A DNA stretch of 64,000 nucleotides from Micractinium sp. NFX-FRZ. Its lineage: Eukaryota > Chlorophyta > Trebouxiophyceae > Chlorellales > Chlorellaceae. Of this stretch, positions 1 through 64,000 are shown piece by piece; position 1 is the first letter of the stretch, and every line of letters starts with the position of its first letter. Below the pieces are notes generated by a model. That model was given only the letters and a program-made list of their open reading frames with translations, made no database searches and was not told where the DNA came from. The DNA is taken from the NCBI GenBank assembly GCA_029339195.1, contig JAPTJF010000064.1, positions 124,001 to 188,000 on the forward strand, in the 5' to 3' direction. A program made the position numbers and the translations under genes.

Positions 1-1999
1 ATCGAGTGCGTAAAGCTAGGGCTGGATTGCCTGCCTGGGCGTGGGTCAATGGACTACTGGTGCCTGCATGTGCCTGCAGCACGAGGCAAGGCATGCACCT
101 ATATAGGCACGCCTCTGTTTGCAAGCGCTGCCCCGTTCGTGCTGCAGGGGCTCAGCGACAGTGCGCAGACGTGCAGCATGTATGTGGACCCCCGCAACTC
201 GGGCAACGGCGTCACCGGCTGCGGCTCGGATGCCCAGAACAGCACCATACCTGGGTGAGCCCCTCCTGGCGTGTGTGCCTGCTCATGCTCATGCTCATGC
301 TCATGCTCATGAAGGCACGCATGTTTGAGTGCGGCACTGTTGCGTGGTCGGCTGTGTGGTGTGCAAGCAGCGCTGCCAGCTTGACGTGGGGTGTGGGGGG
401 GGGCTTCCCTGGCGCCACCTCTCTGTTCTGTATGTTTTTCCTCACCAGTCCATGCCCCTCTACCAAAAGGGCGCAGACGGTTGAGGGCTCCTTCGCAGAA
501 TGCCGATGCCCTCCCTCCTCCACCACTCCCTGCTCCCCGCCACCTGCCTGCAGGTTGAAGAAGATTGGGGAGTTTGAGATGGGGCGGCTGGACGACATTC
601 TGGGGGCGGGGGCAAACGCAATCCAAGGCAAGGTGGCCCTCGTCAAGATTGATGTGGAGGGCTTTGAGAAAAAGGTGAGGGGAGGGGAGAAGAAGTTGGG
701 GGAGGGGAGAGGATGGGGGATCAAAAGGGCAAGGCTACAAGGTGTCCAAGTGGCGAGGTGGGGTTAGTGCGACGCAGTGTGGTTGCAATGGTGGAGGGCA
801 TGACGGCATTGGTCAAGTGCAGTTATGGTGTGTGGATAGCAGGGTGGTGGCAAGCAGGTGGGGAAAGCCTGGAGGATGGGAACAGAGAGTTGTGTGAAGA
901 CAGGTGCACATGCGGGCTGTTGTGAGCACCAGCTTAAGCGTGCCACTTAACAATACACAAGCGCCCACACGCTCTCTGCCCCGCCGCCCACACTGCTGCG
1001 CAGGCGTATGCTGGCGCAGCGTGCGCCATCAGCACTTTGCAGCCCAAATTCATTTTTGCCGAGGTGCGGCAAGCGGTGGGGTGCGCCATGCGTGGTGATG
1101 CAGCAGGGGCGGGGTACGCGGCGCATGACTTACGCGAGCAGGGGCAGGGGGGTGCCTGTGGATGTGGGGTTAGGGGCAGGGGTAGGGTGCTGCTGCACAA
1201 GACAGCGGTGATGGTGTCTGCTGCACGTACAGGCTAGGTGCTTGCTTGCGGGGGAGCACCATAAACAGCGGTCGCTCTGGTGAGCAGGTAGCAGCACGCC
1301 AGCAAGGGTGCATGTGGGCGGCAGGCAGACGGGAGACCAACAGTTATGTGGGCCGCTCCCGGGCTGCTGCCAGCAGCGACCAGCAGCGGGTGAACAGGGA
1401 AGTGCCTTGGCATCCAGCTTTCTCTGCTGGCCTCACCACTACCCTGCAGATCAATGGACCTGCTCTAGGCTTTGCCGCCAACTCGTCGCCTGAGGAAATG
1501 TTCATGCTGTGTGAGTCAACCAAGCAACCAGCCTCAAGATTGATTACTGTTAGGGCCGAGGAGCGCTCTTGTGGCTTGCCAGCACATGAGCAGCAGGGGG
1601 CACAGGCTGGCGCATGTAGAGCGGCGCTGGCTGCTTGCATTACAGGCCGTGACATGGTGGCAGGCAGCCGGGTTCGCCTGGCTGGCGCGATGCCTATGCA
1701 TGCCACGCATCTGCCTCCTGGCTCCCAAAGCATCCCTTCCACCCCTCCACCCCATCTGAAGAGCACCCACCCCAGCTGCTGCCCGCACAAGAACATCCCT
1801 GATCGTGCCGCCCAGTCATGCCATGCCCTGCCCCGCAGATGACCACATGGGTTACGAGCTGCGCTTTGGCGCCAATGGGTTCAGCGGTCCGCCCGAAAAC
1901 CCCAAGGACGCCACCCTGTCGCGGAGGTCCACGGCGGCGCACCGCGACAGCAATTGGTACCTCACGCGCAAAGCGGAGGTCACACGGGCCAGCTCTTGA
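1..1999 (+). CDS. FkbM-family SAM-dependent methyltransferase, 3' part
   Basis: Five exons are supported: 148-254, 554-674, 1004-1063, 1450-1510 and 1839-1999 (TGA). They join in phase to 170 codons, and the 5' end lies outside the window (a donor-like GTAAAG at 9 may end a previous exon). The joined protein holds the FkbM core: GRLDDIL, then VALVKIDVEGFE (the acidic motif of the family), then KFIFAE, followed by a C-terminal NSSPEEMF-type segment and a short polar tail. FkbM enzymes transfer methyl from S-adenosylmethionine to hydroxyl groups, often of sugars or small molecules. The substrate here cannot be read from sequence. The SAM-binding glycine motif must lie in the missing N-terminal part. 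A candidate poly(A) signal TGTAA is at 2136-2140. The gene is convergent with the GT34 gene at 2699. Confidence 0.85.
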
Positions 2000-2135
2000 T
2001 GTGGCCACCAAGGCTGCCGCCTGGCACCGCCTGGCACCGCCTGGCCTCCACCCACCCTCTGTCAGCGCCCATCAATCAGGTGCCACGCAGTGTGGCATCC
2101 ACGCCCTTGTCACATCTCTTGCGACGTATTTATTC

Positions 2136-2140
2136 TGTAA
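2136..2140 (+). other. Candidate poly(A) signal TGTAA (FkbM gene)
   Basis: TGTAA, the usual chlorophyte polyadenylation signal, lies about 137 bases after the stop at 1999. Confidence 0.5.
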
Positions 2141-2525
2141 GAAAACGCACACGCATTTACGCGCCTTTGATCGGAGTCACCAGAGTGCATGTGCATGGGG
2201 CCTTGGATGATGCGGGCAGACAGGAGGCGGGTGTGAGAGGCGGGAGGGCGGGGCAAGGGCCAGCGGTGGGGCAATGTGACTGCGAGGATGGTCACATGGT
2301 ATGTGCCCTGTCCCCTCCCCTAACTCACACATTAGCGCCCCCCAGCCCTGCCACCCCTCAAGGTGTGCTGAGACGTACACGGTGTAACAGGAAGGAAGGC
2401 CCCCCACCCCACCCCCCACTCTCATGAGGTGACCGCCCTGACAATCCATCCACAGGGTGGCATTCGCCTCCTATCCCAGTCTTGCTTGAGTAAGGTATGC
2501 ACAGTGTAAGCGGACATGTAGGTGT

Positions 2526-2530
2526 TTACA
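2526..2530 (-). other. Candidate poly(A) signal TGTAA (GT34 gene)
   Basis: The minus strand reads TGTAA about 170 bases beyond the stop of the GT34 gene. With the plus-strand signal at 2136 it separates the two convergent genes. Confidence 0.45.
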
Positions 2531-2698
2531 CAACAGAGTTGAGTATCGCATCCATGATTCAAGTGATGGTCATAATTCAATTCATAACGGTCCAAGCACG
2601 CACAATTGGTTTGAAAGGCGGCATTAAAGCACATAACATTGTTGTTAGCCATAGCAGAACAAGGCGAGCAAAGAGGAAAGGCGAAGCCCGTGCTGGCC

Positions 2699-5369
2699 CT
2701 ACCATGGTGACCACCCCGCGGCTGCCAGCACGCGCACCGGCAAGGCGGGGTGGTGCTTTGCTGCACGCTGTGCCAGGTGGCGCCGGCTGGCTGCAGCTCG
2801 CTGCGCTGGTTGCACAAGTGCCTCTGCTGCCTCCCGCTCCTCCGCCGCCAATCGTGCCCATTGGTTGATGTAACATGCGCGCTTTTCGCTGGCTACTTTC
2901 CCTGGGAAGTGAACCAGGAAGTCGCCCTGGACCCAGGGTTGGCCCTCGGGCACCCCACACCCATAAGAATTGAAGTCCTTGTTGGGAATCACCTTGACAC
3001 GTGCTGCCAGCGCAGGCTGCTGCCGCAGCATCTCCATCAGCGCTGCCTGCTCCCACCAGACCTTCGGCTCCGCGTTTGGGCGTGAGTACTGTTCAGCCAG
3101 CAGCGCCTGGGTCCACTGCCCGCTCCGCAGCAGCATCGATCCGGTGTTGATGCCGTTTGAGTCCCGGCCCACCACCACGTCATACCCCTCGTCTATGAAC
3201 TTGGCCAAAGGGACCGAGCTGTTCATGATGATTGTGTCGGAGTCAACAAGCCAAAGCCAGTCGTACTGCTGCAGCAGAGACAAGGCCACAGGCAGCTGCG
3301 CGAAGGGGGGCGGGGGGGAGATGGAGGGGTGGGGGGTGGGGGGGGAAGGGGGCGGGGTCAATGAGGTCAGAGGTGGGGTGGAGCGTAAGGCGAACAGGGC
3401 ACAGGGCAGCCAGGCAGTGTGAGCAAGGCAAGGCAGCGGTCCACCTGCCCTCCTTGCCTCGAGACCCCGTTCTCCTGCGTCCCGCCCCCGCATTGGTGCT
3501 TCCTCACACTCACCCATGCAAGCATCTGCTTCCCTGCCACACAGCCGCACCACCACCCTCCCCCTGCCCTCTCCAGCACCACCACCCCAACCCGCCCCAC
3601 CTTGCACCAGGCGCCATGGCGACCACAAGCGGGGGTCTCCACATGAAAGCCGTACCCGTGGCGCTCAGCATACAGTCGCTTGTTGGCCAGGGAGAGGTAG
3701 GAGTCGGACTTGTTGCCGCTGTTCATCATTAAGATGCCTGCTAGGAGGCAGGGAGCCAGGGAGGCAGAGAGGCAGGGAGGCAGGGAGTAAGGAGCAATGG
3801 GGGGGTACACCGGGGTTGCAGGGAGGCAGGGAGTAGGGAGCAATGGGAGCGTGCACCGGGATGGCGGGGGGGTTAAAGTCTTGCACCACTGCTGCTGATC
3901 GTCATGATGCCTGCGCGCTGTGGGTTGGACGGAGGGAGGAGGAGAGGCACCAAGGAGAGAAGGGGGGAGGGAGGGGCGCAGAACAGGGGGGGCTGCACAC
4001 ACAGGCGGAGGAAGGGGGGGAGGGGGGGAGGGGGAAGGGGCGAGCATGTTATGGACCAGCTAGGAACGAGGCCACAGAGGCAGAGGACAGGAGGCAGGTT
4101 CCTTGCTCTATGCCTGCCTGCCTGCCTGCCCCACCCCTGCCCCGCACCACCGCACCGCACTCGCCTACAAGTGGCTGCCGCGCCCCGGCCCTGCCGCGGG
4201 TGCGGCACGCCGCCTGCTGCGGCCCCGGCGGGCACACGCTGCAGTGCAGGTCGTGCCCCGCTGCTTGCCGCCCCGTCAGCTTGCGCTCTGTGAGCTGGTC
4301 CAGTGCGGGCAGGATGAGCGAAAGGTTGCGCTGCACGCCAACTGCCGCCGCTGCTGCTGCCGCTGCTGCTGCCTCTCGTGCGGGTGCATCCCCCCTTGGG
4401 AGGGCATCCTCCAGGCCTAGCAGGACACCCAAGCTGGCTGGGTAGGGCTCTCCAGGCGCAGGCAGGTGCAGCTCTGGCCCATGTGCACTGCTCTGTCCAG
4501 CTGGCTGCGGGCTGCCGGGTGGCGGGGCTGCCAGGAAGTCGCACTTCTCTAGGAAGTCGAGGAGGCTGCGCCAGGTGGCACCCGGCAGCTGCAGCGCTGG
4601 CAGCTGCTCAGCTGCCGGCAGTGCGTGTGCACGCTGCCCTGCTGGCGCGCTGGCTCTGCTGTGCGTGTCGTGCCCATCTTCTCGTGGCAGCTGCTGTGCC
4701 TTGGCGCGGTCTCCACTGTCCGGCTCCGCTGTCGCTGCTGCTGTTGGGGCTCTGGGCGATGCTGCTGCTGGGGCCCTGGGAGCTGGCTTGCTGCCGCCGG
4801 TGCTGAGCTCGCCACCCTCGCCTGCTACCGCCGCAGGGGTCAGCTGCTGCATCAACGTGCCACATGCAGAGGAGTGGTGTTAGCATTGGAACACGAGTGT
4901 TCAGGTGTGGGACGACACCCCCCAGGCCCTCCTCCAGTTCCCGAGTGGCGCCCGCCTTGGCAGCGCGCCTGCTGACGTTGCCAGCGGCACCACAGACCGT
5001 CTGCTGCCCTGCCCTTCCTGCTCACCAGCCCTTGAGCGGCGTGCAACGCGCTCCCTTCCCCTGCTCCCCAGGGCACGCCACTTGTGGTTGCACTCGCGCT
5101 GCAAGGGGTTGGGCATACAGGCAACATCAACAATGGACGGTCAGGGTGCTGCCAGTGGCGCTTACCACCAAAGCAGGAACGTTCCTTGATGCACCACATA
5201 GTAAGCACTGCCGCCATCAAAGTCACAGTCAGGAAGGAAAGCGGGACGGACGGACAGACGGAAGCTGTCGGCACCTGAGCAGCACCACGAGCGCAGTGAC
5301 CAACGAAACCAGCAGGAGCTGGCGCCATGGGTTGGGGGGGACAGCTGCCCATGCCTTGCTTGCCACGAT
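2699..5369 (-). CDS. GT34-type (GMA12/MNN10) galactosyl/xylosyltransferase
   Basis: Strong exons, in coding order: 4846-4156, 3737-3601 and 3295-2699 (TAG), joining to 475 codons including the stop. The catalytic part has NKRLYAERHGYGF, then GAWCK, then WLVDSDTIIMN with the DxD metal and sugar-nucleotide site, then NTGSMLLRSGQW and a C-terminal HFPGK. This order is that of GT34 enzymes (yeast GMA12/MNN10, plant xyloglucan xylosyltransferases), which act in the Golgi lumen. The 4846-4156 exon encodes a long Ala/Pro-rich stem. A separate upstream segment, 5369-5275, encodes WRQLLLVSLVTALVVLLR, a good type II signal anchor, but I could not join it in phase, so the 5' end is unresolved. A 24-base micro-exon at 3910-3887 could be inserted without changing frame. 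I think it is a decayed copy of the start of the 3737 exon (see findings). Confidence 0.82.
3881..3912 (-). repeat. Decayed copy of GT34 exon start, or 8-residue micro-exon
   Basis: The minus strand has an acceptor-like CGCAG followed by a segment encoding GIMTISSS and a GTGCAA donor. It resembles the real exon start at 3737 (GILMMNSG) and is phase-neutral (24 bases). Flanking CT-rich sequence is also duplicated between 3741 and 3885. Confidence 0.5.
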
Positions 5370-6037
5370 CTGAAAGGTAGACAGGGGCGGCGGGGGGCGG
5401 CACAAGTGGCCGAGTGCAAGGAATGATGTGCATGCACGCGGAACTGCACAACCAAGCAGTGCGTGGCGGCGGCGGCGGCAGCGGCGGCAGCGGCCGCAAC
5501 CACTGGGCAGATACCACGGAGGTTGCATTTCCGTGACCGCCGTTCGCCGCTTCATCCACATGCCAGTCCCGTTCGCCACAGCCACAGCGTGTAAAGCTGC
5601 AGCTCAGGCCAAGGCCCTTGCACGACCGGCACGCCTGGCCTCAACCTCTGTGCTCCTTTGACAACACACGCTTAAATCTCACCGCCTTCATCGCGGTAGG
5701 CTGCCGCCACGCATCAAAGCGCGCCATGGGACATTTGCCGCTCTGTTCTGAGCTCCCCCTTAGTCTTCTGGCAGTGTGCTGTGGACTTGAATTGCCGCTC
5801 CGGTGGGGTTGGACGGCGGCGGTCGTGCGGCATGCACCGCATGAAGTGGCCACCACCACCACCGCCCCGCTGTGCGCCGCCACCCTCTGCCAGCGGCCCA
5901 CCATGTCGGCAGCCATCCTGGTTTGGGATCGCCTCCATGCGGCCTATACATCCTTAAAACCATGTTTTCATTCTGTCTGGCCTCTTCCCTGCTATTGCGC
6001 TGGCCGCCTGCCTCGCTCTCGTCAGCTGGCCCCACCT

Positions 6038-6073
6038 CCTCACGGCACCCTTCACGTGAAGGGTGCCGTGAGG
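6038..6073. repeat. 36-bp perfect palindrome centred on CACGTG
   Basis: Positions 6038-6073 read the same on both strands with no loop. The centre (6053-6058) is CACGTG, a G-box/E-box core. The next base pair (6037/6074) is a mismatch. Confidence 0.9.
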
Positions 6074-6991
6074 GTGCACCTCTCCATCTGCCTGGCCTGG
6101 AGCGCAGCACCTGTGGCATGGTGCCGGCGGCCTGCTCTTCCCGTACACACTGGCAGCGTCCTTCCAACATTATCCGACTCCACAAAAATAGTATGTTAAC
6201 TGTGTCGCTTCATGTGCTGGGAAGCATGAGAGGCATGCAAACACGGCCGCAATCACCTCTGGCACGTAAGCCTCTGCATGTCAAGCGCGGTGTGGTGCGG
6301 GAGGGAGCCAAGTCCTGCAGCCCCCCCGCTCAACTACCGCGCAGCTGGCAACCAAGTGACCAGGGGGGGCTGCTGCCGCCTCCCCATCTGGATCCAAGCA
6401 CGGCTGACGCCGCAGCGCCACCGAGTGCTGCCGGCAACCCCTGTTGGGTGCTGGCCTAGCCCTTGTCCCCCAGCCGCCCACACCCGCCCGTCTCTTCTTA
6501 AAGGGAGGCACAACACGATCGTCATTCTCGCTAAGGTGCTGGCAGCCTGCCCTTTGGGCAGTCATTTCTGCCCCCTGTCCAGACCTGTGCATGTGCCTCG
6601 CCTCAGCGGCCATGGAACTCTCATGCGCAGGTTGCAACCAATGGCTGCTAGCCAGCGTGCCACACTGCGGCTGCCGTCGGCCGCCACGCAAAGGGGAGTG
6701 CTGGTGCAGTGGGCGGGGCGAGCACTGTTGGACCTGGATTGACTGTCTGGGTTGCATGGGAAGGTTGGTAAGAGAGGAATTGGGAAAGGATGATGATGGG
6801 GCTTGCAGGGCGGGTGGTAATGAGGGCCCCGCTAGGGGCATGCGGGCATGCGCCCATGCACCCGCCGGCGCCAATCACCCCCAACATACCACAACAACGG
6901 CCCTGCAGTGGAAAGCGTCTTTGAGCAAGCGGCAACAAGGCAGACAGCAGCGCCAGCTGGGGCCGGGGTGGGCTGCATGCTGCCGCAGTGA

Positions 6992-7062
6992 GGCCGGCCG
7001 GCCGTGCCATGCGGCCGGCCGTCAACGCCTGCATGGGTGCAGTCCCGTCCCGTCCCGTCCCG
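6992..7062. repeat. GGCCGGCC inverted repeat and (TCCCG)4 run
   Basis: Two GGCCGGCC-containing arms flank a short spacer near 6992-7022 and can form a GC hairpin. Four tandem TCCCG units follow at 7043-7062. Confidence 0.7.
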
Positions 7063-7598
7063 GTCTGGCAGGGTATGCACCACAGCCTTTGGAGTTAGAG
7101 TTACCTCACTCTAACCAGGTGCGCTAACGAGGTGGCACTCGACAGAGGGGTGGGGGGCGAAAAACTCGGGACAAGGCGCCATGGCTTGATGCTGCGCCCA
7201 CGCGCTTGAAATCGCTGATTGAAATCCTGCCATATATATGCAGGCAACCCCGCCGCCCTCAGGCAGACAAGTGTCCGCACCTTTCGCCGTGAGCGCGGCT
7301 GCCTGGCCTGCGCTGCTTGCTCTTCTGAGTTTTAGCTCCGGCACAAATGTCGGAGCCATCAGCCGGCAGCCGGTGCCATCAGCGCGGCAGCTGGCTCCCG
7401 CGCCCTGTGCCGCAGCCCCTCCCGCCGCCTGAGGCGGCGACTGCCTCTCTGCTCCTGCAGTTGCACAGCTCGTCTGTCTGGGCCTGCAGCAAATTTATGT
7501 GTTCAAATGCTTTGCCGCGCCCGCTGCTTCCACCTGGTCATTACCCTGCAGGAACTGCCTCTTGGCCAAGCGGAGGGCGCTGTGCGCCGCTGCTGCTG

Positions 7599-10121
7599 AT
7601 GGGGCGTCCCACAGGGGCAGGTGGCGGCCATTCGGGGCTGCCCATGCTCATTTTTGGGTCTGTGCTGATCATCGCCTGCGGCTGGCTCGCTCTGGGTTAC
7701 ATGCAAGAGGGGCGGCGGCTACTGCTGACGACAGCCAGCAATGCAGCTGAGAACCGGCGCATGCTTGTGCGGCTGACGGGCGAGCCGCAGGGGGGCAGCG
7801 GCGGCGGCGGTGCGGATGCGGCCAGCGGGCCAGCGCAGCAGGGTGCGGCAGGCCGCGCAAAACCGCTCCTCGCCCCCAAGACACGCTGGGAGATTGGCGA
7901 CATCCTGGAGAGTGAGGGGCTCAAAACAGGCGCCGAGCTGGGAGTGCAGGCAAGCAACAGCTGCCGCCTAGGCCGCAGGCGCTGTCCCCACTGTTCTGCG
8001 TCACCTGTGCTCGCGGCTGCCGCACTGAAGCTCTCGCCATGCCTGGCGGGGACGGGGAGCGCGCTGCTGGCCGCCAAGTGCTTGCCGCCCACCCCTTCCC
8101 CTTGCCGGCCAGCGCTGCCAGTGCTACAACACCGCCTTGCCTACCCGGCTACAGTGTTTGCGAGCCTCCCTCTGCCCTCCCCTCTTCACTCCCCCACCCG
8201 CAGAAAGGTCTGTTCTCGGCGCGGCTGCTTAGGCAGTGGAAGTCTTGCACCAAGCTGTATCTTGTAGATGTGTGGGGCCACCAGGTGCGCAGCTTCCAGG
8301 CAGCTTCCAGGCACCGTGGGGGTGCAGGGTGCACGGGCCCGCCCGCCTGCCAGTGCTTGCTGGGATGCCCGCTCGTTTCCGCCTTGCCTGCCTGGCCCAT
8401 CCCTAATGCCTGCCTCGCCTGCTCCTCCACGTCACCTCTTTTCCACCCGGTCTGCTGTCCGCTCAACAATCTCGGCCCCTGCTTCCAAGGGTGGCGAGCT
8501 GCACCCGCAAGCGGCATGCCACGAAGGCGCCGCGAGGCTTCTTACCCAGCCCCCAATCTTGCGCCCAGCTATCACAGCTATAAGCCCCCGCTCCAGCTTA
8601 AATGTTGCCCCTTTTTTTTTCCTTGTTGCGAGCAGGAAAATTACACAGACATCGCCAATGTGGATGACCAAGCCCAGGAGGCAATCTACAAGCAGGCGCA
8701 GAGAGCGCTGGAGCCTTGGAAGGCCAAGGTGGGCGGAGCGGCGGGTGGGGCAGGGGGAACGTGCGCAGGTGCCACAGCTGGTCTGTACTGCCACAGCTGG
8801 TCTGTACTGCCACAGCTGGGGTGTACTGTCACAGCTGGTCTGTACTGCCACAGCTGGTCTGTACTGCCACAGCTGGTCTGTACTGCCACAGCAGCCCTTT
8901 TCCTGGCACCTTGCCGCCTTGAGCGACCCCGCGCCATCCTGCGCCATCCTGCACCAGCGCCTGGGCTGCCTGCCGTGCTAGCTGCAAGTAGCCGTGCCAC
9001 GTCAGCACACCACCGCACCCTGCTGACGCCACCTGCCTGCCCGCCTCCTGCCACGTGCCCTGGCCGTGCAGACGACATTCCTGCGCATGTACACCACACA
9101 GGCAGTGGAGCACATTCCAGACGACTCCCTGGACTTCATTTACGTGGATGCACGGTGTGTGGGGTGTGCACATGTGTGTGGGGGCGCATGCAGCGAGGCC
9201 ATTTGAATGTGCGTGCGCATGCGCACGAGTGCGACGGACACAGGGCGGTGGGTGCGGGCACTAGATGCGGTCCGGGCAGTGTGTTTGCCTGCTGCGCGCT
9301 TGCCGCTGCCGCGAGCCCTGCCATGCGTGGCGCTGCCGCCATCCCTGCCCACGCCCTCTGGCCGCCGGCGGCCGTGCCCTGCCTGTGGCATCGTCCACGC
9401 CTATCATCCACGCCTGCCCCCCCCCAATTTCCCACCACACGTTGGGTCTCACCCAATGCAGCCACGACTATTGTGGGGTGCGGGAGGACCTGGAGGCTTA
9501 CTGGCCCAAGCTGAAGGCAGGCGGCATCCTTGCCGGGCACGACTATGTAGACGCCAACGCGCCCCAAGTGAAGGAGGGCGGGCAGGACTGGTCGCGTGAG
9601 TGGCGGGCGGGGCGCATGCATGCCGTACTACTGCTTTGTGCTGTGCACACACCCCAAGGCCATCCCAGCTGGCTTGTGGGCGCGCACACCCTTTCTTGGC
9701 TGGCCATGTACGCTCACGTGGGGGGCGTGGGGGGGCGGCGCCGCCTCCCCGTGCTCTTTGTGAATTCGTGTAGTCACCCCTGCCCCTGCCTGTCCCCACC
9801 CTGCGCTCCCATGCTGCGCCTGCTGCCCTCTTGCGCCGCACGCAGTGTGTATGAACGGCGAACGCAACACGGGCGCTGTGAAGGGTGCCGTGGACGAGTT
9901 TGTTCGCCAGCACGGCCTGACATTGCTGGTCACGTATGGCGACTGGTCCAGTGCCAAGCCTGAGTGAGTGCAGTGGAGCGAGGGGCGTGTTTGGGGATGC
10001 ACCTCATGCCTGCCTGCGTAGACAAGGGGGGGCGCAATCATGCTTTGTTGAGTGACTCCCTGCGTGCCCCACTGGCTGCAGAGAGAACTTGTGGCCCTCA
10101 TGGTTGGCTCGGAAGCCGTGA
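7599..10121 (+). CDS. Membrane-anchored class I SAM methyltransferase (Methyltransf_24-like)
   Basis: Seven exons: 7599-7949, 8204-8284, 8636-8728, 9072-9154, 9462-9595, 9846-9963 and 10082-10121 (TGA), together 299 residues. The N terminus carries one membrane segment (LPMLIFGSVLIIACGWLALGYM, about residues 14-35). The lumenal or cytosolic domain has AELGVQ at the SAM-binding loop (motif I), LYLVDVWGHQ (acidic end of beta 2), SLDFIYVDARHDY and KAGGILAGHDYVD, the order of Methyltransf_24 proteins. The substrate is unknown. The first intron begins GC (CAG|GCAAGC), because only that cut joins ELGVQ to KGLFS in frame. An earlier in-frame ATG at 7347 exists, but the 7599 start leaves the anchor at the N terminus. 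If the donor at 9964 is not used, translation stops at 9965-9967 instead. Confidence 0.87.
8772..8892 (+). repeat. 19-bp minisatellite in an intron, about 6.4 copies
   Basis: The unit is CCACAGCTGGTCTGTACTG. It lies in the intron between 8728 and 9072, and copies differ by one or two bases. Confidence 0.9.
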
Positions 10122-11156
10122 GGCACGGGCCCCTCTTTTCCCAAGGCGCTCTGGCCTGGGCACATGGATGCCTGGTGAACGCCCGCGTGCTGCGCGGCAC
10201 CATGCTTTGCAACACACACTTGGATACAGTTGATAAGCTTGTGAAATCTTACTGTGACAGGGCAATGCCACACAGAGGTAGCGCTGGCAGTGGGCGACGG
10301 GGTACACCCGGAACGTGCTGCTCCCGGGGTGTCGACCTTGCACAATTGGCATGGGCATGCGCGGGGCAAGCAAGCAGGCACCAGAGACACTGTGCAAGTC
10401 GGGTGTGGAGGGCGGAGTGGCGATTCAGGCCAGTGCGTTGCCTGTAGAACTGATCGGTGACGGGCAGACAGCCCTGCACGCCCAGAGTGCGGGGATACTG
10501 CGCAGACGCCCGGCACTGCTGTGGACTCCCTCAACCTCCTCCTCCTCCAAGGGTCTGCCAGGCAGTCTTTCCGTGCTGTTCAATGCAGTCACGGTTTGAA
10601 TCAGGAGTGATGCTTGCTGTGTGGCGTTGGGCGGCAGTCGTCAGGCACCCAGAGGCGCGGTGCCAGCGCCGTGCACGATCGCCACCGCCTCTCGCTTGCT
10701 GGGAGGGAGAAGCAGAGGCAGCCTTGTATAACAGCCGCGGCTGGGCGCCACAATGCCTTACAAGCGTTGTGGGCGGTCCACAGGTGCTCGCCCTTGCCCC
10801 ACCTCACTGTGCCCCACCGGCCGTGCCGCTGCCGAGCATGCAGCCAACAAGCCCTCCACTGCTTCACAGACCCCGTCAATTGAGAGCTGTGTCACGTGAT
10901 CATAATTGCAGGGAGTGACCTAATACATGTTCCAGCTGGGTTGATTTATCGTGAGCGGGGCAACGGGAAGGGGACTGCAATGAAATGGAAGTAGGCGCTT
11001 CAGCGCAAACCAAAATGGGAAGCGGGGCACTGCACAGAAAGACGCACACACACGCCGAACAAGATGAAACGAAGGCACACAGGAGTCGGACGCAAAATGA
11101 AAGGACGGGTGGGCGGGCATGGGGCGTGACTGGGCGCGGCCCTACCGGGCACAACA
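10122..11156. other. Convergent intergenic interval
   Basis: This lies between the methyltransferase stop and the desaturase stop. No coding frame with family motifs was seen. A minus-strand TGTAA at 10757-10761 is a candidate end signal for the desaturase. Confidence 0.5.
10757..10761 (-). other. Candidate poly(A) signal TGTAA (desaturase gene)
   Basis: The minus strand reads TGTAA about 400 bases beyond the desaturase stop at 11157. Confidence 0.35.
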
Positions 11157-13610
11157 TCATGCCGCCACGGCCTGCTGCTGCTGCTGCCGCTGCGCCGCCG
11201 CTGCCAGCTTGGGTGCATCCTCCAAGATCTTGTAGGCGCACTGCCGCCCGCTCAGGGTGGCACCCTCCATGCTGCGGGCCGGGCACAGTGGGGCAGGGGA
11301 CAGCATGAACAGGGGAGTCGGCAGCGGAGCCAGGGGCACACGGTACCGACAAGAGGCGGGTGCTGGCCAGGCGGCCTGCGCGCCACCCCTGGGCAAGCCA
11401 CGCCAAGCCTCACTCTCCCGCACCCTTCCCCCACCTTGCTCCCCCCTTCATCATCGCAATCGCCTCCCAACCACCCACAGCTGCCAGCTGCTGCCACGTC
11501 CTTCCTCTCCCCCCCAGACCTGTCGATGTAGTCCTGCTTGGTGTACGAGCCAGAGAGGAAGAAGTTGGGCACCGGGGTGCGCTGGTCCGGGCGCCAGGGG
11601 TCCACGCCAGGCGCCTGCCGGGAGTGCGGGGAGGGTGCGTGATGAGAAAATAGGTGTGCGGGCGGTGTGGGGGGTGGCGGTGTGGGAGTGAAGAGCGGGG
11701 ACCAATGGGGCATGTACCAATGGGGCATGTAGGATATCACAGCAGGCACGCGCGCAGCAGCCCCGTCCACCTCATGGGGCAGGCACAGCGCGACCTCGAA
11801 ACGCACAGACAGGCCTCTTTGCAGTACCACCGCGCGTGGTCAGTCCCCACCCACCTCGCGGTACAGGCTCTGCGCAATCTTCACCACGCTGTGCCACTGC
11901 ATTGTGAGGCCCTGGGCGGAGGGGAAGAGCCGCTTAACCTGCCGGGGGCGGGGCGGGACGGGGCAGGCAGGGTGGCACGGCTGGTGGTAAGCAACAGGGA
12001 CATACATATCGGTCAGCAGGCAGGCAGGCAGACAGGCCGTTGGGCAGGGCAGCAGCCGTTTCACACCAGCAGTCGCTCCATCCCTGGCACAGCGTAGGCA
12101 GGGGAACTCCACGTGTACTCTGCCGGCACGCCGTATGCCTACCAGGCCCCCGACTGAGAGCCAGCACGGCTCATAACCTGGCGCATTGCTCCCCCATGCC
12201 CGCCTACCAAGCACACACACACACACACACACACACACTACCCGATTCCAGAGTTGCTGACCTGGCGGTCCACCTCAGCAGCAATCTCCTCGTTGGTCTT
12301 GGGCATGTACGGGTCGGCGGGCGTCAGCACGCACTGCATCAGGCTGCCCTGCCCCGGCTTGAAGTAGTCCACGGGCGAGGTGAGCGCCAGGTCAGCAAAG
12401 CAGGAGAAGTCGGCGTCGGCACTGCACATCCCAACAGAGGGGGTGGTGGGGGCAAAGCAGGGGCAGGATGGAATGAGCGGAGGAGCAGACCTGCGGCGCT
12501 TGTGGTCTGGCCCCGCCCGCCCCGCCTGCACTGCCTGCACTGCCCGACCCACGCCACCCCGTCTGCCGGCGCACCTCGACATGTCCACTTTCATGAGCTC
12601 ACTCATACAAACCAGAGCTCACTGCCCCTGCACCGCCCTTCCCACTTGCCTGCACTGCCCACCCTGTGCAGCCCCACCCCCCACCTGTACAGCAGGTTGT
12701 CCAGGCCGCGCGCCCCGCCGGCCAAGTCCTTCATCTTGGAGGGATCCTGCGACAGACAGGATGTGGGAAAGGAGGGAAGGGGGGGGGGGGTGTTGTGGTG
12801 CACAGACAGGGCCTGCGCCTGCACGCCCACCATGCAGCAGCGCAGCGCACAGCCAGGGGCGCCGCATCCGGCACACGTGCGCGGCATGCCGTTGCCCACC
12901 CACCGCGCCCCACCTGCATCTCCGTCACCCAACCGTCGTAGCGCAGCTGCACTGTAATGACGGGCACGCCCACCAGCTTGAACACGTCGTCAAAGAACTG
13001 CTGGGAGCGCCAGCCCTGCAGGTGCACAGATGAGGTTGCGGCCCACCGTGATGACTTTATTCCAGCAACTGCACGAGCTGGGCTTGGTGCGAGCGGGGCA
13101 CTCGCAAGCCTGTCTATGAAGGAGCAGGCGGGGAGGGGGGCGGAGGTCACTGAAAACCGGAGGAAGAGGGCGGCAGCAGCGGGTGCAGTGGAAGCGGTGC
13201 GCGGGGAGGGTGCGGTCTCAAGAGGTCGAGTGTCATCCCAAGCGGGTTCAGGCTTAGATGTTCTGTTGTTTGCACGCAATCACCGACCGGCCACGCATGG
13301 TGTGCAAGCTGGGACAGGGGGCGGCAGACGGCAGCAGCGCAGGCATGGGATCAGGCAGAGCTGCCAGGTAACGGGGTCTCAAGAGGTCTAGTGTGTCTTC
13401 CCAAGCGGGTTCAGACTCTTAGATGTTCTGTTGTTTGCACGCAATCACCGACCATGCTACTGCTTGTGGGTGCACTTGATGACAGATGCACATGCAGAGC
13501 ACACGGCAGGCAGCTGAAGCGCTGCAGCGATGGCGGCTGGCAAACCACACTTCAGGCTTGCCTGCGGAATGAGGCACTTACGCCCGGCATGCCCACAGTC
13601 ACTGTATAAT

Positions 13611-13643
<33 letters not shown>

Positions 13644-15949
13644 CATAATGTAGCAGGCAGAACATGGCTTGCTGCGCTTGCCTGCAGGATGAGGCGCTTG
13701 GCGCCCGGCACGTCCAGGACCACCACATACAGCGCCGCCAGCGCCAGCAGCAGAAGCAGAAGCAGCAGCAGAAGCAGCAGCAACAAGTGGGACTTGCCTG
13801 CGGGATGAGGCGCTTGGCACCCGGCACGTCCAGGGCGGCCACATATACGTCGGCAGTCACCGTCTGCTCCTGCCCCGCCTTTGTCAGCTTCAGCCCGGTC
13901 ACAGTGGTCTGACCGTCGGGCCCCTGCTCATACTGAACCTCCCTGCAAGTGGCGGGAGGGGTAGGCGGATGGCAAGCAGCGGGGAGCCGAGTGGAAGGCG
14001 AGGTCGCTGGGCAGGATGGGGGCAGCGCCAGAATCTCGCGCCCAGCGCTGCGCAGCAGCACCCCGCGCCTGTGTCATGCCTGGCGTCCTGCACTTGCCAG
14101 CAGGGCCGTCTCTTGCCTGCCAATCCACCAACCTCCAATAGCCAGCACCGCACAGCACTGCACCGCACCCTGCCCCACCCCGCCCCACCCTGCCTCACAC
14201 TGCTACAACCACACGCCCCTCCATGCACCCACCGGCAGCCCCAGCGCGTGTGGATGCGGCCTCCCTTGGCCTCAATGTAGTCGCTGATGGGCTTCAGCAG
14301 CCGCTCAGCGGGGGAGCCTGCATATGGGGAGGGGCCGGAGAGCAGGCGCTGAGCGCGGGAGGCACACGTGCAGAGAGAGACCTTGCAAGCCAGTTCCCAC
14401 GCCCTGCCCCACCCCCGCCCGCCCCGCCCCGCACCCCGGCTGCACCCACCGTTGAGCATGCGCAGCGCGGATGCGTCGGTCTTGGTGGCAAAGAACTGGA
14501 AAATGGAGAGCATGCAGCGGGCGGAGATGTCCTTGCAGTCCAGGAAACCTAGCGCGTAGGCTGCAGGCAGAGGGCAAACAAAGGAGGGGCAGGTGGGCAA
14601 GGCAGAGTATGGAGGTGCACGGACGGGGCAGGGCATGCAGCGGGAGGAGAGGTCGGTGTTGTGCAGGAGACCAGCGCACAGGCTGCAGAGGGTGAACCGA
14701 GGAGTAAGTAGAGAAGAAAGATGACTTTGGCAAACGTCACAAACGAGAAGCGGGGGCATGCAGCGGGAGGAGGCGGTGGTGTTGTACGGGAGCCCAGCGG
14801 GCACGGTGCAGTGCCAGGGAGGCAGGGGGAAAGGTAGTCGGCACAGGTCGTGCTGTGCAGCGTGCATCAGCTGCCCGCGTCCAGGCACAACACCCGTTGA
14901 ACCTTCCCCCACCCACACTCAACCCCTCCCCATGCACTCACCAATGGGATCCCACATGCGGTCGATGGACGCCTGGCTACCGCCGTGGCTCTTGAACCAG
15001 TCTGTGAAGGAGACGTTGTCCAGGGCGCGCACGTCGCGCATGCCACCCTCGGGGTCAAACAGGGAGCTGCAGGGGTGGGAGCAAGTGCCAGGTCAGCAGC
15101 ATGCCAGCCTTGGGGGGTCAAGCTGGCAATGGAGCTGGAGGGAGCAGGCGGTGCACTGGAAGCGGCAGCAGCAGCACTGTGCACGGCAGCAAGCAGACGG
15201 GGTTGGACGGCTGCTCACACACTGGCTGACCACCCAAGGCAGCAGTAGGCCACAGCACCAGGCACCAACAGCGGACAGCTCTACCAACCTGCAAACCGGC
15301 AAACAACCAGCAACAGCAGCAGGCAATGACCCTCCCGGGCGGCACCACTCTGCTCACCGGACAATGGGGGAGGTGCCCAGGGCCAGGGAGTTGGCCACCT
15401 TGTCAGTCAGGCTCAGCTGCAGGACATGATCACGCAGGGCGGAGTGTGAGCGGGTGGAGCCCAGGCGGGCACACGGAAATGAAGGGAGGGAGAGCAGTGT
15501 CAGCGTGCTTGGTAGTGCAATGCACTTGGTGGGCGCGGCTGCAAGCGTGGGGCACCGTGGCGCAGCCACGGCGGGAGATTCGGGCTGCGCACTGCCTTGG
15601 CACACAGCATTGCCCCCACTGCCCGGCCCCCGCCCGTTGCTGCACCACCCTCGTCCCGCACCTGCGGTGTGGTGAAGAAGGCGCGCAGGCCGTGGAAGGG
15701 GGCCCCAATCTTTGTGTCACCCAGGTAGAAGCGGAAGTCCAGCTCGCGCACGTCGCCGCCCTGCATGGTGACAAGCAGGTAACTTGTTATTTGCACAACT
15801 CTGCGCACATGCGAGGGACAGCCCGCAGTTTCTTGGGCAGAAGCAGGAGTCGAGCTCGTGCAAGCTGACAGGCGGTCATGTGTGAGGGTATGCGTGCGGC
15901 ATGCGGCACGAGCGAGCGCCAATGACAGCTTCAGCGCCAACGACAGCTT

Positions 15950-15981
<32 letters not shown>

Positions 15982-17455
15982 GTGCACAAGACACCAGCGG
16001 GGGCAGCAGGGGCTTGCCTTGTTGACAAAGGTGTGCGTGTGCTCCTTCAGCAGCAGGTTCTCCAGCACCCCGCACTTGGCCATGAGACGGAACAGGTTGA
16101 AGTAGCAGCCTGCGGTGGGCAAGGGGTGGGAAGAGCGTCAGGGGTTGGTGCATGGAGATGCACGCCTGCTGGCCAGTCACCCACCCAACGAAGAAAGTTT
16201 GCAGCCCCAAGCCAATTGCGCTGCTGTCCTCGGTGTGCACCCCACTAGCTAAGAACGATTCCACCTGCCACCCCAGCCAGTTCACCCACCCTCCCACTGA
16301 AAAAGGCGTGCAGGCTCAGGTGCCCGGCGGCGCCGCCCTGTGCCCGCCCCGCACTTGTGACCACGTACATGCATTTCCAGAGGCAGCACCCACCAAAGAA
16401 GACGTGCAGGCCCATCTCGATGTCGTTGCCGTCCTTGTCTTTGAAGGAGGCCACCTTGCCGCCAATCCAGGGCCGGCTCTCGTAGATGTCCACCTCATAG
16501 CCCTGCAGCAGAGGAGCACCCCGTTCAGGCACTCGTGCTCTTCACCTGGGCCGGCCTGGCGGGCAGCAGCGGCAAGCTGCGGACTGCGCCGGGCAAACAG
16601 GCGGCCTGGCAGCCAGGCGAGGAAGGGTGCCGTGCAAACAACCCTTGCACGCACGCCTGCAGGCAGGGTTTGATACAATAATGCAGCAGGATTGAAAGGG
16701 GGCAGCACCCACCTGGTCCAGCAGCTCGACAGCGGTTGAGAGGCCCGCCAGCCCGCTGCCCACAATCGCCGCCTTGAGCTTGGGGGCGCCCTGCAGGCGG
16801 GGCACGTGCAGGCAGCAGAGGTGAGGAGGGCGCAGCACCCAACTGGAGGCGGCGGCACCCCTGCAGCTGGGGGGCGCGGAGGAGGGGTGTGCACCCCAGC
16901 CGGCGTCGCCCTCCTGACGTCAGAGTCCCTGGCATGCTGTCAAAGCTGTCCCTGCCGTCCTGCTTCCAGATGCGGCGCCTGCCAGCTGGCCATGCGCCAA
17001 ACCTGCTGGGCCGCCGCTTGTCTAGCAGGCGGGCAGCACACAAGGCGCCTGCGCCAGGCTGCCTGCCAGGCACTGGGCACTGCATGGCACGCACCGCGCG
17101 CGGTGGCCCTGGCTCCTCGGGAAACAGCGAGCGCAGGGGGACGTCCTTCAGGGCCACATTGTTCACGTTGCCCAGGTCCGACTTGGTGGGTGCCTGCACC
17201 GCCTGGCTGCGCACTGCAGCAAGAGCAGCGAAGAGGAGCGGGCGGTGGCGGGCGGCGGCGGTATGTGGTGGTGGGCGGGCGGCCGGTGCACCTTCAAAGA
17301 GAAGCGCATTGTCCTCGCCGGCCGCACCAAGCGATTACACTCGACTCACCGCTGCGGCTGAAACGAGCGGGCCGAGGCGCGCAAGCCAGGCTAGGAGTGG
17401 CCTTGAGCTGCGCCGCGCCCTGCGCCAGCCTGGTGGCAGTTGCTGCCGCCTGCAT
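11157..17455 (-). CDS. ZDS: Zeta-carotene desaturase, plastid (ZDS)
   Basis: Seventeen exons in coding order: 17455-17350, 17213-17095, 16790-16713, 16502-16394, 16109-16018, 15760-15662, 15416-15358, 15066-14942, 14560-14450, 14317-14233, 13942-13798, 13015-12914, 12746-12685, 12421-12262, 11938-11855, 11614-11520 and 11271-11157. They sum to 1746 bases, 581 residues, the usual ZDS length. Residues 1-50 look like a plastid transit peptide ([20 protein letters not shown]). FAD dinucleotide motif GSGLAG is near 85-90, followed by the ZDS signatures [29 protein letters not shown] and C-terminal [10 protein letters not shown]. The enzyme oxidises 9,9'-di-cis-zeta-carotene through neurosporene to prolycopene on thylakoid or envelope membranes, passing electrons to plastoquinone. 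It works between Z-ISO and CRTISO. Two introns start with GC (after 13798 and after 16018). Introns hold decayed exon copies. Confidence 0.97.
13214..13453. repeat. Diverged direct repeat pair inside a ZDS intron
   Basis: About 76 bases at 13214-13288 recur with small differences at 13375-13453. Both copies begin GGTCTCAAGAGGTC and end in CAATCACCGACC. Confidence 0.85.
13554..13724 (-). repeat. Two decayed copies of a ZDS exon 3' end plus donor
   Basis: The real exon end (13798 side) encodes [10 protein letters not shown] followed by GCAAGT. Copies at 13724-13675 ([10 protein letters not shown] then GCAAGC) and 13603-13554 ([11 protein letters not shown] in frame, but clearly the same DNA, again followed by GCAAGC) lie in the downstream intron at roughly 120-base spacing. 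GCA-triplet runs separate them. Confidence 0.85.
14634..14822 (-). repeat. Two decayed copies of a ZDS exon 5' start
   Basis: The real exon starts at 14560 with [17 protein letters not shown]. Upstream in the same intron, 14693-14634 encodes [15 protein letters not shown] and 14822-14756 encodes [15 protein letters not shown], each with the acceptor-like context. The spacing is about 120 bases. Confidence 0.85.
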
Positions 17456-19784
17456 CACGGTTCCGTTCTGATGGGTCCAAGTGGACTGCCGGCGTGCGCA
17501 AGGCGCCACGGGACTGGCGCTGCTGCAGGGCCGGGAGCTTTGGAGGCCGCCTGGCGAGTGCGGGATGAGCGGCTACAGCACCTCAATTCAGCTTGTGGTC
17601 AAAAAGGGAATGCATGACCGCCACCACATCGTCTCACCCTGCTGTGCTATGCAGCTGCTGTGCAAAGTCTGCTGCAGACTCTGCACAGGCTCCAGCGCCT
17701 GTCATTGCGTGCACGCATCGCCGCGGACTTGTGAGGAAATCGTGCCGCTACCTACACTTTAGCAGCCCTGAACAGCCCTGGCTTTGTGTGTGTCGTCCCT
17801 CGCGTGCCGTGGTGGCTGCGACTACCCTTATGTTGACATCAACACTTGCAGCAAGCCAGCGTGGGGTAACCTCTGCGGAGAGGGGGCCAACCCCACTGGG
17901 CCAGGCGGTGAGCACCGCCTGCACCAACTTTGTGCCAGGCGGTGCCCTCTGCAATGTGCAGTGTCTTGTCTTGATTTGGCTGCCGGTCTGGTTCCATGAC
18001 TGACAGAAACCACCGTGAGGGATCACGTGCTAGTGCTCCACAACTGGATGTTGAGAGGCACAGGTGGGTGCACCGCCATGCGACAGCACCCTGGAGCGGG
18101 CCGGCAGGCGGCAGCGCCTTGGCAAGCCTGTGGGCACGCGGGCATGCGGCCACCTGCTTCAACCACCCCCAACATGCAATCCGTGTCCCTGCACGTGGAG
18201 AGGGTCACTGAGGCAGCGGCAAGTCCCCAGACAGCGATGGCGGGGTGGGGCTGCAGCGGGTGCCGTTGAGTGCCCGCCTGCCCCATGCGTGCATGCTTGC
18301 AATCTCCGTTTGGCAGCGCCTCTACCATAGCTGCACCTGGGGGTGAGTGAGGCTGCACTTGAACTAACATACACTGCACCTGGGGGTGAGTGAGGCTTCG
18401 AACAGCTGCCATAGAACGCGGTTTGGGCTCCTGGGACCGACGCAGACAAATTTATGCCACGTCACGCACCGACAGCTCACCATGTTAGGACACACATACC
18501 TCGGTTACGGGCAATAGCTATGAAAATAGACTCCGAGTGACGCGTGGTGATGTTTCAGCTGGCGTAGTCCTACTCCTCTGAGCGGAGTCCACTTGTCCGT
18601 CCGAGCAGGCAGCAGGGGCCAGCGCTGCGGTCCGCGGTGCAGTTCTAGCCACTGGCAGCTGGGGAGGCAAGCAAGCCGGCGAAAGGAAGGCGTTATGCAC
18701 CGGTGCACATGTGACGCCTCGAAGTGGCCCTGACCTGTGAAGCACCGCTTCCATGCTTGCAGGACATACCGCTCCAACTGCGCTTACCAGCGCGGACAAG
18801 CCGGCACGCAGCCGCGCTGCTGCCCTCTGCAAGCTGCAGGCTGGTTGAACTTGCTGTCATTGGCGGAGCGCGTCGTTGGCAAGTCTTCTCCTGGCCTTTA
18901 AAAACAAATTTGACATCGGTTCAGACGCAGTTGTAAGGTACACTGCGTTTGGGAGGGGCCCAAGGCGTTCTTGCAGCACACGGTGCAGTTTTGTTGTATT
19001 TATTAGTGGGCAAAACAAGGAAGCGTCGCGGCGCACGCGTTTTCTGTGGTTTGTTGTGGAGGGCCGTGGGCGGGGGCTGGGCAGCAAAGGCAAGGTGCTG
19101 TGGCCTGCCACGCAAAGTGGGCACGTCTGGGTGTGCTGGCCTCTTCGGCACGTGCGTGTGGGTGTGGCTCTGCAAGGCGGGGCCGAGCTGCCAATCACTG
19201 CTTCCCCTCCTACGATGTGATGCGGGGAGGCTGTGGAGCGGATTGTGCAGCCCTGCATGTGCCGCTGCTACGGAGGCGTGGGAGGGATTGCATACTTAGC
19301 TGCCATGCAGACGGACTGCACCGCTTGACAAGTGCATGTTTAGTGCCTTATCCCCCGATGCGTGCAGGAGCCGCATACATGCAAAGCTGGTTGGGCAGCC
19401 ACTTCCTGCGCAGCCTTTAAACCACCCCCCATTGATCCACACAAGCCAACCGCCGGTGGGTGCACACCTCATTGTCCATTGCGCAATGGAGGCATGCCTC
19501 CATGCACACGCATGCAGCCCTGCAGCTGCATGGCCACCGTGCAGCTGAACCCGAGCCCTGCCGCAACTGCGGTGGTCCATACCTGCTCAACCACATGTGG
19601 CAGCCCTTCAATGCTCTCACTCGCATATCTGTTTCGGGCAGCATCGTCCTTGCACGTGCATGCTTGGCTAGAGCGTGAGCTTGTTCCATCTGAGCAGGCG
19701 TGCTCTATGTGCATGCATTAAGGATACCCAACAATGTTTTTTCCCACTCCTTATTACAGGTTGCCTGCCTACGACTGCTACACA
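17456..19784. other. Divergent intergenic interval, no supported gene
   Basis: This is the shared upstream region of the desaturase (-) and the DUF616 gene (+). Short frames occur (for example a minus frame at 18857-19258), but none has a recognisable motif or a convincing exon chain. A 22-base direct repeat with core CACCTGGGGGTGAGTGAGGC occurs near 18338 and 18371. TTATTACAG just before 19760 looks like an acceptor, suggesting a 5'-UTR intron in the DUF616 gene. Confidence 0.5.
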
Positions 19785-21239
19785 ATGACTGCGGTCACCC
19801 CAGGCCCAAGCTTTGCTCAGGCAGCCATGGCGGCCTCCTTGGTTTTAGTGCTCTTAGCCACTATTTACGCCGGCCGGCATGAGCTGATCGGCCATGCATC
19901 TCGCGAGCAACGCCTACTGCGGGCTCCCTCGCCACCAGCTCCTCCCTTCCCCCCCGCCAGACCCCCATCGCCTCGGGTGTGGGCCCTCCCACCACTTCCC
20001 CACAACCTTACCGCCTCGTGCCCATCATTCGAGTTTGCATCAGCCGACCCTCCCGACTGCGCTGGCGTCCCAAACTGGCACCCATTCTCAGGCTGCGTGT
20101 CGGAGGCATACGAGAACGAGACCCTTGCGCGCTTATTGGGCGATGTCCACAATGACGGGCGCGGGGAGGAAGGAGCCACCGGTGAGCACCCACGTGGAGC
20201 AACAACCGAGATCCTTGCGGAGGTGCCCCGCATGCGTTGCGGCTTCTTGGACCCGCCCTCGCAGGCATGGTTGGCTGCGCTGCATGCCCGCATCGCCGGA
20301 TGCAGTCATGTCGTATACACCGTGTCTTTCAGCTACGACCTTCCTGCCAGCACGGCACACGTGGTCATGCCCATGCCGCCGTCCGGCATGCGCATTTGCC
20401 TCCTAGCCTTGGTGGACCAAAAGGTGGCGGCGCAGCTCAGACTCACCCGAACACCTGGCAATGGCGCTAGGGTTGCAGCCGCCGGCGGCGCCAATTCCTC
20501 TTTCTACGGATTGTGGGAGGTGGTGCCTACCGAGGCTGCGTTGTTCTCCCACTCCACGGCACGCAGCGCCCACCTCCTCAAAACACTGGGGCCCCGCCTC
20601 TTCCCGTCCGCCCGCGTGGCACTTTACTTGGACGCCAAGGTGACATTCCCGCCCAACATCACCGCGGTGTTGCGCCTTGTGGACGCAGCAGGGTTGCCAG
20701 ATGCCGGCGCGGGTGTTGGCAGCAATGTCAGTGTTGCGCCCGCCCAGAGGTGGGCATCGCCCCCCGCGCTGGTCACGGCGCCCCACCCGGTGTCCGGCCG
20801 CGACGTGAGCGTCGAATTTTATGAGAACTGGACTCGATTACGGTATCACCAAAGCACGCCCCAACACCGTGCCGCTGTGGCAGGCCGCGATTACACCGAC
20901 ATCATCCGAGAGTTTGAGCGGCAGGCCTCGTTGGGGTACCCAATGCATAAGACGGGCATGCTTGACTCAGCGTTGGTTGTATGGCGTCACATTGCGCCTT
21001 GTGCCGCTGTGCTGAGTTGCTCGTGGGCCAACCATGTTGTTGTGTATTCAATGCGCGAGCAATTGGGCTTCCCTTTTCTAGTATCCATGTTGGGCATGGG
21101 TGACCAGGTGGCTTTTTTAAAGCCCTTTTCGTATGCCTTCAATGCCCCACCCAACCAGCTCCAAGTGATACCCACTGGCTGGCCCCGTTGGGGATCAAGA
21201 AAAGTCGACCCAAACTTGATGTTGGTTTTCAAAAAGTGA
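19785..21239 (+). CDS. TOD1/MUCI70 (DUF616) glycosyltransferase-like protein, single exon
   Basis: One uninterrupted frame of 484 residues from ATG 19785 (the frame also has an ATG at 19734, but an acceptor-like TTATTACAG lies between the two). Residues about 15-32 form a signal anchor (MAASLVLVLLATIYAG), followed by a Pro-rich stem. The rest resembles DUF616/TOD1-MUCI70 proteins: CGFLDPP, VVYTVSFSYD, RVALYLDAKVTFPPNI (a D-x-K site where the family has its metal/sugar-nucleotide-like motif), YHQSTPQHR, IIREFERQASLGYP and a C-terminal MREQLGFPFLVSML. Plant members affect pectin or mucilage structure and pollen-tube turgor, and activity is not settled. It is intronless among intron-rich neighbours and visibly less GC-rich at its 3' end, which suggests a retrocopy or a different history. 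No TGTAA was seen just downstream. Confidence 0.8.
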   Translation: MTAVTPGPSFAQAAMAASLVLVLLATIYAGRHELIGHASREQRLLRAPSPPAPPFPPARPPSPRVWALPPLPHNLTASCPSFEFASADPPDCAGVPNWHPFSGCVSEAYENETLARLLGDVHNDGRGEEGATGEHPRGATTEILAEVPRMRCGFLDPPSQAWLAALHARIAGCSHVVYTVSFSYDLPASTAHVVMPMPPSGMRICLLALVDQKVAAQLRLTRTPGNGARVAAAGGANSSFYGLWEVVPTEAALFSHSTARSAHLLKTLGPRLFPSARVALYLDAKVTFPPNITAVLRLVDAAGLPDAGAGVGSNVSVAPAQRWASPPALVTAPHPVSGRDVSVEFYENWTRLRYHQSTPQHRAAVAGRDYTDIIREFERQASLGYPMHKTGMLDSALVVWRHIAPCAAVLSCSWANHVVVYSMREQLGFPFLVSMLGMGDQVAFLKPFSYAFNAPPNQLQVIPTGWPRWGSRKVDPNLMLVFKK

Positions 21240-22549
21240 GCGCTTGGTATTGATTCATGTGAGCTCATGCTTTTGCTAATGTGACACAACAATTCACCTC
21301 CCACTCCCGTCACAACCTTTCTTGAACCCGTGATTGCCACAGCTAGGTTGATGCACCCCCAGCTTCGCACCATCGTCGCTACTTTTCTACTTTGCCAATT
21401 CATTTGCTCAGACGTTCATTTGCTCAGTTCATAACCGTCCCTGACCCTCACCTTCCAACAAAGTAATTATAATATTAAGTAAACTGATGAACTGTGCTAA
21501 TGGGGAGCACGGGGGGAATGTGTGTGGAACAGCAAAGGGGGCTACATGGTTAATACAGGAGGGAAGCACATTTTAATTGTTATGTGCAATGGACCGAGTT
21601 GGTGGGTTGCTTGGCTCGGGTGACGGGGAGGCCTCGGGTGACGGGGAGGCCTCGGGTGACGGGGAGGCCTCGGGTGACGGGGAGGCCTAGGGCCAGGCTC
21701 CTACACCGCCAACCTAAGTGGCTGTGATGCCCGTCTCAGCACCTGCATGTGGCGTGTGGCAGCAACGGGTGTGAGAAACGGGGAACAGCAAAGGGCAAGC
21801 AGCAGCGCAGCCATAAGCATTGGCAAGGCAGTGATGAACTACTACGCCCAACCAGCGCATGCATGCAACTGGTGCTTTCTCCTATGCGCTAGGCCAGGCC
21901 AATTCCCAGCTAGAAGTGCTGGGCCTGCTGTGTTTGCTGCTCGCCGGATTGAGAGACCACATTTCCAGGACTTGCCCCTCCCGGGTACATGACCAAGGTT
22001 GTGTGCCGGTGTGCAGCTGCTCAACAGGCGCAACAGAGCGCCGGCGCTGCATTTGGGCCTTGCATGCCGCCTCGCTGTCGTTTTGATTTCCAGATCGTAC
22101 ACTAAAGGCTGCACTGAGCTAGTTTCAGCTGTGATTTGTGCGCTGAGCATAAGTCAAGCCTCTGTAGACAGTACACTGTCTGGGGTGGTCGCCCAACCGC
22201 GGCCAAACCCCATCACGTGAGAGTGCACGTCAAGAGGGGCGCAAGGTCTGCTGCAGCATGTGCCACCCCATAAACAGCAGGCAAAATGCCTGGGGCTAAA
22301 GACCTCATTGTTAGGGATTGTACACTATCAGCACCACCCACTGACGCACACCGGGGCACAAGCGGCGGTGGCGGCAGCCAGCACGCTGTGCCGGCGGTAG
22401 GCAGCGCCCCGCCCAATTGGCCACAGCCGGGTTGGGATGTGATTGCGCCGATCGCGTCTCTAGTTCCTTCCACTCTCCTTCACACTTGGGACTTCTGAAA
22501 CCCTTCTAGTCTCCTCCGCCTTTGAGAGGGTCTCGTCTCGGCGATCGCC
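21240..22549. other. Intergenic, no supported gene
   Basis: This lies between two plus-strand genes. The first 250 bases are relatively AT-rich (probable 3' UTR of the DUF616 gene). A minisatellite lies at 21613-21684. No motif-bearing frame was seen. Confidence 0.5.
21613..21684 (+). repeat. 18-bp tandem repeat, four near-identical copies
   Basis: The unit is GCCTCGGGTGACGGGGAG. Only the first copy differs, by one base. Confidence 0.9.
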
Positions 22550-25500
22550 ATGCGGGGCTTGGTCGAGGCGCTGGGCCCGCTGGATAGTATTGACGCGCTC
22601 CACGCGCGGCTGGCGCAGTGCCAGGCGCAGCTGCTCAGCGGCTCTGGCGGTGGCGGTGGCGGCGGCGGCGGGGATGGCGGCGCTGCAGCGGCTGCTGCAG
22701 CACTACTGCGGGCAGAGGAGGGGCTCACGCCTGAGATGAAAGTCATCTTTGTCGTCACCTCCGTGTTCCTGGTCATCTTTGCGGGCATGATGGCAGGGCT
22801 GACGCTGGGCCTGCTGTCTCTGGACAAGTGAGGCGGGCGGGCGGGCGGGGGGGCAGGAGAGCAGGCGGGCGGGCGGGCAGGCAGGAGAGCAGGTGGGCGG
22901 GCGGGCAGGCAGGAGAGCGGGCGGGCGGGCGGGCACAGATGGGGAGGCGGCAAGCGGCGGACAGCCAGCGGGGCGGTGCATCTCGACACCGCGCTCCTGC
23001 CAGCCATCCACGTCCGGGCGTGGGCCCGCTGCAGCCTGCACCCGAGGAGCAGCCTGTTGTATCCACCCCACCTTCTGGCCGGGCACCCTTGGCCAGCAGA
23101 GCCGCGACCACTCACACGCCCCCCTGCCCTGCGGCACACGCGCACCTTGAACCACAATTGATCCGTCTCCTCCGACCCGCTGGCCCCTCCCAACACCTCA
23201 CCCGCTGGCTGCTTGTAGCTGGGTGGCCGGCTAGGGCGCACGTCGTGGTGCCCACTCCAGCCCACATTGTGGCAACGCCATCGCCGTGTTGCTCAGTCAA
23301 ATGTCTCACCAAGTCCAGTCATCATGCCTGGGGTGCGCCCTTTCCTATGTGTGGGTGCAGGGTGGACCTGGAGGTGATCAAGCGCAGCGGCACACCGAGG
23401 GAGGTGTGGCTCGTGGAGCGGGTCGAGCCGGTGAGTGCTGCCTAAGTGCTTCCAATATCTGAGGGGAAGGCACAGAAGAAGGGTACAGCTTACATGTGTA
23501 GCATGCCGATGCGAGCACGAGCCACCGCTGTTTGTTGCACAAGGCTGCCCCTTGCTTCCTCCCCTGGGAACGGCGCAGAGTAAGTGTGCAGCGTACGAGG
23601 CAAGTGTGGCCTAACCAGCAAGCACAAGCTTCCCTGTGTGAAGCAAGGGCATGATGCAAACACCAGCCGCCCCTGTGCGTTGTGTGCACACAGCAAAGCA
23701 CGGGACGCCCCCTGTGTGGTAGCACGTACAGCTGGAGTCGCCCATGCGCCTGCATTACGTGCACGCGGCGCCCCCACTCTGCACCCCGCCTCCCCCGCAC
23801 TCTGCTTACTTGGCAGGTGCTGGCGCGCCCGCACTACCTGCTGGCCACGCTGCTGCTGTGCAACGCTGGCGCCATGGAGGCGCTGCCCCTCTTCCTGGAC
23901 AGGCTGCTCAACCCCGTGGCCGCCATACTGCTGTCTGGTGAGCCGCTTGTACTGCTGTCTGGTGAGACCCTTGCACTGCTGTCTGGTGAGCTGCTTGTAC
24001 TAGGCCGTCAAGTGAGCCGCTTGTACGCTTGCTGTCTGGTGAGCCCCTGGTACTCCTGTCAACTTGGCTTCTCCAGATCAGCGCTGGGGGTGTGGAGGCG
24101 CTTGTCAAACCCTGTGGCAGTTCCGCCCTGCTGTTGGATCAGTGCGATGCTGCCAGCAAGGCGGGGCAGCTGGGTGGTGGGTGGGTGGGTGGGTGGGGGC
24201 CTGGCCTCTCCTTCAGGGCTGCCTGCTGAACGCTGTGGCCGCCGTCCTGTTGTTTGGTGGCCCCTTGTGCTGCTGTTTGCCTGGTGCTCTGTCCCCAACC
24301 TGCAGTGGGAGTCCCAATTTGCACAAGGAGTGTGTGGGGAGTGCCAAACAACCCGATCCTCCCTTGCCCCCCTCCCTCTCCCCCTCTCTCAGTGTCGGCC
24401 ATCCTGATTTTCGGCGAGATCGTGCCACAGGCGGTGTGCAAGCGCTACGGCCTGCAGGCACGCCCTATGCCGCCCGGCGCGAGTGCTGCCTGGAGAGCTG
24501 CCGCCACGCAACCGCCCCTGCTTCCCTGCCGCCCTGCCCCGCCCTGCCCTCCTCTGCCCCGCCCCGCCCTGCCCAGCCCTGCCCAGCCCTGCCCAGCTAT
24601 GCATGTACACCTCACAAAATTTGCGTCTTGACCCCTTTACAATGTCTGCTTTCCTGCCTCGCAGGTGGGTGCCTACCTGTCTTGGTTTGTCCGCTTCCTC
24701 ATGCTCCTCACCGCCGGCATCACATGGCCCATCGGTGAGAGCACCTAGACTGTTACTCACAATACACTCAAAGCTGTGTTCTTCACAAGCAGACGTCTTG
24801 TCAGGGTCGGTTGGCCCCTGTGTGTGCGCTGCCTCGTGCTGCTCCCTACCGCTGGCATCACCCGGCCCATCGAGCACAGCCCCCTGGTAAACCCTTCCAG
24901 GGTGCCCAACCTCAGGCAAGATGCTGGGCTGGGTTGTGGGGAAGGTGCGGCGCAGTTGCAACCTTCGAACCTTTCCAGCCCGACCCTTGCTGCCCTGTGT
25001 GTCCGGCTGCCTGCCCTTTTGTGGTGCAGGCAAGCTGCTGGACTGGATTCTGGGGGAGGAGAGCGCGCTGTTCAAGCGGCGTGAGCTCAAGGCGCTCGTC
25101 TCCATGCACGCAGAGCCGGCGGTGGGTGGGACCGGCGGTGGGTGGGAGTCGAAGCAGGCAAAAGGGCGGGCTGCAACAGCAAACCTTGGTGTGGGGGCAG
25201 GGCGGGGCGCATGCGCTCAAGGCGCTGGTCTCCATGCACGCAGAGCCGGCGGTGGGTGGGAGTCAAAGCGGGCAGAGGGGTCTGGGTACGACAGCACGCC
25301 GTGGTGCAGGCGGGGGCGCCGTGAGCTCAAGGCATGGGTGTCTATGCTTGCAGAGGTGGCAGTATTATGTGAGTGTTTCAGGTCTGGGGGTGCTGTAATG
25401 GTGGTGGTGGTGGTGGTGGTGTGTGGGTGGTGGCAGCTCAAGGCACGGATGCCCACGCACGCAAACCTGCGGACATTCAGGCTGGTAGGGCAACGCGCGC

Positions 25501-28500
25501 AAGCGTCAGTCAACACACAAGAGGCTTTGCCTATCCAGACTCGCTGCTGGCCCTCCTGTCCCTTACCTCTGTGTGGGCGCAGGAGGATGGGGAGCAGTCG
25601 ACGCTGACCGCAGACGAAGCGCAGGTGGGATGCAGCAGCGGCTGTGCATCCCCTCCCGCCGTGCCAGCTGGCACAGCACTGCCAATCACAATGCACCGTT
25701 CTGCTTGCCGTGGCGATGGGGCTGCTGCCTGCACTTGCCGTCCCTTGTCCGCTTGCCTGCCGCCACCTCCTGGGCACCGTGTCCCGTTGCCCGCTCCGGT
25801 CGTGCCCCACCCCTTCCCTTCTCAACTGTTCTCCCTGCTTCCTACCCCCCTCCTGCTGCTCCCACCCGCCCGCCTGGCGCCAGGTCATCCAAGGCGCGCT
25901 CGACATGGCCAGCAAGACTGCTGAGTCCGCGATGACGCCCATTGGCAAGGTGGGTGCTGCGCTGCGCTCCGTTCTTCTCCTCCCGACTCTGCTCTGCCTC
26001 TCTCCCTCCCCATCCCTTCCTCCCTGTCCGCCTCCCCCTGCCTTTCCCTCTGAGCTGCTGCTTGCCCAGGTGCCTACCCGCCCCTTCCCTGACGTACCCT
26101 CTTGTTCCCCCTCCAACATCGCTTTGCTGCCTGCCAGGTGTTTATGATTTCCTCGGAGGCTGAGATCAACGACGAGCTGCTGCTGGCAATCCTGGAGCGC
26201 GGGCACAGCCGGCTGCCGGTGTACGAGGGGAGCAACAAGCAGGTGGGGCCGTTTTTGTGTGTGGCTTGCTGCCGTGCCATGCTGCTGCTGGGGCGTTTGC
26301 TGTGGGGGTTGCTGCCGTGCCGTGCTGCTGCCATTGATCGGAGGTAGTCCAATGAGGTGTTAGCAGGTGGGTGAGGGGCGGGGGTGGGTGCGAGGGAGGA
26401 GGTGGCATGCATGCAGGGCGGCCGGGTGTGGAGGGCTGCTGGAACAGTAATGAAGGAACAAACAAGCAATCATGGCATAGAGGCCCCAGGGCCGAGTATC
26501 TGAGTGGGCACGAGCCACCCCTTGTGACCACAGAACATCGTGGGCCTGGTGCTGGTGAAAGAGCTGCTGCTGGTGGACGAGGACGCTGGTGTCAAGATTC
26601 GTGACCTGCGCCTGCGGGAGCTGCCCTTCATGAGGTAAGGTCCAGGAGGGTGAAGTATGTATGGGCGGGGGGCGAGCGCGGGGCGGGAAGGCGTGGGAGG
26701 GGCAGAAGGGCGTGGGGTGGGGGTGTGTGTGTGAAGAGGTTTATTTGGCGCCTGCAAGAGCGGTCAGCCGTGACGCGGCAGAAGGGGTGGACCACTGTAC
26801 ACTGGGTGGGGTTGCAGGGCGCACCTGGTGCAGGCGCACCGCAGGCAAGTGCTTGGTTTGGGGACGCCAGGCATTCTGGTTTTAAGCTGCGACACCGAAC
26901 GTAGCAGAGCTGGCGCCACCGGCGCACCGCCCGTTCCTGCACCGCCGGCAGCGCCCACAACACGCACGCCTCACCTCGCCACCTCCCACCGGTAGCTCCG
27001 GCTTCCCTGTGCCCGCTGCGCCCGCTGTGCCCGCCCGCTGTGCTGCTCCGGCACCACCGGCTGCTCTCACCTCCCTGTCCCCGCTGTGCCCGCTGTGCCC
27101 CTGCTGTGCCCGCTGTGCAGCTCCGGCACCATGCTGTACGACGTGCTCAAGGTGTTCCGCTACGGGCGCTCCCACATGGCCTGCCTGACGCAGCGCGGGG
27201 AGACGGGGCGGGTGGAGGTGCGGGGCGGGGGGGGTGTGCACAGGGATGGGCTCCAGGAGAGGAGGTGGCCATGGGTGGAAGCGGCCTGAACAGCACTCCA
27301 GCTCCAGCCCTTGCCCTACGCATGCGCTGCCTGGCTGTCACATGGCCCTGCCTGGCGCAGTCCGGGGGCAGCGCTGCGGGGGGTCACCTGCACATGCTCC
27401 TGCAGGCTGCACGCCTAAGCATGCCTGCCTTGTGTCCTGTTCCTGCTGTCCTCCCAGAACTCCCCACACTTTCTCCGTTCCCATCTCTTCGCTCACTGTA
27501 GTGGGCATCATCACGGATGGGGCTGTGCCGGAGGAGCCGTTGCAGCCTGACACCCCACACCCACCGCTGCATGTACCGCCCTGCCTCACTCCTCACTGCC
27601 TCAACCGTGCACCGCCACCTGTACCGCCACAGGTTGTGGGTGTCATCAAGCTTAGGGATGGGTCGCTGGAGCTGCTGCAGCACGGGGCTCACACACCCAC
27701 CGCTGCATGTACTGCACCGCCCCAATCCTGTACCGCCACCTGTACTGCCGCAGGTTGTGGGCGTCATCACGATTGAGGATGTGCTGGAGGAGCTGCTGCA
27801 GCAGGAGATTGTGGATGAAACCGACCAGTGTGAGTGGAAGTCAGCATTGCACGGGGGAAGCTCCGCCCCCCCCATGGGATGGGGTGGGGAGGTGCGAGGT
27901 ACGAGCTGGCGCAATGTGTCGCTCCGCCGGCAGCACGACTCCCGGCTGCGCAGTGCCGCTGCGCTGCCAGCAGCCCACACGCCCCAACCCCTCCCTCTGC
28001 CCGCCCTCCCTCCCGCAGACGTGGACAACCTCCAGACCGTCAAGACCAGCACCCTCAACTCCCTGCAGCAGCTGCCCGCCAACCTCCGAGGCTTCCTCAC
28101 CCGCAGCCTCATTGTCACCGCCCCCGAGCGGGCCGCCGCCAGCCGTTCAGTGGCAGAGCTCGACACGATAGCTGCCAGCGTGGGGGCAGCAGCTGCTGCT
28201 GCTGCTGTGACCTCGGTTGGCGCCACTGCACACAGCCCGCGTGCCGTCGCCGCTGCCGCCGCCACGTCTGCGCTGGTGGCGGCGCGGCGCGCCACCGCCG
28301 CCGGCGGCAGCTCCCCCACCAAACAGCCGCAGCTGCTGGCTTCTTCCCTGGCCTCTCCCGCCAAAACGGCAGCAGCCGGAGCAGCACGCGAGGCGGCGAG
28401 GGAGGCACGGGAGGCAGCACTGGAAGCAGCCCCCGCCGCCGGCTCCAGCGCCCCCCAGCTGAGCGGCGGCAGCGGCAGCTCCCAGGCTGCTCTGGCGCTG

Positions 28501-28755
28501 GCTCGGGACAAGCCGCCTGTGCCCCGGCGCACCTCCTCCTCCCGCAGCCTGCGGGCAAAGCTGGGGGATGTGTACCGGCAGAGTTCGGGCGCTCTGAGGC
28601 AGCCCCTGCTGGAGTCTGAGCAGGAAGGCGAGGGGGTACCGGCGCCCGGGGCCTGGCACGGCTCCTGGCACGCTGCGCACGCTGAGGCGGAGGCGCAGCA
28701 CGCAGAGGAGGCGCAGCACACAGAGGAGGCGCAGCACGCGGCGGCGGCAGATTGA
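22550..28755 (+). CDS. CNNM/CorC-type membrane protein, DUF21 plus CBS pair
   Basis: Thirteen exons: 22550-22827, 23361-23430, 23816-23937, 24394-24457, 24665-24734, 25030-25121, 25583-25624, 25884-25949, 26138-26242, 26534-26634, 27121-27217, 27754-27829 and 28019-28755, giving 639 residues. DUF21 spans about 60-230: a first membrane helix ending GLTLGLLSLDKVDLEVIKRS, then LLLCNAGAMEALPLFLDR, ILIFGEIVPQAVCKRYGLQ and KLLDWILG. Next come LTADEAQVIQGALDMASK, AMTP and the CBS pair (about 270-395: GHSRLPVY, NIVGLVLVKELL, VVGVITIEDVLEELLQ). The tail (395-639) is Ala/Ser-rich and disordered. Plant and animal relatives are linked to Mg2+ or other divalent-cation transport at plasma, vacuolar or plastid membranes. 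The fourth intron seems to start GC (CAG|GCACGC). The frame after the stop (28760-29050) has the same composition, so the true C terminus may extend there through an unseen splice or a frameshift. Confidence 0.93.
23927..24290 (+). repeat. Tandem donor-site repeats and decayed exon copies in a CNNM intron
   Basis: The exon end at 23937 (CTGCTGTCTG|GTGAGCCGCTTG) is followed by about four further 24-base units, most with CTGTCTGGTGAG. Longer degraded copies of the exon end then follow near 24090-24150 and 24215-24290 (the latter matches the stretch encoding LLNPVAAILL). Confidence 0.85.
24797..24895 (+). repeat. Decayed copy of CNNM exon 24665-24734
   Basis: It aligns with the whole preceding exon. 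The end encodes LLPTAGITRPIE against the real LMLLTAGITWPI, but the donor is lost. Confidence 0.85.
25205..25485 (+). repeat. Three copies of the exon end encoding ELKALVSMHAEPA
   Basis: The exon end at 25085-25121 plus its GTGGGTGGGA donor context is repeated almost exactly at 25213-25262. More decayed copies follow near 25325-25370 and 25436-25480. The first copy was used in the gene model. The second copy is good enough that alternative splicing is conceivable. Confidence 0.88.
26985..27062 (+). repeat. Decayed copies of the CNNM exon start at 27121
   Basis: The exon begins GCAG|CTCCGGCACCATGCTG. Partial copies GTAGCTCCGGCTTCCC (26992 on) and GCTGCTCCGGCACCACCGG (27040 on) precede it in the intron. 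Confidence 0.7.
27498..27720 (+). repeat. Two decayed copies of the second-CBS exon start
   Basis: The functional exon starts at 27754 with VVGVITIEDVLEELLQ. Upstream, about 27500-27545 encodes VGIITDGAVPEEPLQ and 27634-27690 encodes VVGVIKLRDGSLELLQ, the latter with an intact CCACAG acceptor. The shared CACACCCACCGCTGCATGTA flank shows that the unit includes intron sequence. Confidence 0.88.
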
Positions 28756-31187
28756 GGAAATGCTAGACGGGGGGCAGGCGGCACAGCAGGCACAGCAGGC
28801 GGCACAGCAGGCGGGAGGCGATTCGTCAGCGGGCCCGGCTGGGGCGGCTGCAGCTGCAGAGGCGGGGGGACTGGAGGCGGCCGCTGAGGTGCCGCCACCA
28901 GGGCAGGGCGGGCAGCCAGTGGAGGTGGCGTCAGGCCAGCTGCTGCAGGTGCTGCTCAAGTCGCCCTTTGCTGCCTCCTGGCGGACAGACGGGCAGCCGG
29001 ACGGTCAGCAGGAGGGTGCACAGAGTGGCAATGGAGACGACATGGTGTAGGTTGCAACCGGCCTGGTCTAGCACACTGCGCCTGTATTGGCACGCTGCTG
29101 CGTCCTCTTCCTGCTGCCTGCCCGCCTTCCGTGCGTCTCACTTGCACCTCTTCCCCCTCCCAATGCCAGCACATCTGTCCGTCATCATTTCACTTTCTTT
29201 ACTTGTCTTTCGTTACTGGTCTCTGGTCTTTGAGATGAACATGTGACCCCATTACAATTGCATGGGCAACGGGAGCAACAGCCACAAGTTGCACAGCCCA
29301 CTGCGCGCTAGCGTGGGCACGAGCCAGCGTAGCGCAGCAGGGGCGACAGGCAGGGGGCGCAGCAGGGCGCATGAATCGGTGTGCGAGCCCACGAGGGCCT
29401 GGGAGAGCAAGCTTGATTAAAGGCATGGTGGGGAGAAAACGTAAGGGGGCGCTGCAAGCGTTGGCATGCGCGAGGATCAACATGCAAGGGGGCGCTGCAA
29501 GCGTTGGCGTACGCGAGGATGAAAAGCGTAAACAGGGAGCAGGCGGAGGGGCTCGGTCCCCCTGGGGGTGAGTGAGCTCAAGTGCGGGGTGGAGCAGGGC
29601 GTGTATGTACAGAGCGACACAAGAGAGGGCGCTCGAGCTCGGGCACGTGGTGTGGGAGGGTGCCAGAAAGGATCTGTGTTTTGTGGGAGGATGCCACAGA
29701 GAGCATGCCTGAAACACAGGGGGCGCCTACGCCCAGCAAAGTATCATGGTTGGAGAGCACAAGTACGCACAGGCTAAAGCACATGAGACAGCTGGGCACT
29801 TGAAATAGGGGCACATGAGTGGGGGAGCAGACCCCTTGGAACAGCAAAACGGGGTGCATGAGCAAAGGGCACAAGAGCGGGCCACAAAAGACCCAGAAAC
29901 AAGGGAACAACAAGCGAGAGAGTGGGGTGCATGAGGCAACACACGCTGGAAACAGCAGAGCAAGGGGGGCACAGGAGCGGGGGATGCTAGAAGGGAGCAC
30001 AGGAGAGGGTCCTGGCATAACAGCGACCAAACAGGGGGGAGAGGGTTCAGGAGAGAAGGCAGGTACGCAGGCCCTGTACGGTAGGAGGGGCAGGCACGGC
30101 GGGTACTCAGGATGGGCGAGCTTGAGTGTGGGTGGGCAGGTGTGTGGGTGGGCAGGTGTGTGTGAGTGGGATGATGGGTGGGTGGGGTGGGGTGGCGGGT
30201 GGGTGGGGTGGGGTGGGTGGGTGGTCAAGTGGATACAGCGCGGGTGGAGGGGGGGAGTGAGGGTGAGTGGGCGCGTGGTTGGTGAACGGGCGGGTGAGTG
30301 GGTGAGGATGGATGGGCCGAGGAGGGATTGCATGGTTGATGGGCGAGGGTGGGTGGGTGTGGGTGAGGGGGTGCATGATCGGTTGAGTGGTTCTCTGAGC
30401 GGGCGAGTGGTCAACCCAGTGCTTGCAGATGTGCGTTGTGTGCACGGGAGGCGGGGAGGGTGGCCTCAGGGGCAGGGCGGAGGGTCACACGGCAACGGTG
30501 CGCCTCACAAGGAGGTGGCGAGGGTTTCGCACAAGGATGAGTGGGCAGGGGCGGGCGCACGATAAGTCACATGAAAAGTGGGGAGAAGGGGCGACGGGAG
30601 AGGGGCGGCATGGGGTGGTTGAGCGCGCAGTCTGCTAGGGACAGCAGGGGGAAGGGATTGCACGAGAGAAGTGGGCGGTGCAAGGGCCTCGGTAGCAAAT
30701 CTGTCATATGTTTGTTGAGGCAAGGATGGCTTGGGGCATCGGGAGGCTTGGCAGGATGGCACGCAGGCGGCAGTGCACGCAGGCACGCACACCGAGGGAA
30801 GTGAGTGGTGGGAAGCAACGGAGACGGGGCGCTGCCGCGGGGCAGCGCGCTGGGGGGGCAGTGCTAATGACAAGCACGCATCGCAACACACAAGTGTAGC
30901 TTGGACTCCGGCTGAAATTGAAAGCACGCATCTGAGACATGTGGGGGGGGGGGAGGCCCCGGAGCAGGCCAGAGTGCGAGGGTGCCCGCCGGGGGTCGAC
31001 GCTAGCCATGAGGGCGGCTGCCTATTGGCAGGAAACAATGGCGGGGCTGGCTGGGCCAGCCTGCCGGTGCAACAGGGTGCAGGTGCTGGCACGAGCACTT
31101 GTGGAGGCGAGCAGCGCCGCGGCGGGCGGCAGCGGGCAGCTGCAAACAACTGCAGCTGCGATGGTCCGCAGCACCTGCCGCGCCCAT
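28756..31187. other. Gene-poor, G-rich interval
   Basis: The first 295 bases may be C-terminal coding sequence of the CNNM gene (Ala/Gln-rich frame ending at 29050). Beyond that the plus strand is strongly G-rich. A direct repeat with core AAGGGGGCGCTGCAAGCG occurs at 29443-29476 and 29486-29520. GGGTGGGTGGGG runs at 30166-30232 could form G-quadruplexes. Long frames on both strands here follow from base skew and lack motifs. Confidence 0.5.
30166..30232 (+). repeat. GGGT/GGGGT-rich run, G-quadruplex candidate
   Basis: Many consecutive GGG tracts are separated by one to three bases on the plus strand. Confidence 0.75.
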
Positions 31188-32751
31188 TCACGCCCGCAGG
31201 CCCGCCAGCTGGCTGTGCATGCTCGCCCACTCGAGCTCATCCAGGTCGCTGCACGCGCTGAACAGCTCGCTGGTGCTGCTGTGCGCGCTGGCCAGGCTGA
31301 GCATGGAACTGCTCCTGCTGCCGCTGCCCAGCGCCAGCGGGGCGCCGCTGCTGTCTGCTGCCAGCTCAGCAATGCTGCTGCCGCTGGTGGCGGCAGCCGA
31401 CAGCAGGCGGGCCAGCAGGCAGGCCAGGCGGGAGGCCAGCGAGGCCGGCGGCTGCGCCGGCTGCGGCGCACCCCCAGGCTCGGGGGTCGCACGCTTGCCT
31501 GCCTCTGCCTCCTGCTGCCGCCCCTGCTGCCCCTCGGCCTGCTCGGCTGCTGCCTGCAACCCGTGACCCTGCCCGTCGGCTGAGCCGGGCAGCAGGCTGA
31601 AGAGGGCGCGGGCCAGCGGGACGCCGGCGCTGCGAGGGGTGTGCACCCCGGGGGGCAGGTCGCTCATGTCCACTTGCGCCGAGATCTCTTCATCCGACTT
31701 GCACAGCGCCTGCGGAAGCAGGGGGGAGAGGGGAAGGCACAGGGCGGGGTAAGATAATCACATGCAGCAAGATGGAGGTGGGGACGCCAGTGGGAGTTGA
31801 AGGGAGCGGAGAGGTGGGGAGGGAGGCAGAGAGGCATGCCAGGGAGACGACTACTGAGCGCCGGCTCCCGCTGCAGACATGAAGAAATCATAGAGGGAGC
31901 GTGTGGGCGGAAGCGGGGAGGCGGGCGCAGCAGCCAGCAAAAGCTCGCCGTAGAGCAGAAAGGGTCCCAGCTAGCACCTGCGCTCCCACTGCCCACTGCC
32001 CACGACCAGCGCCCCCGAGAGGTACCTTCGCCGCGGTGGGGTAGGGTATGTTCAAGTGGCGCCCGCAAACCCCACTCCCTTGCCCACCCACCCAGCGATA
32101 CTACCACCACAACACCAGATCAACCACCCTCCCCCCAAGGGCGCCCTGCGGCCAGCCTACCTCGTTTGAGGGCCAGCGGCGGCACAGCGGCGAGGCGGCC
32201 AGGTGCGACAAGGAGCGGCGGGGCGAGTCCACCGATGGGATGTGCGTCAGGCTGTGGTCTGCCGCCGAGAGAGAGCTTGCTGCAGCGATGCGGCGCAGCG
32301 GGCTGAGGCATCCGTTGGGCATGCCCGTGGGGCCGCTGCCCTTGACCCCAGAGCTGGGTGCTGCCGCGCCGAAAGAGGCAGCGCCGCTGGTGGGGACGTG
32401 GTGGAGGGCGGGAGGCGGGTCGGCAAAGGTGACGCGCTTGGGTGAGGAGCCGGAGTGTTGGCGCGCCAAGGCGCTTCCCGGGCGGCTGCCACCGCCGTGG
32501 GTCAGGCAGGGCTGCCGCGCCTGGGCCAGCGCGCTGCTGGGGCGGCTGCCGGGGCTCGCAGGGCGGGCGAGAGCAGCCTGCTGGGCAGGCCAGAAGGGGC
32601 TGCGGAGGCTGCTGGGGCTGCCGGGCAGCAGGTCGGGGCTGTCGGGGCGGGCGGGGCGGGCGCCGACGCTGACGGCGAGCGCAGACTCGCTGCTTCCGCC
32701 AGTTTGCCGCCTGGGCGTCTCAGGCCCGTCGACTAGCATCAAAAGCTCCAT
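31188..32751 (-). CDS. Ser/Ala-rich uncharacterised protein with RVxF motif
   Basis: Two exons, 32751-32161 and 31709-31188 (TGA), join in phase to 370 residues from the ATG at 32751. The coding frame is open further upstream to an acceptor-like CAG near 32778, and an ATG at 32993 heads another frame, so the N terminus may be longer. No catalytic domain was recognised. The first exon is rich in Ser, Pro and Arg (TPRRQTGG, repeated RPGSALA-type segments) and contains SSPKRVTFADPPP. KRVTF fits the protein-phosphatase-1 docking motif RVxF, an inference only. The second exon begins ALCKSDEEISAQVDMSDLPP and ends with Ser-rich and acidic stretches (SACSDLDELEWASMHSQL). The sequence looks mostly disordered, as in a regulatory or scaffold protein. 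Confidence 0.6.
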
Positions 32752-33141
32752 CTCGCTGCTCGCACGTCCTGGCGCTGCTGAAGGGGGAGGCAGTGAGGGG
32801 CGGGGTGGGTCACCCGCGTGGGAGGGTTGTGCTGCGAGAGCGCCCAGGAGGCCTGTGCAGCCTTGGACAGCCCCAGCGGTAGCCCCGTTGCCAACCTGGG
32901 GCTTAGTCGGGCCCGGGAGCCTGCGGGACTGGCTCGCCGAGGTCCAGAAGCTGCCTCGAAGGCCACTCTATGAAACAACTTGGCACAAAGCATCAGCCAT
33001 TGGCAGGGAAGGTCTAGGGCCCATTAGAAGAGATGACAGGAGTTGGTGACAAGTGGGGACAGCAAAGGGGCAGAAACGGTACTTGCAAGGGCCCTTCTTT
33101 CCAGCCTATCAGTCATCCAGAGTAAGTTCGTGGAGTAGACT

Positions 33142-33146
33142 TTACA
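33142..33146 (-). other. Candidate poly(A) signal TGTAA (rRNA methyltransferase gene)
   Basis: The minus strand reads TGTAA about 60 bases after the TAA stop at 33205. Confidence 0.5.
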
Positions 33147-33204
33147 GATCGACGAAGAGCGCATGCATACGGCAGGGGACACACAAGACACAGCTGGAGC
33201 GGGC

Positions 33205-36200
33205 TTACTCCACTGGCGCCGCCGCCGCCGCGGGCGCCGCCGCCTCAGCAAGCACCGATGCCGTTTTGGGGGAGCCGCCTGCCTCCTGCGCCGTGATCAG
33301 GCGGTGCAGCAGGATGCCTGTTGCCACGCTGACATTCAGGCTGTCCACCAGGCTGGTCCCGGGCCGGCCCGAGGGGCTGCCGCTGTCGATCTGTGACAGG
33401 GGGCAGAAGGGGTGCCAGGGTGGCGCCAGGTGGGATGACATCTGTGGAAGGAAAGAGCTGCGGCCGCTCGCCACGGGGCGGCCCACCTGCTGCTGACAGC
33501 CTTGTTCAAGGCAGGCCCCTGCTCTCAACCCTTCCGAGCAGCCGCACTGTTGGCACCTCGCCCGCCTCCTGCGGCGTCGTGTGCCCGCTCCCCTCCCTGC
33601 GCCTTCTCCCGCCCCTGGCTTGCGCACCCTCCTCCCCGCGCTGCCCCTGCTCCTTCCAGCAGCCGCTCGAGTTCACTCCTCTCCCTTCATAACCAAACCA
33701 CCCACTAGCGTGGGACACACCCCAGCCCCTTCTCCCCACCTCCCCGCCTCCCCTGGGCGCCCCCTGTCCCGCCCTCGCCACCGCCACACACTCCCCACCT
33801 GCAGCATCGCGTCGCACAGCCGCCTCACAGTGGTGCGCAGCCCATACCCCTCGTTTCCCATCACCAGAATGGCGGGCTGGCGCAGCACAAAAGAAGACGC
33901 GCCGACGGCGCCCTGCTCGGATGCCGCGCCCAGCACCTGCCAGCCGCGCGCGCGCGCGTCGGCCAGCGTCTGCGGCAGGCTCCTGCACGCAGCACAGCAA
34001 GGGCAGCGTAGCAAGAGCAACTTGAGTGTGGAGTGAAGGAAAAGTAAGGAGGAGGCAAAACTGGCCCGAGGCGGCCAGCGTCTGCGGCAAGCTCCTGCAG
34101 GCAGCACGGCAAGGGCAGTATAAGAAGTGAGGTAAAGGAGGGGCAGTGTAACAAAAGGCAGCACAACAGGTGAAGTGCAACCAAAGGGGGCAGGCGAGAT
34201 TGGACCAAGGCGTGCACGCGTCGGCCAGCGCCCCAGGCATGCCTCTGCACACATGGTGCAGGGTGGGGCAGAGAGGTACAGGGTGGTTGGGCTGGCCAGG
34301 CAGGAGAGGAGGGCGGGGGCCCGCAACACATGTCCTGGGATGATGCAGGGGTGGGGCAGAGAGGTACAATATGCCGGGGCAGGGCGGAAGAGGAGGGAGG
34401 GGCTGGGAACACACGCTCTGGGATGATGGAGCGAGAGGGGGGCCAGGGGGCGCCTTGAGTGGAGTGGGCGAGTGTGCGGCGCAATGGAAAGACAGGCAGG
34501 CGGCTCGCAACGCCGGGCGGGTCCGGGGAGGAGGGAGAGGGGGGAGGAGAAAAGAGAGGAGGGAGAGGAGAGAGAGGAGGGAAGAGGACAAAGGGGAGGC
34601 TGCTACAAGGGGGTGGGTGGGCATGATATGCGCCACACAACAGGACCGGCGGCTCAGGGCAGAGAGCGCCGCCAGACAGACAGCGGCGCTGACGGGTTCG
34701 TCCTGAAGTTGAATCCTCTTTCAGGGATGCGAAAAGCTGTAACGACTAGAATAGAGGGGTTTGCTGCACAGCACATGCGCAGCGTAAAGTCATGTCCCAG
34801 CCATTGGGAGGGGGCCGGCACAAATGGCTTGATGGCTGCGGTGACGTGGATACGGGGGCAGGGCAGCGGGTGCCGCCCTTGCAGCAGCAAAGATGCAAAG
34901 CAGGCGGGTTGGCGGGCAGGCAGGCGGGCAGTCCCCGCCCACTCCTGGCTGAGCCCGCCCCAGCCCACTACTCACTTGGTGGTGGAGTGCACCGGCAGCA
35001 GCCCCGCAGCCCCAGAGCCCAGCTTCATCCCGTAGAGAAGCAGTGCACGACAGTACTAAATCCCAGCGCAGCACAAGCCCCAGACAGGAGGGGGAGGCCC
35101 CTCACTTGGGTGAGCGCAAGAGCTCACAACCCCACAGCGCACGCTTCATCCCGCCCTACATGGCAGAACTCATCACCCACACGGTGCAAGCCCTAGACAA
35201 GACCCCTCACTTGGTGGAGTGCACCGGCATCAGCTCCATCGCTCCCGAGCTAGCCTTGCTGACCACGGCGGAGAGCGGCGCCGAGTTGCGGTGGCAGGTG
35301 AGCACGCCGTCCACGCCCAGGAAGTGGGCGCAGCGCAGCGCGGCACCAAAGTTTTGCTGCAGAAGAGAGAGGGCACGGCAGGGCGGCGGGGGGGGGCCGG
35401 GAGCGTGAGCATGGCAGGGCGGCAGGAGTGGGACAGCATGAGCATGGCAGGGCGGCAGGAGTGGGGGACCGTGAGCATGGCAGGGCGGCAGGGGTGGGAG
35501 AGTGTGAGCACGCCAGCCACATCCAAAACCTGGGCGCTGCACAGCGCCAAGGCTTTGGTCAAGGGAGAGGAGAGAACAGGTGGAGAAGGTGTGCTGGGCA
35601 GGGAGGGATTGGGGCGCGGCGCAGTGCCGACGCTTTGTTGTGGGGAAGTGCGGCGGGAGCAGGAGGGCGGGGAATGGGGGTGCTCGGGCCGGAGGGTTGC
35701 AGGGTGCCGCTGCCGCAGGAGCAGCAGAGCGGGGCTGGGCGGGCCACGCCGTCAGGCTGCAGCGCTGCACTGCCTTGAAAGTTCGCCCAACATGCCCTCC
35801 TTCCTCTGCCCTCTCCCTTCAGCAGCCCTACACACAACACTCGATGCCCTGCACAGACATCACCTCATCCAGGCGCAGCCATGCCGCTTGCCCCACACCA
35901 CCACTTGTGCTCTTGTACCGCCCCCAGTGGAGGGTGTGCCGCCCCGATGCCAATACAGGACTCATTGGGTCCATGGCCTCGTCCAGGCACAGCCACACCT
36001 CCCGATTTCACACCACTCTTGTCCTTGATTATGTCGGACACCCGACACCCGCTACCCTGCACACAACGTCCGCTGGGCTTACCGGGTCCATCACCACATC
36101 CAGGCACAGCCACAACTGCCGCCCCACACCACCACTCCTATATCGCCTGGCCCCCCTCCCGATACCCTATACATGGCTCACCGGGTCCATCACCTCGTCC

Positions 36201-38596
36201 AGGCACAGCCACACCGGCAGCCTGCCGCTGGCGGCGCCGTCGGCGGCGCCTGCGCCGCTGCCAAAGGCGGCGGGCGCATCGGGGAAGGCGGCCAGGTTCT
36301 CAAACTCCAGGGGGGAGCAGTCCAGCATGACGCCCTGCGGGCACAGCACGGCACAGCATGGCACAGCATGGCATGAGGGTATATCACGGGGTGCGGGAGC
36401 AGTCGTGCGGTCACGGCGTGGCGCAGCAGGGACGGCACAGCACAGCACAGCGTGCTGCGTATGATGAGAGGGTGCATGTCGCCCTGCGGGTGCAGGCAGA
36501 GCAGCAGGTGGCACAGCACGCCGCACTGGTGCCCCGCCAAGAGAGCGAGCGGAAGGCGGTGCGGCAGCTGCTTGGGGCGGCGGGCAGCTGTCGAGTTGCG
36601 GGGCTGCGGTGCGCTCTAGACAGATGGCCCCTTCTCGGCTTCCTCCTCGGTGCACCACACCATGCTGTGCCCGCCTGGTGCAGCATTCATCACACACACA
36701 CACACATCATACAAGAGCCATCAAGCATTAGGGCCCCACCTGGTGAGGGCGGTTGTCTGCAATCATGTTGAGGTCGTGCTTGGAGGCGTACGCCACGCGG
36801 GCGCCCAGCTCCTCGGCCCGCCGCTTCACCGCCTGGATGGCGCCCTTGTCCTGCACGACGGGGGCCCAGGTGCGGGGCGGTTGCCGGTGCATGCAATACG
36901 TGAGTGTGTGTGTGTGGGTGTGTGTAGGGCCGGTGGGCTTGGGCAGGCGGCGCGTTGCCAGCTGGCCAGGCTCCCAGAATTCTTTCACCGGGAGCCCCAG
37001 ACCTCAGGAGGCACTGCTAGCTGCCTGAAATCGGGACCCCGCCTTCCACATTTCGCTACGCAAGGCCCACGCTTTCAGCAGGCACAGCAAGCCGCCACTG
37101 CGCAGCACCAACCTACCCACCTGCCCAGCCCCACCCGCCCCGCACAACCACCCACCCGTCCAGCGCGCCCACCCACCCATCTGTCAACCCGTCCAGCTCC
37201 CGCACAGTGAAAGAATGGTAGATTTCAAACAGTCCTGTGGGCTGAGCCTGCAGGCGCAGCGGGTGCACCATGCACCATGCACCCCCCAGCCAGCCAGCCA
37301 TTTGGAAAGCCAAGAAAGCTCTTGCACCCACCTTTCGCTTGGCCAGGTCCATCCCATCTTGCAGGTACAGCGTGTGCACCTCCCGCCTCCCCGCCTGCAG
37401 CGCTGCCAGCACCGGGCTCACGCCGTAAAGCACATCGCCTATCCAGAACTCGCGCAGGCCGCCGCCGCCGCCGCTGCCGTACGCGTCGCCGTCGGCACCC
37501 TCGCCGTCGCCGCCTGCACGTGCCCCCTCCCAAGCCTCGCCGTCCGCCTCATCCCAGCTACCACGCCCCCGGCCTGCACCACGTGCCCGATCCTCAGACT
37601 GCCAGCCGCCGCCACGCCCGCCGCGCCCGCCGCGCTGCTCGTACCTGCCGCGCCGCTCATACCCCCCGCTGCCGCCCCGCTGCTCATAGCCGCCGCCGCC
37701 GCCGCCGCGTGCCTCAAACCCGCCGCGCCTCTCGTACCCGCCGCCGCCGCCCCGCTGCTCATAGCCACCGCCATCGACGCGCTTCTCATACCCACCGCCG
37801 CCGCCGCGCTGCTCATAGCCACCGCGCCTCTCGTAGCCGCTGCCGCCGCCCCGCTGCTCGTACCCACCGCGCTTCTCGTATGCGCTGCCACCGCTGCTGC
37901 TGCTGTTCCAGGTTCGGCCCCTGCTCTCGTCACGCCCAGAGCTGCCGCCGGTGCCCCAGGACGCGCCGGCATCGCGGCTGCCACGGCCTCTGCCGCCGCT
38001 ACCACGCTCCCGCCACTCTCCACCACCGCCACGCTCCCGCCACTCTCCACCGTCACGCCCACGCCCCTCCCCACCGCCGCGCTCCCGCCGCTCCCCGCCG
38101 CCACGCTCACGCCACTCCCCGCTGCTGCGCTCCTGCCGCTCCCCACCCGGTCTGGTGCTGCCGCCTTCGGGCGAGCCGCCCTCGCCTGGCGCACCATCTG
38201 CGGTGCTCAGCCAGCCACTGCTGCTGCTGCTGCCACTGCTGGGGCTGCCACCTTTGACGTCCCAGTCATCGCCCCACACACTGGCAGGCTCGTCAGCGCG
38301 CTCGCGGCCTCCCCTGCCGCCGCCGCGCTCGCGCCTGCCGCCGCCGCCGCCGCCGCCCCGCCACCCCTCTGCTGCCGCCCGGGTGCTGGCTGACCGCCCG
38401 ATGTCGGTTGCCGGCATGGCCAGACCGCTGCGCAGTGAGTGCCGAGCGGCTGCAGGCGCGAGAAAAGCAGGAGGGAGGGCTGGGGTTCGTCCCGAAAGAG
38501 TGCGCACAATGCATGTGGCAAGGAAGCACCACCTGGCTCACCTCTGCACACCCCGCCAGCCAGACGGCAGCCCTGCTGCACTATCCACGGCTGCAT
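33205..38596 (-). CDS. SpoU/TrmH rRNA 2'-O-methyltransferase (MRM1-like) with RGG domain
   Basis: Seven exons in coding order: 38596-38542, 38449-37332, 36850-36740, 36334-36182, 35356-35211, 33982-33799 and 33390-33205, total 650 residues. The N terminus ([16 protein letters not shown], then [14 protein letters not shown]) looks like an organelle targeting peptide. Residues about 50-335 are Gly/Arg/Glu-rich, with many [17 protein letters not shown] units. The enzyme part follows: [14 protein letters not shown] (substrate-binding domain), [34 protein letters not shown] (motif 1), [12 protein letters not shown] (motif 2) and [15 protein letters not shown] (motif 3, part of the trefoil knot that binds SAM). 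Family members methylate the ribose of guanosine in large-subunit rRNA, in mitochondria (MRM1) or plastids. The RGG domain is not typical of the family. Introns hold decayed exon-end copies. The start lies only about 150 bases from the stop of the GNAT gene. Confidence 0.94.
34060..34255 (-). repeat. Decayed copies of a TrmH-gene exon 5' start
   Basis: The exon start at 33982 ([13 protein letters not shown] with acceptor GTGCAG) is matched by DNA at about 34067-34120 ([11 protein letters not shown], acceptor CTGCAG). A weaker match lies near 34205-34255. Confidence 0.85.
34970..35135 (-). repeat. Decayed copies of a TrmH-gene exon 3' end plus donor
   Basis: The real exon end and donor (CCACCAA|GTGAGG, at 35211) recur near 34972-35015, with GGTGGAGTGCACCGGCA-like sequence. 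They recur again, more decayed, near 35080-35125 with the GCAAGCCCyAGACA flank. Confidence 0.8.
35405..35512 (+). repeat. 33-bp minisatellite, about 3 copies
   Basis: The unit contains AGCATGGCAGGGCGGCAGG. It lies in the intron upstream of the 35356 exon of the rRNA methyltransferase gene. Confidence 0.85.
35850..36180 (-). repeat. Three decayed copies of the exon end encoding CLDEVMDP
   Basis: The exon end (GGACGAGGTGATGGACCCG|GTGAGCC on the minus strand, 36182) recurs near 36079-36110 with a GTAAGCC donor, and again near 35969-35996 and 35862-35884. Spacing is about 85-110 bases. Confidence 0.85.
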
Positions 38597-38747
38597 GTTG
38601 CTTCTAGGGCAATGCCGCAACAACCGAAACACTCTCTGTTCTCTCTCGCCGTGGGGGCGCCTGTGCCAGTGGAGAGTGCTGAAAGGTTGTGGTCGGATAG
38701 AAGCAGTGCTTGCACGTGTCACAAATCAGTGGTGTGCACATCACACA

Positions 38748-40196
38748 TCACACATCATCAGCGGGCGGGAGCGCCAGGTCAGCGCCTGGGCAGCTGGCCT
38801 CAGGTGGGAGGGCAGCCAGCAGCAGCTTGTGCATTTCCCGGTATGCGTCGGGCGGCGCATAGCCCTGCTTCTGATAGAACTCGAGCGCGCTGCCCACGCT
38901 GAGCAGCTTGATAGCCCGCAGCGCCTGCCCGCCTTCAGCCGCCAATGCCCCAGCCGCGTGCCGCTGCGCATGCTGCTCCACCGCCCGTAGCAGCTGGGAG
39001 CCCCACCCCCGGCCCGGCTGGTTGCTGACCATCACCTCAATGTAGAGGTGAGGGTCCAAGCTGCTTGATGCGGCATCAACTGCGCCTGTGCCGCCGCTGC
39101 CTGTGCCAGCATCCTCGGCTGCGGGGGCGGGGCTCTGATGGGTGCTGCCGGCCTCCGCTGTTGCAGCTGCGGTGGCAGCAGCGATGTACAGAGCTGCGGC
39201 GACGGCAGGAGAGCCACATACGTCTTCGCTGCATGGTATAGCGGGCGTGTCAATGCTGCCCGTCGCCCCAGCGGCTGCGCCGCCCGCTGCCACTGACGCC
39301 GCCCCAGTGGCCCCTGTGCTGCCCGCCGCCCCAGCGGCTGCGCCGCCCGCTGCTGCCGCCGCCCCAGCGGCCCCTGGCTTGAGCGAAGTGCCCCGCGGAT
39401 AGAAGACCGCTCCTGCCACAAGGGTCCCGCCCACCTCTAGGGTTGCAAAGTGCACCCCAGCGGCACTGTGCAGGCGGGGCGCGTCACCTGCGCCTGTCGC
39501 CGCCACCACCGCTGCCAGCTGCTCACGAGCCATGGTGCAGAAGAGCTGGCACACAAAGCGGTTGCGCATGGCTGCGCCTGCCAGCTCGCTCTCCAGCCGG
39601 AGGATGAATGCCGGAGTGAGCTCCAGGGAAGAGGTTATGCTGATGACTGCCTGGTGGGTGCTGTCTGGTGGGTGCTGCGCTGGCCCGGCTGCGGCGCCCG
39701 GCAGCGGTGGGGTGCTGCCCGGTGGGTGCTGCGCTGGCGCGGCTGCGGCGCCCGGCGGCAGCAGTTGGGTGCTGGCCACCTCTGCCAGCGCTGCCGCAGC
39801 TGCAGTTGTAGGGGAGAAAGGAGGCATCAGTCACTTGGGGCATCGTGCTGGCTGCCTTGCTGGCTGTCTAGTCGGGCAGGCATGCGGGGGACGCCTCTCG
39901 AGAGCACCCAGGCGCAAGCACCCACCTTGTGAGGGCGTCGGCTCCGGCAGTGGCCCCACAACAGCGAGGACATGGATGGCGCCTGCTTGTGCCAACTTGA
40001 GGGGCGCGTCATCCGGCGATGCGCACGCGGCATCTGGTGGGCTGCTGGCCTGCGAGTCAGCAACGTCGGCTGGGGGGAAGCGGCGGCGGCGGCGCAGCGC
40101 CCGCAGCTTCAACGCCGAAAGGCATGCGACGAACACCGCCATGGCAGCCGCCAGCGCCACTGCAACTATGTGACAACACACAACGAAGTTTTCCAT
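38748..40196 (-). CDS. GNAT-family N-acetyltransferase with N-terminal membrane segment
   Basis: Two exons, 40196-39926 and 39799-38748 (TGA), sum to 1323 bases, 440 residues. Residues 5-30 (VVCCHIVAVALAAAMAVFVACL) form a membrane segment or signal anchor followed by RRRRR. The middle is Ala/Gly/Pro-rich, with imperfect PPGAAAAPAQHPPGST repeats, and interrupts the acetyltransferase fold. The C-terminal part has the GNAT pattern: HLYIEVMVSNQPGRGWGSQL (beta 4 and the acetyl-CoA pyrophosphate loop, here GRGWGS, like R/Q-x-x-G-x-G/A), then IKLLSVGSALEFYQKQGY (beta 5 to alpha 4, with the conserved FYxKxGF-type end). It would transfer acetyl from acetyl-CoA to an amine; the acceptor is unknown. The Met at 40196 was chosen because it places the membrane segment at the N terminus. 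Confidence 0.85.
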
Positions 40197-41692
40197 GCTT
40201 TGCGCTGTGCAGCCCTGGCCAAACCGGTGTCCAGTGGCGCTTGCGCCGGCGCCGTGCACCGACAGATACAGCGGCACACATATCTAGCGGTGGGTGGGCT
40301 CTCACCCAGTTTCCGGCTGCTGTCTCGCAGCAACACCACCTCTGCCGCCTGTAAGAAGGCCTCGCCGAAAAGGAAAGCGATCTCCGGGGGCTTTGGCGCC
40401 GGCATCAGGATTCGCGACTTCCGGCAGAGGCGGGCGCCCACCAACACAGGCCGGAGGTGCGCTGCCGAGTCACTTTGTGGCACATCGCACGGCGCAAAAA
40501 TAAGCAAGGCTTAGCACGTGCTGGCTGCATGAGTCCCCCCTTGGGGCCTGCCGCCGCCCCGCTGGCGCCCGCTGGCGCAAGCTGTGCTGTGTGTGGGGAA
40601 AGGTGTGCTCAGCCCCCACATGGGTGCATCCTGGACACTGGGTGTTCTGATCTGATGCAAAACTGATGTAAAATACAGCTAATGTTGCCCTAGGCCACGC
40701 TGCTCGTGCTGCACTTTCCTCCGCCCAAGCCTCCTGACGTCCTTCCCGCCAAGTTCAAAACTGCTGGGCATCCACTGGTGGATTGGACCCCAGTTATGGC
40801 ACAGCCAGGGTGCGGCCCATCCAGCGTGAGCCACAGCTTCCTGTTCTGTTTCCGAGCATGCACCACTGCAACCTATGGGTGTGTTGTGTATTGCAGTGCA
40901 GGGATTGAGGGGAAGAAACACGGCAGCGTGAAGAGCGGGTCAGGAAGGAAGGATCAGAAAATTGCAGTGCTGACAGATCGTGCCCATCATAGGGCTTATT
41001 TTTGTGCCGCTGTGTGTTTATGGAACAAGTTACAGTTTGTACTGCAGGATCTGGGGTGCGTGAAAAGTGCCTGAATGCCGCGTGCAATGTCATCAGCCCG
41101 GCGTTGAGCAGCGGCATGCCGGCGACAAGGTGCCCGCATGTTGCACCGCCGCAGGCTGGGTGCAGGGATGGTCTGTGCTGCTGCTTACAGATTTCCTTAC
41201 ATAGATGACGTGCGGGCCATGGGGGGCTGTGGTGAGGGGCGTGCGAGCGCAGCAGGTGGTGGCGGCGAAAAGTCTCTGCAAGGTGAGGAGGCAGGGGGAA
41301 GGCAGCACGGTGAGCGTGCACGCCCTGGCACATCGGCTCTGGCTGGCAGGCAGGCAGCCGCCTGCCTTCCTGGCGCTGCCCCATGGGGCGCCCAGCCCCC
41401 ATCAAGAGGCGCACGCTCATTGCAGGCACGTTTGGCTACCCCCAAAACAGAGGCTGCTCCCCTTCCCATGCTCTCATGGGCCACCGCAGCCAGCAGGGCA
41501 AGCCATTCGCCACTCGTCACCACCCACCCACCGACCGCACACCCCTACCCACACCACCCCCGCTGACCAAATCAGCTCAACCGGTGCTGACAGGAAAGCC
41601 TGCAGAACCATCAACCATGCCGCCGACCCACGCCGCATCAACCAAACACACACACACACGCACGCACACACTGCCAGCGCAGCCAGCTCAGC
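40197..41692. other. Intergenic, no supported gene
   Basis: This is the upstream region of the GNAT gene and the 3' region of the wall-protein gene. The only candidate coding piece is 41599-41572, a possible last exon of the wall protein. Minus-strand TGTAA signals lie at 41185-41189 and 41197-41201. A CA-dinucleotide run is near 41645-41671. Confidence 0.5.
41185..41201 (-). other. Two candidate poly(A) signals TGTAA (wall-protein gene)
   Basis: The minus strand reads TGTAA at 41201-41197 and at 41189-41185, beyond either candidate stop of the PAN/Hyp-rich gene. Confidence 0.4.
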
Positions 41693-44600
41693 TCACCCGC
41701 CGCTGACGAGGAAGCACGCCGCTCCATCCCCAAATGCGGGCGGCAGCCAAGATGAGCAGCCCGCGCTGCACGCGTCCATCAGAAGCTGCCCCCCAGCTTC
41801 CTTCTGGGCCGTGGTGGGGAATGTCACCTTTGTGTGTACCTCCACTCCATAGCCCGGGGCTCCCTGAGATTCGCCCTGCTGCTCCACTGACGTCAGCAGG
41901 ATGGCCATGTCAGGCGCACCCCCGGCGGCGGCAATCTGCCGCCGCACCAGGGCTAGGTACTGGGGGCGGCGGGCGGCAAAGTCGCTCGGGGAGAGGCCGG
42001 GTATGAAGGCAATAAAGGTGCCGACAGCAGAGTCCAGGGAGAACTTGGGAGGCGGGGCTTGCGAGGGTGGCCGGCGGCGGCCTGGTAGGAAGGAGGAGGG
42101 CGGCGGGCGCGGCGGGCGCGGCCGTGGAGTCGGTGGCGGGCTCCTGAGGCAGAGGGGCGGGGGCGGGTGGGTGGGTGGGTGGGTGTCGGAGGCACGGCAC
42201 AGAACAAAGCACCGACACACAACACAGAGCAATGGAACCCAACACGCAATATGGGGGTGGGCAGGAGGGGCAGGAGGTGCAGCACACGCATGTGACAATG
42301 GGACCAGCCATCCAGAGGGGCACGTGAGGCAAAACACAAACACCTGCTGGCTGGGAAGCAGGTTCAGGGAGCGCAAGCAGTGGGGAGACAGATCACTGGC
42401 AGAGGGCAGACTTGCAAGTACCTGGGATACAGCAAGCTGGGGGGCGGCCGTGGGGAGGGCGGCGGCAGGGGCAGGCGGGCTGCCTGGATGAGCAGGCGCG
42501 TCCCCTGGGGCAGGTTCTCCAGTGTGGGAGGCCCCAGGTAGAAGGGCCCCACAGCAAACCAGTAGTACGTGTTGGGCTTGATTTGGAGCTCCATTCGGAA
42601 GCCGCCCGCGTTGGCGCCGCTGCACCCGCCCCCGGCATTGCCCCTGCAGGTGGGGCACGGCGGGGAGGGGTGGTTGAGGTGGCTGGTGGTAATGCTGGTG
42701 GTGGTGGTGGGCGGGAGGGGGCGGCACAGCGCAGCTGACGTGCAGGCACACAAAGGCAGGCTGCGCGCCGACGCTCGCCAGTGCCTGCTGTGCATGGCCG
42801 TGCGGCAGCTGCGTCCCGCCCGCCTGCCTGCCAGCTCACCCTACGCAGGTGACGCCGGCACTGTTAGGGTTAGGGCTGCTGGAAGATAGCACCGACACGA
42901 CTGTACTGCCGTCTGTGTAGGCACAGGAGTGGGCGACGATGGTGCCTTTGTACGCGTTTGAGAACCACCTGCACACGCACAGAGCAAGGGGAGGGGAGGA
43001 AGGGGGAGGTGTGGGCAAGGCTGGAGAGGCAGCCTGGCACGGCAGAGGCAGGGACGACTTGGTCCAGTGGTTGGATGAAGCTGCTGCCAGGGATTAGGCT
43101 GCCCTGCCCTGCCCCGCCAGGGTCCAGTGGAGGCCGGCATTCGTACATACTGAGACCAGCACACCCTCCCAGTACACCCGCCCCCCTTGTACCACCACAC
43201 TGCCAGCGCAGTCACTGTACAGGCAGTCCATTCGTAATGCCGTACAGGCTCCCCACCTGTACACCACCGCCACGTCACGCTCCATGTCGCAGGAATGGGG
43301 CGTGCGGTTGGGCAGGTAGTCACGTGCCTGCATTGCACAGCAGGCGCAGCAAGCACAGCAGGCACAGCGTGTCAGGCGGCGTGTCAGCGGCAGCATCGCA
43401 AGTGCGCGGCTTGATGCACAAGCAGCAGGCCAAAGTGCACTGTGGCACACCATCGCCTCCTGGCGTGGTCTGCAATGCTCAGCAGTGTTCGAGGGTCAGT
43501 CGGAGTCTCCGTGCTGTTCACATGCTCTCCGCACACCCGCTTCTCACTCACCCTCCCTTCCTCGTGGTTGCCCTGCCCCGTGCCCCACACCAGCTGCCAG
43601 GGGGCGTCAGGGAGCCAGGCACAGGTGCCATGCGCAGGCAGCGTGGCGGTGCACAGCCAGGGCGAGCGGCGCGGGCACGCAGCTGGCAGCACCACCCACC
43701 CACACAGCAAACCCAAGATGCTTCTCGTTGGGTGTTTGGGTGTGCACCCACCGTGATGATTGGGCCTGTGAACGGCAGGGATTTGATGGGGATGGCATTG
43801 CCCCACGTGCCGGCCACGGGAGGCGGTGGCGGGGAGGGCGGTGCGGGGAGCGAGGGCGGGGGCAGGGGCAGGGGCGGCCTGCAGGCAATCCGAGTGCAGG
43901 AGAGGCATCAAGGAGGTGACACGAGGCGGGACATGTTTTTCAGCGGGATGCATCTGCTAGCATGCCCGAGAGGCAGCCTACGGGATGGCAGCTGGGTAAT
44001 ATGCTGCCGGGGGGCCGGCAACTGAACCCCAGGCATGCGCAAGGGGCCCCGGGATGCAGCCAGCTCACCAGGCCACGTCGATGCCACCAGATGGTGAGGG
44101 GCTGAGAAGGGCGGGCGGCTGTTGGGGGCCCGACGGGGTGGTGGAGAGTGGCGGTGGCGGTGGCCCAGCCAGGGGCGGCAACGGCCGGGGGGCAGTCATA
44201 ATGCCAGAGTAGAATCCTGCAGTGTATGGGGGGGGTCAAGGTGTCGCAGCATGGGCAGTCAGCTGGAGGCGGGATGGGAGAGGGCAAGGGAGGGCAGGGA
44301 GAAAGGCGCCCCGGGGCACGGCAAAGCACAGCGCACACAGCACGGCACAGCACTGCACACACGCAGCGTGGCACAGCATGGCACAGCGTGCAGGGCCCAC
44401 GCGCAGCACGCGCGCACCTGCCACATCCGCAACGCCGTCTGTGCATGCGCTGCTCAGCAGCGTGCACTCCCCGCTCACGGCCTCAAAGGTCCACGCCGCG
44501 CAGCCGGGCATGCCGGAGCACTCTTGGCAGCACATGTAGGGCTGCTGCGGCGGCAGCTGCACCACGCCCGCCACCTCGCCCCCCAGGCAGGCGCCCAGCA

Positions 44601-47600
44601 GGACGTTGCACAGCGGGGGTGCCCGCGCCGTCACCGCCCCATGGACCCAACCATCCACCGCCGCCATGGGCAGGGTGGAGGCCCCCGAGTACAGGTGGCA
44701 CCTGCTACCGGCCTCCTCATATGCAAAATACTCACACTGGTCCATGCCGCCGCTGCGCCCCGCTGCCCGGGTGCCGTAACAGATGTCGCAGCAGGATTGG
44801 ATCGACTCCTCTCCCAGCATGAGGCTGACGATGAGCACGTCCGGGCTGGACACCCCGCCCTCCAGCACGTCGCAGGCGGCGGGGGGCTCGGTGAAGGGGC
44901 CCTCTGCCAGAGGCTCCTTGGCCCAGCCCCACAGCTCGCCTGCAGGGGCGGGACAGGGAAGGGGGGAGATGAGGAAGGAGAGGGCTGGATGGGTTGCTGC
45001 TCAATCAATCAATCAATAATATTTGAACTCCATGGGGAGCCAGCAGCGGTGCTGAATCTAATGGTGGGCAGGCGGGTGGGTGAGTGGTTGGGCGGCAGCA
45101 GGCAAGCAGGCAGCAGGCAGGCAGCAGGCAGGCGGGCGCTGGCAGGTGGGCCGCTCCCCCGCACCTGGCGAGTTGCTGGGGACGGTGCAAGTGCCAGAAA
45201 AGGCGCCGCCGTAGAGCCGGCACTCGCCGGTGAGAGAGGTGTAGCCCCACACAACGCAGCCGGGGGTGCGGGTGCACACGCTGCAGCACACCATGGGTGA
45301 TGGCCCCACTCTGGCTTGCCGGATGAAGCGCAGGCCGGGGCTGGCGCACGAACCAGTGAACATGCGGCAGGCTGGTGGTGGGCCGGGGCCCACGCGCCCC
45401 AGCGCCCAGCCCGCCGGAGAGAGGGAGAGCACAGAGGAGTTGCCCGTGTAGAGGCGGCAGGTGCCCGATGCTTGGTCAAACGCCCAATACTCGCAGGTTT
45501 CGGAGGGGTGGGTATAGCAGAGGTCGCAGCAGGCCTGGCTGCTGGCGTCTTGCACCGTGACGGAGGTCAGCTGCAGCCGCTGGAAGCTCTGGGAGACGGG
45601 GAGGCACGCCTGGACTGGAGGCGGCGACAGCGGCGGCGGCGGTGGCGGAAAGGGGCTGGGCGGAGGCGGGGAGGGCTGTGGCGGAAAGGGGCTGGGTGGA
45701 GGCGGCGAGGGACGCGGTGGGAAGGGGCTGGGTGGAGGCGGCGACGGCGGCGGGGGTGAGGGGCTGGGCGGAGGCGGCGACGGCGGTGGTGGTGAGGGGC
45801 TGGGTGGAGGTGGGGAGGGTGGCGGTGGGGAGGGGCTGGGTGGAGGAGGGGAGGGCGGTGGTGGGGAGGGGCTCGGGGGAGGTGGGGAGGGCGGTGGGGG
45901 TGAGGGGCTGGGCGGAGGCGGCGAGGGAGGCGGTGGAGAGGGGCTGGGTGGCAGTGGGGAAGGAGGCGGTGGGGAGGGGCTGGGTGGAGGAGGGGAGGGC
46001 GGCGGTGGAGAGGGGCTGGGTGGTGGTGGGGAGGGCGGCGGTGGAGAGGGGCTGGGCGGAGGCGGCGACGGCGGCGGTGGAGAGGGGCTTGGAGGAGGTG
46101 GGGAGGGCGGCGGGGGCGGCGATGGCGCCAGGAACTGCGGCAGTTGGTGGCAGTGCATGGAGGGACTCAGAGGCCCATTAAATTCCTGAGTGTGTGGTTG
46201 AAGCAGCCAGCTGTTGCGGATGCACACCCAAGGGCTGAACTCACCCTACTGGCTGGCCGCATCCCCGTTCACTGCTCTGCACCAATGAAGGCGACCACCT
46301 ACGCCCGCTGCACGTGTGGAGCCCTTCCGCCCCTCACAACCAACCCACTCACCACATCAATGGAGGCTGCTGCCCTGGAAACAAGGCCTGGCTGATTGGC
46401 ATCTCCATAGAGGCAAATAAAGGAGCGGAAGGTGGCTGCGGCGCCACTCAGCAGCGCCTCTTCAAGTTGGAACTCGTAAGTGGCTGCAGGAGGGGGCGAG
46501 GTGGGGGCAGGGCTGGTGAGGGGTCGGTCGGCGAGCAGGCGGGGCGGTGGTGAGGGGGCCTGGGTGGCTGGGCGGAGCACAGAGGGGCCAGGGCAGCCGA
46601 GGTGCGGGCGGTGCACAAGTATCCGGCTCCTTGGTGACGCACCCTGCTAGTCACAATGCCTGCATTTGTGCATGCCAGCGTTCTAAACAACCCCACACTT
46701 CTTCTCTGCGAACCATGTGTCTTCCTAAAGCCGCATGAAGCAGCTGCCAGCCTGGCCCACGCTGGCACGCAGCTGCCAGCATGGCACGTGCTGGCTGGAG
46801 CGTGGCTGAGCCCACCTTCATACAACTGGGTGGCAGGGTCCCATGTCACGCTGACTGCACGGCGGGACAAGGCAGGGATGTATTGCCAACACGGTAAGAG
46901 ATGCGCGGGACGCCCCGGCGGCGCCGGCTTGCCCGCCCTTGGCCACACCCCAGGCATGTCTGGCACCCCACACTGCTGCCGAGCCCAACAAGGAGCAGGA
47001 CACCTGCCAGGCCGGCCACCTGGCACCCGTGGCGCTTTGCGCGGTGGCACATTGCGATCCACCATACACAGCTGTCGCCACGTGTGCCACGTCCCCATGC
47101 TGCCCTGCGGCCAGCCCACCCACCTGGCAGCACTATTGGCTCGCTTGCATTGAGGTCGGTGCTCCCGCAGGAGGTGATGCCGCAGGTGATCACCTAAGAG
47201 AAATGAAGTGAGGCAGGGCAGGCAGATGAAAGCCTGCCCGTCGCTGGTTCTGGCTTGCAAGTGCAAACAGCGGTGAAACTGTGAGCGTAACAGCAGGCAG
47301 GGCGCGAATGGGGCGGCATGTGGGCGGCGGCGGCGTGCTTGATGGCGCTTCGTGAACGGCAGGCAGGCAGGCATGCAGACGTGGCATGCAGGCAGCCGCC
47401 GCCGCAGCCGTCACAGCCGTTGCCGACGCAGCCACAGCAGCAGGCGGGCTCAGTCGGCAGCCTACCCTGCTCACCTGGGCAGGCCAGTTGTGTGGCTCCA
47501 GCAAGGCGTGCCTCCCTTTGATGCCGCACTTGGCCACAACCTGTGGGGTTGGGAGCGGTCGCATGTTTGATTGACTGTCACATTGATCGTGGGGAAGGGG

Positions 47601-49894
47601 CCAGGCCGCACTTGCGGGAGCACGATTGATGTCATGTATTGTAATCGTGGAAAGGGGCAGGAGGGGCAAGGCAAAGACCAGGGCTGCTCAGCCCACAGAA
47701 GCGGCGAAAGGCCCAAGCAAGGTGAGGGAAGCCAGCCGGAAGCCACCCCTTGACCGGCACAGCAGGCGGGCGCTGGGATTTCAATCGTGCAGCTTCTTAC
47801 TGGCAGGACGTTGCCCGGTGGTTGCCAGATTAACCCCACATCTGTATCCATCGCCGCTGTCTCAATAAGCGCAGTGCCTGCTCCCGCAAACGAGGCCACT
47901 GGCGGCGGCGGCGGTGGCGAGGGCGGCGGGGGGGAGGGCGGCCGTGGCGAGGGTGGTGGGGGTGATGGCGGCGGGGGCAAGGGCGGCTTGGGCGGCGGTG
48001 GGGAGGGCGGCGGGGGCGAGGGCGGGTTGGGCGGCAGGGGTGATGGCGGCGGGGGCGAAGGCGGATTGGGCGGCGGGGAGGGCGGCGGCGGGGCAGGAAA
48101 CGGTTGCTCCTGCAGCGCACGGAAGCCGCCAGGGCCTGGGTTTGTGGACCTTCGACACTACAATATCGCATGTCTTTGCATGCCAGCTTTGGGCTTCATC
48201 CCATGCCTCCCATGCTTCCAAGCCGGCCAGGAGAGGCAGCCACGGTTTGGGCATGAAGCAGCGGCCCATCCCGCACGTGGCACACAGGGTGCGAAGCAAG
48301 CGCCCCGAGGCAGCATGGCAGCCGCCCCTCAAAGAAGAAGAAGATTTTTACAGTACGCCCTTGGCCACGGGGTGAGGAAACCAGCGGAGGTGTGGCTCCA
48401 CTGACGGGGGCGCCCTCCGCTGGCCACCCCACCCACCACCGCTGCCGTCCCACCTCTGCCCCCATCCACCTCCGCTGCCGTCCCACCTCTGCCCCCATCC
48501 ACCTCTGCCCCCCATCCGCCTCCGTTGGCATACCACCAGCCGCCCCACTCACCAGCATGAAGCTGCCCCCCGCTCGATCCTGCGCCAGCAAGGGATCTCC
48601 CCCACACAGGTAGAAGCACTTAACGTAGTATTGCGTCCCGGCGCCCTGCGGGACAGCGGGGGAGGAGGGCACGGGCGCGGGACGACGGCAGGTGGGAGGC
48701 AGCCGGAACTGGTGCACTCTGTGCTGTAATACTTAGTAAACGCTGGGGTGGGGCGGGGGCCTGAAAAGATCCCCACCGCCGTTATGACGCCCGCCCACGA
48801 CTGCGCCAGCGCAGCACAGGGTGACTCCTCACCTTCCAGGCCGCCGGGATGGTTGTCTCATACAACGAGCTATACCTCCTGGGTGTCCCCGTGTAACTGA
48901 CGGGTCCTGCAGCAGGGGCGGGGCAGGCAAGTGAGGGGAGGTTCCAAGCAAACCAACGGGCCGTCGCGCTTGCTTGCGGGTGGTGCCACAGGGCCTGCAG
49001 CAGAGGCGGGGCCGACTCCCCGCCGCTGAAGCACACCCCCGGCGGGGGCAGCATCTGGAGCCCAATCAGCCAGGCGGCAGAGGCAGTCCGGCACCGCTGG
49101 CAGGCTGCGTGCCGCCATGACCCAGCTTAAGTTATAAATTAAGGCAGCTGAGCAGTCCGCCCCGCTGCCGCTCCGGCTGTTAAGGTAGTTCTCATAACAA
49201 TGCAGAGGAAAGGAAGTGGAAATGAGGTGTGCTCAGCGCCAGCTCACCCATGGGCTCCATAAAGCAGTGCGGCTGCTCAGAGGCGCAGGGCCTGGCTGCG
49301 ATTTGTTGGTAGGCTGGGAGGGCGGCGGCGTTGCAGGGCGCAGTGCCGCACAGGTAGAGGGCGGCGCGCCAGCGTGTGGGGTCCTGGGAGGCGCCGGTGC
49401 CCGACATGGAGCAGGTTGCAGACAGCTGCGGGGCACAAACGGGGGATGGCTGTGGGTGTGAGCTGGCCAGGGGCATGTGGGTGCTGGTGTCGGTGGTGTG
49501 GGGTGGGACGGGAGGGTGCGCATGTTGGTGCCCCTCTGGGCACCGCTGGCTCCCCAGTGCTGGCGCTTGCCAGATGGCATGCACGCGGCACGGCACGCTG
49601 GATGAAGGCCCCCGCCCGAGGCGCAGCACGCACCAAGAATGTGTTGTCCCAGTTGGGCACGTGCCTGCCTGCAAAACACCGTGGGCATGTGAGCAACAGT
49701 TGTGGGTGCCCGGCAGGCGGCGGCGGCGGCGGTGGCGGCGGCTGGCAGGCGCAGGCACCCTCACCCAGGGTGAGCGCCGAATACATGCTCATTGTTGCGG
49801 TTCCGACGATCGCCTGAGTCCCATTTTCCACACAGGAGGCCGCGACGAAGGGCACAGACCCGGCGATGCCGCACAGCAAAAGCGCCGCCAACAT
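41693..49894 (-). CDS. Secreted PAN/Apple and hydroxyproline-rich cell-wall protein
   Basis: Nineteen exons join in phase to 1382 residues: 49894-49765, 49668-49634, 49425-49248, 49104-48833, 48645-48553, 48109-47801, 47540-47475, 47193-47124, 46854-46816, 46483-46353, 46185-45165, 44939-44418, 44216-44069, 43878-43748, 43682-43552, 43327-43257, 42968-42840, 42643-42422 and 42143-41693. Residues 1-20 are a signal peptide (MLAALLLCGIAGSVPFVAA). Pro-rich block 1 is near 240-310 and block 2, about 170 residues of SPPPPSP type, is near 460-630. Both should be hydroxylated and glycosylated. Four Cys-rich PAN/Apple-like modules follow (CCDLCYTHPSETCEYWAF, CCSVCTRTPGCVVWGY, CCDICYG, CCQECSGMPGCAAW), then more Cys-bearing and Pro-rich segments. 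This fits an extracellular matrix or adhesion protein that binds sugars or proteins. The stop overlaps a GTGAGC donor, so one more exon (41599-41572) may end the protein. Confidence 0.85.
45640..46125 (-). repeat. SPPPPSP-coding repeat tract
   Basis: Imperfect tandem repeats on the minus strand encode Ser-Pro3-5 units of the wall protein. The plus strand reads as a spurious Gly-rich frame. Confidence 0.9.
48430..48520 (-). repeat. Short minisatellite in a wall-protein intron
   Basis: Copies of CCGCTGCCGTCCCACCTCTG with a CCCCCATCCACCT spacer (plus-strand reading) lie inside the 48552-48110 intron. Confidence 0.8.
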
Positions 49895-52800
49895 CGCATC
49901 TCCAGGCGGCGTGCACCCTCTGTGTCTCGGCAGCATCCCAAGGTGGCGGAGTGTTCCCCGAAGTGCAGAAGCGGGGTATCTGGCACACGGTCGCCGGGAC
50001 GTGGGCGACCGCTTCCTGTTTAGCGTACGCTCTGTGCGCCCCGAACTGGCACTGGCACGATTGTGGGGCTGCTGCACACCACTGGAAGTTGGGAGGAAAA
50101 AGAAGATGACATACGGGTGCTTTCGGGGCAGGTGCGCGAATGGACACAGGTGGGCAGCATGGGTGGGCAGGCTGCCGCCGGACCCTCCACTACCTGTGCT
50201 GCGTCCATTCTAGCCTGGGCCCTGTGCTTTCCCTCTGATGTATAGAGTGCGTGAATTCCAGGTAATAAGATTACAGGAGAGTGCCTGGTCTGCAGCTTTG
50301 CTCACACTCGCATGCTGCTGTCATCCCACACTGCCCACATGTGCAGCGCCGCTCCTGCCGGGAGCGCGGCGCAGCGCCCGCAGCGCCCGCCCTAAGCGTG
50401 GGACAGGTGTCAGTTAAAGAGGAACCTGCACCACTGTGATGCCAAGTCAAATAGCTACCTCTATATGCTAATAGAGGGTGTCAACTATGAGGGGCCCCGC
50501 TGTGCCGGCTGGAAGTGTGTACAGACGTGGCTGTGGTGTACAGCTGGACCGCAGATTCTGTGAGCCTTGTGGCGCCGTGCCCTGCCGGCAGTGCCCAGCG
50601 CCTGCTGAGCAGGTAAAAAGGCCTAGTGTAAAATTGTTTCCCAAGGATAACCATTTACCAACATCACTACGACGGCGGTGATACTGTGGGTTCAGCGAGT
50701 GGCGTAATGCGGGTAGAAAGCACTACACAGCACGGTGACGTGCCTCCCGCTCGGCCGCCGCCCTGCTGGCGCCAGCCGTGCTGGTGGGGCAGCCGCAGGG
50801 ACTGCCATCCATCGCCTGCTGCAGTCTGTGTTCAGCATCCAGGGGGGGCACCAGCGCCCATCCTTGGATTTAGAGTGCCTAGCCGCTCGGTGGCAGGCCA
50901 CATCAGCATGATGCCCTGTTCCATGCAGCGCTAGCGGTCATGCAGGGCAGCGCAACCAGCGTGGCGCCGGGGCGCGCCCAAGCTAGTTCAAGCCTTGGGG
51001 CAGGCTGTACTGCTCAGCCGCCCGCTTCTGGGAACTCCTTCCTCTGTGTGATCTCTCACAGTGGACGCAATGCCAATGGGAGACTGTGGTGAGGGCCGGG
51101 GTGCATGTTTTGGCATGATGCCATTGGGTGCTGTACAGACACCATGACCTCCAGGCCAGGCCTTCCAACGGCAAGTGCATCGAGGTCCAGCAGCTGCGCG
51201 CTCACCCTCCCCAAGCCGCTCTTGCCTCTTGTTAAGTAAACTCGTAAACTCGCTGGGCTGTGTCTGCACGCCTCAGGCAGAGGCCACCCATGTGCTCCGG
51301 GTGGACCCCCAGAAGCGCCGCACAGGACAGGGGGGCAGCTGCAGGGCAGCTGCTGGCCACTCGCTTGAGCGGGTAGTAGAGTATTACAAAAGGGGTGTAC
51401 TGGTACAACTGCAGCCTTGCAGGTGGGACATGCACGCGGGATTGGGGGCCGTAGGCAGCGGCGGCGGCGGTAGGGCAGCCGCTTGCCCACATCATGTGGG
51501 AAGAAGATGAGGGAGTTGATGGGAGGGAGTGCACGAATGTTCGGGTGCTACCCTGGGTAACTGAGGCTTTGCCAGTGTGCGGTGGTGGGTGGTGCCAAAG
51601 AAAGGGGTGCATGAGATGAAGGATCAAAGATGGGTGCTTGGCAGGGGGGCAGGCGGTTGGGCAGCGGTGGGCAAGGCGTGTTGCCAGCCGGGTGGGGTGG
51701 CGGTGGTAGTACCAGGGCACCTGTTTGAGACGCAGAAGCGCAGTTGTAAAGGGTTGGAAAGGGATGTGTGGTTGGGAGGGGTGGTCCCTAGAGAGGGGCC
51801 AGGCAGTCGTGACCCACGGCAGTGCTGCGGGTAGCCACGCTGGCCAATGTGAGATGTAAGCGCAAGGCAAGAAGGAAGGAGGGGGAGGGTGCAAGGAGGG
51901 AGGGGCAGGGTGCAGGGACGATGGGGAGGGTGCAAGGAGGGAGGGGCAGGGTGCAGGAACGATGGGGAGGGTGCAAGGAGGGAGGGGCAGGGTGCAGGAA
52001 CGAGGGGGAGGGGGCAAGGAAGAGGGGGAGGGAAGTGCGCAGTGAGGCAAGTTGAGCAGTTGGGGGGGAGTGTGGCAGCCTGAAGATGGGTCCAACCCTG
52101 CAGGCGGCAGCCGGCTGCCGGCCAGCAGGCACAGGATCACGGGCAGAAGCAGCGAGTGTAAAACAACAGAACAAGGGGACACGGGCTGAAAAGTGCAGTG
52201 TGGTGGGGCGGGCTGCCGCCCTCTGGCTTGGGTAGGCAAAGCATGGGTAGGCAAAGCGTGCCTGGCAGTGCAGAGGACCCTGCCCAGGAAGGTGGCCTGC
52301 ACATGATGAGGGGCACGTGAGGCAGTGGGGTGGCGGGGCGGTGGGGAGCAGCTGCGGGGCAGCGCTGCTTGCATGGACGCCGATCCTTGGTCGATACGGA
52401 GAGTGGGCGGGGGGGTCGTGCGTTGGGGGGTCCTGGGTGAGGCATGGGATACAGGGGGACGGGAAAGGGCGTTGCGCGCGTGAAGCTAGGGCGCACCAGC
52501 CGGGGTGAGAAGCACACACATGGGACGGAGAGAGAGGAGGTACAGGGGAGGGTGGAATGAGGCTGTGGGTACAGTGTGGCGCGGCAGCACAAAGGGCGCG
52601 GGACGGGTGGGCGTGCCTGTGGGATGGAAGGGGGCTTGGTGCAGGCCACATACAGGCTGGCTGAGAGGAGAAGGGGAGGGGCCGCGGGCGGCGATGCCAC
52701 CCCTGTGTGGGGCCCGGCGTCAGCCGTCGCAGTGAGTGGGCGGGGAGAGGTGATTGTCGGGAGAGTGGGACCGCGGTGGTCGGCGGGGAGGGGGCGGGAG

Positions 52801-52940
52801 GGTGAATGGTCGAAGGGATGGGAGGCTGGGAGGAGGGGGGGCTAGGGGGCGGGCTTGCATGGCACGCTCATCGCTCTCCGCCTGAGCACCCGCCTGGGAA
52901 ACAAACGGTGGGATGTCGGTCGGTCACGCCTCCGGTGGCC
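49895..52940. other. Intergenic, about 3 kb, no supported gene
   Basis: This holds the promoter of the wall-protein gene and the 3' region of the 52941 gene. Frames at 51175-51510 (+) and 51232-52374 (-) overlap each other and have no motif. The stretch from about 51500 to 52850 is G-rich on the plus strand and carries a minisatellite at 51885-52030. Confidence 0.5.
51885..52030 (+). repeat. About 41-bp minisatellite, more than 3 copies
   Basis: The unit contains GGGTGCAAGGAGGGAGGGGC and then AGGGTGCAGGAACGA. The last copy is truncated. Confidence 0.85.
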
Positions 52941-55900
52941 TCAGGGAGAGGGCTGCGGGCATACATTGTGTACGGCGGGCACCCATTTGGGAGCCACGCC
53001 CGCCTGCCTGGCATGCATGAAGCCGTGCACCGCGGCGCTTGCCGCCAGCAGCAGCGCCGCACCCGCCGGTGTGCTGACCCAGCGTACTCCGCAGGCCTGC
53101 ACCCGGGTGGCACAGACGAGGGAAGCCGGGCAGGCAGACAGGCAGGCGGGTGTGTCAGGTGCAATGTGTGTGTGCGAGTGTGCAATGTTTGTGCAAAACG
53201 CCAACGTGTGCGCGGGCGTGTGCGTGTGTTGCAGCGTGAGCGAGGCGCACTGCACCAGGCGACGGCGGCGGTTGGGGGCACCTGCTGCCAGCCGGGCAGC
53301 AAGCCACCTGGGCAGCTGCCCTGCAGGCCCCGCCCCCCGCCTGCGAGCCGCCTGTTTTGCTTCAAGCTGCTGGATTGGCAGCAGCGTGCGAACAACTGTG
53401 TGCACGCGCGCACGCAGGCTGGCAGTGTGGCAACATGCAGGGCGGGTCAGCGCAGGCAGGCGTCCCGCTGCTGCGGCAGCGGCAGCAGCGGCAGCAGCGG
53501 TTGCAGTTGTGTGCATGCATTCCTCAGCCCTCCCAGCCTCACCAGCAACACCGCGGTCGCCAGTAGCGCCGACAGCAGAACCGCGTTGCACACGCACCAC
53601 GCCTGCTGCCACACATCGGCGGCCTCCGGGCGGCCCGGCCGGTGGGCCCCCAAGGCTTGCGCTGCCTGCAGCGCAGCCAGGGTGCATGGGCAGGCGGGGC
53701 GGGAGGGGTCAGCACGGTGCAGTTGGTGCCATCAGCAGCCCACCGAGCTCCAGCAGGGTACCAGTGAGGTAAGACAGGGCGGCGGCCCAGGTGTGGCTGT
53801 GTGGCGGCGGGTGGGTGGGTGGGTGAGGCGCGTACAAGCGCAAGGCAAAGGAACCACTTGGGCGGCAGCGGCAGTGCATGGCCACCCCACCCGCCCGCCC
53901 GCCAGCCCTCGCCCACCTTGCGCCAGGCGTCAGCATTGCTGTCTTCCCCCAGAAAGGCGGCCGCTGTAAGGCTGGAGGAGAAAGGCATGGCAGAGTCGTC
54001 CATGCCTCCGCCGAATGCCGCCGCCAGGCTGGAGGCGCCGCGCTCCAGCGCACCTAGCTGCTGCAGCGGGCGAGTCGTGGGGCTGCGGGCGGCGGCAGAG
54101 ATACACGGCAGGGGCGGGGGCATGAGTGAGTGGGTGCTGTGCAGCTGGGCGGTGGCAGCGCAGGCAAGTGCAGGGGCACGCGCAGGCGCGCGTCTGTGCC
54201 TGCCCAACTGGATGCCGTACAAGCGAGCCCGCAGCTCACCCAGCGCTGTCCCGGGCGCCCCAGGTGGCAAGGAACGCCTTGTTCACGGTGCAGTGGTACA
54301 GCGCATTCAGCAGGGCCTCGTCGTCTGGGTGGTACACCTCGGGAGGCGCCACAACAGGTAGTGCGGCGCCCGCGGCAACGACGGCGGTCGCCGTCGGCGG
54401 GAGTGCCAGCGGCGCGCGCGAGAGCGGGGAGCACTGCTCCAGCAGGCGGCCCCACGTGGTCCCGGGCAGCCCCCGCAGCCTGCATCGGGGACACTGGGTC
54501 GTGCCAGCCTGCTTGCGAGCACTGAAGCGGTAGGGACCACCCTGCCGAACTAGACCTTGCAAGCGGACGGAACGGGGGGTCCTCCCGCCAGACACACCCA
54601 CCTGAGAGTCTCTTCAAGCGGCACGGACGCTAGCAGCCGCGTAGGCAGCGCCTTTGTTGATTGCAGCAAAAGGAGTGCCTGTTCCACCTCATTGCCCGCG
54701 CTCCAGGGCCCTGCGTCGCCCTCCATGCTTGCAGGCCGGCTTGTGTGGATGTATGAGCGCTGTGACGCCCGGTAGCAAGGAATTAGAGGGAAGGGTGCGC
54801 GAAGTCCTGCAGGCGAATGGGCCCAGCGGCCGTGAACAGCCGCGCTTATGCCTGCAAAGGGCCGCAATTGCAAACGTAAAGATGCCGTGCAGTACACAGC
54901 TCTCTGCTTACAAGTACCAGCAGTGATGCCCCCCATGACACCGCCGCCAGGCCCACCTGCGCAAGAGCAGCTTTGAAAGTATTGAGTACTTCCCAATCGC
55001 TCTCGCGCCCTCCTCTTTGCGGTTCAGGACGGAGCTCGTCGAAATGAGCAATCAGTGATGCTGCAGGGGCGCTTGTGCCACTTCCACCGGATGCCGCCGA
55101 CACCAGCTGCCGGGTCGCCTCCTCGCCAGGCAGCAGCCGCAAGTACGACCCTACCACTGCATGCACCCCGAATTGACTGCCTGTGGATCCCGCCCAAACT
55201 TCCGGCACAGGTCTGCGGAGCTTGCATGTGAGGATGCAGGGCTGGGAGGGCTACAAGTCTTTGTGTCAGGGCGTGTGCACAGGAGGGGGTGTGCAGCAGC
55301 TGCCGGGTGTGGTCAGGAGGGGTTCCATTGTGCGCGGCTCCTGGTTGATGCTGGATGGATGGGGGAGAGGGCGGCGTGGTAAGGCGGGGGCAGTGCTGGT
55401 GGAAAACAATGATGGCAGGAGTGGGGTTGGCGCCGCAGGGGAGGGTGTGGGGAAGGTAGGGTGCGGAGGTGCTGGCAGGTGTGTGGCGGCAGATGGGGCG
55501 CCAGAAGCCGCGCTGGCCGGAAGGGCAGGCACCTTGGATGCGTGAGTTGCGCAACCGGCAGCCATGCCATGTGGCGCGCGCTGGGCAGTAAGCAGTACGC
55601 AATCAAATGGAGGGCAGGGGGACAGGGTCGGGTGCTGTGAGGGTGGGGCACGGGCCGGGAACAAAAGCAAAAGTTGGCAGGTGCTCTGACGTGCCACGTA
55701 TCTGACGTGGACAGCAATGGACGCACATGGAAGAAAACTACATCAAACGGGGCAGGGAACATGGACGAGTTGCGGCAAGCTAGGCTGCCCAAAAGTGGGT
55801 GTGGGTGGGCATGAGTGGGGGCTGGAGCACAGCGGCGAGTGCCACGCTCAACAAAAGGTGTCAGGAAGGTGGGGCTTCGGGCCCGACGTGCGCTGCGGGC

Positions 55901-58335
55901 CTGCGCATGAGCAGCCGGGTCTGCAAGGCAAAGAGGGCGGGGTGGCTGGCGACAGACAAAGCAAGAGGTGGCCGACGGAGGGCAGTCCAGTGCGGTGAGG
56001 CCACGCAGGCGGCTCATGGGGACGGGGGCAGTGTGCCGGGCTGCCAGGCGCTCAGCGCCGCAGGCTGAGTGTGTTAGGGCATTCAAGGCACAGTCAGTGC
56101 ACAAGGCACACCCTGCAGCAGGTGTCCTGCTGGCCAGCGCTTCCAGACAGCAGCGGTACGTGGCCTCAGGCTGCCTCTGCTTTGCTCTGCGACTTGAATG
56201 CGGGCTCAGTGCACGCGAGACTCCCGCTTAAGTGGCAGGGCGCCCGTCACGCCAGCAGCGGCCGAGGCAGGGGCATGCCGCAGGCGATGCTGAGGGCAGC
56301 CGCAGGGGCTGCAGCAGGGGCGGGGGAGGGGGAGGGGGGGAAGTACTTGGAAGCTGCTGCACAGCAGGGCCACGGCACAGCACAGCACAGCACAGCACAG
56401 GGTGTGCACATCACGTCAGAGGACAGCGCAGCGCACAAAGCGCGCGGTGCCCCTCTGCCAAACTCATGTTCTGCCTCTCATCCCCACCAGCGCTCATTCA
56501 CCGCTCGGGGAGGGCAAGGGCTGCAAGCGCTCCCGCCAGCAGCAGCGCTAGCGGCAGCAGCGCCTGCGACAAGTCCTTCCACTGGCGGCAGACGAGAGGG
56601 GCCTGCACCGGGGTGCACTACATTTGCGTGCTTCAAGGTTTGGACACTACAACTCAGCACAGGCCGGAGCTTGCAACGGCGGGTGAGGGCAGGTGAGCAG
56701 CGCCGGCAGCGGGACCCCATGCCGAGCGTGGGAGTCCAGCACAGGTGGCTGCTGCTGTTCAGGTGCAGGCGGGGGGGCCTTGAAAGGCGGACTGCCGGGC
56801 GCTGCCCTCCGGGCGTGCGCCTTCAGCACAGAAGCAGCAGCCAATGCAGCCAGACACCCAGCTCTGTGCCGCCAGCCTGGCACCGCTGCCGCTGCTCACC
56901 GCAACAATGAAGCAGCACAGGAGCGCTGCAAGCAGGCACGTGCACTGCAAGATGTGCCTGCTGCTGGGGGGTGCGTGAGCGGATGCCAGCGCTCGTTTGC
57001 AGCTTGAGCCGCCGGGAGCACCCGCCTCACCCGCCGCCTGCAGTGCAAAGGGAGGCGACGCTTAGCGGGTCAAACGCACGTGCAGCAATCCCCGGGGGGG
57101 TGAGCGGTTTGCGGTGGCGGCTGGGTGTGGCACGCACCCACCGATGTCAGCGTGGCAAAGCATAGCGCCAGCCTGGCAAAGCGCGCAGCAGCGGCTGCGG
57201 CATGCCAATGGGGGCATGACCGGGGCAGCAGCCAAGGGTGCTGCCATGACCCATTCTTCTCACTGTCACTCACCTTGCCCCAGGGCTGCGCCGTCTGCCA
57301 CGCATTGCCTGCGCTGCTGCGCACAGCGGCTCCCTCGGACAGCAGGCCGGGGGCGTAGGTGAGGAGTCGGGAATCTGCATTGCCAGCGGTGCCGGGGGCG
57401 GGCAGCCCGGCTGCCAGAAGCTTTGGCGCCAGCCCTGCACACGCCGCGGCATCCAGCCCGCCTACGCCGCCCGTCACCTGCTGCCCCAGCAGTGCGGCAG
57501 ACGGCCTGCAAGCAGGGCGGCAGGGCGCGCGGGGCAACAGGGGACGCTGGGTGAGGACGGTGCCTGTGGTGAACTGCTTGCGGCCGCCTGGCCTGCACAG
57601 CTGGACTGACAGTACTGGCAGTGCGCCGCAGGGTGTATGGGAGAAATGTGTTGTACTGTGCTGCTCGAACCCCTCCACATTGGTTCTAATTTCATGCCCT
57701 GCCGAGCCAGCCATGAAGAGGCGTGGCGGCGCTGCAGCATGCGTGCACACACGCCGGCGTGTGCCGGCGCCGGACCACAGCTGGCTAGCTGGCAGCCCGC
57801 CTGGCACCGCGCTTCATGCACACCGCTCCCGCCGCCCGCCGCGTCTGCCCCACCGGCGTGCCTGGCAGGTTGCGGAGGAGCTGCACGGGCTGTGGGCGCG
57901 GCTGCTTGGCTGCGGGTGCCAAGGCGCAGGGCCTCCATCAACTGGTGGTCATCTTGGTGCCGGCAGCATCGCTCTGGCCAGGCCGGTGCACCGCCCGCCA
58001 GCTGGGGCGGCAGCTGGTGCGGGGGCGGAGCGGCCACCCCCGCCAGCAGGTGCGCGCGAGCTTGGGGGGGCAGGTGGGCAAGTCTGCAAGTGGAAGGACG
58101 CATGTGGAGCGTGTTCTTGTGAACAAGCCTTAAAGAGAGGCGGCACTACGGCCGAAGCGATCCCCACGGGCGGGACAACCCACCACAGGTGCACCCACCT
58201 GCTCAGCTCAGCGACTGCAAGCGCCGGACCAGGATGAGCACGGGTGGCCTGCAGGACTACCGTGGCCCTGGCCTGGACCAGGTGGTGGCCCTCCCCAGGG
58301 CAACCCTCGCGGCTGTGAGCCCCTTGCAGCTGCAT
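52941..58335 (-). CDS. Uncharacterised multi-exon membrane protein
   Basis: I do not recognise the family. Exons with good splice sites and matching phase are 58335-58199, 58083 onward (3' end unclear), 57505-57274, about 55200-54957, 54759-54602, 54479-54240, 54082-53917, 53665-53543 and 53096-52941 (TGA). Segments between 57270 and 55210, and around 53720-53800 and 53280-53370, are unresolved. Readable parts include HQDDHQLMEALRLG, ALLGQQVTGGVGGLDAA, HFDELRPEPQRGG, RLLASVPLEETLR, HPDDEALLNALYHCTVNKAF and LGEDSNADAWRK. Hydrophobic stretches near the C terminus (AVLLSALLATAVLL and AGAALLLAASAAVHGF), and possibly at about 56520-56590 (LLPLALLLAGALAALAL), suggest several membrane passes. It could be more than one gene. 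The call rests on splice-phase consistency, not homology. Confidence 0.55.
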
Positions 58336-59185
58336 GGCAGCTCAATGTGAGCTGTTCGAGCTATGCAGCGGGTTTGAGCAGTCTGGGGGTAGTGCCGGCC
58401 AGCTTTGCGGTGCGGGGCCGGCTGGAGAGGAGCCTCTGCCTGCCCGATGAAGTGTTGCTTCCAGAAAAGCTGGTGAACAAACTATGTAAGGACCATACGT
58501 GGGTTCAAAGCTATTCAGTGCCGATTCAAAGGCGCCGGGGCGGCAAAGCTGGAGGCCGGCGTCGCTGCCAACACCCTGGAAGCAGTGATTGCGGGGGTTT
58601 GGCGCGGACGGGGGCCCCAGATGTGCCCAGCGCCCTCAAGCCCGTACCTGGGGTGGGAACTGCTGGCGGGTCTGGCGGGACCGTACCAGGGATGTGCAGC
58701 TGCAGGCCCAAATGCCTGGGGACTCTTATGCTGACAAGGGCAAGGCTAACTGAATAGTCAGGTGGGCGCACCTGCAGCAATGCCCTGCCGCGTGCACAGG
58801 GCGTGCACAGGGGTGCGGCAGATGTCGCCTTCCCTTCCCAGCGAGGCTGTTAGAGGCTGTACAGAGAGTTACAAACATGCACGCGTACAAGCGCGCCTGC
58901 CGGGGTGTGTGAGCGCGTGTGTATGAGATCCGGCAAGGCAGGCGCGGGAAGGCAGGGGAGCGTTGCGCGTGCCTGCCTGTTTACTGGACGCCCCGCCCGC
59001 CCCGCCAGCCCTGCGCGATTGTGTGCGCATCAGCCGCGCCAGGCCTCATGCAGATGGCAGGGCAGTGAAGCCGCTGCCAACTAATCCGCACTAGCGTGCC
59101 AGCGGGCACGTCCCGGTGTGCAGGGTTGGGCAGAGCAGCAGGCCTTGCGCTTTGATGTCTGCAGCCATCGCCTCACGCCAGCCTG
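58336..59185. other. Short intergenic interval
   Basis: This is the upstream region of the 52941-58335 gene and the 3' region of PEX16. A minus-strand TGTAA lies at 58869-58873. No gene seen. Confidence 0.5.
58869..58873 (-). other. Candidate poly(A) signal TGTAA (PEX16)
   Basis: The minus strand reads TGTAA about 310 bases after the PEX16 stop. Confidence 0.4.
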
Positions 59186-61311
59186 TCAGCTCTCCGCCAT
59201 GCGCTCCACATATGAATAGTAGCCCTGCACCCCCATCAGAATCTCCGCCGCCCGCCCGCTCAGCCAGCCCAGCAGCGGCACGCGCGCGGTGCCGCCCACC
59301 CAGCGCTCCAGAGCCACCTACGCCCAGGGCAGTCAGTGGCAGGGCGGGAGGGGGAGGGCAGTGAGCACGGCGGGCAGCGGGCGGCAATGATGGGTGGGGG
59401 GGGTGGCGGGGCAGCGTGGAGAACGCTGCAGGCACAGCAGGCAGCATGCCCAGCGCCCAAACACAACCTGCGCATGAGGGGAACAAACGGAGAACGGGGC
59501 GGCTCCCACCGCGGGTGCACCGCCTGCCCCTACATGGCCCTGCTCTTCACACTGTCCCGCCCTTCTCATCCTAGAAACAAACACACCTGCGTGTACCGCC
59601 CAAACAGCGGGTCCCGCAGCAGGTAGACCAGCAGGCGCAGCCGGCGGGCCGCCAGCTCACGCTCCTCCTCGGGCGCCCACCTGCACACACGTGAACGGAA
59701 GTGCATCCATGCATTCTAAGCAGGCGCGTATTTGGAAGCAGAAGAAGGGAGCGTGGAAGCGGGCAGAGGGAGCCGCCAGCTCGTGGGGCCTCCTCAGGCG
59801 CCCGCCCGCACAACAGAGATGGGCATTGCTGTGCCTTGCTGAGCGGGGCGGGCCAATCAGAGAATGGATGTCAGAAAAGTGACGAGCCGGAACAGCGGCG
59901 GCAGCGCAGGTGACGCGCAGGGGCAGCCGGGCAGCCGCGCCCGCGTGCCTGATTGCCCTGAGGCCAGCACAGCGGCAGCACCACTACGCACCTTGTTTGC
60001 TGCAGGCAGCGCAGCAGCAGCAGGCTGGGCCCCAGGTTGGCGGGCTGGACCGACCCAAACCAGCCGGAGCTCTGCAGGAGAGGCGGCGGGCAGTGAGGGG
60101 CAGCAAGGTCAGCAGTGGGGCGACGGTTCAGGGTCTTACAAAAACAGGCATAGCGCAGGCAGCATGGCGAGCATCCCAACGCACCCTGATACTCCCCTTT
60201 GAGGCCCACAGCACAGGGGCGGGGCCGGTGTGACGAGGCCAGCGGCGACGGTGGCAGCGGCAGCAGCGGGGGTGCCGGCAGGCAGGCATCAACAGCAGGC
60301 GGCGCTGGCAGCGGCAGCGGTCAAAGGCGGGCAGCAGCGCTGGCAGCAGCGGCCGACAATGGACCACTTCAAATGACAGGGCCGGCAATGGACCACTTCA
60401 AAAGACAGAAGCCAGCCGCAGGGCCCCCCGTACCTGTGACACGCGCGCCCCGGCAGCACCCAGCTGCATGCTCAGCAGGTCAATCCCCAGGGACAGCAGC
60501 CAGGGCTTCCAGGAGGAGCGCCCATGCCTGCACACAGACACACATACACACACGGGGAGGCTTGATTTGTTGTAAGTAATGTGTTCCAGTTTGGTGAATA
60601 GGATGTGGAACGTTGGCGGGTAGCAGGGGCGGCAGCCAGGGCTCAAAGGAGCTGTCCATGCCTGCACAGACGCGCAAACCGCAGCAGCAGCAGCAGCAGC
60701 AGCAGCAGCGGGAGCAGCAGCAGCAGCGACAGCAGCGGCAGCAGCAGCAGCAGCGACAGCAGCAGCAGCAGCGACAGCGGCAGCAGCAGCGGCAGCGACA
60801 GCAGCAGCAGCAGCGGCAGCGGCAGCAGCGGCAGCAGCGGCAGCGGCAGCAGCGGCAGCAGCGGCAGCGGCGGCAGCGGCAGCAGCGGCAGCAGCAGCAG
60901 CAGCGGCAAGCGGCAGCCGTCAGCGGAGGCGCGAGAACAGGAGATTGGGAGCCACACCCGTCAGGGCATGGCCCACACAGCACTCTCTTCACAAAGCCGG
61001 GCCGGGCCGGGCAGGCCAGCCCAGGGAGCGAGCGTTCAAAGACAGCAGGGGCGGTCCCAGTGAGCAGGCGGGCCGGCTGGGCGAGCAGGCATGCACGGAG
61101 AGGCAGGGGCCCACGTCTCAAAAGGATGTGAGAGGGAGGGCGCCAGAAAGAGGCCAGCAGGCAAGCTCACCGGCGCAGCGCCAGAACATAGGCCAGGGGT
61201 CGCAGGATGTGCAGCAGCTCAGCTGCAGTGACCAGGCGATCAGCCAGCGCAGCATGGCGCACCGCGCTGATCTGCCCGCTGCCGCCGCCCCGCCCCGCCT
61301 TGCCGCCGCTC

Positions 61312-61344
<33 letters not shown>

Positions 61345-62713
61345 GGCTGCTGGCAGGGGCGGCAGCGGCGCTGGCGGAAGGCTGTGAAGGCTCCGTACAC
61401 CTCTTGAGGCCTCCCCTGTGCCACCTGGCCTAGGGAAGCTGACTCAGCTGCCTGCTCCAGGTTACCGCACCCGCCGTGCAGCAGCAGGCGGCTGCCGGAG
61501 CGCCGCCAGGCAACCAGACGCACCAGGGCTCTGCAGGGCGGACAGGGATCCAGAGGAGAGGCAGGCGGCAGGGCAGGTTGGCCGCCGAGCACACACAGCA
61601 TGTGCTTGCAGCTCGCAGATTCGACAGCAACGGCAACCAAGCACCCTTGCTGCAGGCACGATCGACAGCACAGGCAACAGCCCCTCGCCGCCGGCACCAA
61701 CAAATGCCACCCACGGCGCTGCTTCCCGCCCAGCACGTGCCATCCTGGTGTTACACAGCCACCCACCCACCCACCGCCTGCTGCCCTGCATGCTGCGCCC
61801 CTCACGCGCTGCCACTCGCGCAGCACCCGAATATGACACCGCACCGCTGGCGGCCTAGAAGAGCGGACGACCCAGCACCCGCTTAATGGATGCGTCCCAG
61901 AAGGGGAGCAGGGTGTGCTGGCCGCGATGCGCCCCACTTTACACATGCAACACATAACACTGCAACCCCAAGCACTGTGGCACATCAATCTACAGGTTGG
62001 GGTACACCCACTTGATGCTTTCCAGGAAGGCCAAAGAGGTGTATCGGCTGCCGCGGCCGCGCTCCTCCTGCCGTGTGGCGACCAGCTCTAAGAGGACCTG
62101 CAGGGCAGCAGGAGCATGTGTGCATGTGTGCATGTGATTTCGAGTGTGCCGTGATTGTGCTGGGTGCTGCATAAATGCTGCTGCAAGGGGGGAAGCAGGG
62201 AAGCCCTAGAATGATCGGGGCGGAGGGCGCGCCCGGGCTGCCGACGTGCGTGCATGCGCGCCGGTGGCGCCGGGTTGTATGGCCACATGTACACGGCTGG
62301 GCAACGGCTGGGTCCCGTCACATCACAATGCATCCACTTTATCGCACGCAAACTTGGCGGGCCCTCACCTGAATCTGCTCCAGCGTTGACAAGGCGAGGG
62401 CGAGGTCGGAGCCGGGCGGGGCGGGGGCGCCCGGCGCTGCGCTCACAATGCTGTCGTGGAAGCTCGACAGCAGGCCCAGGGCGGTGTGCAGCGCCTCGAT
62501 GCTCAGCTCCCCCTCGGAGAAGCGCTCCGGCAGCAGCCAGGTGAGGCTGGAGAGCCCTGCGCGCAATTAGGGCGGCACCGAAGTCTCGTTGGTATTACCG
62601 GCTCACCTCCGCACTGACACGGCATTGCAGCGATGACAATGCGACTCACCCGTCTCAAACAGCGACAGCAGGCCGGCATTGCGCCGCACGAAACTTTTGT
62701 AGCGCTCGAGCAT
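59186..62713 (-). CDS. PEX16: Peroxisomal membrane protein PEX16
   Basis: Eight exons in coding order: 62713-62650, 62556-62369, 62097-62012, 61530-61171, 60527-60434, 60071-59992, 59680-59586 and 59317-59186 (TGA), about 365 residues, close to plant PEX16. Family features in order: MLERYKSFVRRNAGLL near the N terminus, SLTWLLPERFSEGELSIEAL (the most diagnostic motif), LALLNLYHD-like LGLLSSFHDSIV, SIKALVRLVAWRR, a Gly/Ala-rich insert, SWKPWLLSLGIDLLSMQL, EERELAARRLRLLVYLLRDP, then RVPLLGWLSGRAAEIL and the C-terminal GYYSYVERM. PEX16 sits in the ER and peroxisome membranes and, with PEX3 and PEX19, inserts peroxisomal membrane proteins. The frame is open upstream of the chosen ATG to an acceptor at 62735, so a 5' exon with another start is possible. 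One intron holds a decayed exon copy and a CAG array. Confidence 0.93.
60609..60668 (-). repeat. Decayed copy of a PEX16 exon 5' start
   Basis: It encodes GMDSSFEPWLPPLLPA after a TGTGCAG acceptor, matching the real exon at 60527 (GRHGRSSWKPWLLSLG). It lies just downstream of the CAG array in the same intron. Confidence 0.85.
60680..60909 (+). repeat. CAG/CGG-type trinucleotide array, about 230 bp
   Basis: A nearly pure run of CAG with interspersed CGG and CGA triplets fills part of a PEX16 intron. Translated frames here are poly-Gln, poly-Ser or poly-Leu artefacts. Confidence 0.92.
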
Positions 62714-63081
62714 GGCTGCTCCCAGCTTGATCAGCTGAGGCCATGAGATCGCGGCAGTGCGACGTTGTGCCAAGCGTCGCCGAAAGAAACCCACCCCACC
62801 ATTTGGCACCGCCATGCTGGCGGCGGCATGGCAACGCACGGCACCGTTCAAATCAACACATCGAGACTCTTGCTCTGCTCTCACAACTCGCCTGGCATGG
62901 TTCAATTACAATGCATCGCATACAGGTTCAGATCACAAAGCAAGTTGGCCCCTTAACCAGTTGCAGCAGGCGCTGTGCCGGCCGCCCCTGCTGGCGGGGC
63001 GCTGAGCATGGAGCGGCCGTGAGCGCGGGCATTGCACGCTGCTGCTGACATGGTGCCCTCGCGCCCCAAACTGCTCACCCC
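62714..63081. other. PEX16 upstream region
   Basis: This is the 370-base gap between PEX16 and the Ala/Glu-rich gene, both on the minus strand. An acceptor-like CCTCAG at 62737 may belong to a 5' exon of PEX16. Nothing else was seen. Confidence 0.5.
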
Positions 63082-64000
63082 TCAATTCGCTGGCGACTGG
63101 GGAGAGCTGACTGCCTCGGAGGCGTCATGGAAGTCTGCATCATCTTCCTCCTCCTCCTCCTCTCCCTCGCCTGCCTCCTCCATCTCTTCCTCCTCCTCCT
63201 CATCGCCGCCACCTGCCGCCGCTGCCTCTGCCTGCACAGCGTCCTGCGCGCCGGCCTCGCCGCCCTCCAGCGGCGGCGGCGCTGCTGCTGCCTCCTGTGG
63301 CACTTGGGCCTCGGTCTGGGCAATGGGCACACCGTGTGCGTCGCCGCCGCCTGCCTCCTCGCCACCGCCCTGTGCCTCCTCACCCAGAGGGGGCGCTGCC
63401 GCCGCTGCTGCTGCCACAGGTGATGCCTCTACGGCCGACGGCGCTGTGGCTGCTGCCTCCGCTGCCTCCTCGAGTGGTGGGGGTGGGCCCTCCAGCGGCG
63501 GCGGCTGCTCCGCTGCTGCCTGCTGCTCCTGGCCCGCCGGCCCCGCCGCATCTGCTGCCGCTGCCTCGGCCTCAGCTGCCGGCGGCTGTGCAGCGCTGCC
63601 TGCTGCTGCCGGGCCCAGCACTGATGCAAACGCGGCTGCTGTCACCGACGCCGCCAGCACAGCAGTGTCCTCTGCCCCTGCCGCTGGTGCCTGCGCCTCG
63701 GCACCCGCTCCAGCCTGCGACTCTGCCTGTGCCTCGGGTGGGAGCTCGCCCAGAGCTCGCAGCACGTTGCGCACGGCAGCAGCAGCCACAGCAGCCGCCA
63801 CCGCCTCCGGCGTGTCTGCCACCGCCGCCGCCGCTGCTGCCGCTGCCGCGCCCGCCTTGCCCGCCGCCTTGCCGCCCTTTGCAACTGTGGCTGCCCCTCC
63901 TCCCGCCGCTGCTGCTGCTGCTGGGGCTGCGGCCTTGGCGTCGACCGCAGGCTTGGGGCCACCCCGCAGCTTCTGAAGGAAAGCGGGCACCTTGCCTGCA
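63082..64000 (-). CDS. Ala/Glu-rich protein, last exon, 5' part outside window
   Basis: One open frame ends at TGA 63084-63082. It probably begins at the acceptor CTTTCCTTCAG near 63975, so about 297 residues of a C-terminal exon are present. The first residues (KLRGGPKPAVDAKAA) are basic. A long Ala-rich stretch follows, with an ordered-looking VRNVLRALGELPPEAQAE, then Pro/Glu-rich linkers and a strongly acidic end (GDEEEEEEMEEAGEGEEEEE followed by DDADFHDASEAVSS). It is low-complexity and I cannot assign a family. Acidic tails of this kind occur in chromatin, chaperone and plastid-envelope receptor proteins, none of which can be chosen here. The opposite strand carries a 314-residue frame that I regard as its shadow. 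Confidence 0.62.
   Translation of the reverse strand, partial: AGKVPAFLQKLRGGPKPAVDAKAAAPAAAAAAGGGAATVAKGGKAAGKAGAAAAAAAAAVADTPEAVAAAVAAAAVRNVLRALGELPPEAQAESQAGAGAEAQAPAAGAEDTAVLAASVTAAAFASVLGPAAAGSAAQPPAAEAEAAAADAAGPAGQEQQAAAEQPPPLEGPPPPLEEAAEAAATAPSAVEASPVAAAAAAAPPLGEEAQGGGEEAGGGDAHGVPIAQTEAQVPQEAAAAPPPLEGGEAGAQDAVQAEAAAAGGGDEEEEEEMEEAGEGEEEEEEDDADFHDASEAVSSPQSPAN

Follow-up and report, generated by a model that had tools for sequence, protein, structure and literature searches.

Introns in the 66-Mb genome of a green alga (Chlorellaceae) carry partial, direct copies of the exon ends that adjoin them. The copies occur in many genes, keep to one direction relative to the exon, and have decayed without coding constraint. 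On the strength of these sequence comparisons, introns of this alga probably lengthen in a neutral manner, by repeated short, local, direct duplications. A sequence-only reading had described the pattern as a property of a single CNNM gene; the 37 exon-end copies detected here are spread over 12 of 73 predicted genes, and several genes, CNNM among them, are rich in such scars.

The CNNM Gene

The gene lies in the 64-kb window, by which we mean the whole 64,000-nucleotide stretch analysed. Its 13 exons and 12 introns encode a protein of 639 aa with CNNM and CBS domains (Pfam CNNM and CBS), and the frame is open across every junction.

22550..28755, + strand: CNNM-type gene (open frame, Pfam, P0001 matches, gene finder)
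22550-22827, 23361-23430, 23817-23937, 24393-24457, + strand: exons 1-4
24665-24734, 25030-25121, 25583-25624, 25884-25949, + strand: exons 5-8
26138-26242, 26534-26634, 27121-27217, 27754-27829, + strand: exons 9-12
28019 to the stop after codon 639, + strand: exon 13

P0001, a relative's protein (Micractinium tetrahymenae), gives 12 matches at the locus, one per exon in 12 of the 13 exons, with no match to the 42-nt exon 7. The gene finder, whose training was seeded by this same gene, recovered 13/13 exons.

Exon-End Copies in the CNNM Introns

Partial copies of an adjoining exon end are present in four of the 12 introns (3, 5, 6, and 11). With exon 13 cut at 28230, 6 of 24 adjacent exon-intron pairs scored above all 200 dinucleotide shuffles (scores 35-71), and the top score among the 132 non-adjacent pairs that served as the control was 32. 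The copies tested differ from their source exon by 7-27%.

23926..24060, + strand: tandem array with 5.4 copies of a 24-nt unit, exon 3 end and donor (CTGCTGTCTG/GTGAG)
24067..24102, + strand: weaker copy of the exon 3 interior (23849-23884), 72%; below score 26 against the exon and outside the shuffle-tested set
24194..24256, + strand: copy of the exon 3 3' end (23875-23937), up to the donor, 47/64
24820..24872, + strand: exon 5 copy limited to its final 50 nt, 42/53, above all 200 shuffles
24916..24957, + strand: copy of the exon 6 start, AG kept, 114 nt upstream of exon 6, 34/43
25209..25251, + strand: exon 6 3' end and donor, first copy, 40/43
25316..25355, + strand: second copy of the exon 6 3' end, 31/40
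25435..25463, + strand: weak, possible third copy of the exon 6 3' end, 29 nt, 76% to the second copy; below score 26 against exon 6 itself
27046..27056, + strand: 11-nt match claimed as an exon 11 start copy, not significant
27339..27367, + strand: partial copy of exon 11 (27173-27200), 17 nt short of the junction, 25/29
27498..27546, + strand: copy of the exon 12 start, 40/49; acceptor AG out of register, CT instead
27633..27682, + strand: second copied exon 12 start, acceptor region included, 121 nt upstream of exon 12, 40/50; 89 nt at 81% in a separate comparison

Much of what the sequence-only reading described is recovered, including the tandem donor units after 23937 and both copies of the second-CBS exon (exon 12) before 27754. 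The exon copy that it placed at 24797-24895 exists, reduced to the final 50 nt of exon 5, and has CCCATCG/AGCAC for the exon's CCCATCG/GTGAGAGCAC. Two of its three exon 6 copies after 25121 stand, the third being the 29-nt match listed above. Its copies of the exon start at 27121 dissolve into an 11-nt match that sits between two 9-nt CTGTGCCCG repeat tracts (TRF) and whose score is reached by 9% of 200 shuffles, and "at least five" affected introns become four, without the fifth. The exon 3 copies at 24194-24256 and 24067-24102, the exon 6 start at 24916-24957, and the exon 11 copy at 27339-27367 had been overlooked. The proposed decay with distance is seen in intron 6 and fails in the array of a CNNM paralogue; intron 11 is mixed, with two copies that are equally similar in their exon parts and a farther copy whose flanks are more diverged.

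Frequency and Direction across Genes

The survey covered the predicted genes (n = 73) of the window and of 20 other 10-kb stretches, with exon queries of up to 100 nt. At a score of at least 34, a copy of an adjoining exon occurs in 28 of 395 non-CNNM predicted introns; the controls, run after a complexity filter, gave 0/3144 for comparisons with other genes and 1/2488 for non-adjacent comparisons within the same gene. The copied pieces are 20-67 nt of exon, and 967 of 84,358 predicted coding nt (1.1%) have such a homolog. Two short copies in other genes, of 23 and 26 nt, match their source without a difference, and the paralogue on C321 has no junction copy at score 34.

As had been claimed, the copies stem from the adjoining exon end and mostly run up to the splice junction: 29 of 37 end within 6 nt of the exon end, where uniform placement expects 4.9. 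The claimed direction also holds across the sample, by 22 to 0. Among exons 130 nt or longer, 3' ends are copied only into the downstream intron and 5' starts only into the upstream one (expected side 11/172 and 11/185, reverse side 0/172 and 0/185). We infer that this rule is partly a matter of geometry and selection, since a duplication that straddles a junction would do no harm only where splicing keeps to the exon-proximal copy.

Local direct copies were found in 110/3144 pure intron windows and in 39/1044 junction windows of 60 nt, so that junctions are not, by number, the special target that they had been taken for. The copies are direct and adjacent, as local tandem duplication would have them; no inverted copy was found in the 4188 intron and junction windows, and templated insertion in both orientations was rejected on this count. 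In predicted intergenic DNA only 11/3009 windows hold local copies, which are about nine to ten times commoner in introns and junctions. Introns that bear copies are long, the fraction rising from 1/71 below 150 nt to 10/36 above 400 nt.

Offsets, Spacers, and Contiguity

The offsets of the 37 exon-end copies range from 89 to 319 nt, with 29 of them at 89-143 nt and none below 89. A non-homologous spacer usually parts the copy from its source. Spacers of more than 20 nt were observed in 18 of 27 cases, compared with 8% of the detectable cases simulated as contiguous tandem duplication followed by decay (1-5% at a per-copy divergence below 0.20, 42% at 0.25-0.35), which suggests that the elementary event was often something other than a plain tandem duplication. 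In some copies the exon part is 92-100% identical yet the flanks are unrelated. Events are contiguous, with block length equal to offset, in 27/36 intron-only cases (the other 9/36 being spaced) versus 15/45 junction cases, and several contiguous junction arrays have offsets of 97-123 nt.

Junction events also tend to be long. Short and long events number 5 and 33 at junctions versus 22 and 14 within introns (Fisher p 2.6e-5, overstated, since geometry alone makes a long unit likelier to cross a junction); this comparison excludes offsets of at least 146 nt (14 junction, 2 intron-only), some of which are array multiples. With geometry corrected for, 33 junction events stand against about 12 expected from the 14 intron-only events at 88-145 nt, an approximately 2.7-fold excess, and 5 against about 14 expected at 30-87 nt. 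A stricter event set gives 8 short and 27 long junction events and 15 and 7 intron-only ones; event totals vary among the analyses because their window and match thresholds differ. The gap in offsets is not an artefact of the gene finder's 50-nt minimum intron, as a minimum of 25 nt gives the same result.

How the Introns May Lengthen

The reading that we favor begins with short, direct local duplications that would recur within introns, through some underlying step of DNA repair or replication. Where a duplicated block straddles a splice junction (about 27-102 nt in the spaced cases), the exon-proximal copy would stay in splicing use, and the inner copy would become intron and decay like the remaining intron sequence. 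Some junctions may be hit again or grow into arrays whose unit measures about 100-125 nt. Duplication would have added length to introns already present, and introns do seem to grow by junction duplication, as the sequence-only reading had supposed. Three features are at odds with this reading: a genome-wide neutral process would not predict copy-poor intergenic DNA, spacers are commoner than contiguous duplication and decay would give, and the offsets of junction events are in excess at 88-145 nt and in deficit at 30-87 nt. A long insert close to the boundary of exons 11 and 12, present in two proteins from more distant relatives (P0004 and P0013), may also count against it.

Ordinary contiguous tandem duplication with minisatellite slippage, the spacer being an old unit's intron half, which decays faster, is a possible though unlikely account of the whole. 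The contiguous intron-only events, the contiguous junction arrays, and the 24-nt donor array all fit it, as do the frequent spacers simulated at the highest divergences. It is strained by the decay simulation as a whole, and by the copies with near-identical exon parts and unrelated flanks; large intron indels in the decay model could rescue it.

The same spacers and offsets lend some credence to duplication linked to the junction itself, an explanation that we consider improbable but worth weighing. Some mechanism associated with splicing, transcription, or RNA templates would place a copy of the junction block in the intron, about 27-90 nt of spacer away, and introns would grow stepwise, each step near the minimal intron length. 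The concentration of offsets at 89-143 nt, the scarcity of short and of contiguous junction events, the excess over simulated uniform placement, the enrichment of introns over intergenic DNA, and a length of about 80-97 nt at the 2.5th to 5th percentile of predicted introns are consistent with it. Against it, junction windows are struck no more often than intron windows, spacers also occur in some intron-only events, and the events are clustered in few genes and hence non-independent. Conservation of one partner, moreover, keeps exon-derived copies recognisable for longer, an effect that the simulation models only roughly. Exons ending in AG, which one splicing-based model needs, are not enriched: they account for 7/13 donor copies versus 205/408 exons overall. 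On an informal comparison of these counts and of those of exons starting with GT (3/14 acceptor copies versus 63/408 exons), recursive splicing via a copied AG/GT was rejected. The fuller version, in which direct duplication of blocks of about 27-102 nt across spacers of about 27-90 nt is anchored to splice junctions across the genome and advances in steps of about 90-140 nt, is decidedly doubtful; such a step would be roughly one minimal intron, possibly through coupling to transcription or splicing.

That the copies serve as alternative or mutually exclusive exons, or as alternative splice sites that diversify the protein, is very unlikely. The gene finder does call an extra in-frame exon of 51 nt at 25201-25251, open, with AG and GT, that contains the first exon 6 copy; in the C191 CNNM paralogue it calls three of four acceptor-side copies exons, of 33-39 nt; and an in-frame stop interrupts just one of the 37 aligned copies. 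However, mismatches fall evenly on the three codon positions (64/473, 66/472, and 59/469; p 0.83) and offsets favor no frame (11/15/11 modulo 3), so the copies look like neutral debris rather than alternative exons. They are pieces of exons, and their splice sites are weaker on average than real ones (donor 1.0 vs 5.9, acceptor 3.5 vs 7.5), with GT or GC, or AG, retained in 20/27 copies, near the prediction from 86-88% identity. No insert of more than two residues is present at the copy sites in the proteins of the three closest relatives, and functional exons were rejected as a general explanation on codon position, frame, and inserts together.

Chance, low complexity, or an assembly artefact is hardly credible even in a GC-rich region with many simple repeats, given controls near zero after the complexity filter, CNNM copies too far from their source to be misassembled duplicates, and an intron 6 region that matches the genome once.

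Implications

Intron growth is mostly inferred from length statistics. In this genome some introns are partly built of the decayed edges of their own exons, and conservation of the exon partner makes some of the added material recognisable. If confirmed in relatives, the copies would provide a countable record of intron growth, from which one could ask what size and structure of insertion is compatible with splicing, and whether duplication is more frequent in introns than in intergenic DNA. They also carry a warning, as gene finders may mistake them for exons, as at 25201-25251 and in the C191 paralogue.

Comparison with Known Systems

The titles and abstracts that we searched in a limited literature collection contained no description of genome-wide junction copies inside introns. 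Introner elements are a sequence family common to many introns genome-wide, whereas our three queries (the intron 6 region, the intron 5 spacer, and one other spacer) each matched only themselves in 66 Mb, by a search method that skips very common words; the self-matches of the two spacers led us to reject a mobile-element origin for the spacers. In the human 6-16 gene, a minisatellite supplies several splice donors. The array at 23926-24060 resembles it in its donor-bearing units, but is a single feature of the CNNM gene, the other copies being larger and decayed.

Rogers-type intron gain, a tandem duplication crossing the intron-exon boundary (Gao and Lynch 2009, Hellsten 2011, cited in PMC3443670), is likewise local and direct and carries splice signals along; a potato RdRp case is described in PMC4974935, where an intronic 83-bp duplication is mentioned too. 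Such gain makes a new intron between two AG/GT copies, its length equal to the duplication offset, whereas in the alga existing introns appear to lengthen and the copies are usually separated by spacers. We rejected new introns of this type because offsets of 89-319 nt and intron lengths of 103-1228 nt are equal in 0 of 37 pairs, the nearest being an offset of 115 and an intron of 103 in L002.

Tandem and mutually exclusive exons are also homologs within their own gene. Exonic nucleotides with a homolog of at least 80% identity make up 0.06-0.08% in worm and fly and about 2% in human, as given in PMC9013439; the 1.1% of the alga was obtained by a different method. Unlike mutually exclusive or cassette exons, the alga copies are partial, comprise exon ends only, and show no coding constraint.

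Repair of breaks or nicks leaves small tandem duplications, which PMC8355091 describes as the commonest short insertions in the human genome; related work in rice is cited there (Vaughn and Bennetzen 2014). Those duplications are tandem and most alga junction copies are not contiguous with their source, but the alga copies resemble them in being short, direct, and local.

Exon-End Copies in the CNNM Gene

The assembly containing the window comprises 66 Mb in 838 contigs. The CNNM gene (22550 to about 28755) is split into 13 exons with a 639-aa open frame, and its product carries a CNNM transmembrane domain and a CBS match (Pfam); its top protein relatives are those of Micractinium tetrahymenae (69% identity), Chlorella sorokiniana (68%), and C. 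vulgaris (59%), which places the host within or close to the Chlorellaceae. The Micractinium protein finds 20 matches in the whole genome, 12 at the CNNM locus (one per exon, exon 7 excepted), 6 on contig C321, and 2 on contig C191, and the matches on the last two contigs are taken as CNNM paralogues.

Every exon of the gene was locally aligned to every intron, with exon 13 cut at 28230, and scores were compared with 200 dinucleotide shuffles. Six of the 24 adjacent exon-intron pairs score above all 200 shuffles (scores 35-71), and the top score among the 132 nonadjacent pairs is 32. The significant adjacent pairs, all on the + strand, are as follows:

exon 3 (ending at 23937) and intron 3
exon 5 (24665-24734) and intron 5
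exon 6 (25030-25121) and intron 5
exon 6 and intron 6
exon 11 (27121-27217) and intron 11
exon 12 (27754-27829) and intron 11

Because these six pairs fall in four introns, 4 of the 12 introns are affected, not five. The sequence-only reading had counted at least five; its fifth case, copies of the exon start before 27121, fails, being only an 11-nt match equalled by 9% of shuffles. Where it placed a full exon copy (24797-24895), there is a copy of only the last 50 nt of exon 5; this copy reads AGCAC, and at the true exon 5 end the next sequence is GTGAGAGCAC.

Separately, exon 4 ends in a GC donor (24452-24463, CTGCAG/gcacgc), and the exon 6 donor occurs as two side-by-side perfect 16-nt copies (25116-25147, CCGGCGGTGGGTGGGA), the second of which would shift the frame if used.

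Survey of Other Introns

A self-trained gene finder was run on the window and on twenty 10-kb stretches at fixed positions on twenty other long contigs (264 kb in total), yielding 73 genes and 426 introns, 408 of them flanked on both sides. It recovers 13/13 CNNM exons, but the CNNM gene seeded its training. At a score of at least 34, after a complexity filter, 28 of 395 non-CNNM introns contain a copied end of a neighboring exon, versus 0/3144 comparisons with introns of other genes and 1/2488 with nonadjacent introns of the same gene; at a score of 30, the counts are 31/395, 9/3144, and 5/2488. With CNNM included, there are 37 copies in 31/408 introns of 12 genes, so the pattern is not confined to one gene. 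Length-weighted random placement would spread the copies over 23 genes, and equal clustering arose in 0/5000 simulations. These figures describe one genome and 264 kb, with gene models partly unverified and events clustered in few genes. Seven of the 11 affected non-CNNM genes were scanned, each having a Pfam family above the cutoff (Amino_oxidase, ODP, AMP-binding, MatE, ribosomal S5, Pex16, and flavodoxin). The share of introns with copies is higher among long introns: by rising length class, 1/71 (<150 nt), 6/151, 14/149, and 10/36 (>400 nt).

The densest case is the first of two adjacent, opposite-strand genes on contig C1 (stretch L002, G000:C1:50001-60000), which have exon-end copies in 7/10 and 3/12 introns and Pfam matches to ODP and flavodoxin; we take both to be flavodiiron-like. 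The + strand gene also has a pair with an offset of 115 nt in a 103-nt intron, near Rogers-type new-intron geometry. In another stretch, L009, a predicted AMP-binding gene, presumably acetyl-CoA synthetase-like, has a direct repeat GVDYDDELKKEL-GVDYDDKLKKEL in its predicted protein, either a copy misread as coding or a genuine in-frame duplication.

Direction, Orientation, and Setting

The proposed rule that copies of 3' ends lie downstream and those of 5' ends upstream holds among exons ≥130 nt long: 3' ends are copied in the downstream intron in 11/172 cases and 5' starts in the upstream intron in 11/185, versus 0/172 and 0/185 reverse placements. The junction is reached to within 6 nt by 29/37 copies (4.9 expected). 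When 60-nt windows were scanned for a match within the next 600 nt, direct copies were found in 110/3144 intron, 39/1044 junction, 30/2076 exon, and 28/1188 mixed windows and in 11/3009 intergenic windows, where "intergenic" means not predicted as gene and may include UTRs, promoters, and missed genes; inverted copies numbered 0, 0, 1, 0, and 2 in turn. Leaving out CNNM gives 96/3010 intron and 33/1009 junction windows. Resampling of regions places direct-copy windows at 1.9-5.1% in introns and 0.1-0.6% in intergenic DNA, and a more stringent ungapped count yields 6 pairs lying entirely in intergenic DNA (70.5 kb) versus 53 intron-only or junction pairs (109 kb of intron). Across the window and L002-L021, local direct copies in predicted intergenic DNA stand at about one-tenth of the intron level. 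The window also contains a tandem array of 13 copies of a 36-nt unit (45638-46113) and several overlapping GCC-rich arrays (37618-38147).

Signs of Use

Exon-copy mismatches are even across codon positions (64, 66, and 59; p 0.83), offsets modulo 3 favor no frame (11, 15, and 11 for remainders 0, 1, and 2), and the splice dinucleotide is retained in 10/13 donor and 10/14 acceptor copies, about the level predicted by overall identity, all of which is what neutral decay would give. A few copies may be spliced in, for example at 25201-25251, where the gene finder calls the first of the exon 6 end copies as an extra exon, a 51-nt in-frame candidate cassette exon with both AG and GT. The exon-proximal splice site probably stays in use, judging from open frames and relatives' proteins; at the copy sites of the CNNM gene, none of the three closest relatives' proteins carries an insert longer than 2 residues. 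In two more distant proteins (P0004 and P0013), a long insert lies close to the position of the exon 11-12 boundary; closer relatives and the window gene lack it.

Offsets and Spacers

Offsets of exon-end copies are 89-143 nt in 29/37, and none is shorter. A second, ungapped method gives 53 junction events and 57 intron-only events; at offsets of 30-87 and 88-145 nt, these number 5 and 33 (junction) and 22 and 14 (intron-only), the same with a gene finder minimum intron of 25 or 50 nt. We simulated uniformly placed duplications with added decay and detection as for the real data (detected ratios 409/664 and 722/815); from the intron-only counts, about 13.6 and 12.4 junction events are predicted versus 5 and 33 observed, so junction duplications fall short of expectation at small offsets and exceed it at large ones. 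The lower edge of junction offsets lies near the low end of predicted intron lengths (2.5th percentile 80-84 nt, 5th percentile 91-97 nt), which would fit junction duplications being tolerated only if the unit holds complete splicing signals.

In well-preserved copies the alignment covers a block spanning the junction, and the sequence to either side of it is unrelated. At offsets of 88-145 nt, block and source are separated by a 27-90-nt spacer in 18/27 junction events; blocks in spaced events are 27-102 nt long. By gapped extension, 27/36 intron-only versus 15/45 junction events are contiguous (p 0.0003), or 10/18 versus 9/38 within offsets of 60-250 nt (p 0.033). Simulated differential decay of contiguous duplications leaves a spacer of >20 nt in 8% of 2523 detected cases, reaching 42% only at a per-copy divergence of 0.25-0.35. 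Among junction events, spacers of >20 nt are still common with CNNM left out (23/37) and with L002 left out too (17/28). Each of two spacer stretches searched in the genome matches itself only. The molecular event could be a contiguous duplication, one with added filler, or the copying of nearby sequence into a break.

The C191 CNNM paralogue carries an array (L043, G000:C191:44001-52000):

4926-5534, four acceptor-plus-exon-start copies at 4926, 5048, 5170, and 5283, with the real exon at 5403

Its steps of 113-122 nt match the spacing of single copies, CAG is retained in all five units, adjacent units are alike beyond the exon part too, and the gene finder calls three of the four copies 33-39-nt exons. 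Such arrays could arise if a spaced pair later expands through recombination between its copies.

Comparison with Known Systems

The adjacent-pair test, the intron survey and its controls, the direct orientation of the copies, the frameless offsets, the even mismatches, and the direction rule together underlie our central reading, that introns here hold neutral remnants of direct duplications that copied their own flanks locally. Tandem duplication is described as an intron-gain route (PMC4974935, PMC3443670, PMC2891723), with one case crossing an intron-exon boundary (PMC4974935), and small tandem duplications are described as arising in break repair (PMC8355091). We found no description of the junction-copy pattern in the literature searched, which omits most subscription papers. 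Predicted coding nucleotides with a copy in the adjoining intron amount to 967/84358 (1.1%); exon homologs within the same gene at ≥80% identity account for about 2% of exonic nucleotides in human, 0.08% in fly, and 0.06% in worm, according to PMC9013439, and since the methods differ, the order of magnitude alone is comparable.
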